This document shows positions 1 through 49,836 of a stretch of DNA of 49,836 nt, in pieces. The DNA lies in assembly GCF_005144475.1 (NCBI RefSeq), contig NZ_SWJZ01000072.1:1-49836 (forward strand). Direction: 5' to 3'. The translations under genes and the position numbers were made by a program. Origin of the DNA: Rhodobacter capsulatus. Its GTDB lineage: Bacteria > Pseudomonadota > Alphaproteobacteria > Rhodobacterales > Rhodobacteraceae. The first letter of the stretch is position 1. Each line of letters begins with the position of its first letter. Below the pieces are notes generated by a model, which worked only from the letters and a program-made list of their open reading frames with translations, did not search any database and was not told where the DNA came from.

Positions 1-79
<79 letters not shown>

Positions 80-81
80 GT

Positions 82-102
82 CGCCTTGGCTGCGCCAAGG
101 CG
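82..102 (-). terminator. Hairpin downstream of fdxE
   Basis: A perfect 9-bp stem (CGCCTTGGC with GCCAAGGCG, 3-nt loop) lies 20 bp past the fdxE stop codon. On the minus strand it is followed by a G run rather than a U run, so it may stabilise the 3' end or assist Rho-dependent termination rather than act as a classical intrinsic terminator. Confidence 0.45.
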
Positions 103-121
103 AAATCTCTTCTGGCGGGGG

Positions 122-604
<483 letters not shown>

Positions 605-637
605 CTATGGTCGCGCCGACATCGACCCGGACCCGCC

Positions 638-1228
638 ATGACCTTTTGCCTGCCTTGCCCGACCCTTGCCCTGCTGGCGCTTTGCGCGGCCCTTGCGGGA
701 TGCACCGGGGCCGAGGCCCCGGCCACCGCCGACAAGCCAAGGGGCGAGGCCGCGGAGGCACCGGTGCCGATCATCGCCCCGCCGGCCAATTCGCTGGCGG
801 GCGAGTGGCTGAAATCCCCCCCCGGCCCCGAGGCGAAGGGCTGTTTCACCGAGGAACGCCGCCCCGCCGTGGTCGAGACCGTCACCGAACATGTGCTGGT
901 CGAACCCGAGGACCGCGATCCGAAAACCGGCGCGGTACTGGCCCCGGCCCGCTACCGCACCACGACGCAGGCGCGCATCGTCTCGGGCGGGGGGCGGATG
1001 TGGTTCGCCTCGGTCTGCGCCGCCGAGATGACCACCGCCCGCATCGCGGTGCTGCAGCGCGCGCTCTGGGTGCGCGGGCTTTACGCGGGGCCGCTCGACG
1101 GGCAGATGAGCGCCGCCACGCGCGAGGCGATCCGCCGCTATCAGACCCAGCGCGGCTTGCTCAGCGCGGAGCTTTCGCTGCGCGCGGCGCGGGAAATGGG
1201 CGTCGTCTCCTGGCTGGCAACGCCCTGA
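638..1228 (+). CDS. Peptidoglycan-binding-domain lipoprotein
   Basis: Encodes 196 residues. The N-terminus (MTFCLPCPTLALLALCAALAGC) is a lipoprotein signal peptide with lipobox LAGC, so the mature protein should be lipidated at that cysteine. A low-complexity Ala/Pro/Glu linker follows. The C-terminal 60 residues (AVLQRALWVRGLYAGPLDGQ, then TREAIRRYQ) form a PG_binding_1 repeat, which anchors proteins to peptidoglycan. The reading frame stays open far upstream, but the start at 638 is the only one that yields a signal peptide. It converges on degP, with a shared hairpin between them. Likely an envelope-tethering protein; no enzymatic domain is seen. Confidence 0.8.
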   Translation: MTFCLPCPTLALLALCAALAGCTGAEAPATADKPRGEAAEAPVPIIAPPANSLAGEWLKSPPGPEAKGCFTEERRPAVVETVTEHVLVEPEDRDPKTGAVLAPARYRTTTQARIVSGGGRMWFASVCAAEMTTARIAVLQRALWVRGLYAGPLDGQMSAATREAIRRYQTQRGLLSAELSLRAAREMGVVSWLATP

Positions 1229-1232
1229 CGCA

Positions 1233-1256
1233 AAAGGCACCCCGAGGGGTGCCTTT
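1233..1256. terminator. Bidirectional terminator between lipoprotein gene and degP
   Basis: A 10-bp stem (AAAGGCACCC / GGGTGCCTTT) with a CGAG tetraloop sits between two convergent genes, 4 bp after one stop and 24 bp from the other. A-tract and T-tract sit at the stem ends, so it can serve both strands. Confidence 0.8.
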
Positions 1257-1280
1257 CCGTGTTCAGCTGGTGGCGGCCGC

Positions 1281-2771
1281 CTATTGCAGCGGCACCGCGA
1301 CGAAACGCGGCTCGCCGTCGCGGCGAATGAGCAAGAGCACCGATTTGCGCCCGCCCTCCTTCGCCTCGGCCACCCGCGCCTGCAGATCTTCGAGCGTCAG
1401 CACCGGCTGCTGCCCGGCCTCGACGATCACATCCCCCGCCCGCAGCCCCTTGTCGAACGCCGCCCCGGTCGCGTCGATATCGGTCACCATCAGCCCGGTC
1501 AGATCCTCGGGCAGGTTGCGCTCGGCCCGCATCGCATCGGTGATCGGCGAGAGCGCCATGCCCAGCACCGAGCCGCCCGCCAGCGCCGGAGCCGTGCCGC
1601 CCGCCGCCGTCTCGCTGCTTTCGGCCAGTTCGCGCTGCCCCAGCGTCACCTGCAGCGTCACCGGCTTGCCCGCCCGCATCACCACCACATCGACCGCCTC
1701 GCCCACCGGCGCATCGGCGACGCGGCGGGTCAGCGATTTCGTGTCCTTCACCGGCGCCCCGGCAAAGCTGATGATCACGTCGCCCGATTTCATCCCCGCC
1801 ACCCTGGCCGGGCCCTCGGGCACTTCCGACACCATCGCGCCCTCGGGCGTCGCAAGGTTCATCGCCTCGGCCATGTCGGGGGTGACGTCCTGGATCTTCA
1901 CGCCCAGCCAGCCGCGCCGGGTGGCGCCGAATTCCTGCAGCTGCCCCACCACCTTCGAGACCACGTTCGAGGCCATCGAAAAGCCGATCCCGATCGAGCC
2001 GCCATTGGGCGACAGGATCGCGGTGTTCACCCCGATCACCTTGCCGTCCATGCTGAACAAGGGCCCGCCCGAGTTGCCGCGGTTGATCGCGGCATCGGTC
2101 TGGATGTAGTCGTCATAGGTGCCCGACAATTCCCGGTTGCGCGCCGAGACGATGCCGACCGAGGTCGAGAAGCCCTGACCCAGCGGGTTGCCCATCGCCA
2201 TCACCCAGTCGCCCTCGCGCATCGTGTCGCTGTCGCCGAAGCTGACGAAGGGCAGGGGCTCCTTGCTCTCGACCTTCAAAAGCGCGATGTCGGTCTTCGG
2301 ATCGGTGCCGACGATCTTCGCGTCAAGCTTCTTGCCATCGGCGAATTCGATCGAGATTTCATCGGCGACGGCGGTGCCATCCTCGCCCTTGATGACGTGG
2401 TTGTTCGTCACGATGTAGCCGTCGGCCGAGATGACAAAGCCCGACCCCAGCGCATCGGCGCGGTGCTGGCGCTGCGGCCCGCCCTGCGGCCCGTTCGGCA
2501 TGCCGAATTCCTTGAAGAACTCCTCGAAGGGCGAGCCCGGCGGAAAGCTCGGCAGGCCGCCCGCGGGTTCGGACACCGTGGTCGAGGTGGTGATCATCAC
2601 CACCGCCGGTTTCACCTGCACCACCAGATCGGCGAAGCTTTCGGGCACCGGGCCCGCCAGCGCCGGGCTCATCGCCACGGGCGACAGGGCCAGCGCGGTC
2701 GAGAGCAGCGCCGCCATCAGGATCGGTCGGGCGAGGCGCGGGGTGGTCAGCGAAAGAGGGGTCTTGGTCAT
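1281..2771 (-). CDS. degP: Periplasmic Do-like serine protease/chaperone (DegP family)
   Basis: A 496-residue HtrA/DegP protease acting on misfolded envelope proteins. It has a Sec signal peptide (cleavage near residue 39 after SPALA), then a trypsin-like domain with the triad His125 (TNNHVI), Asp161 (DPKTDIALLK) and Ser234 (GNSGGPL), followed by two PDZ domains (about 280-370 and 405-490). Length and architecture match DegP/MucD rather than the single-PDZ DegS. GGGAGACCCGC before the ATG is the ribosome-binding site. It lies downstream of hflK-hflC-DUF2065 on the same strand, 122 bp away and with its own promoter, the usual alphaproteobacterial arrangement. Confidence 0.95.
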   Translation of the reverse strand: MTKTPLSLTTPRLARPILMAALLSTALALSPVAMSPALAGPVPESFADLVVQVKPAVVMITTSTTVSEPAGGLPSFPPGSPFEEFFKEFGMPNGPQGGPQRQHRADALGSGFVISADGYIVTNNHVIKGEDGTAVADEISIEFADGKKLDAKIVGTDPKTDIALLKVESKEPLPFVSFGDSDTMREGDWVMAMGNPLGQGFSTSVGIVSARNRELSGTYDDYIQTDAAINRGNSGGPLFSMDGKVIGVNTAILSPNGGSIGIGFSMASNVVSKVVGQLQEFGATRRGWLGVKIQDVTPDMAEAMNLATPEGAMVSEVPEGPARVAGMKSGDVIISFAGAPVKDTKSLTRRVADAPVGEAVDVVVMRAGKPVTLQVTLGQRELAESSETAAGGTAPALAGGSVLGMALSPITDAMRAERNLPEDLTGLMVTDIDATGAAFDKGLRAGDVIVEAGQQPVLTLEDLQARVAEAKEGGRKSVLLLIRRDGEPRFVAVPLQ

Positions 2772-2815
2772 GCGGGTCTCCCGTGGTCCTTGGCCGGTGC
2801 TCCGGCTTGACCTTG

Positions 2816-2844
2816 AATAAAAGCGTAAGCGTCACGCCGTTCAA
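2816..2844 (-). promoter_or_regulatory. Predicted promoter of degP
   Basis: On the minus strand, TTGAAC (2844-2839), a 17-bp spacer and TTTATT (2821-2816) lie about 45 bp upstream of the degP start. Spacing is ideal for a sigma70-type promoter; a heat-shock sigma could also use it. This would uncouple degP from the hfl operon. Confidence 0.5.
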
Positions 2845-2893
2845 ATGAAAGCCCGTCGCGGGGCGTCACTTCGATGTGAGAGGAGCGAGAGGC

Positions 2894-3085
2894 TCAGGTG
2901 AAGGCATGGACCAGTGCGACGACGCCGACGCCCGCAGCCACCGCCGCAAGGCCGATCCGGCGCCGCCCCACGGGGCCGATGCTGGCCAGAAGCGCCAGCA
3001 CCTCGAGGATGCGCGAAGGGGCCAGCACAAGTGCCAGCCCCTCGATCACGAGCACAAGGCCCAGAGCGGTGAAAACCGCCGCCAT
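2894..3085 (-). CDS. DUF2065 small membrane protein
   Basis: Encodes 63 residues that are almost entirely hydrophobic: two predicted transmembrane helices (residues about 4-22 and 42-60) joined by the short basic loop GPVGRRRIG. This fits the YjeT-like DUF2065 family, usually found beside hflK/hflC. Its ATG overlaps the hflC stop by one base (TGATG), so the two genes are translationally coupled. Function is unknown; position implies a membrane-protein quality-control accessory. Confidence 0.85.
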   Translation of the reverse strand: MAAVFTALGLVLVIEGLALVLAPSRILEVLALLASIGPVGRRRIGLAAVAAGVGVVALVHAFT

Positions 3086-3981
3086 CAGTTTCCGGCCGCA
3101 GGCGGGGCATCCGCCGCAAGCGATTTCACGAAGCGCTCATAGTCGAAGTAAAGGCTGCCCGGTTCCGTCACCAGCGAGGAGGTGCCCGGCTTCAGGCTTT
3201 CGCCATAGAACTGCAGCGCCCGGGTGAAGGCGAAGAAGCTTTCGTCCTTGCCGTAGGCTTCGGCATAGATCCGGTTGCGTTCGGCATCCGCCTGACCGCG
3301 CACGATTTCCGCCTGCTTGCGCGCTTCCGAGGTGAGCTCCACCACCTCGCGATCGGCCGTGGCCCGCACCCGCTGCGCCGCCTCGCCCCCGCGGGCGCGT
3401 TCATCCGCCGCCTCGCGTTCGCGTTCCGCCCGCATCCGCGCATAGGTCGCGGCCAGGTTCTGCTCGGGCAGGTCGGTGCGCGTCAGCCGCACGTCGATCA
3501 CATCGACACCCAGCGCATTCGCCTCGCGTTTCGCGATGTCGCGGATCTTGTTCATCAGCGCCGTGCGGTCGTTCGACAGAACCGCCGTCGAGGGCACCGA
3601 GCCCATGACTTCGCGGATCGCATTGTTCAGGATGCCATCCAGCCGGTTCTTGGCGAAGCTTTCGCCGCCATCGCCCACGGCTTCGCGGAATTTCACCGCA
3701 TCGACGATGCGCCAGCGCGCGAAGGCATCGACCACCAGACGACGGTCGTCGAGCGGCGTGACCTCCAGCGGTTGCGTGGTCAGGCTGATGATCCGGTCAT
3801 CATATTTCACCACATTCTGCACGAAGGGGATCTTGAAGCCGATCCCCGGCTCGGTCCGCGCCGCGGTCACTTCGCCGAATTGCAGCACCAGCGCCTTTTC
3901 GCGTTCATCGACCGTGTAGATCGACGACAGGCCCAGCCCCACGGCGATGATGGCGAGCGGGATCAGGATTTGCACCTTCAT
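3085..3981 (-). CDS. hflC: HflC, SPFH-domain regulator of FtsH protease
   Basis: A 298-residue inner-membrane protein. An N-terminal anchor (residues about 5-22, ILIPLAIIAVGLGLSSIYTV) precedes an SPFH/band-7 domain and a long Ala/Glu/Arg-rich coiled coil (about 175-235, AEREREAADERARGGEAAQR). HflC assembles with HflK into a periplasmic cage around FtsH and modulates its proteolysis. The ATG overlaps the hflK stop (TGATG) and the stop overlaps the DUF2065 ATG, so the three genes form a tight operon. Confidence 0.95.
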   Translation of the reverse strand: MKVQILIPLAIIAVGLGLSSIYTVDEREKALVLQFGEVTAARTEPGIGFKIPFVQNVVKYDDRIISLTTQPLEVTPLDDRRLVVDAFARWRIVDAVKFREAVGDGGESFAKNRLDGILNNAIREVMGSVPSTAVLSNDRTALMNKIRDIAKREANALGVDVIDVRLTRTDLPEQNLAATYARMRAEREREAADERARGGEAAQRVRATADREVVELTSEARKQAEIVRGQADAERNRIYAEAYGKDESFFAFTRALQFYGESLKPGTSSLVTEPGSLYFDYERFVKSLAADAPPAAGN

Positions 3982-5156
3982 CAGTTCGTCCCCCCGGTCG
4001 TCGGCTGCACCGGCCGCAGCCGGTCCAGCGGCAGATAGGGCACCGTGCCCGATTGCCCGTCGATCACCACCTTGTTCACGCCGCCCAGCGTCGTGCTCAT
4101 GGTTTCATAGAACATCCGCCGTTTCGTCACCTCGGGGGCCTTGCGGTATTCCTCATAGACCGAGGTGAAGCGCGCGGCCTGACCCTGGGCGTCGTTGACC
4201 ACTTCGGCGCGATAGGCCTCGGCCTGCTGCACCAGCTGCGCGGCCTGACCGCGGGCGCCCGCCGTCACCTGGTTGGCATAGGCGTCGGCTTCTTTTTCCA
4301 GCTTGTCGCGTTCCTGCTGTGCGGCCTGCACGTCGCGGAAACTGTCGATCACCTCGCGCGGCGGATCGGCGCGGTTGAAGTTCACCCGCACGATGTTGAT
4401 GCCCGCGGCATAGCTGTCGAGCGTGCCCTGCACGGCGGCGCGCAGATCGGTGGCGATCACGCCGCGGTCGCGGTTCAGGATCGGCGCCAGTTCCGAGCGC
4501 GCGATGATGTCGCGCATCGCGGATTCGCTGACGGCGCGGATCGTGTCTTCCGGGTCGGCCAGGTTGAACAGGAATTTCGACGGATCCGAGACGTTCCAGA
4601 CGATCTGGTAGCTGACATCGACGATATTCTGGTCGCGCGTCAGCATCAGCCCGGAATCGGTGACGAAATCGCTGCTGCGGTTCGCCGAGAACACGCCGTC
4701 GCTGCTTTCCGAGGTGCCGATGGCGCGGCTGCGGCCGGTGCCGACCTCGGTGGTGCGTTCGTCGGTGACCGGGATCACCACTTTCGACACCACGGGCCAG
4801 GGCGCGAAGTTCAGACCCGGGTTGCCGGTGGCATGGTATTTGCCGAACATCAGCTCGATCGAGCGTTCGTTCTGCTGCACCGTGTAAAACGAGCTCCAGG
4901 CCCAGACCGCGGCCAGCGCCACCGCGCCGATGGCGATCGTGCCCAGCGTGAAGGCCGGGCCGTCATCGCGCCCGCCGCCGGGGCGGCCCGGACCGCCGCG
5001 CCCGCCCATCAGGACGCGCAGCTGCTCGGTGCCTTTCCTCACGATCTGGTCGATTTCGGGAATCGGCGCGCTGTCATTGGGCCGGCGCGGGCCGGGGCGG
5101 CGCGGCGGCTCGCGGTCGTCACCGCCACCCGAGCCCCAGGGTCCTCCGTTGGTCAT
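3981..5156 (-). CDS. hflK: HflK, SPFH-domain regulator of FtsH protease
   Basis: A 391-residue partner of HflC. A Gly/Pro/Arg-rich cytoplasmic N-terminus (GGPWGSGGGDD...) of about 65 residues is typical of HflK. One transmembrane helix follows (about 70-90, LGTIAIGAVALAAVWAW), then the SPFH domain and coiled coil with AQQERDKLEKEADAYANQV. It is the first gene of the hflK-hflC-DUF2065 operon. Upstream there is a TTGACA hexamer (minus strand, 5212-5207) but no convincing -10, so I do not call a promoter. Confidence 0.95.
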   Translation of the reverse strand: MTNGGPWGSGGGDDREPPRRPGPRRPNDSAPIPEIDQIVRKGTEQLRVLMGGRGGPGRPGGGRDDGPAFTLGTIAIGAVALAAVWAWSSFYTVQQNERSIELMFGKYHATGNPGLNFAPWPVVSKVVIPVTDERTTEVGTGRSRAIGTSESSDGVFSANRSSDFVTDSGLMLTRDQNIVDVSYQIVWNVSDPSKFLFNLADPEDTIRAVSESAMRDIIARSELAPILNRDRGVIATDLRAAVQGTLDSYAAGINIVRVNFNRADPPREVIDSFRDVQAAQQERDKLEKEADAYANQVTAGARGQAAQLVQQAEAYRAEVVNDAQGQAARFTSVYEEYRKAPEVTKRRMFYETMSTTLGGVNKVVIDGQSGTVPYLPLDRLRPVQPTTGGTN

Positions 5157-5221
5157 GCTGTCCTCTTTCGAATGTCCTTGCCCCGAAGTGGGGATTGTTT
5201 GCGCAATGTCAACCGCTTCGC

Positions 5222-6574
5222 TCAGGAATGCCGGGTGGGGGCGCGCATCGTCACCAGTTCCTCGGCCATCGTCGGATGCACGGCGCAGGTGGCGTCGAAT
5301 TGCTCCTTGGTCGCGCCCATCTTCATCGCGATCGCGGCCATCTGGATCATCTCGCCCGCCTCGGGCGCGACGATGTGGCAGCCCAGCACCCTGCGCGTGT
5401 CCTTGCAGACGATCAGTTTCATCAAGACGCGGTCCTCCGCCCCGGCAAAGGCCGAGCGCATCGGCTTGAAGGCGCTGGTATAAACCTCGATCGGGCCCGC
5501 TTTGCGGGCGGCTTCCTCGGACAGGCCGCAGGTGCCGAATTCGGGCCGGGTGAAGACCGCCGAGGCGACGAGATCATGATCGGTCACCCGCGGGGTGGCG
5601 CCAAAGATCGTGTCGGCAAAGGCATGACCCTCGCGGATCGCGACGGGGGTCAGGTTGATCCGGTCGGTCACATCGCCCACGGCAAAGATCGAGGGGACAT
5701 TCGTCTGCGACCATTGATCGACGATCACCGCGCCATTCGGGCCAAGCTTGACGCCTGCCGTTTCCAGCCCCAGCCCGGCGGTGTTCGGCACCCGGCCGGT
5801 GGCGTAAACCACGGCGTCAAATTCCTGCGACCGGCCATCGCCGCAATGGGCGACAACGCCTGTCGCGGTCCGGCTCACCCGGTCGATCACCACGTTTTCA
5901 TGCACGTCGATGCCCCGCGCCTTCATCTGCGTCACGATCAGATCGCGGCATTCGGTGTCGAAACTGCGCAACAGGGGCGAGCGGTTCCATTGCGCCACCG
6001 CAACCCCCAGCCCGTTGAAGACGCAGGCGAATTCGGACGCGATATAGCCGCCGCCGACGATCAGCAGGCGCTTGGGCAGCTCGGGCAGGTGAAAGAGGTC
6101 GTTCGAGGTCAGCACATGCTCGGCGCCTTCAAACGCGGGCACGAAAGGCCGCCCGCCCACCGCGATCAGGATATGTTTGGCGCGGATCACCCGGCCATCG
6201 GCCAGTTGCACCTCATGCGGGCCCTTCACCGTGGCGCGGCTGTTGTGAACGGTGACGCCTGCATTCTGCTGCCCGGCGCGGTAGATCCGCTCCAGCCGGT
6301 CCAGTTCCGCATGCAGCTTGGCCCGAAACGCGCCCCAGTCGAAGCCGCCCAGGCTTGCATCCCAGCCATAGGCGCGGGCCTCGGCCACGGCGGCAGGCAT
6401 GCCCGACGCGAAAACCATCAGCTTTTTCGGCACGCAGCCGCGGATGACGCAGGTGCCGCCCATCCGATCCTCTTCGGCCAGCGCCACGCGCGCGCCATGG
6501 CCTGCCGCGATGCGGGCCGCCCGCACGCCGCCCGATCCCCCGCCGATCACGAAGAGGTCGAAATCGAAGCTCAT
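5222..6574 (-). CDS. gor: Glutathione-disulfide reductase
   Basis: A 450-residue class I flavoprotein disulfide reductase reducing GSSG with NADPH in the cytoplasm. FAD is bound by GGGSGG near the N-terminus. The redox pair is Cys42 and Cys47 in GGTCVIRGCVPKK. A second Rossmann motif (GGGYIASEFA) binds NADPH. The catalytic dyad is His433/Glu438 in HPTMAEE. The frame is open upstream, but the ATG at 6574 is preceded by AAAGGACGGCAG and gives the family N-terminus MSFDFDLFVIGGG. Length matches the family. The next gene upstream, 46 bp away, is a small membrane protein. Confidence 0.93.
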   Translation of the reverse strand: MSFDFDLFVIGGGSGGVRAARIAAGHGARVALAEEDRMGGTCVIRGCVPKKLMVFASGMPAAVAEARAYGWDASLGGFDWGAFRAKLHAELDRLERIYRAGQQNAGVTVHNSRATVKGPHEVQLADGRVIRAKHILIAVGGRPFVPAFEGAEHVLTSNDLFHLPELPKRLLIVGGGYIASEFACVFNGLGVAVAQWNRSPLLRSFDTECRDLIVTQMKARGIDVHENVVIDRVSRTATGVVAHCGDGRSQEFDAVVYATGRVPNTAGLGLETAGVKLGPNGAVIVDQWSQTNVPSIFAVGDVTDRINLTPVAIREGHAFADTIFGATPRVTDHDLVASAVFTRPEFGTCGLSEEAARKAGPIEVYTSAFKPMRSAFAGAEDRVLMKLIVCKDTRRVLGCHIVAPEAGEMIQMAAIAMKMGATKEQFDATCAVHPTMAEELVTMRAPTRHS

Positions 6575-6620
6575 CTGCCGTCCTTTCGAAGCCGCGACCG
6601 CAGCGGCCGCGCCCAAGGAC

Positions 6621-7115
6621 TTAGCCCCGCGACCCGGTTCCGGCAAGGGCAGGCGCCCGCGCGACCAGTTCCGCCTGCCAGGCGGCGTTTTCCTCGGCCG
6701 TCATCACCCAGCCGGGCACCGACAGCTCGCGCTGCCGCGCGGGCGCCTTTGTGGCCGGGGCAGGGGCGCCCTCGCCGGTGATCTCGGCATAGGGGACGGT
6801 GGCGTATTTGCCGAAAAGCTTGCCGATCTCGACCCGGTCGGCGCGGAAGACCAGCACCGGACGCGGCACGGAAAGCACCACCCAGGCGAGATAGAAGCAC
6901 AGCGTCGCGCCGACCGCGCCGACGATCGCGTTCAGGATCATGTCGTCGCGAAAGCCTTCGCCGAAAAACGCGGCCAAGGTCAGGATCGGCGTGATGATCT
7001 GCACCACGCCGATGAGGCCGATCACCGCCCCCATCACCAGCGGCAGCACCGACCGGCCGGGGATCACCAGATCCGGGCGGGTCTCAGTCGAGGTCGGCGA
7101 AGATGTTCTCGTCAT
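6621..7115 (-). CDS. Small two-helix membrane protein, function unknown
   Basis: Encodes 164 residues from the ATG at 7115, which overlaps the end of rpiA by 32 bp; an earlier in-frame ATG at 7136 is also possible. Two hydrophobic segments are visible (about residues 22-46, LPLVMGAVIGLIGVVQIITPILTLAAF, and 56-76). After them, PVLVFRADRVEIGKLFGKYATVPYAEI resembles the first strands of a bacterial PH-like domain, which suggests a membrane-anchored beta domain. I do not recognise a specific family. The overlap with rpiA suggests co-transcription rpiA then this gene, possibly through to gor. Confidence 0.65.
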   Translation of the reverse strand: MTRTSSPTSTETRPDLVIPGRSVLPLVMGAVIGLIGVVQIITPILTLAAFFGEGFRDDMILNAIVGAVGATLCFYLAWVVLSVPRPVLVFRADRVEIGKLFGKYATVPYAEITGEGAPAPATKAPARQRELSVPGWVMTAEENAAWQAELVARAPALAGTGSRG

Positions 7116-7869
7116 CGGCAAAATCGATCCGTTCATGGGCAATCGTGCCCGCGTTGATATCGCGCAGCTCGACCTGGCCCTCGGCGCCGCCAATGATCAC
7201 CATGTCGCAGATGTCGATGAACAGCCCGTTCTCGACCACGCCGGGGATCTGGTTGAGCGCCACCGCCAAAGCCCGCGCGTTGCCGATGCGGTTAAGGTGC
7301 AGATCGACGATATAGTTACCCTCGTCGGTGATGTAGGGCTGCGTGCCATTCAGCCGCAGCGTCGTCTGCCGCCCCAGAACATCGGTGGCGATCAGCATTT
7401 CCTCGATCAAGGCGCGGGTGGTCTGCCAGCCAAAGGGCACGACCTCGACCGGCAGCGGAAAGGCGCCCAGGTTCACCACTTCCTTTGACGCATCGGTGAT
7501 CACGATCATCCGGTCGGACGCCGTGGCGACGATCTTTTCTTGCAACAGCGCGCCGCCGCCGCCCTTGATCAGCTGCAGCTGCGCGTCGAATTCATCGGCG
7601 CCGTCGATCGTCAGATCGAGCCATTTCGCCTCGTCCAGACCGACGACCGAGATGCCGATCTGCCGTGCCAGATCCGCGGTGCGCGAGCTTGTCGGCACGC
7701 CGACGATGCGCAGCCCTTCCTCGCGCACGCGCTCGCCCAGGCAGCGCACCATCCAGGCGGCGGTGGAGCCGGTGCCAAGACCGACCTTCATCCCGTCCTC
7801 GACGAAATCGACGGCACGGCGCGCGGCGGCGAATTTCGCCTTGTCGATGGGGGAAAGCTCGGCGGGCAT
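7084..7869 (-). CDS. rpiA: Ribose-5-phosphate isomerase A
   Basis: A 261-residue cytoplasmic enzyme interconverting ribose 5-phosphate and ribulose 5-phosphate in the pentose phosphate and Calvin cycles. Family motifs are present: GLGTGSTA (phosphate loop), DGADEFD and KGGGGALLQEK (catalytic Asp/Lys), and GVVENGLF near the C-terminus. The start at 7869 (MPAELSPIDKAK) has AGGAG 7 bp upstream; the longer open frame lacks family similarity. In context it also connects the D-ribulose 5-phosphate made by the ribitol island near 35 kb to central metabolism. Confidence 0.95.
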   Translation of the reverse strand: MPAELSPIDKAKFAAARRAVDFVEDGMKVGLGTGSTAAWMVRCLGERVREEGLRIVGVPTSSRTADLARQIGISVVGLDEAKWLDLTIDGADEFDAQLQLIKGGGGALLQEKIVATASDRMIVITDASKEVVNLGAFPLPVEVVPFGWQTTRALIEEMLIATDVLGRQTTLRLNGTQPYITDEGNYIVDLHLNRIGNARALAVALNQIPGVVENGLFIDICDMVIIGGAEGQVELRDINAGTIAHERIDFADDENIFADLD

Positions 7870-7970
7870 GGCGGCTCCTGTCGGACGGGATGCGGATCTT
7901 TGCGCGCCGTTATAGCCAAGCCCCGATGCCCATGCGAGGTCTTTTTGCACCCGACCCGGGGCGCGGGCGG

Positions 7971-8939
7971 TCAGCGCCGCACCAGCCCCGCGCTTTCCAG
8001 CGGGCTGTGACCGCGGCGGTGCTGCAAGATCAGCTTCGCGACCTTGGGCGTGGGCACGATCGGCCGCGCGGGCAGGCCGGTGAAAGGATCGCTCGACAGG
8101 CTCTGGCGCAGCGCCAGCGCCTGTGTGGGTTCCAGCACGCTCATCGTCTTGTGCCCGGCCAGCATGGTTTCGGCGCGGGCGTTTTCGGCAAAGATCACCT
8201 CATGCGTCGGCATCATCACATGCACCCACTCCACCCGTGCCCTGGGGGCGCGGGCGACGCCGGGCAGGCCGACCAGCGCCTTGGCGGCGACCAGCACCTC
8301 CTCTCCGGCAAGCGGACCGGTGGCCGGGCGGATCAGCACCCGGTGCTGCCCGGACAGAAACAGGGCCCGGTCATTGCCCAGAACGCCGGGGGCAAAGCGC
8401 ACCGGCGCCGTCGCCCCCAGGCCGCCGACGCGCCAGCGCCCGACCCATTGCACCGGCCGGTAGCCATTGTCCGAGGTCTGCAGCCGATCCTCCGGCCCCA
8501 GATCCTCGACCGGTTTCGGGCCGCGCCGGGTGGCGATCAGCGTTCCGGCGGCAAAGCAGATCGCCTGGCTGGCAAAGGGGGTCAGCATCCCCTCGGTCTC
8601 GAGCCCGGTGATGCGATAGGCCCGGCCGGGCTTCAGCCGTTCGGACGCCGCCAGCCCGCGCCCGGTGGCGGGGGTGTCGATCAGATGCACGACCTGCGTA
8701 TCGGCCACATCCTCCGAGGCGAGCGGGCGGATCAGATAGGACACATCGGGTTCGATCGCGGCGCCGTCCGGGTCCGCCCCGTCCGCCTCGGGCAGGTCGA
8801 TGAACCGCATCGCCGCCCCGGGGCGCAAGACGAAATGGGCCCGCCCCAGCGCGGCGTCCTCGGTGCCGGGCACCGCGCCGAAAGGATCCGGACCGGAGGA
8901 GGTGACCTCGGTCAGCGGCCAGAAACAGAGTGTGGGCAT
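7971..8939 (-). CDS. Hint (Hedgehog/intein) domain protein
   Basis: A 322-residue protein. The middle part (about 128-275) is a Hint_2 module: it opens with CFAAGTLIATRRGPKPVEDL, in which Cys128 would be the autoprocessing nucleophile, continues with WVGRWRV and SGQHRVLI, and ends with THEVIFAENARAETM. The first 125 residues are a separate domain I do not recognise, ending in an SQAI junction immediately before Cys128. There is no signal peptide. Stand-alone Hint_2 proteins are common and unexplained in Rhodobacterales. The gene is monocistronic and divergent from sdaA. Confidence 0.85.
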   Translation of the reverse strand: MPTLCFWPLTEVTSSGPDPFGAVPGTEDAALGRAHFVLRPGAAMRFIDLPEADGADPDGAAIEPDVSYLIRPLASEDVADTQVVHLIDTPATGRGLAASERLKPGRAYRITGLETEGMLTPFASQAICFAAGTLIATRRGPKPVEDLGPEDRLQTSDNGYRPVQWVGRWRVGGLGATAPVRFAPGVLGNDRALFLSGQHRVLIRPATGPLAGEEVLVAAKALVGLPGVARAPRARVEWVHVMMPTHEVIFAENARAETMLAGHKTMSVLEPTQALALRQSLSSDPFTGLPARPIVPTPKVAKLILQHRRGHSPLESAGLVRR

Positions 8940-8980
8940 GGCACCTCCTGCCTTTGCGACAGTATCGCCAGAACCGATGA

Positions 8981-9006
8981 AACAGCGCTTAACATGTTAA
9001 CCTGTT
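8981..9006. promoter_or_regulatory. Palindromic operator candidate between the Hint gene and sdaA
   Basis: A perfect 12-bp palindrome TTAACATGTTAA (8989-9000) is flanked by AACAG on the left and CTGTT on the right, giving a nested, slightly asymmetric inverted repeat. It lies 50 bp from the Hint gene start and 150 bp from the sdaA start. The AT-rich core stands out in GC-rich DNA. The regulator is unknown. Confidence 0.4.
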
Positions 9007-9152
9007 TAGCGAATTTTGCGGCGCCCGCCAGTGCGGACCGGACCGGCGGGCCGGGAAGGTGGCCGGGGCACCGCTTGCGTGCGCGCAAATGTCGCTTTCG
9101 CGCTTTCGTCGCGGGGCGCGACAGGGCAGCATGGCGGCAAAGGGAGTGCGCC

Positions 9153-10532
9153 ATGTTTCTGAGCGTTTTCGACATCTTCAAGGTGGGCGTCGGGCCGTCC
9201 TCCTCGCATACGATGGGGCCGATGGTGGCGGGGGGGCGGTTTCTGGACATGCTGCGCGCCTCGCCGTTTCATCCGCGCCATCTGCGGGTGCGGCTTTACG
9301 GCTCGCTCGCCTTCACCGGCAAGGGCCACGCCACCGACCGCGCGACGATCCTCGGCCTTGCCGGGTTCCTGCCCGAAAGCTACGAGGCCGAAAAGGCCGA
9401 GGCGGCGCTGGCGGCGAACCGCGAGAGCCACATGCTGACGCCGCCCGGGCTGGCGCCGTTGCAGTTCGACCCCGAGCACGATCTGATCTTCGATTACGGC
9501 CACCCGTTGCCCGGCCACGCGAACGGCATGGTGATCGAGGCCCGCGACGCCGAGGGCGACGTGATCCTGCGCGAGACCTTTTATTCGATCGGCGGCGGGT
9601 TCGTGCTGACCGAGGCGGAACATGCGGCGGTGGATGACAAGGCGCTCGCCGCGCCCGCGCCGGTGCCCTATCCGTTCCGCAAGGCGGATGAGATGCTGGC
9701 GATGGCGCAGGCTTCGGGGCTGACGATCGCGCAGATGAAGCGCCGCAATGAACGCCGGTTCCGCTCCGACGCGGAGATCGAGGCGGGGCTTTCGCGGGTC
9801 TGGCAGGTGATGAACGATTGCCTGACGCGCGGGCTGGGGACCGAGGGTGTGCTGCCCGGCGGGCTGAAGGTGAAGCGGCGGGCAAAGGCGATCCATGCCG
9901 CGCTCGAGGCCGAACGCGGTCTGAACCTGGTGGCGCCGCATACGATCAACGACTGGATTTCCTGCTACGCGATGGCGGTGAACGAGGAAAACGCGGCCGG
10001 CGGGCAGGTGGTGACGGCGCCGACGAATGGCGCGGCGGGCGTGGTGCCCGCGGTGATCCGCTACTGGCTGGATCACGTGCCCGGGGCAAGCGGGTCACAG
10101 GTGGGGGATTTCCTGCTGACGGCGGCGGCGGTGGGGGGCATCATCAAGACCAATGCCTCGATTTCGGGCGCCGAATGCGGCTGTCAGGCCGAGGTCGGCT
10201 CGGCGGCGGCGATGGCGGCGGCGGGGCTTGCGGCGGTCTTGGGCGGCAGTCCCGAGCAGATCGAGAACGCGGCCGAGATCGCGCTGGAGCATCATCTGGG
10301 CATGACCTGCGATCCGGTGAAGGGTCTGGTGCAGGTGCCCTGCATCGAACGCAACGGGCTGGGCGCGATCAAGGCGATTTCGGCGGCGAGCTTGGCGCTG
10401 CGCGGCGACGGCACGCATTTCGTGCCGCTCGATGCCGCGATCGAGACGATGCGGCAGACCGGGCGCGACATGCATGCACATTACAAGGAAACGAGCCTTG
10501 GCGGTCTGGCGGTGAACGTGCCGAACTGCTGA
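9153..10532 (+). CDS. sdaA: L-serine ammonia-lyase, iron-sulfur dependent
   Basis: A 459-residue enzyme deaminating L-serine to pyruvate and ammonia. It is the single-chain form: an N-terminal beta domain ([20 protein letters not shown]) fused to the alpha domain ([22 protein letters not shown]). Cysteines for the oxygen-labile [4Fe-4S] cluster occur in [13 protein letters not shown] and in [18 protein letters not shown]. The start at 9153 has AAAGGGAG upstream and begins with the family N-terminus MFLSVFDIF; the open frame extends far upstream only by chance. A dispersed repeat follows the stop codon. Confidence 0.95.
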
Positions 10533-10549
10533 GAGGGGGGGCGCCCTCC

Positions 10550-10612
10550 TTGGGCGGGCAAGCCCGCCGCGCGTCGGGCGCTTCGGGGGCGCTGCCCCCG
10601 CCCGCAAGCGGG
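10550..10612. repeat. Dispersed GC-rich hairpin repeat, copy 1
   Basis: Begins TTGGGCGGGCAAGCCCGCC (hairpin GGGCGGG / CCCGCC), continues with GGCGCTTCGGGGG and GCTGCCCCC, and ends with a CCCGC AA GCGGG hairpin. A near-identical stretch occurs at 17278-17332 after ftsY. Both follow the 3' end of a + strand gene. Confidence 0.75.
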
Positions 10613-10615
10613 CTC

Positions 10616-10686
10616 CCCCGGGATATTTTTCCAAGGTGAAAGGCAGACCCGGGCCTGCTTTCACCTTGGCGCAAATATCCCGGGGG
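10616..10686. repeat. Large imperfect inverted repeat (TATTT family), probable bidirectional terminator
   Basis: Arms of about 31 nt: CCCCGGGATATTT..CCAAGG with GTGAAAGGCAG on the left, and CTGCTTTCACCTTGG followed by AAATATCCCGGGG on the right, 8 nt apart. It lies between the convergent genes sdaA and purD. It is the most complete member of an intergenic family seen again at 13596, 19375, 21461 and 25853. Confidence 0.75.
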
Positions 10687-10739
10687 GTGAATTGGCCGAA
10701 GGCCAAGAGGGGGGCAGAGCCCCCTGGCGCGTCTTGGGG

Positions 10740-12002
10740 TCAGAGCGCGCGCCAGCCGATGTCGCGGCGGCAGAAGCCCTCGGGCCAGTCGATCGCATCG
10801 ATCATCGCATAGGCGCGTTCTTGCGCCTCGGCCAATGTCGCGCCGCGGGCGGTGACGTTCAGCACGCGCCCGCCGGTGGCAAGGATCCTGCCGTCTTTCG
10901 CCGTCGTTCCGGCATGGAAGACCATCTGCGAGGAGGTCTCGGGCAGGGCGTCGAGGCCCCTGATCTCGCTGCCCTTTTCGTAAGCGCCCGGATAGCCGCG
11001 CGCCGCCATCACCACGCTGAGCGCGCAATCCTCGGCCCATTGCGCGGTGATCTGGTCAAGCCGCCCCTCGGCGCAGGCCTGCAGCAGGTCGAGCGCCTGA
11101 CCGCCCAGCCGCGCCATCAGCACCTGGCATTCCGGATCGCCGAAGCGGACGTTGTATTCGACCAGCCGCGCCCGGCCGTTCTCGATCATCAGCCCGGCGT
11201 AAAGCACGCCCTGAAACGGCCTGCCGCGGCGCGCCATTTCCGCCACCGTCGGGCGGACGATTTCCGTAAGCACCTGCTCCTGGATCGCCGCGCTCAGCAC
11301 CGGGGCGGGGGAATAGGCGCCCATGCCGCCGGTGTTCGGGCCGGTGTCGCCGTCGCCCACCCGCTTGTGGTCCTGCGCGGTGCCGACCGGCAGCACGTTC
11401 GCCCCGTCCGAGAGGATGAAGAAGCTCGCTTCCTCGCCCGCCATGAACTCCTCGATCACCACCTCGGCCCCGGCCGCGCCGAAAGCGCCGCCGAAGATCT
11501 CGCGCAGCCCGGCCTCGGCCTCGGCCAGCGTCATCGCCACGATCACGCCCTTGCCCGCCGCCAGACCATCGGCCTTGACGACGATCGGCGCGCCCTGCGC
11601 CCGGACATAGGCCAGCGCGGCCTCAAGATCCTTGAACCGCGCCCAGGCGGCGGTCGGCGCGCCGCAGGCGTCGCAAATCTCCTTGGTGAAGGCTTTCGAA
11701 GCCTCGAGCTGCGCCGCCGCGGCCGAGGGCCCGAAGGTCAGCACCCCCGCCGCCCGCAGCGCATCGGCCACGCCCGCGGCCAAGGGCGCCTCGGGCCCGA
11801 TGATGACGAAATCGATGGCATTTTCCTCGACGCAGGCCAGCACCGCCGCCGGATCGCAGGGATCGATCGTCGCGGTCTCGGCCAGCTGCGCGATGCCCGC
11901 ATTGCCGGGCGCGACGATCAGCCGGTCGCATTTCGGGTTCTGCTTCACCGCCCAGGCCAGCGCATGTTCGCGCCCGCCGCTGCCCAGAATGAGAATGTTC
12001 AT
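10740..12002 (-). CDS. purD: Phosphoribosylamine-glycine ligase (GAR synthetase)
   Basis: A 420-residue ATP-grasp enzyme for the second step of purine synthesis, joining phosphoribosylamine and glycine. The N-terminus MNILILGSGGREHAL is diagnostic. Further motifs are IIGPEAPLAAG, the ATP-grasp strand VVKADGLAAGKGV, GAQDHKR-like TAQDHKRVGDGDTGPNTGGMGAYSP and NVRFGDPECQ. The start at 12002 gives the exact family N-terminus; the frame upstream is open only because it is antisense to xseA. Divergent from xseA with 85 bp between the two starts. Confidence 0.96.
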   Translation of the reverse strand: MNILILGSGGREHALAWAVKQNPKCDRLIVAPGNAGIAQLAETATIDPCDPAAVLACVEENAIDFVIIGPEAPLAAGVADALRAAGVLTFGPSAAAAQLEASKAFTKEICDACGAPTAAWARFKDLEAALAYVRAQGAPIVVKADGLAAGKGVIVAMTLAEAEAGLREIFGGAFGAAGAEVVIEEFMAGEEASFFILSDGANVLPVGTAQDHKRVGDGDTGPNTGGMGAYSPAPVLSAAIQEQVLTEIVRPTVAEMARRGRPFQGVLYAGLMIENGRARLVEYNVRFGDPECQVLMARLGGQALDLLQACAEGRLDQITAQWAEDCALSVVMAARGYPGAYEKGSEIRGLDALPETSSQMVFHAGTTAKDGRILATGGRVLNVTARGATLAEAQERAYAMIDAIDWPEGFCRRDIGWRAL

Positions 12003-12087
12003 GCGGTTCCCCCGTTTGTGGCCGCAATGGCCCTTGGCCTTGGCTTTCGCGCCTTCTAAAGTTTCGCGACACATCAGGCAAGGCAAC

Positions 12088-13566
12088 ATGGATATCCTCG
12101 ACGACGGCCCCGACGCTTCGAAAAACGGCCCCTCCGAAAACAGCGCCTCCGGCAACACGCCCGAATTCACCGTCTCGGAAATCTCGGGCGCGGTGAAGCG
12201 GGTGATCGAGGGCGAATTCGGTCGCGTGCGGGTGCGCGGCGAGGTCGGGCGGGTCAGCCGTCCGTCTTCGGGGCACCTGTATTTCGACCTCAAGGATGCG
12301 AATGCGGTGATCGCCGCGGTCAGCTGGAAGGGGCAGGTGGCGCGGATGCAGATCCGCCCCGAGGAGGGGATGGAGGTCATCGCCACCGGCAAGCTGACCA
12401 CCTTTCCGGGGCAGTCGAAATACCAGCTGATCGTCGATGACGTCGAACCCGCGGGGGCGGGGGCGCTGATGGCGATGCTGGAGGCCCGGCGCAAGGCGTT
12501 GACGGCCGAGGGGCTTTTCGATCCCGCCCGCAAGAAGCCGATCCCGTATCTGCCCGCGGTGATCGGCGTCATCACCTCGCCTTCGGGGGCGGTGATCCGC
12601 GACATCCTGCACCGGCTGCGCGACCGCTTTCCGCGCCGGGTGCTGATCTGGCCGGTGGCGGTGCAGGGCCAGGCCTGCGCGCCCGAGGTGGCGGCGGCGA
12701 TCCGCGGCTTCAACGCGCTGGCGCCGGGGGGCAAGCTGCCGCGGCCCGATCTGATCATCGTCGCGCGCGGCGGCGGCTCGCTCGAGGACCTCTGGGGCTT
12801 CAACGAGGAAGTGGTCGTGCGGGCAGCGGCGGAGAGCCGGATCCCGCTGATTTCCGCGGTGGGGCATGAAACCGACACGACGCTGATCGATTTCGCCGCG
12901 GATCGGCGGGCGCCCACGCCCACGGCGGCGGCGGAAATGGCGGTGCCGGTGCGGGCTGAACTGGCCACACGGCTTTCCGAGATGCAGGCCCGGATCAGCC
13001 GCGCCACACAGACCCGGATGGCCGGCCGGGCGCAGCGGCTGGCCGATCTCTCCCGCGCGCTCGGCCGCCCCGAGGCGATCACCCGGCCGCGGCGGCAGCG
13101 CTTCGATCTCGTCGCCGACCGGCTCTTGCCCGCGCTGCGCATGGTCGTCGTGCGCAAGCGCGCGGCCTTTGCGCCGCTCGAAGCCCGGATCTCGCCGCGG
13201 TTGTTGCAGACCTATCTGCGGGTCGAACGCGACCGGCTGGCGGGGCTCTCCGACCGGCTCGGCCGCGCAGAGCAGGCCCGGCTGACCCGCGCGCAGGACC
13301 GGTTCGCGCGGCTTGCCGCGATGCTGCAGACGCTCGGCTATCAGGAAACCCTGCGGCGCGGCTATGCGGTGGTGCGCGGCCCGGCTGATCAGGTGCTGAC
13401 CACCGCCGCCACCGCGGCGGCGCTGGCGCCGCTCGAGATCGAATTTAAGGATGGTCGTTTGCGCGTCCTCCCCGCCGATGCGCCGCCGCCTGCGCCCGCC
13501 CCGAAACCGGCGGCCAAACCCCGCAAAGCCGCGAAACCCCCGCCCGATCAGGGCTCGCTGTTCTGA
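12088..13566 (+). CDS. xseA: Exodeoxyribonuclease VII large subunit
   Basis: A 492-residue subunit of the single-strand-specific nuclease ExoVII, used in repair and recombination. An N-terminal OB-fold (residues about 25-120: TVSEISGAVKRVIE, VRGEVGRVSRPSSGHLYFDLKD) is followed by the catalytic domain with GVITSPSGAVIRDILHRL, RGGGSLEDLWGFN and SAVGHETDTTL. A long helical region and an Ala/Pro/Lys-rich tail complete it. The ATG at 12088 is preceded by AAGGCAAC. The small subunit gene xseB is not in the window. Confidence 0.95.
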   Translation: MDILDDGPDASKNGPSENSASGNTPEFTVSEISGAVKRVIEGEFGRVRVRGEVGRVSRPSSGHLYFDLKDANAVIAAVSWKGQVARMQIRPEEGMEVIATGKLTTFPGQSKYQLIVDDVEPAGAGALMAMLEARRKALTAEGLFDPARKKPIPYLPAVIGVITSPSGAVIRDILHRLRDRFPRRVLIWPVAVQGQACAPEVAAAIRGFNALAPGGKLPRPDLIIVARGGGSLEDLWGFNEEVVVRAAAESRIPLISAVGHETDTTLIDFAADRRAPTPTAAAEMAVPVRAELATRLSEMQARISRATQTRMAGRAQRLADLSRALGRPEAITRPRRQRFDLVADRLLPALRMVVVRKRAAFAPLEARISPRLLQTYLRVERDRLAGLSDRLGRAEQARLTRAQDRFARLAAMLQTLGYQETLRRGYAVVRGPADQVLTTAATAAALAPLEIEFKDGRLRVLPADAPPPAPAPKPAAKPRKAAKPPPDQGSLF

Positions 13567-13595
13567 GCGGCTTTCCCGGGACAACCCGGCGAAAG

Positions 13596-13647
13596 GGCGT
13601 ATTTGCACCAAGAAGAAGCCGATGTTTCTTCTTGGCTCAAATACGCC
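13596..13647. terminator. Long hairpin between xseA and a convergent gene (TATTT repeat family)
   Basis: GGCGTATTTG and CCAAGAAGAA on the left pair with TTCTTCTTGG and CAAATACGCC on the right: 20 base pairs interrupted only by a 2x2 internal loop, with an 8-nt apical loop. It is located between convergent stop codons (13566 and 13679), so bidirectional termination is likely. Same motif family as the repeat at 10616. Confidence 0.75.
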
Positions 13648-13678
13648 TCTTGCCGAGGCCGGGGCCGGGTGCGGCCTG

Positions 13679-14089
13679 TCAGACCCCGACCTCCGGGCCG
13701 GGGCAGTTGAGCGGGGCGGCGCTGGTGTCAAGCGAGACGAGGGGGGCGCCGTCGCGCTTGCCCTCGAACCAGGCAACAAGCGCGTTGCCCTGCAGATGGA
13801 AGGTCCAGCATTGCAGGCCCACATCGGCATTGTGGTAATCGAAGCAGATCTGCTCGCCCTGCTGGAACCAGTCGCCTTCCTCGCAATCGCCCGCCGCAAA
13901 GGCCCAGACGACCTTGCGGCCGGGGCGGTATTCCTCGATGCCGTAGGTGGTGTCGCCCGCGGAATAGGTGATCGTCTTGCCCAGCGTCAGCGCGTCGAAT
14001 TGCGCGGCGGTGAGCGGCGGGCCGATGTCCTCGGCCAGCGCGGCAAGCGGGACGAGGGCGAGGGCAAGCGAAACGAGAACTGGGCGCAT
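13679..14089 (-). CDS. Small secreted protein with four cysteines, function unknown
   Basis: Encodes 136 residues from the ATG at 14089. MRPVLVSLALALVPLAALA is a Sec signal peptide, cleaved before EDIG. The mature part of about 117 residues contains four cysteines (DCEEGDW, ICFDY, LQCWTF, LNCPG), fitting two disulfides in the periplasm, and begins with PLTAAQFDALTLGKTITY, a compact start common in small periplasmic beta-rich proteins. I do not recognise a named family. The end is closed off from xseA by the hairpin at 13596, and alkB lies 68 bp upstream on the same strand. Confidence 0.75.
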   Translation of the reverse strand: MRPVLVSLALALVPLAALAEDIGPPLTAAQFDALTLGKTITYSAGDTTYGIEEYRPGRKVVWAFAAGDCEEGDWFQQGEQICFDYHNADVGLQCWTFHLQGNALVAWFEGKRDGAPLVSLDTSAAPLNCPGPEVGV

Positions 14090-14157
14090 CGGGGTCTCCC
14101 TTTGCGCCCAGCTTGCCGGATCGGGGCAGGCGTGGGAAGCCACGCCTGCGTGATTTT

Positions 14158-15507
14158 TCAGGCCTCGGCCTTTTCCCGTTCCGCCGGGGCGGCGGCGGCG
14201 GGCGCAACCTGCGGGGCAGCGGCCGCGGCGGGGGCGGTCTCGGCGGGGGCGGCCTCGGCCGGTTCGGCGTCGGTCAGCACCAGAGGCGTCTCGCCGTCCG
14301 TCGCCGCCGGAGCGGGCGCGGCGGCCGCCTTCGGCTTCGGCTCGCTGTAGACGCTTTCGCCCTTGCGCACGGCCAGAACGCGGTGATCCATCAGCTTGGC
14401 GAATTGCGAGGGCACCAGCGCCAGCATCGCCATCACCGGCAGGCTGTGCGGCAGGATCGGGCGGCCCGGCGCCTTCAGATCGCCCAGTTGCAGCGCCGGA
14501 TAGGGGCGCGCGGGATGGGCGTGGTGATCGGAATGGCGCGGCGCGTTCAGCATCATCAGCGCCGAGCCGGTCTCGATCGCGTCCCAGCTGTGCGCGGCCG
14601 TCACCGGTTCATATTCGCCCGGCGCGGTTTCCTGCCGCACGAGGCCGTAATGCTGCACGTAATCCGACAGCATCAGCTGCGCCTGGGTCAGCGCGCAGAG
14701 GAACAGGAAGCTGGCAAACCCGGCCGAGCCGAACAGAAGCCCGGCGCCGATCACGAACCACAGCCCGCCCAGAACATAGGTGGCATAGGGGTTGATGCGG
14801 TTGAGCCGTTCCCGCAGCGTCGGCTTGCCCGGATTGGCCTTCACCCGCGCGTCGATGATCGCCTTTTCCTTGGCGTAACCGGCCTTGAACGATTCCGACC
14901 AGCTGCGCGAGGCGTAAGTCCAGTAGCTTTCGCCCAGCGTCGCCGTGGCCGGATCGGCGGGCGTCGCCACCGAGACATGGTGCACCAGCCGATGCGCCGA
15001 AACATGGTGGCCGTAAAGCAGCGAGATATAGACCCACTTGCCGAGGTTGAACAATTTGCGGTCGGCGCGGTGGATCAGCTCATGCGCGTTCGCGTTCGAG
15101 ACCTGCCCGAACCAGAGCGCGGCGGCGATCATCAGGCCAAGCGTGCCCATCGTCGAGATGCCCGCAAACCCCGCGAGCGAGGCGACGACGATCGGCAGCA
15201 GCACGAAATGGGTGATGGCGAGCGCCGACGACAGCTTGTCGGCTTTCGGGAAGGCGGCGCCCTCGGGGGCGTCGGGGGTGGGCTTGGGCGCGCGGCGGTC
15301 GAGCACGAAGATGCCGACCGTGATCCAGGCGATGGCCAGCCAGGAGAAGACGCCTCCGAACAGTGCGCCGAGGAAGATCAGCGGCACGGGGGTGAAGGCG
15401 AAGAGAGCGAAAGTGTCCACGTCGGGGGTTTCGCGGCCGATCTTGCGCAGGCTGCGCAGGGCGACCATGAATTTCGCGAAGGACAGTTCAGCGGGCTTTT
15501 CAGTCAT
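14158..15507 (-). CDS. alkB: AlkB-type membrane-bound di-iron alkane monooxygenase
   Basis: A 449-residue integral membrane fatty-acid-desaturase-fold enzyme. Histidine boxes for the di-iron centre are HELIHR (142-147), GHH...HRLVHH (166-177, followed by VATPADPATA as in AlkB) and HSDHHAHP (325-332); YVQHYGL (283-289) is also typical. About six transmembrane segments are visible. Family members hydroxylate the terminal carbon of alkanes using rubredoxin. Residues 375-449 form an unusual Ala/Pro/Glu-rich tail not needed for catalysis. No rubredoxin gene or dedicated regulator is adjacent. The start at 15507 has GGAG upstream; the longer open frame is antisense to ftsY. Confidence 0.87.
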   Translation of the reverse strand: MTEKPAELSFAKFMVALRSLRKIGRETPDVDTFALFAFTPVPLIFLGALFGGVFSWLAIAWITVGIFVLDRRAPKPTPDAPEGAAFPKADKLSSALAITHFVLLPIVVASLAGFAGISTMGTLGLMIAAALWFGQVSNANAHELIHRADRKLFNLGKWVYISLLYGHHVSAHRLVHHVSVATPADPATATLGESYWTYASRSWSESFKAGYAKEKAIIDARVKANPGKPTLRERLNRINPYATYVLGGLWFVIGAGLLFGSAGFASFLFLCALTQAQLMLSDYVQHYGLVRQETAPGEYEPVTAAHSWDAIETGSALMMLNAPRHSDHHAHPARPYPALQLGDLKAPGRPILPHSLPVMAMLALVPSQFAKLMDHRVLAVRKGESVYSEPKPKAAAAPAPAATDGETPLVLTDAEPAEAAPAETAPAAAAAPQVAPAAAAPAEREKAEA

Positions 15508-15850
15508 GATGCGGTTTACTCCGGCATGAGATGGCTCCGACTTGAGCGCGCACTTTAGACGGCTTTGCGGAAACCGCAGGGCGACGACTTGCCGCAAGGC
15601 CGGATTTTCGCGCAAACGCCCGCAGGCGGGTGGATTTTGCGCGCAGGAACCGCGGATTGGCGGGCGCTGTGGCGATGCGCCGCCTTTGCCCGGCGGCGGC
15701 GGGAGGCGGAAAACCGCCGGCGGGTCCGGGGGCCGCGCGGCCGGGCGAGTCGCGCCTTGGCCCTGCCGCGCGGGGGAAAGGCGCCGATCCGGGCTTCTCC
15801 CTTCCCTCTTGCCCCCCGATCCGGTAGGGATTTGCAAAACGGAGGCTCCG
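15508..15850. other. Alkane monooxygenase-ftsY divergent intergenic region
   Basis: This 343-bp gap separates two divergent starts. It is very GC-rich, with several short hairpins (for example CCCGC AGG GCGGG near 15620). I find no confident promoter, operator or small gene; the ORFs crossing it have no ribosome-binding sites and atypical Arg/Ala-rich composition. Confidence 0.6.
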
Positions 15851-17245
15851 ATGTCGTTCTTCAACAAGCTGAAGTCCCGGCTGACCCGCTCGTCCTCGAA
15901 GATCGAGGAAGGGCTTGACGCGATCATCGCCGAGGCCCCGGACACCACGCCGGAGGCGGAAACCGAAGCTGTGGCCGAAGCCCCTGTCGCGCCGGTGGCG
16001 GCGCCGGAGCCTGTGGCCGTGCCGGAGCCCGCGCCCGCGCCCGTGCCGGAGCCTGCGCCTGTGGCAGAGCCCGAGCCTGTGGCTGAACCGGAGCCTGTAG
16101 CTGTGGTGGAGCCCGAGCCTGTGGCTGAACCGGAGCCTGTAGCTGTGGTGGAGCCGGAGCCTGCGCCCGTGGCGGAACCGGAGCCGGTGGCGGACCCCGA
16201 ACCCGCGGCGGAGCCCGAGCCTGCCAAACGCGGGTTCTTCGGGCGTCTGCTGGGGCGCGGCGGCAGCGGGTCTGAGCCGGAGCCCGAACACGAGCACGAA
16301 CCCGAAGCGGAAACCGAACCTGCGGTGGTGGCGTCCGCGGTGGCCTCTGCCGCGGCGGCGGGGCATCCGGGTCTGCTCGGCCGTCTGGTCAGCCGTCCCG
16401 ACGTGCCGCGCCGGGTGCTCGATGATGCGATGCTCGAAAGCATCGAGGATCTGCTGATCGGCGCCGACATGGGCGTGGATACGGCGCTTCGGGTGACGGC
16501 GAACCTGGCCGAGGGGCGGATGGGGCGCAAGCTTTCCGTGCCCGAGCTGAAGGACATCCTGGCCGCCGAAGTGGCGCGGATCATGGAGCCGGTGGCGCGG
16601 CCGATGCCGCTTTATGCGCGCCGCCCGCAGGTGGTGCTGGTGGTGGGCGTGAACGGCTCGGGCAAGACCACGACGATCGGCAAGCTGGCGTCGCAGTTTC
16701 GTGCGGCGGGCAAGTCGGTGATCATCGCGGCGGGCGACACCTTCCGCGCCGCGGCGGTCGAGCAGCTGAAGGTCTGGGGCACCCGCGCCGGGGTGCCGGT
16801 GATGACCGCGCCCGAGGGGGCGGACCCGGCCTCGCTGGCCTTTGACGCGCTCAATCGCGCGACGGCCGAGGGGGTGGATCTGTTGATGATCGACACCGCC
16901 GGGCGGTTGCAGAACCGCACCGACCTGATGGAGGAGCTGGCGAAGATCGTGCGGGTGATCCGCAAGATCGACGAGTCCGCGCCGCATAACACACTTTTGG
17001 TGCTGGATGCGACGACCGGGCAGAATGCGCTGATGCAGGTCGAGGTGTTCCGCAAGATTTCCGATGTCTCGGGGCTGGTGATGACGAAGCTGGACGGCAC
17101 GGCGAAGGGCGGCGTGCTGGTGGCGCTGGCCGACAAGTTCGGCCTGCCGATCCATGCGATCGGCGTGGGCGAGCAGATCGACGATCTGTCGCCCTTCGAT
17201 CCGGAGGAATTCGCCGCCGCGCTGGTGGGGATCGACCAGGACTGA
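15851..17245 (+). CDS. ftsY: FtsY, signal recognition particle receptor
   Basis: A 464-residue SRP GTPase docking ribosome-nascent chain-SRP complexes at the membrane. A basic N-terminus ([17 protein letters not shown]) is followed by an acidic Pro/Glu/Val/Ala repeat domain (residues about 30-140), then the NG domain with [15 protein letters not shown] (P loop near 268), [16 protein letters not shown] and [10 protein letters not shown]. The NG domain has normal length; the acidic region is expanded by near-perfect 42-bp duplications. GGAGG stands 5 bp before the ATG. Confidence 0.96.
16067..16150 (+). repeat. 42-bp tandem duplication inside ftsY
   Basis: Two adjacent 42-bp units (16067-16108 and 16109-16150), each starting GAGCCCGAGCCTGTGGCTGA, are identical at the DNA level and encode a 14-residue [14 protein letters not shown] unit. 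The flanking codons continue the same EP-rich pattern in degenerate form. Identity at silent positions indicates recent slippage or unequal exchange. Confidence 0.85.
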
Positions 17246-17277
17246 CGCCGGGAAGACGGGGGCCGGTTGCGCCTTCG

Positions 17278-17332
17278 TTGGGCGGGCAAGCCCGCCGCGC
17301 CTCAGGCGCTTCGGGGGGCGCTGCCCCCCGTT
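17278..17332. repeat. Dispersed GC-rich hairpin repeat, copy 2
   Basis: TTGGGCGGGCAAGCCCGCC, then GGCGCTTCGGGGGG and GCTGCCCCCC, nearly identical to 10550-10600. It lies 33 bp after the ftsY stop. A second hairpin (GTTCTGC GACTT GCAGAAC) follows at 17382-17400. Together they probably form the ftsY 3' end. Confidence 0.75.
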
Positions 17333-17530
17333 TTGCGCTGCCGCGCAAACCCCCCGGCGTTTCGCCCAAGGAAAAGCGGGAGTTCTGCGACTTGCAGAAC
17401 ACAATCCCGTCAGGAATCCGCGCCGGGCGACGAAAACCCCTGTCCTTGCGCCCATCCTTGCCTATTTATCGGGCGCGGGTCGCCCGATGGGAGAGGTGTC
17501 CGGAGCGCGGGCAGCCGCGGAGGGGGAGAG

Positions 17531-18145
17531 ATGGCAGAACGCAAACCGATACCGCCGGGACTGAAGCTCGCGCTTGATTTCGGCCCGCTTGTGGTTTTCT
17601 TCGCGGCGTTCTTCCTGCTGCGCGACCATCCCCTGACGCTGGGCGGCGAGACCTATGGCGGTTTCGTTCTGGCCACGGCAGTCTTCGTGCCGGTGCTGAT
17701 CGCCTCGATGGCGGTGCTGTGGCGGCTCTCGGGCCATCTGGCGCCGATGCAGGTGGCGACGCTGGTGCTGGTCACCGTTTTCGGCGGGCTTTCGGTCTGG
17801 TTCAACGATCCGCGCTTCTTCAAGATGAAACCGACGCTGATCTATCTGCTGTTCGCGGCGCTTCTGGGCTTCGGGCTGGTCCGCGGCAAGCCCTGGCTGC
17901 AGCTGGTGATGGACGGCGCGATCCCGATGCGGACCGAGGGCTGGACGATCCTGACCCGGCGGCTGGTGGCGTTTTTCCTGTTCCTCGCCGTCGCCAACGA
18001 GGTGATCTGGCGCAATTTCTCGGATGCGACCTGGGTCAATTTCAAGACCTTCGGGCTGACCATCCTGCTGATGGGCTTCTTCGTGGCGCAAAGCCGCCTG
18101 TTTGCCCGCTTCGCCCCCGAGGAGGGCGGCAAGCCCGAAAGCTGA
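17531..18145 (+). CDS. Septation protein A (YciB/IspZ family)
   Basis: A 204-residue inner-membrane protein with about five transmembrane helices. Family signatures are LDFGPLVVFFAAFF near the N-terminus, WFNDPRFFKMKPTLIYLLFA in the middle, and ANEVIWRNFSDATWVNFKTFG toward the C-terminus. YciB-family proteins affect septation and envelope integrity, and loss in some bacteria disturbs division; the mechanism is unresolved. GGGGGAGAG precedes the ATG. The position after ftsY is common in Rhodobacterales. Confidence 0.9.
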   Translation: MAERKPIPPGLKLALDFGPLVVFFAAFFLLRDHPLTLGGETYGGFVLATAVFVPVLIASMAVLWRLSGHLAPMQVATLVLVTVFGGLSVWFNDPRFFKMKPTLIYLLFAALLGFGLVRGKPWLQLVMDGAIPMRTEGWTILTRRLVAFFLFLAVANEVIWRNFSDATWVNFKTFGLTILLMGFFVAQSRLFARFAPEEGGKPES

Positions 18146-18265
18146 GCCGGGCAAAATAGGCGCAACTTTAGCTGGTCGGCGAATGGCCGCAATCCTGCCC
18201 TGTTTCGGCAGCAGCCTGCGGGCATCACGGCCGGATCGTCCGGCCGCGCTGAACAGGAGCCAGAC

Positions 18266-18514
18266 ATGTCCACCGTCACCGCCAATGCCTCCGAACCCTC
18301 CTCTGAAGTCGGCTTTCACAACGAACCGCTGGCGCTTTTGCTGGTCGTGCTCTTCGGGCCGGTGGGGCTGCTTTACACCTCGGTCCGCGGCGGGGTGGCG
18401 CTGATCCTGGTGGCGCTGGTCGGCGCGATCTTCACCATGGGCGTCGCGCCGCTTGCGGTCTGGCCGGTCTGCATCCTTTGGGTGCTGGCGGCCGGGATGA
18501 TGCGCCGCGCCTGA
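18266..18514 (+). CDS. Small two-helix membrane protein, function unknown
   Basis: Encodes 82 residues. A hydrophilic 20-residue N-terminus is followed by two hydrophobic helices (about 22-40, PLALLLVVLFGPVGLLYTS, and 44-78) with almost no loop, and the protein ends RRA. AACAGGAGCC before the ATG is a strong ribosome-binding site, which supports it as a real gene despite its size. It lies 120 bp after the septation protein A gene and converges on rlmJ with 4 bp between the stops. No family recognised. Confidence 0.75.
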   Translation: MSTVTANASEPSSEVGFHNEPLALLLVVLFGPVGLLYTSVRGGVALILVALVGAIFTMGVAPLAVWPVCILWVLAAGMMRRA

Positions 18515-18518
18515 GCCC

Positions 18519-19316
18519 TCAGAGCTTCGCGAAGCGGCGCCCGATCCGCGCCGCTTCCTCGGCCAGGCCCCAGGGCGGGTTCAGCACCACCATGCCCGAG
18601 CCGATCATCCCGTGGCCTTCGCGCGCCGGCGGGAACCGCACCTCCGAGAGCAGCGCCTCGGGATGATCCGCCACCAGCCCGCGCACCATTGCGCGTTGCG
18701 CCGGGGCCACCGCCACATGCGGCGCGAGGATCGGATACCAGAGCGCGATGACGCCGACATTCCACTTCCGCGCCAGCTGGCCCACAAGCTTCGGCACGGT
18801 TTCGTAATCCGATTTCACCTCCCACGAGGGATCGATCAGCAGGACCCCGCGGCGCGGTGTCGGCGGGCACATCGCCAGCGCCATCTGCAGCCCGTCCTTT
18901 TGATGGAAGATGCCGCCATGCGCCGCCATCGCCACCTTCAGCGCGGCGAATTCCTGCGGATGCAATTCGCACAGCTGCAGCGAATCCACCGGCCGCAGCA
19001 GCGTCGCCGCCAGCAGCGGCGAGCCCGGATAGGCCGCGCGCCCCTGCGCCTTGCGCACCGCGGCAAGCGCCCGCATGTAGGGATGATCGGCGGCAAACCA
19101 GCGCTCGGCTTCGGCGCGCGCGATCCCCGCCGCCGCCTCGCCCGTCTTCGCCGCCTCGGCCCCGTCAAGCGCATAAAGCCCGCGCCCGGAATGGGTTTCC
19201 ATGTAGCTGAGCGGCTTGTCCTTGCGCGTCATGTAGTCGAGCAGCGCCGCCAGCAGCGCATGCTTGTGCACATCGGCCAGATTCCCGGCATGATAGGCAT
19301 GTTGATAAGACAGCAT
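18519..19316 (-). CDS. rlmJ: 23S rRNA (adenine-N6) methyltransferase RlmJ
   Basis: A 265-residue enzyme that methylates A2030 of 23S rRNA with S-adenosylmethionine. The N-terminus LSYQHAYHAGNLADVHKH is the family signature. ETHSGRGLY forms part of the SAM pocket and LIDPSWEVKSDY holds the N6-adenine methyltransferase motif, here DPSW instead of the more usual DPPY/F. NPPWGL occurs near the C-terminus. The start at 19316 has GGGAGG 6 bp upstream. Confidence 0.93.
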   Translation of the reverse strand: MLSYQHAYHAGNLADVHKHALLAALLDYMTRKDKPLSYMETHSGRGLYALDGAEAAKTGEAAAGIARAEAERWFAADHPYMRALAAVRKAQGRAAYPGSPLLAATLLRPVDSLQLCELHPQEFAALKVAMAAHGGIFHQKDGLQMALAMCPPTPRRGVLLIDPSWEVKSDYETVPKLVGQLARKWNVGVIALWYPILAPHVAVAPAQRAMVRGLVADHPEALLSEVRFPPAREGHGMIGSGMVVLNPPWGLAEEAARIGRRFAKL

Positions 19317-19374
19317 CAAAGCCTCCCTTTGCGCCTTCCTGACCTGACCGGGCCCGGGGCGCAAGCGCCGCCTG

Positions 19375-19440
19375 TTCACCTTGGTCGAAATATCCCGGGG
19401 GGAATTGGCCGCAGGCCAAGGGGGGCAGCGCCCCCGCCTC
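19375..19440. repeat. Half-copy of the TATTT intergenic repeat
   Basis: TTCACCTTGG..GAAATATCCCGGGGGG followed by AATTGGCC and AGGCCAAGGGGGG closely matches the right arm of the palindrome at 10655-10710, but no left arm is present. It lies between rlmJ and the CcsR array. Confidence 0.7.
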
Positions 19441-19445
19441 CTCGC

Positions 19446-19489
19446 AAAAGAAAACGGCGGCGCTCAGGGAGGAGGAGAGAGCGCCGCCG
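19446..19489 (-). terminator. Intrinsic terminator ending the CcsR array
   Basis: The last hairpin of the array (19455-19489: 10 bp, GGCGGCGCT paired with AGCGCCGCC plus flanking C-G) is followed on the minus strand by TTTTCTTTT (19454-19446). Strong stem plus U-rich tail is a textbook Rho-independent terminator; the loop also carries the CCTCCTCCC motif. Confidence 0.85.
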
Positions 19490-19528
19490 CGATAACCTCG
19501 GCCCAGGGAGGAGGAGAGGGCCTCGGGT
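19455..19528 (-). ncRNA. CcsR-like small RNA unit 4 (two CCUCCUCCC-loop hairpins)
   Basis: Hairpin at 19495-19528 (GGCCC stem with outer ACC/GGT pairs) and hairpin at 19455-19489 (10-bp stem). Each loop reads CTCTCCTCCTCCCT on the minus strand. The second doubles as the terminator of the whole transcript. Confidence 0.8.
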
Positions 19529-19533
19529 ATTCC

Positions 19534-19597
19534 GGTGCCACCCGGGAGGAGGTGGGCAGCACCATTCCGCCGCCCAGGGAGGAGGAGAGGGCGGGCA
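19534..19597 (-). ncRNA. CcsR-like small RNA unit 3 (two CCUCCUCCC-loop hairpins)
   Basis: Hairpin at 19567-19597 (CCGCCC/GGGCGG stem, standard 13-nt loop) and a weaker hairpin at 19534-19563 (GGTGC/GCACC and CCC/GGG separated by a 2x2 mismatch, loop ACCTCCTCCC). The least well-paired unit of the array. Confidence 0.7.
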
Positions 19598-19610
19598 GGA
19601 TCAGGTCGAA

Positions 19611-19684
19611 GACCGGCGGCCTCTGGGAGGAGGACGAGGCCGCCGTCTTCTATCGAAGCCCCAGGGAGGAGGAGAGGGGCTTGA
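19611..19684 (-). ncRNA. CcsR-like small RNA unit 2 (two CCUCCUCCC-loop hairpins)
   Basis: Hairpin at 19653-19684 (AAGCCCC/GGGGCTT stem, standard loop) and hairpin at 19611-19647 (GGCGGCCTC/GAGGCCGCC perfect 9 bp, loop GTCCTCCTCCCA). Stem sequences are unrelated to the other units while the loop is kept, showing selection on the loop. Confidence 0.8.
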
Positions 19685-19717
19685 TCCGGTGTCCGGCAGA
19701 TGGGGCCGGTATGGGGT

Positions 19718-19791
19718 GGCGGCATCCTCAGGGAGGAGGAGAGAGGATGCCGCCGATCTCCGAGACCCAGGGAGGAGGAGAGGGTCTCCGG
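19718..19791 (-). ncRNA. CcsR-like small RNA unit 1 (two CCUCCUCCC-loop hairpins)
   Basis: The hairpin nearest the DUF1127 gene (19760-19791) has stem GAGACCC/GGGTCTC plus two outer pairs; the next (19718-19754) has a 12-bp perfect stem containing GGCGGCATCCT/AGGATGCCGCC. Both loops read CTCCTCCTCCCTG on the minus strand. Unit 1 starts 10 bp after the DUF1127 stop codon, so it is cut from the same transcript. Confidence 0.85.
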
Positions 19792-19800
19792 AAGTCTGTT

Positions 19801-20004
19801 CTACTTGCCGTAGGCCGCTTCCAGCGCGATGCGGGTCAGCATCGAGCGGTGCATGCCAAGATCGTTCAGCTCGCGGTTCGACAGCGAGCGCAGTTCCGCC
19901 AGCGTCTGGCGATAGACCTTGCGGCGGGCCAAGGCCTCGCGGATCGAGGCCAGAAGATTGGAAAAACCGCTCTCGGTCGTCCGGATGTCGCTGACCAGTG
20001 CCAT
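19801..20004 (-). CDS. ccaF1: DUF1127 protein, CcaF1-like
   Basis: Encodes 67 basic residues. The C-terminal half (RQTLAELRSLSNRELNDLGMHRSMLTRIA) is the DUF1127 (YjiS-like) motif. In R. sphaeroides a DUF1127 protein called CcaF1 is, to my knowledge, the first gene of the transcript giving rise to the CcsR small RNAs and binds RNA to affect their processing. The same order is seen here: DUF1127, then hairpins with CCUCCUCCC loops. A heat-shock-type promoter lies upstream. The symbol is given by synteny and family. Confidence 0.88.
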   Translation of the reverse strand: MALVSDIRTTESGFSNLLASIREALARRKVYRQTLAELRSLSNRELNDLGMHRSMLTRIALEAAYGK

Positions 20005-20307
20005 CGGTCGTGTTCTTTCGTTCGTGTCGTCTTGGGGTTTAGCTTCGGACCGTCCGGCTGTCGCTGTGGTGCACCGTCGCTGTTGGGGCTAACATGGCCC
20101 GATTGCTGCGGCTGCACAATGGGCGGCGGGGGCAATGCTGCCTTGCGGAAAATGCATAACGGATTCTGACCTGAATCCGCCTCCAAACTGGATTAATTCC
20201 ACATTGGACCGCGCAAATATCGTGCAAATCTTGCTTGGCCCGGGGGCGCCCCCTTGCAGCCCGCGACAAATGCGCCACAGTCCCCGGCAAATCGACAGGA
20301 GAGAGCC
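20005..20307. other. DUF1127-mrp divergent intergenic region
   Basis: 303 bp between divergent starts. It holds the heat-shock-like promoter at 20091-20119 and a small inverted repeat GGATTC-N6-GAATCC at 20161-20178. The mrp side is AT-richer (20180-20235) but I see no promoter hexamers with good spacing. The mrp ribosome-binding site is ACAGGAGAGAG. Confidence 0.6.
20091..20119 (-). promoter_or_regulatory. RpoH-type promoter for DUF1127-CcsR
   Basis: On the minus strand TTGTGC (20119-20114), a 16-bp spacer and CCATGTT (20097-20091) match the TTG...CCATnT pattern of the RpoHI/RpoHII heat-shock sigma factors of Rhodobacter. It predicts a transcript start near 20084, leaving an 80-nt leader. 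The CcsR locus of R. sphaeroides is known to be RpoHI/RpoHII-dependent. Confidence 0.55.
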
Positions 20308-21372
20308 ATGACGCTTACGAAGGAATCGGTGCTGGAGGCGCTGCGCAAGACCGCCTTGCCGGGGGGCGGGGATGCGGTCGGCCGCAATCTGGTGCATGCG
20401 CTGGCGGTCGAATCGGGGGTTGTGCGCTTCGTGCTGGAGGGCGCGCCCGAGGCGGAGCTGCTGGCGCTGCGGCCGGTGCTCGAAGGGGCGGTGCGGGCGC
20501 TGCCGGGGGTCAAGAGCCTGTCGGTGGTGATCCCGGCCGGGCCGTCGAAGGCGCCGGGCGGCGGGGTGAAGATCGGCGGCCACGCCAAGCCGCAAGATGG
20601 CCCCCTGCCGGTGCCGGGCGTCGCGCATGTGATCGCGGTGGGCTCGGGCAAGGGGGGCGTGGGCAAATCCACCGTCGCCTCGAACCTGGCCGTGGCTTTG
20701 GCGCGGGCGGGCAAGCGGGTGGGGCTGCTTGACGCCGATCTTTACGGGCCGAGCCAGCCGCGGATGATGGGGACGACGGAAAAGCCCGCCTCGCCCGACG
20801 GGCAGACGATCCTGCCCGTGCGCGCGCATGGGGTGGTGCTGATGTCGCTCGGGCTGATGCTGCGCGAGGACGAGGCGGTGATCTGGCGCGGTCCGATGCT
20901 GATGGGGGCGCTGCAACAGATGCTCGGTCAGGTGAAATGGGACCATTTCGGGCCGCTCGATGTGCTGGTGATCGACCTGCCGCCCGGCACCGGGGATATT
21001 CAGCTCAGCCTGTGCCAAAAGACGGTGCTCGACGGGGCGGTGATCGTGTCGACGCCGCAGGACATCGCGCTTCTGGATGCGAAGAAGGCGCTCGACATGT
21101 TTTCGAAGCTGAAGCTGCCGGTTCTGGGGCTGATCGAGAACATGTCGACCTATGTCTGCCCGAACTGCGGCCACGAGGCGCATCTGTTCGGCCATGGCGG
21201 GGTGGAACACGAGGCGGCGCGGCTCGGTCTGCCGTTCCTCGGCGCCTTGCCGCTGGCGCTTGAAGTGCGCGAGGCGGGGGATGCGGGCCGTCCCGTGGCC
21301 CTGGGCACGGGCGCGGCGGCCGAGGCCTATGCGGCGATCGCGGCGCAGCTGATCGCGGCGGGCGTGGCCTGA
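20308..21372 (+). CDS. mrp: Mrp/ApbC-type iron-sulfur cluster carrier ATPase
   Basis: A 354-residue P-loop scaffold that carries [4Fe-4S] clusters to apoproteins. A short N-terminal DUF59-like domain (residues about 5-75) is followed by the deviant Walker A motif GSGKGGVGKST (112-122), LLDADLYGPSQPRM, DLPPGTGD, and CPNCGHE with the CxxC pair that binds the bridging cluster in the dimer. The start at 20308 has AGGAGAGAG upstream. Monocistronic by appearance, ending at the hairpins near 21418-21510. Confidence 0.93.
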   Translation: MTLTKESVLEALRKTALPGGGDAVGRNLVHALAVESGVVRFVLEGAPEAELLALRPVLEGAVRALPGVKSLSVVIPAGPSKAPGGGVKIGGHAKPQDGPLPVPGVAHVIAVGSGKGGVGKSTVASNLAVALARAGKRVGLLDADLYGPSQPRMMGTTEKPASPDGQTILPVRAHGVVLMSLGLMLREDEAVIWRGPMLMGALQQMLGQVKWDHFGPLDVLVIDLPPGTGDIQLSLCQKTVLDGAVIVSTPQDIALLDAKKALDMFSKLKLPVLGLIENMSTYVCPNCGHEAHLFGHGGVEHEAARLGLPFLGALPLALEVREAGDAGRPVALGTGAAAEAYAAIAAQLIAAGVA

Positions 21373-21417
21373 TTTCGCCGCGCTTGCGCGCGGCGACCCG
21401 CGGGGGGGCTCCGCCCC

Positions 21418-21460
21418 GTCGTCCATTGGTTCTTGAACCAATGGCGCACCAATGGACGAC
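21418..21460. repeat. Two mutually exclusive hairpins downstream of mrp
   Basis: CCATTGGT is used twice. GTCGTCCATTGGT (21418-21430) can pair with ACCAATGGACGAC (21448-21460) in a 13-bp outer stem, or CCATTGGTTC (21423-21432) can pair with GAACCAATGG (21435-21444) in a 10-bp stem with a tiny loop. A member of the TATTT repeat family (GAGGTATTTGAGGCAAGATG) follows at once. Confidence 0.7.
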
Positions 21461-21484
21461 CCCCGAGGTATTTGAGGCAAGATG

Positions 21485-21510
21485 AAAGGGCAGTCGCAGG
21501 GCTGCCCTTT
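21485..21510 (+). terminator. mrp terminator
   Basis: A perfect 9-bp stem AAAGGGCAG / CTGCCCTTT with an 8-nt loop; the A-T pairs at the base provide a short T tract. Positioned 113 bp after the mrp stop and symmetric enough to work on either strand. Confidence 0.65.
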
Positions 21511-21536
21511 GGCGTTGCGGAGTTTGGGGTCTTGGG

Positions 21537-21561
21537 TGGGAAATCATGGGACGGATTGGGC
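21537..21561 (+). promoter_or_regulatory. Candidate MraZ operator (three TGGGN repeats)
   Basis: TGGGA (21537), TGGGA (21547) and TGGGC (21557) occur as direct repeats exactly 10 bp apart, the TGGGN-N5 array that MraZ binds in front of its own operon in other bacteria. Two further TGGG words lie at 21525 and 21533 off phase. It is about 215 bp upstream of the predicted start at 21775, farther than usual, so either another promoter lies closer or the match is fortuitous. Confidence 0.45.
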
Positions 21562-21725
21562 GGGCGGGGGTCGCCGCCCGAATCACCTGCCCGTGTTCGG
21601 CCGTGATCGGGGCGTTCTTCGGGGGTGCTGCCCGGGATTTCGCGGGTTTCGGCCGGTTGCGCGGGAATTTGCCCCACCGGACGGGATGGCGGATCTGTCA
21701 CAGAGGTGTTGCCTAGATGTTGTGG

Positions 21726-21739
21726 TTGATCTGGATCAA
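21726..21739. promoter_or_regulatory. Perfect FNR/FnrL-type box upstream of mraZ
   Basis: TTGATCTGGATCAA matches the FNR-family consensus TTGAT-N4-ATCAA at all ten specified bases. Its centre (21732.5) lies about 42 bp before the start predicted from the -10 at 21763, the class II activator position. Confidence 0.75.
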
Positions 21740-21762
21740 TCCCGCTACAGCTTTGCCTTTGC

Positions 21763-21768
21763 TATAAA
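21763..21768 (+). promoter_or_regulatory. -10 element of the mraZ/UpsM leader promoter
   Basis: TATAAA in an AT-rich patch. No good TTGACA lies 17 bp upstream, as expected for an activator-dependent promoter whose -35 region is covered by the FNR box. Predicted start near 21775, giving a leader of about 350 nt. Confidence 0.55.
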
Positions 21769-21770
21769 AG

Positions 21771-21779
21771 TTATCCACA
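21771..21779 (+). promoter_or_regulatory. Perfect DnaA box at the predicted transcription start
   Basis: TTATCCACA equals the strict DnaA-box consensus at all nine positions and covers the predicted +1 of the mraZ leader. DnaA bound here would be expected to block or modulate initiation. Confidence 0.65.
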
Positions 21780-22083
21780 AGCTGTTGAGTTTTCATCGCT
21801 TTCCGCGCCACGTGCCGGACAGGAATTCCATCGCTTCCCAAAATATCCCTTGAAATCCCACCCCAGACCATGGCATCACTGCCTCACGGAAGACGGGCAA
21901 GAGGCAGCAAGACCTCAACGGCGCAAAGACCGAAAGTTTCATACAGGCACCCGCTTCACGAAAGAGAGATCCGGCGCGCGAGCGAGCAGACATCCCCCAG
22001 GTGGCGCGCGCAGACCGGACAGCCCAGAGATGGGACGAGGGCGGCGGATCGAGCAGTGGCAGCAGCTCGGTCCGCCGTTTTCC
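21775..22083 (+). ncRNA. UpsM-like 5'UTR small RNA upstream of mraZ
   Basis: A region of about 310 nt between a predicted promoter and an intrinsic terminator, without any credible ORF, directly in front of the dcw cluster. In R. sphaeroides the abundant small RNA UpsM derives from the mraZ leader by premature termination and stress-dependent processing. Position and architecture match; I assign it by synteny, since I cannot align the sequences. The start is inferred from the TATAAA element. Confidence 0.6.
22041..22082 (+). terminator. Intrinsic terminator inside the mraZ leader
   Basis: GGCGGATCGAGC (22043-22054) pairs with GCTCGGTCCGCC (22065-22076): 12 bp with one wobble and a 10-nt loop, extended by C22042-G22077 and followed by TTTT (22078-22081). 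It lies about 50 bp before mraZ and would release the leader as a small RNA unless read through. Confidence 0.85.
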
Positions 22084-22132
22084 TTCAAGACCACCGACGG
22101 GGACGCGGACAGGAGTTGCCGCCTTGGCGGGC

Positions 22133-22618
22133 ATGTTCATCGGCGAATACACCTTCAAGGTGGACAGCAAGGGTCGCGTGTCGATCCCGGCGCTGTTTCG
22201 TCGTGAGCTGGAGGAAGGCGATCCCGAAGCCGCCGTGACGAAGCGCCCGCGTCTGGTCATCGTCTACGGTGCCGACACCCAGAAAATGCTGCAGGTTCAT
22301 TCCTTTGCGGGCTTCCAGAAGCTGGCTGCCGCGATCAACGCGCGCCCCTACAGCGATCCGAGCCGCGCCATCCTGCAACGCTTCGTGCTGAACAAGGCGC
22401 ATCCGACCGAGATCGATCCCGATGGCCGTCTGGTCCTGCCCGCCACGCTGCGCGAGCGCTTCCAGCTGACCGGCGACGCCTATTTCGCCGGCATGGGCGA
22501 GACCTTCGAGATCTGGAACCCCGACACCTTCGCCGCCGTCGATCAGGCGCGGCTGGAAAAACTGATGGCCGAGATGGGCGCCGATTTCGACCCGCTCAGC
22601 CTGCTCAACGGGGGCTGA
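22133..22618 (+). CDS. mraZ: MraZ, transcriptional regulator of the dcw cluster
   Basis: A 161-residue DNA-binding protein with two AbrB-like MraZ repeats: [22 protein letters not shown] at residues 2-23 and [21 protein letters not shown] around 95-115. It forms a ring and usually represses its own operon through TGGGN repeats. The ATG at 22133 gives the family N-terminus, but AGGAG (22111-22115) is 17 bp away; an in-frame TTG at 22124 sits 8 bp after it and could be the true start (three extra residues). It is followed 1 bp later by rsmH. Confidence 0.94.
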
Positions 22619-22619
22619 G

Positions 22620-23636
22620 ATGGACCGACCCGACACCCCGCACATTCCCGTTCTGCTGCGACCGCTCCTTCAGGCGGTCGCGCCTGTCTTGGGGACATGG
22701 CTTGACGGCACCTTCGGGGCGGGGGGCTATGCGCGCGGCCTGCTGGCGGCGGGGGCGGCGCGCGTCATCGGCATCGACCGCGATCCGCTGGCCTTCGAGA
22801 TGGCGGCGCCCTGGCGGGGCGAGTTCGGCGAGCGGCTGGTGCTGGTCGAGAACACCTTTTCCAACCTGGATGCCGTCGCTGCCGAGATCGCGCCCGAGGG
22901 GCTGGACGGGGTCGTTCTGGATCTCGGCGTCTCCTCGATGCAGCTTGATCAGGCCGAGCGCGGCTTTTCCTTTCTGCGCGACGGGCCCTTGGACATGCGG
23001 ATGTCGCAATCCGGGCCCTCTGCCGCCGATCTGGTGAACGAGGCCGACGAGGCGGCGCTGGCCGACATCCTTTATCATTACGGCGAGGAACGCGCCTCGC
23101 GCCGGATCGCGCGGGCCATCGTCGAGGCCCGCAAGGCCGCGCCTTACGAGAGCACGAAGCAGCTGGTGGCGACGATCGAGCGCTGCCTGCCGCGGCCGAA
23201 ACCGGGCCAAAGCCACCCCGCCACGCGCAGCTTTCAGGCGCTGCGCATCGCGGTGAACGACGAATTCGGCCAGCTGATCGAGGGGCTCGAAGCCGCCGAA
23301 CGGGCGCTGAAACCGGGCGGCAAGCTGGCGGTCGTCACCTTCCATTCGCTCGAAGACCGGGTGGTGAAGCGGTTCTTTCTGGCGCGCTCGGGCCGGGCGC
23401 CCGGGGGGTCGCGCTATGCGCCCGAGACCGCCCCCGAGGCGGCGGCCTTCGATCTTGTGACCCGAAAAGGGGTCGGACCGGACGAAATCGAGCTTGCAGA
23501 GAACCCGCGGGCACGCTCTGCTATTATGCGCATCGGTGCGCGCACCGATTCCCCTGCCGGTAGAGCTGATCGTGCCAGCCTTGGCCTGCCGGCCCCCCTT
23601 TTCGAAACCGACCGCAGCCGGGGCCGCCCCAGATGA
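22620..23636 (+). CDS. rsmH: 16S rRNA (cytosine1402-N4) methyltransferase RsmH
   Basis: A 338-residue SAM-dependent enzyme (formerly MraW) methylating C1402 in the ribosomal P site. Motifs: [24 protein letters not shown] (SAM loop), [50 protein letters not shown] and [15 protein letters not shown]. The ATG is one base after the mraZ stop, and the stop overlaps the ftsL ATG (ATGA), so the genes are translationally coupled. Confidence 0.96.
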
Positions 23637-24031
23637 AGACCATCTCGTATATCCTTGTTTCGCTTTGTGTTCTTGGTCTTGCCTTCTGGGCTTATCACGT
23701 CAATTACGCGACCCAGGACCGCGAACAGGAACTGCGCGCGCTGAATGCCGAGATCGCCGATCTGCAGGAAGGGCTGAGCGTGCTGCGCGCCGAATGGGCC
23801 TATCTCAACCGCCCCGAGCGGCTGCGCGAGCTGGTGAACCTGAATTTCGCCTCGCTTGGCCTGTTGCCGATGACCCCCGATCAGTTCGGCACCGCCGCGA
23901 TGGTCGCCTATCCCGCGCCCGAGGGCACCGATCCGCTGGCGATCGATCAGGCCGTCGCGCAGGCGATCGAAGTTTCCGCGCCGCCGACCGATGACGAAAG
24001 CTCCCGCATCGCCGAGGAGGCCGCGCAATGA
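23633..24031 (+). CDS. ftsL: FtsL-like cell division protein
   Basis: A 132-residue bitopic membrane protein: a short cytoplasmic tail, one transmembrane helix (about 5-22, [19 protein letters not shown]), a heptad-like coiled coil (30-65, [22 protein letters not shown]) and a divergent C-terminus. Size, topology and position between rsmH and ftsI identify it as FtsL, the divisome protein that works with FtsB and FtsQ to activate FtsWI. Both ends overlap neighbours by ATGA. Confidence 0.88.
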
Positions 24032-25827
24032 GCCCGCGCACCCCGCTGCGCCCGCTGGCGCGGATCCTGGACGCCCGCGCCCGCGGCGAAAACCCCGACC
24101 TGATCGAGCGCGCCAATATCCGCGCCCGCGGCGAGGCGGGGCGGGAAGCCGCGCGCGCCCGCGTCGCCTGGCGCATCGGGCTGGTGATCGGGATCTTCTG
24201 CGTCTGTTTCGGCGCGGTGGGGGTGCGGATGGGCACGCTGGCCGCCTCGACCCCCGAAGAGCCGCAACGGGCCGACACCGCCCCGGCGATCCTGGCGCAG
24301 CGCGCCGACATCACCGACCGCGAGGGCCGGGTGCTGGCGACGAACCTTGTGACGCACGCGCTTTATGCGCAGCCGCCGATGATGGTCGATCCGGTCGGCA
24401 CGGCGCGGAAACTGGCGAAGATCTTCCCCGATCTGGATGCGAAACGGCTGGCCGCCGATTTCACCGGCCCGCGCAAATTCGTCTGGATCAAGAAGAAGAT
24501 CTCGCCCGAGCAGCTGCAGCAGGTGCATGACATCGGCGAGCCGGGGCTTTTGTTCGGCCCGCGCGAGATGCGGCTTTATCCGAACGGGCGGCTGGCGGCG
24601 CATGTGCTGGGCGGGGCGCGCTTTGGCAACGAGGGCGTGGACAGCGCCGAGATCATCGGCACGGCGGGGGTCGAAAAGGCCTTTGACAGCTGGCTGCGAG
24701 ATCCCGACAACAACGGTGCGCCGCTGAAGCTTTCGATCGATCTGACGGTGCAGCAGGCGGTCGAGGAAATCCTGGTCGGCGGCATGAAGCTGATGAATGC
24801 CAAGGGCGCCACCGCGGTGGTGATGGATGTGCACACGGGCGAGATCGTCGCGCTGGCCTCCTTGCCCGATTTCGACCCCAATGACCGCCCGGCGCCGCTG
24901 GCCAAGGGCGATGCCAGTGACAGCCCGCTTTTCAACCGGGCGGTGCAGGGGGTTTACGAACTCGGCTCGACCTTCAAGATCTTTGCCGTGGCGCAGGCGC
25001 TGGAACTGGGGCTGGTGAACCCGACGACGATGCTGGACACGAAATCGCCGATGGTCTGGGGCCGGTTCCGGATCCGCGATTTCCACAATTACGGCCCGGC
25101 GCTGTCGATCACCGATATCGTCGTCGAAAGCTCGAACGTCGGCACGGCGCGGATCGCGCTTCTGATCGGCGGGCAGCGGCAGAAGGAATTTCTGGAAAGC
25201 CTGGGCTTCATGGCGCCGACGCCGGTCGAGCTGTCCGAGGCGCCCTCGGGGCGGCCGCTCGTGCCCGCGAAGTGGTCCGAGATCACCTCGATGACGGTGG
25301 GCTATGGCCACGGGCTGGCGGCCTCGCCGCTGCATCTGGCGGCGGCCTATGCGACGATCGCCAATGGCGGTTACAAGGTCCGGCCGACGCTGGTGCATGC
25401 GCCCGCGCGCGAACGGGGGCCGCAGGTGATGTCGACCGAAGCGGCGCGCAAGTCGCTGGCGATGATGCGGGCGGTGGTGACGCGCGGCACGGCCTCTTTC
25501 GCCGATGTGAAGGGCTATGAGGTCGCGGGCAAGACCGGCACCGCCGACAAGGTGAAGCCGGGCGGCGGCTATTACGACAACAAGGTGATTGCCACTTTCG
25601 CCTCGGCCTTTCCGGCCTCGGACCCGAAATACGTGCTGGTGCTGAGCCTGGACGAACCGTCGTCCTTTGCGGCGAACGAGACGCGGCGGACGGCGGGCTG
25701 GACCGCGGTGCCGGTCGCGGCCGAGGTGATCCGCCGCATCGCGCCGATCCTGGGCCTGCGTCCGGCCGACAGCGTGCCCGAGGTGCTGGACGGGATCCAG
25801 CTGGTGAAGGCCGCGAAAGGGCATTGA
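24028..25827 (+). CDS. ftsI: FtsI, septal peptidoglycan transpeptidase (PBP3)
   Basis: A 599-residue class B penicillin-binding protein that cross-links septal murein. Cytoplasmic N-terminus, one transmembrane anchor (about 48-68), the pedestal domain with ADITDREGRVLA, then the transpeptidase domain with STFK (Ser314 nucleophile, Lys317), SSN (368-370) and KTGT (502-505). The N-terminal cytoplasmic segment is Arg-rich. Overlaps ftsL by 4 bp; dcw transcription appears to pause here because a repeat and a different operon follow instead of murE. Confidence 0.95.
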   Translation: MSPRTPLRPLARILDARARGENPDLIERANIRARGEAGREAARARVAWRIGLVIGIFCVCFGAVGVRMGTLAASTPEEPQRADTAPAILAQRADITDREGRVLATNLVTHALYAQPPMMVDPVGTARKLAKIFPDLDAKRLAADFTGPRKFVWIKKKISPEQLQQVHDIGEPGLLFGPREMRLYPNGRLAAHVLGGARFGNEGVDSAEIIGTAGVEKAFDSWLRDPDNNGAPLKLSIDLTVQQAVEEILVGGMKLMNAKGATAVVMDVHTGEIVALASLPDFDPNDRPAPLAKGDASDSPLFNRAVQGVYELGSTFKIFAVAQALELGLVNPTTMLDTKSPMVWGRFRIRDFHNYGPALSITDIVVESSNVGTARIALLIGGQRQKEFLESLGFMAPTPVELSEAPSGRPLVPAKWSEITSMTVGYGHGLAASPLHLAAAYATIANGGYKVRPTLVHAPARERGPQVMSTEAARKSLAMMRAVVTRGTASFADVKGYEVAGKTGTADKVKPGGGYYDNKVIATFASAFPASDPKYVLVLSLDEPSSFAANETRRTAGWTAVPVAAEVIRRIAPILGLRPADSVPEVLDGIQLVKAAKGH

Positions 25828-25852
25828 GGGCAGAGCGGGGCGCTGCCCCGCA

Positions 25853-25922
25853 CCCCGGCGTATTTGCACCAGGAGAAGCATCGGGGAGAAACACGGGGTC
25901 GGGCCACAGGGTCCGGCCCTTT
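25853..25922 (+). terminator. TATTT repeat and hairpin after ftsI
   Basis: CCGGCGTATTTGCACCAGGAG at 25856-25875 is a single arm of the repeat family described at 10616. It is followed by GGGCC-N9-GGCCC-TTT (25901-25922), a short hairpin with a brief T run and the most likely ftsI terminator. Single-armed and short, hence moderate confidence. Confidence 0.5.
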
Positions 25923-25964
25923 GCTTTGGCGGGCTTGCGGGGCGAAGGGCTTCGGGCTATTTGA

Positions 25965-25977
25965 GTTATAGTATAAC
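25965..25977. promoter_or_regulatory. Zur box
   Basis: GTTATAGTATAAC, a perfect 13-bp palindrome about a central G, matches the proteobacterial Zur (zinc uptake regulator) consensus. It lies 19 bp before the COG0523 GTPase start, within a wider GAGTTA...TAACTC repeat. Repression under zinc sufficiency is the expected effect. Confidence 0.8.
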
Positions 25978-25996
25978 GTAACTCAGATGGACGGCC

Positions 25997-27208
25997 ATGA
26001 CCCTTTCCCCCACCGATCCCCGCCTTCCGGTCACCGTGCTTTCGGGCTTTCTGGGCGCGGGCAAGACCACGCTTCTGAACCATGTGCTGAACAACCGCGC
26101 CGGGCGTCGCGTCGCGGTGATCGTCAACGACATGTCCGAGGTGAACATCGATGCCGATCTGATCCGCGAGGGCACCGAATTGAACCGCGCCGAGGAGGCG
26201 CTGGTCGAAATGACCAACGGCTGCATCTGCTGCACGCTGCGCGACGATCTGCTGAAAGGCGTGCGGGCTCTGGCCGAGGCCGGGCGGTTCGACTATCTGC
26301 TGATCGAGGGCACGGGCATTGCCGAACCCTTGCCCGTCGCCACCACCTTCGATTTCCGCGACGAGCGCGGCGCGAGCCTGTCCGACATCGCGCGGCTCGA
26401 TTGCATGGTCACCGTGGTCGATACGATCAACCTGACGCAGGATTTTTCCGGCAACGACTTTCTGGCCGATCGCGGCGAAAGCCTGGGCGAGGAGGACGCG
26501 CGCACGCTGGTCACGCTTCTGACCGAGCAGATCGAATTTGCCGATGTGGTGGTGCTGAACAAGGTCAGCGATGCCGGGCCGGAAAAGCTGCAACTGGCGC
26601 GGCAGATCGTCAAGGCGCTGAACCCCGATGCGCGGCTGATCGAGACCGATTTCGGCCAGGTTCCGGCCGAGGCGATCTTTGACACCGGGCTGTTCGATTT
26701 CGCCCGCGCCGCCGAACATCCGCTGTGGGCGAAAGAGCTTTACGGTTTCGCCAACCACACCCCCGAAACCGAGGAATACGGGATTTCGAGCTTCGTCTAT
26801 CACGCCCGCGCGCCGTTTGATCCGGGCCGGATCGAGGCCGCTTTGGGCGGCGCGTTGCCGGGCGTGATTCGCGCCAAGGGGCATTTCTGGCTGGCGACGC
26901 GGCCCGATTGGGCGGTCGAATTCAGCCTGGCGGGGGCTTCGGCCCGGGTCACGCCCTTGGGGCGCTGGTGGGCCTCGGTCCCGCCCGAGCGGCTGCCCGC
27001 GCATCCCGATGCGCAGCGCGAGATCGCGCGGCACTGGGCCGAGCCCTGGGGCGACCGGCGCCAGGAAATCGTCTTCATCGGCGTCGATCTGGACCGCGAC
27101 ACGATCTGCGCCCGGCTGAATGCGGCGCTGGTTCCGGCCGAGGATTTCACCCCCGAGGCCTGGGCCGGTCTGCCCGATCCTTTCCCGCGCTGGGGGCAGG
27201 GGGCATGA
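25997..27208 (+). CDS. COG0523 (CobW/ZNG1-type) metallochaperone GTPase
   Basis: A 403-residue G3E-family GTPase. The P loop GFLGAGKTT (17-25) and the metal-binding CxCC motif GCICC (75-79) are clear, followed by IEGTGIAEP and LNKVSD, and a C-terminal CobW_C domain. Similar proteins deliver zinc to client enzymes in zinc starvation or insert cobalt in B12 synthesis. The Zur box immediately upstream argues for the zinc role. Its stop overlaps the start of a small downstream gene. Confidence 0.9.
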
Positions 27209-27456
27209 GGCGCAATCTGGCGACGCCGCTGCGCCGCCGGGTCCGGTCGGACCCGATGGCGGCCTTTGACCGGCTGCCGCCGCCCGCGCGGACCTGGGCA
27301 CATCAGGCCGTGCTGCCCTGGTCGGCGGCCTCGGTGGCGCGGATCTGGGCGCGGGCGCTGGCGGAAACCGGCTGCCCCGAGGCGGCTTTGGACCGCCTGC
27401 ATCTGGCCGAGGCGCGGACGCTGGCCCGCGAGCCGTCGCTCAGCGCGAAAACTTGA
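27205..27456 (+). CDS. DUF6525-like small protein co-transcribed with the zinc GTPase
   Basis: Encodes 83 basic residues ([39 protein letters not shown]...). The pattern [12 protein letters not shown]...A.LPWS..S..RIW resembles the DUF6525 family as I remember it from Rhodobacterales. ATGA overlap with the GTPase indicates translational coupling and hence Zur control. The C-terminus overlaps the convergent tonB end by 17 bp. Function unknown; a zinc-stress accessory is an inference from position only. Confidence 0.7.
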
Positions 27457-28258
27457 CGGCGACGGAAAAGGCGTAGCTCGGTTTTGCCAGCTCCGCGGGG
27501 GCGGCGGGGAATCTCCCCGCCTTCTGCACCGCCGCCAGCGCCGCCGCATCCAGCGCCGGATGACCCGAGGAGCGGTTCACCGCGGCCGAGAGCAGCGTGC
27601 CGTCGCGGGTGACCCGCAGCGCCAGCCCGACCGAGCCCGCCGCCCGTCCCGCCGCGGCGGGATAGCTCTTTCGCCGCTCGATCCGGGTGCGGATCGTCGC
27701 GCCCCATTTCGAGAGCAGGCTTTTCGTCGTGCCCGCCGAGACCGTCGCCTGTGCATCGGCCCCGCCCGTGCCCGCCTGCGCCCCTGCGCCCGATCCCGCC
27801 GCGCGCGAGGCGGCGCGGCTCTCGCTGCGTTCGGGCGCGGGTTTCGCCTGTTTCGGCTTTTCCACCCGCGGCCGCGGCTCGGGTTTCGGCTTGGGCGGTG
27901 GGGGCTTGGGCTTGTCTTCGGCGCGTTTCGGCGGCGTGATCTTCGGGGGCTCGGGCGGCAAAAGCACCGGATCGGGCAGCCGCACTTCGGGAATGTCGAT
28001 CACCGGCGCGGTCAGCGGCAGGGTCATTTCCGGCTCGGGCAGGGTGATCTGCGGCGCCAGATCGACGAAGGTCGCGGCGATCGCGTCAAGGCTGTCGAGA
28101 TCCTCGCCGCCCGCCCCCGCCGCCACCAGCGCCGCGGGCGCGGCCTCGGTCTGTGACAGCACGGAAACCGCCACGGCATGCAGCGCCACCGAAAGCGCCA
28201 GCCCCCACAGAAGCGCCCGGCCGGGCGCCTCGGGCGGATCGGCGAGCGCGAGGCTCAT
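27440..28258 (-). CDS. tonB: TonB family energy transducer
   Basis: A 272-residue protein. An N-terminal transmembrane helix (about 16-34, ALLWGLALSVALHAVAVSV) precedes a periplasm-spanning Pro/Lys-rich region (PPKRAEDKPKPPPPKPKPEP) and a C-terminal TonB fold of about 80 residues (RRKSYPAAAGRAAGSVGLALRVTRDG...). It transmits proton-motive energy from ExbB-ExbD to outer-membrane receptors for iron chelates or B12. Last gene of exbB-exbD-tonB, overlapping exbD by 4 bp. Confidence 0.92.
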   Translation of the reverse strand: MSLALADPPEAPGRALLWGLALSVALHAVAVSVLSQTEAAPAALVAAGAGGEDLDSLDAIAATFVDLAPQITLPEPEMTLPLTAPVIDIPEVRLPDPVLLPPEPPKITPPKRAEDKPKPPPPKPKPEPRPRVEKPKQAKPAPERSESRAASRAAGSGAGAQAGTGGADAQATVSAGTTKSLLSKWGATIRTRIERRKSYPAAAGRAAGSVGLALRVTRDGTLLSAAVNRSSGHPALDAAALAAVQKAGRFPAAPAELAKPSYAFSVAVKFSR

Positions 28259-28674
28259 GGGGTCGCCTCCTCCAGACCGACAAGGCCGATCTTCAGATAG
28301 CCGCCCGCGCGGAGCTGGTTCAAAAGCCCCATCATCTCGCCGTAAGGCACGGATTTGTCGGCGGAAATGAAGATGCGCGTGGCCAGATCGCCCTTTGTCG
28401 CCTCGGCCAGCCTTGCAGGCAGATCGGTGGGGGTGACCGGATCGCGGCCCAGCATCAACCCCTTGTCGGCACTGAGCGACAGCACGACTGGTTCGGGTGG
28501 GCGCGGCTGCGGCCTGCCCGAGGCCACCGGCAGATCCAGCGGCACATCGACGGTCGACAGCGGGGCTGCGACCATGAAGATGATCAAAAGCACCAGCATC
28601 ACATCGATGAAGGGGGTGATGTTGATCGCGGCTTCGGGCGTCAGATCCTCGCCGTCGGAGAGCCGGACCGCCAT
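28255..28674 (-). CDS. exbD: ExbD biopolymer transport protein
   Basis: A 139-residue single-pass membrane protein. The hallmark transmembrane segment INITPFIDVMLVLLIIFMV (about 16-34) contains the proton-translocating aspartate (FID). The periplasmic domain that engages TonB follows. Overlaps exbB by one base (TAATG) and tonB by four, a tightly coupled operon. Confidence 0.95.
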   Translation of the reverse strand: MAVRLSDGEDLTPEAAINITPFIDVMLVLLIIFMVAAPLSTVDVPLDLPVASGRPQPRPPEPVVLSLSADKGLMLGRDPVTPTDLPARLAEATKGDLATRIFISADKSVPYGEMMGLLNQLRAGGYLKIGLVGLEEATP

Positions 28675-29459
28675 TATTCCGCCACCAGATGCAGCGGCGT
28701 CACCGAGGGCGCCAGCCGCGCCCGGTCCAGATCGCGCGAGAGCGTGCGTTCGACCAGCGCCGCCGCATCGGTCAGCGCGGCGCGGTAGCCGCCGACGGCG
28801 CGGGTCAGGTGGTTGTAAAGCAGCACCGCCGGGATCGCCGCCACCAGGCCGAGCGCGGTGGCCATCAGCGCCTCGGCGATGCCGGGGGCGACGACGGCGA
28901 GGTTCGACGAGCCGCTTTCGGCAATGCCGACAAAGGCGTTCATGATCCCCCAGACGGTGCCGAACAGCCCGACGAAGGGCGCGGTCGAGCCGATCGAGCC
29001 CAAGGCCGTCACCCCCGATTGCATCGCCCGCGCCGCCCCGGCCTCGATCCGGGTCAGATCAAGCGCGACGCGCTCCTTGATGCCCGCATCCGGCAACCCC
29101 GCCGAGGCGCGGATTTCCGAACTTGCCGCCGCCTGCATACGCGCCACGATCCCGCCGCTCAGCGCCGCGCCAAGCGTGCCGCGCGCCGCCAGCACCCGGT
29201 AATCGCGTGCCAGACGGCGGTGCGACAGGGTCAGCTGCACCAGCTTGCCCGCCCAGATCGCCCAGGCCAGCACCGAGGCCGCAAGCAGCCCCAGCATCAC
29301 GCCCTGCACCAGAATATCGGCATGGGCGAACATCGCCATCGGGGTCAGCGCGTCGGACCCGGCGGCGGTGCGCAGGGCTTCGGCCAGGGACGAGAGCCCG
29401 ACACGGTCGAGAAACAGGATCAGCGCGTCATTGGCGGGCGCAGGCATGACGGGGGGCAT
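28674..29459 (-). CDS. exbB: ExbB MotA/TolQ-type proton channel
   Basis: A 261-residue protein with three transmembrane helices (about 52-74, 155-177 and 195-220). Conserved regions are [24 protein letters not shown] and [24 protein letters not shown]. It forms the ion-channel pentamer around ExbD. Start at 29459 has GAGG 6 bp upstream; a second ATG four codons later is possible. First gene of the operon and downstream of a cobalamin riboswitch. Confidence 0.94.
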
Positions 29460-29533
29460 GGCAGACCTCGGGAGCGTTCAGAGCGGGAAAGGGGCGGCTG
29501 GCGGAGGGCTGGCTTTGTCCCCTCCTGCGCTTG

Positions 29534-29550
29534 TTGAGTGAACTTGTCAA
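29534..29550. promoter_or_regulatory. Iron-responsive operator candidate upstream of exbB
   Basis: TTGA-N9-TCAA (TTGAGTGAACTTGTCAA) contains TGA-N9-TCA, the pattern described for RirA-type iron-responsive boxes in alphaproteobacteria, and an 11-bp palindrome ACTTGTCAAGT overlaps it. It is about 75 bp before exbB. A minus-strand TTGACA lies within it but no -10 follows. Pattern-level call only. Confidence 0.35.
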
Positions 29551-29719
29551 GTAATTGGCCTCCGCGCCGGGCCATCCGGGCGCGGCGGAGTGCACGCGGA
29601 GTGCAGGCGGGGGCGGGGGCGGGGACGCAACGGGTCGGGCGGGGCGACAGCGGCATCGGCGAACCTTGTTCGGTCGGGCGAAACCGCCCGGCGGGTGGGA
29701 TGTCGCGGAAAGCCGGGGC

Positions 29720-29751
29720 GTTCCGCAGACGGCGGGCCACCTCTGCGGAAC
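29720..29751 (-). promoter_or_regulatory. Hairpin between riboswitch and exbB (possible expression platform)
   Basis: A perfect 10-bp stem GTTCCGCAGA / TCTGCGGAAC with a 12-nt loop starts 44 bp after the riboswitch P1 stem. No U run follows on the minus strand, so it is not a simple intrinsic terminator; Rho-dependent or antitermination control is possible. Confidence 0.4.
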
Positions 29752-29794
29752 GGGCCGCTTCCGCGGCGCCCCTCGCGCCCCGGAAAGGGTGAAT

Positions 29795-29964
29795 GTCCAA
29801 GCAGGTCTCCTGGCTCGCGGGTCTTGGCGGCGTCGGCCTTCCCGGGCGGGCCCAGTGGCATGTCGACGTCGCTCGCCGCTCACAGTTGCGGGGGCAGCCG
29901 CGGTCTGGGCTCGGGGGCCGTTCCGCGTTCCCTTTCAATCCGGCCCGCAGGCCGGAACTTGGAC
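29795..29964 (-). promoter_or_regulatory. Cobalamin (B12) riboswitch
   Basis: On the minus strand, in order: P1 arm GTCCAAG, GAAAGGGAA, the conserved CCCGCAACTGTGAGCGG, GCCACTGGGC, CCCGGGAAGGC, the B12 box AGCCAGGAGACCTGC, and the closing P1 arm CTTGGAC (29801-29795). All core elements of the adenosylcobalamin riboswitch are present with normal spacing. It precedes exbB-exbD-tonB, 335 nt from the exbB start, and would lower expression when B12 is abundant. Confidence 0.93.
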
Positions 29965-30037
29965 GCGAAAAGCCAAATCCAATTCGCCCGCCGCGTCAAG
30001 CCGGAACTGCGACCTGCGGTTGTGGGCCCGCGTCGGG

Positions 30038-31066
30038 TCAGCCGCGGGGAAGCGGGGGCGTGCGCAGGATGCAAGGGATGCGGAAATGCGCGGGGCTGGC
30101 CGGGCCGCCCTCGATCAGCGCGAAGACCTTGGCGATCATCCCGTCCACGTCCTGCTCGATCATGCCAACATTGTCAGGCAGTTGCGCGGCGAAAGCGTCA
30201 TAGTCGAAACAGCCGTAGCGCATCCGCCCGGCGTGATCGGGCACGGCGCGGTTGAGCCAGCACACCACCCCTTCAAGGCTGATCGTCGAGTTCACGAACA
30301 GCCCCGGCGGCAGCGCCCCCGCCCGCGCATCCAGCGCCCGTTCCGCCTTGTCGGGCGAATAGCCGCAGGCCAGGATCGCATCCTCGGGCAGGGGCAGGCC
30401 GCGTTCGGCATGGGCGGCGCGAAAGCCGCCGATCCGCTCGGCGGTGTTGTGATCCGCGGCCCGCCCGCCGATGAACAGAAGCGGCCCGGTATAGCCCAGA
30501 TCGTCGCGGCAGCGGTCAAGGATCAGATGCGTCAGCGTCTTTGCCCCGGCAAAGTTGTCCGAGGTGACCGAGGCCGCCTTCGATCCCGGCAGGTCGAGGT
30601 TGAGCACCCGCACCCCGGCCGCGGCGCACAGATCGGCGATCCGGTCCGGGTCGGTGGCGCCATTCGCCACCAGACAATCGACCTGATAGGACAAAAGCGC
30701 CCGGGCGGCCTCGAATTCCAGCGCCGGGTCGCGCTGCGTGCAGGTCATCACCGGAAACATCCCATGCGCGCGCGCCACCGCCTCGAAGCGCTCGGCCATC
30801 GCGCCGAAATAGCGGTTGTCATATTTCGGCACGATCATGCCGACGATGTTCGAGCGGTCCCGCCGCAGCAGGCTGGCCTGATAATTCACCGCATAGCCCT
30901 GTTCGCCCGCCAGCGCGGTGATCCGCTCGGCCAGCTTTTCGCTGATCCGCCGCTTCTTCCAGGACCCGTTCAGCACCGCGCTGACCGCGCTGGGCGAAGT
31001 CCCCGCCAGTTCGGCCAGGTCATAGATCGTCGGGCGCTTGCGGCCGGGGCCAGGGGTGTCGGTCAT
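30038..31066 (-). CDS. LacI-family regulator of the ribitol island
   Basis: A 342-residue repressor-type protein. The N-terminal helix-turn-helix TIYDLAELAGTSPSAVSAVLNG (about 13-34) and hinge helix are followed by a periplasmic-binding-protein-like effector domain (from NIVGMIVPKYDNRYFGAM onward). Start at 31066 has ACGGAAAAGC upstream; an earlier in-frame ATG at 31093 would add nine residues. Divergent from the sugar ABC/ribitol genes, so a pentitol or pentulose is the likely inducer. Confidence 0.88.
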   Translation of the reverse strand: MTDTPGPGRKRPTIYDLAELAGTSPSAVSAVLNGSWKKRRISEKLAERITALAGEQGYAVNYQASLLRRDRSNIVGMIVPKYDNRYFGAMAERFEAVARAHGMFPVMTCTQRDPALEFEAARALLSYQVDCLVANGATDPDRIADLCAAAGVRVLNLDLPGSKAASVTSDNFAGAKTLTHLILDRCRDDLGYTGPLLFIGGRAADHNTAERIGGFRAAHAERGLPLPEDAILACGYSPDKAERALDARAGALPPGLFVNSTISLEGVVCWLNRAVPDHAGRMRYGCFDYDAFAAQLPDNVGMIEQDVDGMIAKVFALIEGGPASPAHFRIPCILRTPPLPRG

Positions 31067-31303
31067 GCTTTTCCGTCTGCTGTCATCTTCCATCTTGACG
31101 TGAATCGAAACCGGATGCAATTCTGCTTCATCGATTGAGCAAGCTTGCACAACCGATGAAGCAAGCGAGGCGGGGGCGAGGAGGCGGCGCAACCGGGTCG
31201 TGTCGGCAGTGCCGGACGGGCTTTCGGGTCCGGTCGGGCGGCGGACGGGACCGGGGCCAAGACCGGGCCGGGCCTTGCGGATCATCCAGAGGAGGAGACC
31301 AGG
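31067..31303. other. Divergent control region of the ribitol island
   Basis: Contains the 40-bp composite palindrome (31124-31163), followed by GC-rich leader and a strong GAGGAGGAG ribosome-binding site before the ABC binding-protein gene. I see TTGACG at 31095-31100 but no convincing -10, so no promoter is assigned. Confidence 0.6.
31124..31163. promoter_or_regulatory. 40-bp composite palindromic operator of the ribitol regulator
   Basis: Perfect 10-bp outer arms TGCTTCATCG and CGATGAAGCA enclose a second palindrome TTGAGCAAGCTTGCACAA around the core GCAAGCTTGC. Of 20 pairs only two mismatch. The core resembles LacI-family operators; the outer arms could form two further half sites. Located between the divergent regulator and transporter starts. 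Confidence 0.75.
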
Positions 31304-32350
31304 ATGAACAAGACGATTTCGCTGGCGGGGGCTTCGGTTCTTGTCGCGGCTTTCTTCGGCGCCGCGGCGAGCGCGCAGGAAGCGGCCACGGTGGCCTTCC
31401 TGATGCCCGACCAGGCCTCGACCCGCTACGAGCAGCACGATTTCCCCGGCTTCAAGGCGGCGATGGACAAGCTGTGCGCCGAGTGCACGGTGATCTATCA
31501 AAACGCCAATGCCGATGTGGCGCTGCAACAGCAGCAGTTCAATTCGGTGATCGCGCAAGGCGCCAAGGTGATCGTGCTTGATCCGGTCGACAGCGCCGCC
31601 GCCGCGGGTCTGGTGGAAATCGCGCAGTCGCAGGGCGTCAAGGTCATCGCCTATGACCGTCCGATCCCGGCGAAACCGGCCGATTACTACGTGTCCTTCG
31701 ACAATGAGGGGATCGGCTATGCGATCGCGAAATCGCTGGTCGAGCACATGAAGGCCTCGGGCGTCCCGGACGGCGCGGGCGTGCTGGAAATCAACGGCTC
31801 GCCCACCGATGCGGCCGCCGGTCTGATCCGCGACGGCATCCACCGCGCGCTGGAGGAATCGCCCTACACCAAGCTTTCCGAATTCGACACGCCGGATTGG
31901 GCGCCGCCGAAGGCGCAGGAATGGACCGCCGGGCAGATCACCCGCTTTGGCGATCAGATCAAGGGCATCGTCGCGGCCAATGACGGCACCGGCGGCGGCG
32001 CGATTGCCGCGCTGAAAGCGGCGGGCGCCGATCCGATGCCGCCGGTCACCGGCAACGACGCCACCATCGCGGCGCTGCAGCTGATCATTGCGGGCGATCA
32101 GTACAACACGATTTCGAAACCCTCTGAAATCGTTGCCGAAGCCGCCGCGAATGTCGCCGTGACCTTCCTCAAGGGCGAAACGCCGGCGCCGAAGACCACG
32201 CTGTACGACACCCCTTCGGAGCTGTTCGTTCCGGCCGTGGTGACGCGCGAGAACATCAAGGCCGAGATCTTCGACAAGGGCATCCAGACCGCCGCCGAGA
32301 TCTGCACCGGCGACTATGCCGAGGGCTGCAAGGCGCTGGGCATCGAGTAA
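31304..32350 (+). CDS. XylF/RbsB-type periplasmic binding protein, putative ribitol transporter
   Basis: A 348-residue secreted protein. Signal peptide MNKTISLAGASVLVAAFFGAAASA is followed by a pentose-binding fold: TVAFLMPDQASTRYEQHDFPGF, QGVKVIAYDRPI and AANDGTGGGAIAAL, close to D-xylose-binding XylF. Because the operon encodes ribitol dehydrogenase and a pentulokinase, ribitol or another pentitol is the likely ligand; this is inference. Followed by a hairpin that may protect its mRNA. Confidence 0.85.
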   Translation: MNKTISLAGASVLVAAFFGAAASAQEAATVAFLMPDQASTRYEQHDFPGFKAAMDKLCAECTVIYQNANADVALQQQQFNSVIAQGAKVIVLDPVDSAAAAGLVEIAQSQGVKVIAYDRPIPAKPADYYVSFDNEGIGYAIAKSLVEHMKASGVPDGAGVLEINGSPTDAAAGLIRDGIHRALEESPYTKLSEFDTPDWAPPKAQEWTAGQITRFGDQIKGIVAANDGTGGGAIAALKAAGADPMPPVTGNDATIAALQLIIAGDQYNTISKPSEIVAEAAANVAVTFLKGETPAPKTTLYDTPSELFVPAVVTRENIKAEIFDKGIQTAAEICTGDYAEGCKALGIE

Positions 32351-32381
32351 GATCCGGGCATCGCGTAAGCTGTGACCGACG

Positions 32382-32407
32382 GGCGCAGGCGGGCGACTGC
32401 CTGCGCC
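32382..32407 (+). terminator. Intercistronic hairpin between binding-protein and ATPase genes
   Basis: A perfect 9-bp stem GGCGCAGGC / GCCTGCGCC with an 8-nt loop, no T run. Such structures after binding-protein genes commonly stabilise upstream mRNA or attenuate the downstream genes, giving excess binding protein. Confidence 0.6.
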
Positions 32408-32427
32408 GCACTGGGGAGGAGAGCCTG

Positions 32428-33231
32428 ATGGCTGTGAATGATGCTTCGCTTGCGCCCGCGCGCGAGCCGATCCTGCGGCTGCGCGGGATCACCAAGACCT
32501 TCGGCGCCGTGTCGGCGCTGAGCGACATCGACCTTGACGTCCATGCGGGCGAGGTGGTGGCGCTGGTGGGCGACAATGGCGCGGGCAAAAGCACGCTGAT
32601 CAAGATCCTGGCGGGGGTGTTTCAGCCCACGTCGGGGACGATCGAATTCATGGGGCGTCCGGCCAGCATCGACAGCCCCTCGGCGGCGCTGACCTTGGGC
32701 ATTTCCACCGTCTTTCAGGATCTGTCGCTGTGCGAAAACCTGGATGTGGTGGCGAACCTGTTCCTTGGACAGGAGCTCTCGCCTTGGGCGCTGGATGAAG
32801 TGCAGATGGAGGTCCGCGCCTGGCAATTGCTGGGTGAGTTGGCCGCCCGCATCCCTTCGGTGCGCGAACCCATCGCCTCGCTTTCGGGCGGGCAGCGGCA
32901 GACCGTCGCCATCGCGCGCTCGCTGCTCTTGGAGCCGAAGATCGTCATGCTGGATGAACCCACCGCCGCGCTGGGGGTGGCCCAGACCGCCGAGGTGCTG
33001 AACCTGATCGAGCGGCTGCGCGATCGCGGCTATGGCGTGATCCTGATTTCCCACAACATGGACAACGTCCGCGCGGTGTCGGACCGCATCGCGGTGCTGC
33101 GGCTGGGGCGCAACAACGGCACCTTCTCCAAGGATGCCACGCGCGAGCAGATCGTCGCCGCGATCATGGGGGCCGATGACAATGTCGCCGCCCGCCGAGA
33201 TGCCATCGAAAGAACAAGGGCCCAGCAATGA
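32428..33231 (+). CDS. Sugar ABC transporter ATPase (single domain)
   Basis: A 267-residue ATPase with Walker A GDNGAGKST, Q-loop TVFQDLSL, signature LSGGQRQ, Walker B KIVMLDEPTAAL and switch His in LISHNMD. It has one nucleotide-binding domain, unlike the fused double RbsA/XylG ATPases, so it should act as a homodimer, as in the FrcA type. GGGGAGGAGAG precedes the ATG. Overlaps the permease start by ATGA. Confidence 0.9.
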   Translation: MAVNDASLAPAREPILRLRGITKTFGAVSALSDIDLDVHAGEVVALVGDNGAGKSTLIKILAGVFQPTSGTIEFMGRPASIDSPSAALTLGISTVFQDLSLCENLDVVANLFLGQELSPWALDEVQMEVRAWQLLGELAARIPSVREPIASLSGGQRQTVAIARSLLLEPKIVMLDEPTAALGVAQTAEVLNLIERLRDRGYGVILISHNMDNVRAVSDRIAVLRLGRNNGTFSKDATREQIVAAIMGADDNVAARRDAIERTRAQQ

Positions 33232-34478
33232 GCATGAAACCCGACACCTCGCCCATCGCCTATGACCGCGCCGATGCGCGGGTGCGGGCCGATACCGGGC
33301 TGGCCGGTGCGGCGCGCGCCTTTCTCGACCGCATCCGCTCGGGCGATCTCGGCATCCTGCCCGTCGTGGTGGGGCTGATCCTGATTTCGGTGGTCTTTTC
33401 CACCCTGAACCCGGTCTTCCTGCTGCCCAACAACCTGGTCAACCTGCTGTTCGATGCCGCCGCGGTGGGCTTCATCTCGCTCGGCATCGTGCTGATCCTG
33501 CTTCTGGGGGAAATCGACCTGTCCGTCGGTTCGATGAGCGGGCTGGCCTCGGCCTTGGTCGGCGTGTTGTGGGTCAACATGGGGGTGCCCTTGCCGCTGG
33601 CCATTCTGGCGGCGCTTTCGGCCGGGGCGGCGATGGGGGCGATCTATGCGACGCTGCTCAATCGCTTCACCATGCCCAGCTTCGTCTCGACGCTTTCGGG
33701 TCTGCTCGCGCTTTTGGGGATGCAGCTTTACATCCTCGGGCCGACCGGCTCGATCAACCTGCCGTATTCGTCTTTCCTGGTCCGCTTCGGACAGATCCTG
33801 ATCATGCCGGACTGGATGTCCTACGGCCTCGCCCTTGTTCCGGGGCTGGGCATCCTGTGGTTCGGCTTCCGGCAGATGAAGGCGCGGGCGGCGGCGAACC
33901 TGTCGCATGCCTCCGCCAGCGTCGTTCTGGTCAAGGCGGGGGCGGTCACCCTGCTTCTGGAAGGCGCGGTCGCCTATCTGAACCTGGGCCGCGGCGTGCC
34001 CTTCATGTTCGTCGTCTTCGTCCTTTGCGTCGCCGCGATGCAATATGCGCTGACCCGCACGAAATGGGGCCGCTCGATGTTCGCCGTCGGCGGCAATATC
34101 GAGGCGGCGCGGCGCGCCGGCATCAAGGTGAAACGCATCCGCCTGACCGCCTTCATGCTGGGGTCGTCGCTCGCCGCTTTGGGCGGGGTCTTTTCCGCCG
34201 CGCGTCTGGCCACGGCCAGCCAGCAGGCGGGCACGGGCGACGTGAACCTCAACGCCATCGCGGCGGCGGTCATCGGCGGCACCTCGCTTTTCGGCGGGCG
34301 CGGCTCGGCCTGGGCGGCGCTTCTGGGCGTTCTGGTGATCCAGTCGATCTCGAACGGCCTGACCCTTCTCAATCTCAGCTCGTCGCTGCGTTACATGATC
34401 ACCGGGGCGGTTCTGGCCGTGGCTGTGATCATCGACTCGCTCGCACGGCAATCGCGCGCCAGCCACGGCCGCGCCTGA
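33228..34478 (+). CDS. Sugar ABC transporter permease (XylH/FrcC type)
   Basis: A 416-residue inner-membrane protein of the BPD_transp_2 family with about ten hydrophobic helices. After a 35-residue cytoplasmic start come VVGLILISVVFSTLNPVFLLPNNLVNLL, GEIDLSVGSMSG (family signature), and the coupling region AVGGNIEAARRAGIKVKRIR; the C-terminus holds AVIGGTSLFGGRGS. Coupled to the ATPase gene by a 4-bp overlap. Confidence 0.9.
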   Translation: MSMKPDTSPIAYDRADARVRADTGLAGAARAFLDRIRSGDLGILPVVVGLILISVVFSTLNPVFLLPNNLVNLLFDAAAVGFISLGIVLILLLGEIDLSVGSMSGLASALVGVLWVNMGVPLPLAILAALSAGAAMGAIYATLLNRFTMPSFVSTLSGLLALLGMQLYILGPTGSINLPYSSFLVRFGQILIMPDWMSYGLALVPGLGILWFGFRQMKARAAANLSHASASVVLVKAGAVTLLLEGAVAYLNLGRGVPFMFVVFVLCVAAMQYALTRTKWGRSMFAVGGNIEAARRAGIKVKRIRLTAFMLGSSLAALGGVFSAARLATASQQAGTGDVNLNAIAAAVIGGTSLFGGRGSAWAALLGVLVIQSISNGLTLLNLSSSLRYMITGAVLAVAVIIDSLARQSRASHGRA

Positions 34479-34493
34479 CAACCGGAGGATATC

Positions 34494-35222
34494 ATGACAA
34501 ATCTCATGCAGGGCAAAACCGCCGCCATCACCGGCGCCGCCTCGGGCATCGGCCTTGCCTGCGCGAAAATCCTGGTCGAGGAAGGCGCGCAGGTCGTGCT
34601 GATCGACCGCGACGAAACGAAACTGGCCGCCGCCTGCGCGGAAATCGGCCCCGGCGCGCATCCGCTGTCGCTGGATCTGTTCGACGGCAAGGCGGTCTCG
34701 GGGATGCTTCCGGCGATCCGCGATCTGGTCGGCGATCTGGACATCTTCCACGCCAATGCGGGCGCCTATGTCGGCGGTCCCGCGGCCGAGGGCGACCCGG
34801 ATGTCTGGGACAAGGTGCTCAATCTGAACATCAACGCCGCCTTCCGCACGGTGAACGCGGTGCTGCCGCATATGATCGAACGCAAGACCGGCGACATCAT
34901 CTTCACGTCGTCCGTCGCGGGCGTCGTGCCGGTGGTCTGGGAACCCGTCTACACCGCCTCGAAATTCGCGGTGCAGGCGTTTTTGCACGCCACCCGCCGT
35001 CAGGTCGCGCCGCATGGCATCCGCATGGGCGCGGTGCTGCCCGGCCCGGTGGTGACGGCGCTTCTGGACGACTGGCCGAAGGCGAAGATGGAGGAAGCCC
35101 TGGCGAATGGCTCGCTGATGCAGGCGCGCGAAGTGGCGGAAGCCGTGCTCTTCATGCTCTCGCGCAGCCGCGGCGTCGTCGTGCGCGATCTCGTTTTGCT
35201 GCCCAACAGCGTCGATCTTTGA
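34494..35222 (+). CDS. rbtD: Ribitol 2-dehydrogenase (SDR family)
   Basis: A 242-residue short-chain dehydrogenase oxidising ribitol to D-ribulose with NAD. Cofactor motif [12 protein letters not shown] near 13-24; catalytic Ser in TSSVAGVV and YTASK with Tyr and Lys. The stretches [24 protein letters not shown] and [21 protein letters not shown], and the end LLPNSVDL, match my memory of Klebsiella ribitol dehydrogenase closely. GGAGGATATC precedes the ATG. This gene gives the cluster its ribitol assignment. Confidence 0.9.
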
Positions 35223-35251
35223 CCCCAAGGCCCCAGCCCGGAGGATTTTCC

Positions 35252-36880
35252 ATGTCCGCACCCACTGCCCGCCATCTTGTCGGGGTCGATGTCGGCACCG
35301 GCTCTGCCCGCGCCGGGGTCTTCGACCTGACCGGCCGCCTTCTGGGCACCGATCACCACCCGATCACGCTTTACCGCGAGGAAGGCTCGGTCGTCGAACA
35401 ATCGAGCGCCGAGATCTGGGCGGCGGTGGGCCGCGCGGTGCAGGGCGCGCTGCGGGCGGCGGGGCTGACGGGGGCGGATATCGCGGGCATCGGCTTTGAC
35501 GCCACCTGCTCGCTCGTGGTGCTGGATCCCGCGGGGCGGCCGTTGCCGGTCGGCCCCTCGAACGATCCCGCGCGCAACGTGATCGTCTGGATGGATCACC
35601 GCGCCACGGTTCAGACCGAGCGGATCAACGCGACGAAACACCGGGTGCTGGATTATGTCGGCGGCCGGATCTCGCCCGAGATGGAGACGCCGAAGCTTTT
35701 GTGGCTCAAGGAACACCGCCGGACGGAGTTTGACGCCGCCGGGCATTTCTTTGATCTGACCGATTTCCTGACCTGGAAGGCGACCGGCTCGGCGGCGCGC
35801 TCGATCTGCACCGTGACCTGCAAATGGACCTACATGGGCCACGAGGGGCGTTGGGACGAAAGCTATTTCCGTCAGATCGGGCTTGCGGACCTGGCCGACG
35901 AGGGCTTTGCCCGCATCGGCACCGAGGTCGTGATGCCCGGCACGGCTTTGGGCACCGGTCTGACCGAGGCGGCGGCGCGGGATCTGGGCCTTGTGCCCGG
36001 AACACCCGTCGCCGCGGGGCTGATCGATGCCCATGCGGGCGGTGTCGGCACCGTCGGCGCCGCGGGCGAGGGGGGGGCGAGCGCGAACCTCGCTTACGTC
36101 TTCGGCACCTCGTCGTGCACCATGACCACCACCGAAGATCCCGTCTTCGTTCCGGGCGTCTGGGGCCCCTATTACTCGGCGATGGTGCCGGGGGCCTGGC
36201 TCAACGAGGGCGGTCAGTCTGCCGCCGGGGCTGCGATCGATCAGCTTCTGCGGTTCCATCCCGCCTCTGCCGAGGCGTCGGACGCGGCGTCCCGTGCCGG
36301 GCTTTCCCTCCCCGCCTGGCTTGCGAACCGCGCCGAGGCCTTGGCGGGGGCGGGAGGTGACGTGGCCCGTCTGGCGGCGGGGCTGCATGTGGTGCCCGAG
36401 TTTCTGGGCAACCGCGCGCCGCATGCCGACCCCTATACCCGCGCGCTGATCGCCGGGCTGGGGATGGAGGACGACCTTGACAGCCTCGTCGCGCTGTACG
36501 TCGCGGGGATTTGCGGGCTCGGCTACGGGCTGCGCCAGATCCTTGAGGTGCAGGCGAAACGCGGCGCCACTGTCTCGACCGTCGTGATCAGCGGCGGGGC
36601 GGGGCGGTCGGATCTGGTGCGCCAGATCCTTGCCGATGCGACCGGCGTGACGGTGGCCGCGCCCGAGACCGAGGAACCGGTGCTGCTGGGGTCCGCGATC
36701 CTTGCCGCGGTGGCCGCGGGGGGGGCGCCCGATGTGGCGACCGGCATGGCGCAGATGTCGAAGATCGCGCGCCGCTACGCGCCGGGGGGCGCAGAGACGC
36801 GCGCCTATCACGACGCCCGTTTCGCGCTTTTCGAGAAGTTTCAGGCCCTTGCGCGTGACGCTGCGCTGCGGGAGGCATGA
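35252..36880 (+). CDS. rbtK: FGGY-family pentulokinase, probable D-ribulokinase
   Basis: A 542-residue sugar kinase of the YDR109c-like FGGY group. The N-terminal phosphate loop GVDVGTGSARAGVFD, GFDATCSLVVLD, VWMDHRA, and the catalytic Asp in LIDAHAGGVG are visible; the second ATPase half carries GTSSCTM and SGGAGRSDLVRQI. It follows rbtD by 29 bp with GGAGG before the ATG, so D-ribulose to D-ribulose 5-phosphate is the expected reaction. Its stop overlaps the phosphatase start. Confidence 0.88.
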   Translation: MSAPTARHLVGVDVGTGSARAGVFDLTGRLLGTDHHPITLYREEGSVVEQSSAEIWAAVGRAVQGALRAAGLTGADIAGIGFDATCSLVVLDPAGRPLPVGPSNDPARNVIVWMDHRATVQTERINATKHRVLDYVGGRISPEMETPKLLWLKEHRRTEFDAAGHFFDLTDFLTWKATGSAARSICTVTCKWTYMGHEGRWDESYFRQIGLADLADEGFARIGTEVVMPGTALGTGLTEAAARDLGLVPGTPVAAGLIDAHAGGVGTVGAAGEGGASANLAYVFGTSSCTMTTTEDPVFVPGVWGPYYSAMVPGAWLNEGGQSAAGAAIDQLLRFHPASAEASDAASRAGLSLPAWLANRAEALAGAGGDVARLAAGLHVVPEFLGNRAPHADPYTRALIAGLGMEDDLDSLVALYVAGICGLGYGLRQILEVQAKRGATVSTVVISGGAGRSDLVRQILADATGVTVAAPETEEPVLLGSAILAAVAAGGAPDVATGMAQMSKIARRYAPGGAETRAYHDARFALFEKFQALARDAALREA

Positions 36881-37506
36881 TGGACCAGCCCCTGCGCGCG
36901 CTGTTGTGGGACATGGACGGCACGCTTCTGGACAGCGAGCCGGTGCATCGCCTGTCTTTCGTCGATGCGGCGCGGGCTTGCGGGCTGGCGCTGCCCGAGG
37001 CCTTCCACGAAGGCCTGATCGGTAAAAGCGAGGATGCGATCCATGCGATCCTCGGGGCCGAACACGGGCTCTCGCTGTCCCTTGCGCATTGGTCCGAGCT
37101 GCGTTTCGCCGCCTATCTGGCCCGCATCGAGGAGGTGCATCCCTTCAAGATCGCGACCGATCTTTGGGCGCGGGCGCAGGCGGCGGGGCTTTGTCAGGCG
37201 ATCGTGTCGAACTCGCCCGAGGGGATCGTGCGGGCGAACCTGACCCGGCTGGGTCTGACGCCCGGATCGGTAATGACGGTCAGCCGACAGGATGTCAGCC
37301 GCGGCAAGCCCGATCCCGAGCCCTATCTGCGCGCGCTGGCGCGGCTTGGCCTGCCCGCCGCGGCGGTGGCAGTGATCGAGGACAGCGCCGCGGGGCTGGC
37401 CGCGGCCCGGGCGGCGGGCCTGACCGTTTACATGATGCCCTGGTTCGAGGGCCCGCCGGGCGATTGGCAGCCCTTCGCGGCGCTGTCGCAACGCCTGCCG
37501 GGCTGA
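36877..37506 (+). CDS. HAD-superfamily sugar-phosphate phosphatase
   Basis: A 209-residue HAD-IA hydrolase with all four motifs: DMDGTLLD (nucleophile and acid Asp), SNSPEG, the Lys of SRGKPDPEPY, and EDSAAG. A helical cap lies between motifs I and II as in beta-phosphoglucomutase-like enzymes. Overlaps rbtK by 4 bp; the second Met codon is an alternative start. A housekeeping role removing misphosphorylated sugars made by the kinase is plausible but not shown. Confidence 0.87.
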   Translation: MMDQPLRALLWDMDGTLLDSEPVHRLSFVDAARACGLALPEAFHEGLIGKSEDAIHAILGAEHGLSLSLAHWSELRFAAYLARIEEVHPFKIATDLWARAQAAGLCQAIVSNSPEGIVRANLTRLGLTPGSVMTVSRQDVSRGKPDPEPYLRALARLGLPAAAVAVIEDSAAGLAAARAAGLTVYMMPWFEGPPGDWQPFAALSQRLPG

Positions 37507-37582
37507 CGATCTTTCCGGCCCGGCGACGGAATTCCGGCGCTTGCGCGTTCATATTGCAAGATCAGCATGAAAGGGATCTGCG

Positions 37583-38143
37583 ATGAACCGCTTTCTGAAA
37601 CTTGCCACGATGCTTGCGCTTTGTGGCGCGACCCTGCCCGCGGTTGCGCAGCCGTCGGCCGATCCTGCGGTGGTGCCGGGACAGGCGTTTCTGGCGCAAT
37701 GGGATCTGGACGGCGACGGTCAGGTGACCCTGGCCGAGGCCCGCAACCATCGCGCCGATATCTTCGTCATGTTCGACAGCGATGGCGACGGCGGCTTCTC
37801 GGCCGAGGAGCTGGCGGGGATCGACGATTTCAAACAGGCGCAGCTGGAGGCCGGGATGGGCCCCGGGCATCAGCGCCCCGACGGCATGATGCCGCGCGCC
37901 GGCATGGGACGCGGGATGGGGCAAGGCCAAGGTCAGGGCCAAGGTCAGGGCATGGGCCTGGGCATGGGGCAGGGCTTCTTTGCCCCGGCCGCCGATCAGA
38001 TGCGGGCGCTTGACGGCAATGGCGACGGGCGGGTGACGCAGGCGGAATTTGTCGCGGGCACCGAGCGCTGGTTCGCGCGGCGCGAGCGCACCGGCGACGG
38101 CGTGGTGACGCTGGCCGATTTCGGACCGCGCGGCCGCAACTGA
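37583..38143 (+). CDS. Secreted EF-hand calcium-binding protein
   Basis: A 186-residue protein with signal peptide (cleavage after AVA, residue 22). EF-hand loops are DLDGDGQVTLAE (41-52), DSDGDGGFSAEE (65-76) and DGNGDGRVTQAE (144-155), plus a degenerate TGDGVVTLADF (170-180). Between loops 2 and 3 is a Gly/Met/Gln-rich linker (105-131, GMGQGQGQGQ...) encoded by a GGCCAAGGTCAG duplication. Probably a periplasmic calcium buffer or sensor; partner unknown. Confidence 0.85.
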   Translation: MNRFLKLATMLALCGATLPAVAQPSADPAVVPGQAFLAQWDLDGDGQVTLAEARNHRADIFVMFDSDGDGGFSAEELAGIDDFKQAQLEAGMGPGHQRPDGMMPRAGMGRGMGQGQGQGQGQGMGLGMGQGFFAPAADQMRALDGNGDGRVTQAEFVAGTERWFARRERTGDGVVTLADFGPRGRN

Positions 38144-38149
38144 CCCGGC

Positions 38150-38575
38150 TCAGCCGACCCCCTGCAGCGCGAGGGCGAGCGCCAGATAGCGCCCGCCCTT
38201 GGCCAGGGTGACAAGCAGCACGAACCGCCCGAACGGCGCGCGCATCAGACCCGCCGCCAGCGTCAGCGGATCGCCGATGATCGGCAGCCAGGCGCCCAGA
38301 AGGCTCCATTGGCCCCAGCGCGCATACCAGCCCGCCGCCTGATCCAGCCGCGCCACCGGGACCGGAAACCACCGCGCCCCGGCATGGGCGGCGCAAAACC
38401 GCCCCAGCGCCCAGTTCAGCACCGAGCCAAGCACATTGCCCAGGGTCGCGACCGCCAGCAGCAGCGCCAGCGGATGCGCGCCCTGCACGATCAGCGCCGC
38501 CAGCACCGCCTCGGATTGCGCGGGCACCAGCGTCGCCGCCAGCAGCGCGGCCAGAAAGAGCCCGGTCAGCGCCAC
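38150..38575 (-). CDS. YqaA-like inner-membrane protein
   Basis: Encodes 141 residues from a GTG start at 38575. ALTGLFLAALLAATLVPAQSEAVLAALI at the N-terminus, then NVLGSVLNWALGRF and GWYARWGQWSLLGAWLPIIGDPLTLAAG match the YqaA branch of the DedA/SNARE-associated membrane family, whose members are about 140 residues long. GTG is chosen because it gives the family N-terminus; upstream frame is not protein-like. It overlaps the end of the upstream membrane gene by 10 bp, without a clear ribosome-binding site, implying coupling. Confidence 0.75.
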   Translation of the reverse strand: MALTGLFLAALLAATLVPAQSEAVLAALIVQGAHPLALLLAVATLGNVLGSVLNWALGRFCAAHAGARWFPVPVARLDQAAGWYARWGQWSLLGAWLPIIGDPLTLAAGLMRAPFGRFVLLVTLAKGGRYLALALALQGVG

Positions 38576-38946
38576 GGCGCCGCACGCAGGGCCAGCGTCG
38601 CGATCCCCGCCCAGACCGCCAGCCGCAGCGCCATCGCCCAGAGCAGGCGCGGCGCACAGGCCCCGCCTTGCAGCACATGCGCGACAAGCGCGGCAAAGAC
38701 CACGCCGGTCGAGACGGCGATGGCAAAGGCCAGCCAGCGCGCCCAGACGCCGCCGCGCCACAGCCCGATCCCGGCCGCGACATCGGCAAAGCCCGCGCCG
38801 AAGGTGAACCACAGCACGAAGGGCACGATCCCCGCGGTGCCGGTGCCGGTGCCGCCCGGCAGCGCCCCCCCGCCCGCGACAAGCGTGACCAGCCCGAACA
38901 GACAGGCGATCAGGGCGGCAAGCGTCAGGGACGGCGGTCGGGTCAT
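38566..38946 (-). CDS. Small four-helix membrane protein, function unknown
   Basis: Encodes 126 residues from the ATG at 38946. Four hydrophobic segments: about 7-25, 36-56, 70-90 and 102-120. The loop ADVAAGIGLWRGGVWARW and the overall size resemble DoxX-like or other four-helix membrane families, but I cannot name one. Coupled to the YqaA-like gene by a 10-bp overlap. Confidence 0.65.
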   Translation of the reverse strand: MTRPPSLTLAALIACLFGLVTLVAGGGALPGGTGTGTAGIVPFVLWFTFGAGFADVAAGIGLWRGGVWARWLAFAIAVSTGVVFAALVAHVLQGGACAPRLLWAMALRLAVWAGIATLALRAAPWR

Positions 38947-39166
38947 CGGCGGCTCCGGGCGGCGGTCCGGCCTTCCTGACAACCCGGGCGCGGTCCCGCA
39001 AGCCCCCTTGCGCGCGCGTTTTGGCGCAGCAAGCGCCGCCGCGGCCGGAAGGCCGATGACCGCGGCCCCGCGCCCGGCGCTTCGGGCCTTTGGCGGTTTT
39101 CTCCCTTGATCACGGGCGGATTTCCTGTCTTTCCCTGCACCGACCCCGTCCGCAAAGGAGCCCGCC

Positions 39167-40747
39167 GTGACCCTGCGCCCCCTGTTTGTCGCGGCCACCG
39201 CGGCCTTTGCCCTGCTGGCCGCCGCCGCGCCCCCGGCCCGGGCCGAGACCCCGAGCCCGATCCCCACCCCGGCCCCGCCCCTTGCCGCGCCCGCGCCCTT
39301 CAGCCTTGATGCGCTGGCCGCCCGCGCCGCCGCCCTTGCCCGGGCGCCCTATGTGCCCGCGCCGCCACGGCAGCCCGAGGTGCTGGAGCGCATCGATTAC
39401 GACGCGCATTGGCAGATCCGCTACCGCAAGGACCGGACGCTGCGGCTGGGCGCGGTGCCGGTGCAGTTCTTCCATCTGGGCACCTATTTCCGCCAGCCGG
39501 TGAAGATGTTCGCGGTGACGAACGGACAGGCGCGCGAACTCGTCTATGCCCCGGATCTGTTCGACATGCCCAAGGACAGCCCCGCCCGCGATCTGGCCGC
39601 CGATGCGGGCTTTGCGGGCTTTCGCATCCTGCGCCCGGATCTGTCGGGGGACTGGATGTCCTTCCTGGGCGCCACCTATTTCCGCACCGAGGGGGCGCTG
39701 GGCCAGTTCGGCCTGTCCGCCCGCGCCATCGCCGTCGATACCGGCCTGCCCTCGGGCGAGGAATTCCCCCGCTTCACCGAGATCTATCTGGAGGAGGGCC
39801 CCGGGGGGCAGGCGATCGTGACGGCACTGGTCGAAGGGCGCAGCCTGGCCGGGGTCTGGCGCATGCAGATCACCAACACCCCCGGACAGGGGCAGGTGAT
39901 GGCGGTCGAAAGCCGGATCTACCTGCGCAAGCCGGTGGCGCGGCTGGGGCTGGCGCCGCTCACCTCGATGTTCTGGTATTCCGAAACGAACCGCTGGCAC
40001 GCGCTGGACTGGCGCCCCGAGGTGCATGACAGCGACGGGCTTCTGATCGCACCCGCCAGCGGAACGCCGGTCTGGCGCGCGCTCGACACGCCCGGGGAAA
40101 TCGTCACGACGCGCTTTGCAGGCCCCACGCCGAAGGGCTTCGGCCTTGTGCAGCGCGACAGGGATTTCGAGCATTATCAGGATGATGGCGTCTGGTATGA
40201 CCGCCGCCCGACGGTCTGGGTCGCGCCCGCCTCGGACTGGGGGCGGGGGGCGGTGACGCTGGTCGAGCTGCCGACGCATGACGAGATTTACGACAACATC
40301 GTCGCCTTCTGGACGCCCGAGACCCTGCCCGCCCCGGGGCAGGAGCTGCGCTTTGACTACACCCTGCACTGGGTTGACCAGGTGCCGCGGCAAGGCGATC
40401 TGGCGCAGGTGGTGGCGAGCCGGATCGGCATGGGCGGCAATCCTGGGCAGTCGCGGCCGCGCGATCAGATCAAGGTGGTGCTCGATTTCGAGGGCCCGGC
40501 GCTGGCGGGTCTGGGCGAGGCCGATGGCGTGACCCCCGCGATCACCGCGCCGCAGGGGGTGGAGATCGTCAATCCCTTTGCCCATCCGATCCGCGGCAGC
40601 GACCGCTGGCGGCTGGTCTTCGACGTGAAATCGCCCCCCGGTACCGGGACGGTCGATCTTCTGGCGGGGCTGAGCCGCGGCGGCCGCGCGCTGAGCGAGA
40701 CCTGGGCCGCGCCGCTGCATCCCGACCGGATCGAAGGGCTGCGCTGA
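39167..40747 (+). CDS. opgG: Periplasmic glucan biosynthesis protein (OpgG/MdoG family)
   Basis: A 526-residue secreted protein with signal peptide (cleavage near 26, after PARA). Family blocks are FSLDALAARAAALA, YDAHWQIRYRKDRTLRLG, FFHLGTYF, GDWMSFLGATYFRTEGALGQFGLSARAIAVDTGLPSGEEFPRFTEIYLEEG and LTSMFWYSETNRWHALDWRPEVHDSDGLL. OpgG-type proteins are needed for osmoregulated periplasmic glucan backbones; the membrane glucosyltransferase OpgH is not adjacent. Start is GTG with AAAGGAG upstream. OpgD is the alternative subfamily. Confidence 0.9.
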   Translation: MTLRPLFVAATAAFALLAAAAPPARAETPSPIPTPAPPLAAPAPFSLDALAARAAALARAPYVPAPPRQPEVLERIDYDAHWQIRYRKDRTLRLGAVPVQFFHLGTYFRQPVKMFAVTNGQARELVYAPDLFDMPKDSPARDLAADAGFAGFRILRPDLSGDWMSFLGATYFRTEGALGQFGLSARAIAVDTGLPSGEEFPRFTEIYLEEGPGGQAIVTALVEGRSLAGVWRMQITNTPGQGQVMAVESRIYLRKPVARLGLAPLTSMFWYSETNRWHALDWRPEVHDSDGLLIAPASGTPVWRALDTPGEIVTTRFAGPTPKGFGLVQRDRDFEHYQDDGVWYDRRPTVWVAPASDWGRGAVTLVELPTHDEIYDNIVAFWTPETLPAPGQELRFDYTLHWVDQVPRQGDLAQVVASRIGMGGNPGQSRPRDQIKVVLDFEGPALAGLGEADGVTPAITAPQGVEIVNPFAHPIRGSDRWRLVFDVKSPPGTGTVDLLAGLSRGGRALSETWAAPLHPDRIEGLR

Positions 40748-40763
40748 GGGGGGCGGCAAGAGA

Positions 40764-40787
40764 AAGGCCGAGGTTTCCCCCGGCCTT
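40764..40787. terminator. Bidirectional terminator between opgG and gltA
   Basis: AAGGCCG / CGGCCTT, 7 bp with a 10-nt loop, in the 62-bp gap between convergent stops. On the minus strand it is followed by TCTCTT, which favours gltA termination. Confidence 0.65.
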
Positions 40788-40809
40788 GGTCGTTCTACGG
40801 CAATGTCGC

Positions 40810-42105
40810 TCAGCGCTTCGGCACCGGCACGTAATCGCGGGCGACATGGCCGGTGTAAAGCTGACGCGGACGGCCGATCTTGCCGGTCGGATCGCCGAGC
40901 ATTTCCTTCCATTGCGAAATCCAGCCCACCGTGCGCGAGAGCGCGAAGATCGGGGTGAACATCGAGGTCGGGAAGCCCATCGCTTCCAGGATGATGCCCG
41001 AATAGAAGTCGACATTCGGGTAAAGCTTCTTCGAGACGAAGTAATCATCCTCGAGCGCGATGCGTTCCAGTTCCTTGGCGACCTGCAGGATCGGGTTGTC
41101 GTGGATGCCGAGCAGGTCGAGCACCTCGTCGGCCGATTCCTTCATCACCTTGGCGCGCGGATCGAAGTTCTTGTAGACGCGGTGGCCAAAGCCCATCAGG
41201 CGGAACGGGTCGTTCTTGTCCTTGGCGCGCGCGATATATTCCGGGATCCGGTCGACCGAGCCGATTTCGCGCAGCATTTCCAGACAGGCCTGGTTCGCCC
41301 CGCCATGCGCCGGCCCCCAGAGACAGGCGATCCCGGCCGCGACGCAGGCAAAGGGGTTCGCCCCCGAGGAGCCCGCCAGACGCACCGTCGAGGTCGAGGC
41401 GTTCTGTTCGTGATCGGCGTGCAGCATCATGATCCGGTCCATGGCCTTCGCCAGTTCCGGTTTCACCACATAGGGTTCGGCCGGGACCGAGAAGCACATG
41501 TGCAGGAAGTTCGCCGCGTAATCCAGATCGTTGCGCGGATAGACGAAGGGCTGGCCGATCGAATATTTGTAGGCCATCGCGGCGATCGTCGGCAGTTTCG
41601 CGATCATCCGCATCGCCGCCACTTCGCGCTGCCACGGGTCGTTGATGTCCAAGCTGTCGTGATAGAAGGCCGACATCGCGCCGACCACGCCCACCATCGT
41701 CGCCATCGGGTGGCTGTCACGCCGGAAGCCGCGGAAGAACATGTGGATCTGTTCGTGCAGCATGGTGTGCCGGGTGATCCGATATTCGAAATCGGTCATC
41801 TGCTTCTCGCTCGGCAGTTCGCCGTTCAAAAGCAGGTAGCACACTTCGAGGTAATGCGACTTTTCGGCCAGTTGCTCGATCGGATAGCCGCGGTAAAGAA
41901 GCTCACCCTTGTCGCCGTCGATATAGGTGATTTCCGACTCGCAGGCCGCGGTCGAGGTGAAGCCGGGGTCGTAGGTGAAGACGTCGGCCTGCGCGTAAAG
42001 CTTGCGGATGTCGAGCACATCCGGCCCCACCGAGGGCGACAGCACCGGCAGATCGTAGGTCTTGCCGTCAAGCGTCAGCGTTGCCGTGCGTTTCGTTTCA
42101 GCCAT
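40810..42105 (-). CDS. gltA: Citrate synthase
   Basis: A 431-residue type II (hexameric) citrate synthase, the entry step of the TCA cycle. Catalytic residues lie in [10 protein letters not shown] (His), [14 protein letters not shown] (His) and PNVDFYSG (Asp). [10 protein letters not shown] and [17 protein letters not shown] are highly conserved. Start at 42105 has GAGAGGGAACC upstream and begins [15 protein letters not shown] as in relatives. It lies 101 bp downstream of gltX on the same strand. Confidence 0.97.
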
Positions 42106-42163
42106 GGTTCCCTCTCCATTCGTCCGGCGGGCCACGCCGGTGCATCCTTCCCGGTTCCCGCGC

Positions 42164-42184
42164 GCCGGTTCCCGACGAACCGGC
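42164..42184. repeat. Hairpin between gltX and gltA
   Basis: GCCGGTTC / GAACCGGC, an 8-bp perfect stem with a 5-nt loop. Without a U tract on the minus strand, its role in separating gltX from gltA transcription is unclear. Confidence 0.5.
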
Positions 42185-42206
42185 TGCGGGAGAGGGCGGC
42201 CGGGCC

Positions 42207-43607
42207 TCAGGCCGCCTGATCGCTCAGCCGGGCCAGCACTTCCTCGCGGCCCAGCAATTCCATCATGTCGAAGACCGAGGGCGTTGCCGCCCGTCCCGCC
42301 AGCGCCGCGCGCAGGGGCGCCGCGATCTTGCCAAGACCCAGTCCATGTGCCTCGGCCACCCGCGCGACCACGCTTTCGAGGTCCTCACGCACCCAGCTAG
42401 CATTTTGCAACTGCGGCGTCAATTCTTTCAGTATACCACGGGATACCGGATCAAGCGCCGCCATCGCCTTCGCGTCGATCTCGACGGGGCGGGAGATCAG
42501 CGCGAAGCGCGCCTTTTCCAGCAGTTGACCAAAGGTCTTCGCCCCCGATTTCACCACGGGCAGGGCCTTGTGCAAAGCCGCCAGTTGCGCCTCGGTCAGG
42601 GCGGGCAGGTTGGCCGCCTCCAGATAGCCCGAAATCTGGGCGATCAGATCGTCGTCGGCGATCTGGCCCATGTGATGACCGCAGACATTTTCGAGCTTCT
42701 TGAAGTCGAGCCGCGACGGCGCGCGGCCGATTCCCTCCAGTTCGAACCATTCCTTGGCCTGCGCATCGGTGAAGACCTCGTCATCGCCATGGCTCCAGCC
42801 CAGCCGCGCCAGATAGTTGCGCATGCCCGCGGCCGGATAGCCCATCGCCTGATATTCTTCCAAACCCACCGCGCCGTGACGCTTGGACAGTTTCTTGCCG
42901 TCGGGGCCGTGAATGAGCGGGATATGCGCGAACACCGGCACCTCCCAGCCCATCGCGTGGTACACCTGCATCTGCCGCGCCGCGTTGATCAGATGGTCGT
43001 CGCCCCGGATGATATGGGTGACGCCCATGTCGTGGTCATCGACGACGACGGCAAGCATGTAAGTCGGTGTACCATCCGAGCGTAAACAAACCATATCGTC
43101 GAGCTGGTCATTCTTCACCGTCACCGCGCCCTGCACCTTGTCGGCGATCACCGTCGCGCCGTCGCGCGGCGCCTTGAGCCGGATCACATAGGGCGCATCC
43201 GGATGCGTCGCGGGGTCGGCTTCGCGCCAGGGCGACTGGAACAGCGTCGATTTCCCCTCGGCCCGGGCCGCCTCGCGGAAGGCCTCGATCTCGTCCTGGG
43301 TCGAGAAGCACTTGTAGGCCGCGCCGCGGGCCAGCATCTCGCGCGCCACCTCGGCGTGGCGGGGGGCCCGGTCGAACTGGCTCACCACCTCGCCATCATA
43401 GTCCAGGCCAAGCCAGTCGAGCCCCTTGAGGATCGCCGCCGTCGCCGCGGGGGTCGAGCGGGCGCGGTCGGTATCCTCGATCCTGAGCAGGAAGGTGCCG
43501 CCATGGCCGCGGGCGAAGAGCCAGTTGAACAGCGCCGTCCGGGCGCCGCCGATATGCAGATAGCCGGTGGGCGAGGGGGCGAAGCGGGTGACGATCTTTT
43601 GCGACAT
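42207..43607 (-). CDS. gltX: Glutamyl-tRNA synthetase
   Basis: A 466-residue class I aminoacyl-tRNA synthetase. [23 protein letters not shown] carries the HIGH-type motif and KKLSKRHG the KMSKS-type motif; [22 protein letters not shown] and [11 protein letters not shown] are typical. Many alphaproteobacteria have two GltX proteins, one also charging tRNA-Gln; which this is cannot be decided here. Divergent from comEC with 94 bp between starts. Confidence 0.96.
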
Positions 43608-43701
43608 TGCGGCCTTTCTTGCGGGCGCCGGGGCTGCCGGAGGCCGCGTTTTAACCTTTTGGAAACCATGATGCCCGTAGGCTAGCTTGAGGGTTTCTCT
43701 A

Positions 43702-45879
43702 ATGCAGGAGGGGGCGACAGGACAAGTGGCGCAGGCATCGGCGGCGCATCGGGACGGCATCCGGCTCCGGTTTTCCGGGCTCTGGGGCGGTTTGGCCGAT
43801 CCGCTGGCGGCGCTGGACCGGGCGCAGCTTGACCGGGTGCTTTGGGCGCCGCTGGGGCTTGGCATCGGCGTCGGGGTTTATTTTCTGCTGCCCTTCGAGC
43901 CGGGCGTGCCCGTGTTGGCCGCGGCGGGCGTGGTCATCGTGGTCGCGGTGGGGGTGTGGCTGCGCGGCCCGGGGTTTCTGCACCTGCCCGCGACGCTGCT
44001 TCTGATGGCGGCGCTGGGTCTTCTGTCCGCCAGTTGGCGTGCCCATTCCGTCGCGGCCCCGGTGCTTGGCTTCAATTATTACGGGCCGGTCGAGGGGCGG
44101 ATCACCGGCATCGACCGGTCGGCGCGCGACGTGATCCGCCTCACCCTCGATCAGGTGCGGCTGGCCCGGGTCGCGCCCGAGGCCCTGCCCGCCAAGGTCC
44201 GCATCGCGCTGCATGGCGACAGCACCGGCCTTGCGCCGGAACCGGGGCTGCGCGTCGCGACGATGGCGCATCTGAGCCCCCCCGCCGAGCCGATCGCCCC
44301 CGGGGCCTGGGATTTTCGCCGCAACGCCTGGTTTTCGGGGCTGGGCGCGCTCGGCTACACCCGCAGCCCGGTGGTGGTGATCGCGCCGCCTGCCGACGAT
44401 TGGGCGCTGGCCGCGCATCGGCTGCGGATGCGGCTTTCGGCGGCGATGCAGGACCGGATCGGCGGTCAGGCCGGGGCGGTGGCGGCGGCCTTGATGACGG
44501 GCGATCGCTCCGGCATTTCCGAGGCGACGAATGCGACGCTGCGGGCCTCGAACCTGTACCACATCGTCTCGATTTCCGGGCTGCACATGGGGATGCTGGC
44601 CGGCTTCGTCTTTGGCGCCCTGCGCTGGGGGCTGGCGCTGGTCGGGCCTTTCGCGCTGATCTGGCCGACGAAAAAGATCGCCGCCGCCGTCGCGCTGATC
44701 GCCTCGACGCTTTATCTCTGGGTCTCGGGCGGCGATATCGCCACGCAGCGGGCCTTCCTGATGACCGCGGCGATGCTGGCGGCGATCTTGCTCGACCGGC
44801 GCGCGCTGAGCCTGCACACGGTGGCGCTTGCGGCGATTTTCCTTTTGTTTCTGTGGCCCGAGGCGCTGACCGGCCCGGGCTTTCAGATGTCCTTTGCCGC
44901 CACCGTGGCGCTGATCCTGATGGCGGCGCCCTGGGCGGCGCATCACCACCGCCTGCCGTGGCTGGCGCGCCCCGTGCTCCTGCTGGTGCTGACCTCGTTG
45001 ATTGCGGGGCTGGCGACGGCGCCGATCGCGGCGGCGCATTTCGGGCGGATGTCGCACTATGGCATGCTGGCGAACCTGCTTGCCGTGCCGGTGATGGGGA
45101 TCGTGGTGATGCCCGCGGGGGTTCTGGCGGCGGTGCTGGCGCCGCTGGGTCTGGCCGGGCCCGCGCTCTGGCTGATGGGGCTGGGCACCGACTGGGTGCT
45201 TGCCGTGGCCGATTTCGTCGCCGGGCTGGCGGGGGCGCAGACCTTCGTTCCCGCGCCGCCCGGCTGGGTGCTGCCGGTGCTGGCGCTTGCCGTCGGGGCG
45301 GCGGTGCTGTCGCGCGGCGCCTTCCGCGCGGCGATGGTCGCGCTGGGGCTGCTCGCCTGTGCCGGTTGGGCGCTTGCCCCCCGTCCGGCGCTGCTCATCG
45401 CGCCGGGGGGGGCGCTCGTCGGGCTGATGATGCCCGAGGGGCGGGCGTTGTCGAAAGCCGCGCCAAGCTTCACCGCCGAGGGGTGGCTGGAGGCCGATGG
45501 CGAGGCCGTCACGCCGAAGGAGGCCATGGCGCGGGCGGGGTTCAGCGGCAAGAAGGGGGTCCGGCAGGCGGACTGGCAGGGCAGGCGGCTCGTGCACCTG
45601 TCGGGCAAGGCGGCGCTGGAAAATCTGGAAAAAACTTGCCGGGACGGGGCTTTGGTCGTTCTGGATACGGCCGCGCCCAAGGGTTTCAAGGGGGATTGCC
45701 GACTTTACGATGCCCGCAAGCTTGCCCGCAGCGGGGCGCTGTCTTTCGATGCGGCGGGGCAGATGCGTTCGGCCCGCGAGGAGGCCGGACATCGGCTCTG
45801 GACCGATCCGCCGCGCCGCAAGACGCCGCCCGAAGACCGGACGGCGCCAGACCCGGACCCGCCCGGGGGCACTCAGTAG
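43702..45879 (+). CDS. comEC: ComEC/Rec2-type DNA-uptake channel
   Basis: A 725-residue inner-membrane protein. An N-terminal DUF4131 region with three hydrophobic segments precedes the Competence domain with [18 protein letters not shown] and many helices (about 260-520). The C-terminal 150 residues lack the His motifs of the metallo-beta-lactamase domain seen in longer ComECs. ComEC imports single-stranded DNA; in R. capsulatus it is known to be required for recipients to take up gene transfer agent DNA. GAGGG 8 bp before the ATG. Its end overlaps lexA by 7 bp. Confidence 0.92.
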
Positions 45880-46589
45880 CTGCGGATCAGCCCGACCAGA
45901 CGGCCCTGCACCTTCACCTGATCTTCGCGCAGCAGCCGGGTTTCGTAAGCCGGGTTCGCAGCCTCCAGCGCGATCATCCCGCCGCGGCGGTAATAGCGTT
46001 TCAGCGTCGCCTCCAGATCCTCGACCAAAGCCACCACGATATCGCCATTCTCGGCAGTGGGCTGGCTGCGGATCACCACGATGTCGCCATCGTTGATCCC
46101 CGCCTCGATCATCGAATCGCCTTTGACTTCAAGGGCGTAATGCTCTCCGCGACCCGACAGCATCGAGCCCGGAACGGTGACGTGATGCGCCACTTCGGCA
46201 ATCGCCTCGATCGGCACGCCGGCGGCGATCCGCCCCATCATCGGAATGTCCAGCGCCGCCGCCGCCACCGGCAGCGCGCCGCGCGGCGGATCGATCCGGC
46301 TGCCCGCGATCACCGTCGGCGTGAAGGCCGGTTGCGCCTGCAGGCTGCGTTCGGCCTCGGCGGCGCGTTCCATCGACTCGGGCAGCTTGACGATTTCCAG
46401 CGCCCGCGCCCGATGCGCAAGACGGCGGATGAAACCGCGTTCCTCCAGCGCCGTGATCAGCCGGTGGATCCCGGATTTGGAGCGCAGATCCAGCGCATCC
46501 TTCATTTCGTCGAAGGACGGCGGCACCCCGTCACGCGCCATGCGCTTTTGGATAAAATCCAGAAGTTCCAATTGCTTGTGTGTCAGCAT
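45873..46589 (-). CDS. lexA: LexA, SOS repressor
   Basis: A 238-residue repressor with autoprotease. The N-terminal winged helix ([38 protein letters not shown]) binds DNA. The self-cleavage site is Ala123-Gly124 in GRIAAGVP, with the Ser159 (KGDSM) and Lys197 (EATLKRYY) dyad. A GTTC-N7-GTTC box overlaps its promoter, indicating autoregulation. Start at 46589 gives the conserved MLTHKQ N-terminus. Confidence 0.97.
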
Positions 46590-46621
46590 CCGGTTGCCCC
46601 CCGCTCGCGTCCTCGCCCGAC

Positions 46622-46636
46622 GTTCCGCAAGTGTTC
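46622..46636 (+). promoter_or_regulatory. LexA (SOS) box
   Basis: GTTCCGCAAGTGTTC fits the Rhodobacter/alphaproteobacterial SOS consensus GTTC-N7-GTTC exactly. It lies 33 bp before lexA and overlaps the -10 of the predicted lexA promoter. Confidence 0.9.
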
Positions 46637-46661
46637 TAGCGTCGTTCCCGTTTCGTGTCAA
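46633..46661 (-). promoter_or_regulatory. lexA promoter
   Basis: On the minus strand TTGACA (46661-46656), 17-bp spacer, TAGAAC (46638-46633). The consensus -35, ideal spacing and overlap with the LexA box make this a convincing autorepressed promoter; predicted start near 46626. Confidence 0.75.
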
Positions 46662-46710
46662 TGACACCCCCGGTCTTGGCGTTAACGCGCTGGCAAGGAA
46701 TGGGCCGGTT

Positions 46711-47184
46711 TCAGGGCGCCGCGCGATAGGGGCCGGATTTGCCGCCATCTTTCGACAAAAGCCGTATCCCCTCGATATGCATCGATTTTTCGGCGGCCTT
46801 CAGCATGTCGTAAAGCGTCAGTGCCGCCCCTGAAACCGCGGTCAGCGCCTCCATTTCAACCCCGGTCGGGCCGGTGGTCTTCACCGTCGCCACGATCCGC
46901 ACCCCGGGCAGCGCGGGGTCGGGGGTCAGCTCGACCGCGACTTTCGACAGCGCCAAGGGATGACAGAGCGGGATCAGATCGGCGGTCTTTTTCGCCGCCA
47001 TGATCCCCGCCACCCGCGCGATGCCCAGCACGTCGCCCTTTTCCGCGGTGCCCGAAAGCACCAGCGCCAGCGTTTCGGGCGCCATCACGATCGCCCCCTC
47101 GGCCACCGCGACCCGGGTCGTCGGCAGCTTCTCGGACACGTCGACCATATGGGCTTTGCCCGCGGCGTCGAAATGCGTCAGCAT
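46711..47184 (-). CDS. moaC: Cyclic pyranopterin monophosphate synthase MoaC
   Basis: A 157-residue enzyme of molybdenum-cofactor synthesis that acts after MoaA to make cyclic pyranopterin monophosphate. Conserved [57 protein letters not shown] and [10 protein letters not shown]. Overlaps the end of trpC by 7 bp, so it is part of the trp operon. The moeA gene that usually follows in related genomes is missing; lexA comes next after 121 bp. Confidence 0.96.
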
Positions 47185-47972
47185 GTCAAAAGCGCCTTGG
47201 TGGCCGCCGCGACATCGGCCTGTCGCATCAGGCTTTCGCCGATCAGGAAGCGCCGCGCGCCGACCTCGGCCATCGCCGCCATGTCTTCGGGGGTGAAGAT
47301 GCCGCTTTCGCAGACGAGTTCCCGCCCCTCGGCCAGGATCGTCGGCGCCAGCTGGCGGGTCACGTCGAGCGTCACCTCGAAGGTCTTCAGATTGCGGTTG
47401 TTCACCCCAAGCAGCGGCGATTTCAGCCATTTCAGCGCGCGGTCAAGCTCGGCGCCGTCATGCACCTCGATCAGCACATCCATGCCCCAGCCGGTCGCGG
47501 CCTCCTCAAGCTCGACCGCCAGCGCATCCTCGACCGAGGCCATGATGATCAAGATGCAATCGGCGCCCCAGGCGCGAGCCTCGGCGACCTGATAGGGGTC
47601 GTAAAGGAAATCCTTGCGCAAAGCGGGCAGGGCGCAGGCGTTCCGCGCCGCGATCAGATAGTCGGGCGCGCCCTGAAAGCTGGGCGTGTCGGTCAGCACC
47701 GACAGACAGGCCGCGCCGCCCTCTTCATAGGCCCGCGCCAGCGCAGGCGGGTCGAAATCCGGCCGGATCAGCCCTTTCGAGGGCGAGGCCTTCTTGATTT
47801 CCGCAATCAACCCATAGCCTTGCGCGGCCTTCTTGCGCAGGGCTTCGGCAAAGCCGCGACACGGCGCCTGTGCCTGCGCCTGCGCTTCAAGGTCGGCAAG
47901 CGCCACGCGGGCCTTCGCCGCGGCGACTTCCTCAAGCTTGTAGGCCTTGATCCGGTCGAGGATATTGGTCAT
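47178..47972 (-). CDS. trpC: Indole-3-glycerol phosphate synthase
   Basis: A 264-residue TIM-barrel enzyme of tryptophan synthesis converting CdRP to indole-3-glycerol phosphate. [20 protein letters not shown] is the typical start; [16 protein letters not shown] has the catalytic Lys, with [24 protein letters not shown] and [11 protein letters not shown]. It overlaps trpD by 4 bp. The barrel is not fused to TrpF. Confidence 0.97.
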
Positions 47973-48979
47973 GCGCCCAGCACCTCGCGCAAGGCCACAA
48001 GCCGCGCCTTGGCCGCGCCGGACGCAAGGCTTTCGGCCGCCATCTCGGCCCCCGCTTTCAGATCGCCCGCCTTGCCCGCCACAACCAGCGCGGCGGCCGC
48101 GTTCAGCACCACAGCATCGCGGTAAGCGCCTTTGCGGCCATCCAGCAAGTCGTTGAAGGCGCGGGCATTCTCGGCCGGTTCGCCGCCGATGATCGCCTCG
48201 AACGGATGCGTCGGCAGACCGGCTTCCTCGGGGTGGACCTCGAAGTCCGAAATCTCGCCGTTGCGCAAAGCCGCGACCCAGCTCACGCCGCAGATCGACA
48301 GCTCATCGGTGCCGTCCGAACCATGCACAAGCCAGGCGGCTTCCGAGCCGAGCGCGCGCAGCACCTCGGCCATCGGCCGGATCCAGGCGCGCGAAAACGC
48401 CCCGGTCAGCTGCCGTTTCACGCCCCCCGGATTGGTCAGCGGCCCAAGCAGGTTGAACACCGTGCGCGTGCCCAGTTCCACCCGCGTCGGGCCGATATGT
48501 TTCATCGCCGGATGGTGCATCGGCGCCATCAGGAAGGTGATCCCGGTCTGGGCCAGCGCCCGTTCCGCGGTCTCCGGCCCCTTCATCACGTCCAGCCCCA
48601 GCGCCGTCAGCGCATCCGCCGCGCCGGATTTCGACGACAGATTCCGGTTGCCATGCTTGGCCACCGGCACTCCCGCCCCCGCGACAACAAAGGCCGTCGC
48701 GGTCGAGATGTTCAGCGTCCCCTTGCCGTCACCGCCGGTGCCGACGATGTCCATCGCCCCTTCGGGCGCGCTGATCCGATGCATCTTCGAGCGCATCACC
48801 GAGGCCGCGGCGGCGATTTCATCCACCGTCTCGCCACGGGTGCGCAAAGCCATCAGCAGGCCGCCCATCTGCGCGGGCGTCGCCGCGCCGTTGAAAAAGA
48901 TTTCAAACGCCGTCTCGGCCTCGGCACGGGTCAGCGGGCGGTCGGCGGCCAGGCCGATCAGGGGCTTGAGTTCGCTCAT
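47969..48979 (-). CDS. trpD: Anthranilate phosphoribosyltransferase
   Basis: A 336-residue enzyme transferring phosphoribose from PRPP to anthranilate. [19 protein letters not shown] is the PRPP loop; [27 protein letters not shown] and [14 protein letters not shown] follow. Overlaps trpG and trpC by ATGA junctions, giving coupled translation. Confidence 0.97.
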
Positions 48980-49569
48980 GCGCTCACCTTCACTTTCGCT
49001 TCCGTCAGGAAATTGCGCAGCATCGCATGACCGTGTTCCGAGGCGATGGATTCGGGGTGGAACTGCACCCCCTCGATCAGTTTTTCGCGGTGCCGCAGCC
49101 CCATGATCATGCCGCTGTCCAGCTCCGCCGTGACCTCGAGGCAGGCGGGCAGGGTTTCCCGTTCGACGATCAGCGAATGATAGCGCGTCGCCTGAAACGG
49201 GCTGGGCAGACCGGCGAAGACGCCCTTGCCCTGATGGTGGATCGTGCCCATCTTGCCATGCACGATCTCGCCCGCGCGGATCACCCGACCGCCAAAGGCC
49301 TCGCCGATGGTCTGATGACCCAGGCAGACGCCCAGAAGCGGCACCCCCGCCTCGGCCGCGGCGAGCGTCAGCGGCAGGCAGATCCCCGCCTGCGCCGGAT
49401 CGCAGGGCCCGGGCGACAGCACGATCGCCTCGGCGCCAAGGCCCATCGCCGCCTGCACATCCATCGCGTCGTTGCGCACCACCTTCACCTCCGCGCCAAG
49501 CGCGCCGAAATAATGCACCAGGTTCCAGGTGAAGCTGTCGTAGTTGTCGATGAGCAGAAGCATGCGCAA
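48976..49569 (-). CDS. trpG: Anthranilate synthase glutamine amidotransferase subunit
   Basis: A 197-residue class I glutaminase giving ammonia to Trp[19 protein letters not shown] at the N-terminus; catalytic Cys in [11 protein letters not shown]; His and Glu in [10 protein letters not shown]. First gene of trpG-trpD-trpC-moaC. trpE is not in the window. No leader peptide or attenuator is evident in the 142 bp upstream. Confidence 0.96.
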
Positions 49570-49711
49570 TTCCTTTGGGCCGCCCGCATTCTGGGGGTGA
49601 ACCGGGTCAGGCGTCGCGGTATAGATGTTCAGAGCAAGCGGCCGGGGTCAAGCCTTCAAGGCCGCGATGAAGGCGCGCAGAAAGCGGCAAATCGGTCGAA
49701 GAGGGGCAGCA

Positions 49712-49836
49712 ATGGCAGGCGGTCTGATCAAGGGCATGGTTGCGGGGGTGGTCGTCTCGGGGCTGGGGCTGGGCGGGGTTTCGCTGGTGCTGCCGCTGCC
49801 GGGCCCTGGCCCGGGCAAGACCGCGTCGCCCAAGGC
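49712..49836 (+). CDS. 5' end of a membrane-anchored protein, possibly divergent polysaccharide deacetylase
   Basis: The frame opens with MAGGLIKGMVAGVVVSGLGLGGVSLVLPLPGPGPG and runs off the window. It is a single N-terminal transmembrane or signal-anchor segment followed by a Pro/Gly linker. GAGGGG precedes the ATG; an in-frame ATG at 49667 is less likely. YibQ-like divergent polysaccharide deacetylases in Rhodobacterales start this way and occur beside trp genes, but only about 40 residues are visible. Divergent from trpG. Confidence 0.5.
   Translation, partial: MAGGLIKGMVAGVVVSGLGLGGVSLVLPLPGPGPGKTASPK

Follow-up and report, generated by a model that had tools for sequence, protein, structure and literature searches.

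We find that the minus strand of a 49,836-nucleotide stretch of Rhodobacter capsulatus DNA (that whole stretch is hereafter called the window) carries a DUF1127 gene followed by eight hairpins, and the evidence supports the assignment of this locus to the CcsR/cuckoo type (CIN1), as a preliminary description of the sequence had read it. We give a probability of about 0.86 to the reading that the locus is a stress operon transcribed as one RNA, from which anti-Shine-Dalgarno RNAs would be released to act on mRNAs. The array seems to be a further member of the known CcsR/cuckoo family, and the apparently new part seems to be the promoter, whose sequence contains a candidate VtlR/LsrB-type operator through which a LysR-type regulator probably feeds in alongside an RpoH-like core promoter. 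The gene and the array comprise the following features.

19801-20004, minus strand: DUF1127 gene (CcaF1-like), 67 aa, PF06568 match with E = 1.8e-12
19762-19788, minus strand: hairpin 1 (unit 1), 7-bp stem
19718-19754, minus strand: hairpin 2 (unit 1), 12-bp stem, tested for covariation
19656-19682, minus strand: hairpin 3 (unit 2), 7-bp stem
19614-19645, minus strand: hairpin 4 (unit 2), 10-bp stem, variant loop GTCCTCCTCCCA
19570-19594, minus strand: hairpin 5 (unit 3), 6-bp stem
19533-19564, minus strand: hairpin 6 (unit 3), 11 contiguous pairs including G-U (10 in the fold), variant loop ACCTCCTCCC
19500-19522, minus strand: hairpin 7 (unit 4), 5-bp stem
19454-19490, minus strand: hairpin 8 (unit 4), 12-bp stem that is also the terminator stem
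19446-19453, minus strand: terminator tail TTTCTTTT, directly after hairpin 8

All eight hairpins (19454-19788) present CCTCCTCCC in their loops, and the eight exact copies of this motif (19467-19778) share the minus strand. When the window was dinucleotide-shuffled, the mean was 0.71 copies and eight copies never arose (0/100), while the contiguous stems summed to 70 pairs versus 30.4 ± 4.1 with the flanks shuffled (maximum 46; n = 2000); the hairpins that had been drawn from the sequence alone are therefore real. The 376-nt minus-strand segment at 19430-19805 folds with z = -6.57. Six loops have one and the same 13-mer, TCTCCTCCTCCCT, with hairpins 4 and 6 bearing the variants, just as the preliminary description had it. 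Its statement that the stems differ completely was too strong, since hairpins 2, 4 and 8 have a GGCGGC-like outer stem in common. Loop spacings had been given as 39, 67, 40, 47, 34, 37 and 39 bp; we measured 39, 67, 39, 48, 33, 38 and 39 (window locus L004), so three values stood and four were off by one. From hairpin 1 to hairpin 8 the stems contain 7, 12, 7, 10, 6, 11, 5 and 12 contiguous pairs, a short/long alternation. The array does end in the intrinsic terminator proposed for it, hairpin 8 followed by TTTCTTTT, which an automatic scan of 19300-20350 left unflagged because that scan allows loops of 3-8 nt and the loop here has 13. One other terminator site was flagged by the same scan (20158-20181; 0.6 expected).

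The gene that the array follows lies on the same strand, and its PF06568 match bears out the CcaF1-like DUF1127 gene that had been named there; the product is 97% identical to the DUF1127 protein of R. capsulatus DSM 1710, and NCBIfam named no family for it. Flanking the array are an RlmJ-type methyltransferase gene (18519-19379, minus strand) and a divergent Mrp/NUBPL-type P-loop NTPase gene (20254-21372, plus strand). Long open reading frames that overlap on both strands (for example 19381-20169, plus, and 19165-19725, minus) were taken as artefacts of GC-rich repeat composition and set aside. Elsewhere in the window are a cobalamin riboswitch (29783-29977, minus strand; 118.9 bits) and a long open reading frame (15542-17245, plus strand) with a proline/glutamate/valine repeat in the N-terminal half of its product, which we take to be FtsY-like.

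The CcsR/cuckoo assignment fits by the CCUCCUCCC loops, the two-hairpin units, the DUF1127 gene upstream on the same strand and the T-tailed last hairpin, and also by a layout shared with two Cereibacter (R. sphaeroides group) loci in which CcsR1 (RF02791) scores 106.2 bits. These comparison loci are L113 (C. johrii) and L115 (titled Luteovulum azotoformans), there being no sphaeroides-titled locus among the 80 loci described below. As in the CcsR1-4/ccaF1 system of Cereibacter sphaeroides (RF02791), a DUF1127 gene is followed on the same strand by CCUCCUCCC hairpins, eight in each of L113 and L115, but the window differs in that its last hairpin itself carries a T tail and that of L115 does not. 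The search with the Rfam CcsR models that had been suggested as a check fell short in the window: CcsR1 scored 50.5, 45.8 and 38.1 bits (E = 3.4e-11), under the gathering score of 65.3. A CcsR1 gathering match was likewise absent in the three Rhodobacter-group loci tried (L073, L075 and L081, from R. capsulatus, R. aestuarii and Sinirhodobacter), so the Rfam model seems too narrow, and the array extends the known family. The alpha-r14/NfeR1 model (RF02344) scored 49.4 bits in the window versus a gathering score of 58.8. That RNA has the CCUCCUCCC motif in its hairpin loops too, but is reported to be a separate three-hairpin, 123-nt rhizobial RNA with a sigma-70 promoter (PMC10746234). Cuckoo RNAs of CIN1 loci are defined by a short DUF1127 gene with CcsR-like RNAs, according to the definition quoted second-hand in PMC10253847, and this combination is what we find in the window.

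We propose that a single minus-strand transcript from near 20084 would encode the CcaF1-like DUF1127 protein and run on into four two-hairpin small RNAs, which would be cut out of the 3' UTR, with hairpin 8 serving in addition to terminate transcription. Each short-stem/long-stem pair would display CCUCCUCCC loops that mimic the ribosomal anti-Shine-Dalgarno, and by covering purine-rich Shine-Dalgarno sites these loops would lower the translation or stability of chosen mRNAs in oxidative stress. Co-transcription, processing by RNase E and CcaF1, Hfq binding and action on targets are reported for the R. sphaeroides homologue (PMC10253847, PMC8307010, PMC8625941), and by analogy we infer the same here. 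Outside the array, the perfect loop complement GGGAGGAGG occurs at 12 places, three of which lie 2-12 nt before an ATG. Two of these are at the Shine-Dalgarno sites of real genes, one for transketolase (L154:1472-3442, minus strand) and one for a single-domain response regulator (L031:616-1056, plus strand), and the third precedes a 16-codon frame; we regard both genes as candidate targets only. Among the 18 genomes of the genus, 4 (G000, G002, G003 and G016) have an exact transketolase site. A genome-wide shortage of GGGAGGAGG (12 outside the array versus 30 for the reversed pattern) was dropped as an argument because codon context can explain it. When the anti-Shine-Dalgarno of the genus was sought, no 16S turned up in this assembly, and a 21-base pattern matched 0/18 genomes.

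Identical loops on varied stems are also compatible with loops that bind a protein (the DUF1127 protein, Hfq or a ribosomal factor) or act as decoys for one, Shine-Dalgarno pairing not being their main role. We consider this improbable, given that CCUCCU equals the textbook anti-Shine-Dalgarno core and that hairpin 1 is computed to pair strongly with the transketolase Shine-Dalgarno region (-28.6 kcal/mol, a value that excludes the cost of opening the hairpin). In favour of protein-binding loops, CcaF1 of R. sphaeroides is reported to bind RNA (PMC10253847, PMC12501420); against them, the related NfeR1 has two mRNAs reported as validated targets (PMC8844928).

The anti-Shine-Dalgarno reading draws further on the conservation of the array in relatives. 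Named genomes were scanned by protein (136 relatives) and the best 80 loci were kept. Most of their titles are genera that we take to belong to the Rhodobacterales, some others belong to MAGs whose titles say no more than Alphaproteobacteria or Proteobacteria, and Cereibacter johrii JA192 contributes two loci; the 80 are kin by descent, and the counts are not independent. Each locus has at least one loop hairpin behind its DUF1127 gene, with 688 hairpins in total by a crude detector (range 1-17 per locus; 8 in 25 loci and 10 in 23; an even number in 56 and an odd number in 24). Loop pairs were found in 17/18 genomes of the genus, the sole miss being a genome that is 84% complete.

The proposal of four two-hairpin RNAs, originally drawn from loop spacing, was strengthened by alternating stem lengths and ATACC linkers more than by the spacing itself. 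Stems at even positions are longer on average in 23/25 eight-hairpin and 22/23 ten-hairpin loci (45/48 together), with an even-position mean of about 10.8 pairs versus 7.0 and 6.9, and this alternation supports the two-hairpin units. The motif ATACC occurs in 34/167 between-unit linkers, just a fifth of them, and in 0/215 within-unit linkers (ends trimmed); junction 4/5 of the window is without it. Spacing is the lesser support because the distance between loops 6 and 7 (38) resembles the within-pair spacings (33-39). In Szabonella alba (L122), array units 3-5 are consecutive near copies, which suggests that the array grew by tandem duplication, probably recently.

An array found behind the DUF1127 gene in all 80 loci kept, with TTTT at the last hairpin in 49/80 loci (and at other hairpins in 9/608), would also suit a purely cis function, in which a structured 3' UTR merely protects or times the DUF1127 mRNA. 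We hold this to be very improbable. Loop columns carry 1.7-2.0 bits per base versus 0.1-0.5 in the outer stem columns (loop-closing pairs, about 0.75-1.0), and although the loop values arise partly by construction, the loops having been searched by motif, such conservation would be needless for simple protection; the R. sphaeroides RNAs, moreover, are reported to target flhR mRNA (PMC8307010).

At hairpin 2 the stem shows covariation between species. In 18 loci that share one register (15 distinct rows), namely the window plus 17 out of 63 loci extracted, 180/180 cells pair, and two-sided changes occur at 6/12 pairs (17 cells), a number equalled in 1/500 shuffles. The covariation score was matched by 0/500 shuffles, and sliding the partner by 1-3 columns lowered pairing to 41-62%. 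Outside the Watson-Crick core, we counted G-U against A-C pairs on the array strand and compared them with base composition. G-U was in excess in the genus loci (minus strand; 52 vs 28, p = 0.0098) and, among all loci, at even positions (157 vs 39, p = 0.0014) and odd positions (219 vs 94, p = 3e-6), p-values that are generous because the loci are related. This excess on the array strand fits minus-strand transcription. GGA in hairpin loops is a CsrA site, and a functional plus-strand RNA with GGGAGGAGG loops acting as a CsrA sponge was accordingly considered and rejected as exceedingly improbable, since no CsrA match was found in the genome by a search that was positive in 3/14 control genomes and since both the T tail and the excess of G-U over A-C belong to the minus strand.

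Upstream of the DUF1127 gene, two conserved blocks stand at nearly fixed spacing, and the putative promoter comprises the features below.

20143-20157, minus strand: T-N11-A dyad ATGC-N7-GCAA, LysR-type, the predicted upstream half of a VtlR/LsrB-like operator; ATGC arm with its T and C unchanged in 61/61 non-redundant loci
20133-20147, minus strand: VtlR/LsrB-like candidate site CGCAAGGCAGCATTG, differing from the published motif at 3/15 positions and lying at about -63 to -49 relative to the presumed start
20104-20119, minus strand: conserved TTGTGCAGCCGCAGCA, with a -35-like TTG and a second T-N11-A as well; TTGTGC and GCAG invariant in 61/61 non-redundant loci
20091-20096, minus strand: putative -10-like CATGTT, with CAT-TT conserved at a fixed distance

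Transcription would then start near 20084. The VtlR-binding motif of Brucella is reported as CAATGCAGCCATGCA (PMC12595884), and the first conserved block, oriented as TGCATGGCTGCATTG, matches it, a likeness that was noticed only after the block had been seen. With at most 3/15 mismatches the motif is present in 71/80 loci, in one orientation throughout, and in 69 of these 71 it lies 27-28 nt 5' of TTGTGCA (the anchor was not found in the remaining two). Controls at the same threshold gave 2/838 other windows of those loci and 35/1600 block-shuffled upstreams. The T-N11-A residues of both blocks are invariant across the 61 non-redundant loci, of which the ATGC arm and GCAG alone are free of selection because the anchor was picked on TTGTG and on the site itself. 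The pattern CAATGCNGCCWTGC has a single occurrence in this genome, at the array promoter. Across the 18 genomes of the genus it has 21 matches, spread over 13 genomes, of which 8 fall at arrays and 13 elsewhere (reversed pattern, 0), and 9 of the 17 array-bearing genomes lack it at the array. A tandem T-N11-A is reported for the S. meliloti LsrB site at -61 to -49 (PMC8844928), and the window has such a tandem at 20143-20157 and 20104-20119. The strict form GCAT-N3-TG-N3-T was not found near -61 to -49 in the window, where GCAAGGCAGCATT stands roughly at the expected position; what fits is the relaxed GCA[AT]-N3-[AT]G-N3-T alone, a weaker version of the operator. TTG at -35 and CAT at -10 are conserved and may mark an RpoHI/RpoHII-type promoter; the core of another R. 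sphaeroides DUF1127 gene is reported as TTG and TAT (PMC10673084). No sigma-70-type promoter was flagged by the scan of 19300-20350.

We compared four ar15 promoters, from Rhizobium leguminosarum plasmid pSK03 and Sinorhizobium sp. K101, two loci where a VtlR-type gene is linked to trxB; we take ar15 to be AbcR, which fits the position reported for AbcR1/2. The gene order in pSK03 is trxB, the annotated VtlR gene, two ar15 copies and an ArsR-type gene. At -61, the strict form stands in 2/4 of these promoters and the relaxed form in 3/4, with Sinorhizobium copy 2 having neither. Read by eye, ATGC-N7-GCAT is present in R. leguminosarum copy 1 and Sinorhizobium copy 1, and the T-N11-A dyad of the window resembles the dyad of these rhizobial abcR promoters. 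Against this likeness, the 15-base motif at 3 mismatches occurs at only 1/4 of the ar15 promoters, on the opposite strand, and two further matches lie 5' of the regulator gene, within the annotated trxB in pSK03 (K101 is unannotated there).

We looked in this genome for a LysR gene adjoining trxB and found none. A trxB match was present in 66/76 genomes of the class, and inspection of 30 of these loci with a crude signature gave one trxB-linked LysR gene, in genome G056. Rfam placed no AbcR beside it, the 15-base motif at 3 mismatches was absent at that trxB locus, and NCBIfam gave the protein no above-cut-off family among the 25 best. Searching this genome with the G056 protein returned G000:C154:79704-80567 at 47% identity (next best, 31%), and the reverse search from this C154 regulator returned the G056 protein at 47% (next best by E-value, 27%), making the two reciprocal best matches. 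The C154 regulator is 42% identical to the annotated R. leguminosarum VtlR over 292 aa; we consider it VtlR-like, and it may be either a true orthologue or a near relative of LsrB/VtlR. One close copy is present in 25/25 family genomes searched (18 of the genus and 7 others, one of the 7 with an in-frame TAG) and in 0/16 other genomes of the class at E 1e-90, a limit that is strict because the G056 protein itself scores 9e-83.

The promoter site may instead be bound by another LysR-type regulator than the VtlR/LsrB-like one. T-N11-A is generic to LysR-type regulators, of which this genome has 17 matches (an OxyR, for example), and the rhizobial ar15 promoters are a poor fit to the 15-base motif. 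We nevertheless rate this as somewhat unlikely, given the recurrence of VtlR-motif likeness in 71 of the 80 loci, the relaxed motif and ATGC-N7-GCAT at three and two of the four ar15 promoters, respectively, and a DNA-binding region in the C154 regulator that is identical to that of the annotated VtlR at 51/66 positions.

On balance we lean towards a VtlR/LsrB-type regulator that would control the DUF1127-CcsR operon across the Rhodobacterales. What we see has in common with the VtlR/LsrB-AbcR-DUF1127 regulon reported from the Rhizobiales a similar operator at about -62, the same type of regulator, and DUF1127 and small-RNA targets; it differs in that the regulator gene here lies apart from trxB and a CcsR-type array takes the place of AbcR as the small RNA. 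If such control is true, the Rhizobiales circuit of a LysR-type regulator acting on a DUF1127 protein and a small RNA would be an ancient alphaproteobacterial module whose small RNA has been swapped (AbcR in rhizobia, here an anti-Shine-Dalgarno array), and LsrB would extend beyond the Rhizobiales, contrary to its reported uniqueness to that order (PMC11975290). The promoter result outweighs the array, as it proposes an upstream regulator of CcsR/CcaF1 and would tie together the DUF1127-small-RNA circuits of the Rhizobiales and Rhodobacterales. No paper linking CcsR with VtlR/LsrB was among the matches listed, although the cuckoo paper and two CcsR/CcaF1 papers, which they did not cover, may carry this link. 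In the available part of PMC12501420, CcaF1 and LsrB are both present, LsrB solely in a reference title.

Two minor observations concern single loci. Genome G010 has a solitary two-hairpin copy (L011; C34:215819-215865) away from its main array, for which the crude pattern gave no adjoining DUF1127, as was also the case at the L005 and L028 arrays. The VtlR-like regulator at L210:1459-2373 (minus strand) matches PDB 9hh1, a LysR family structure, with E = 3.2e-74.
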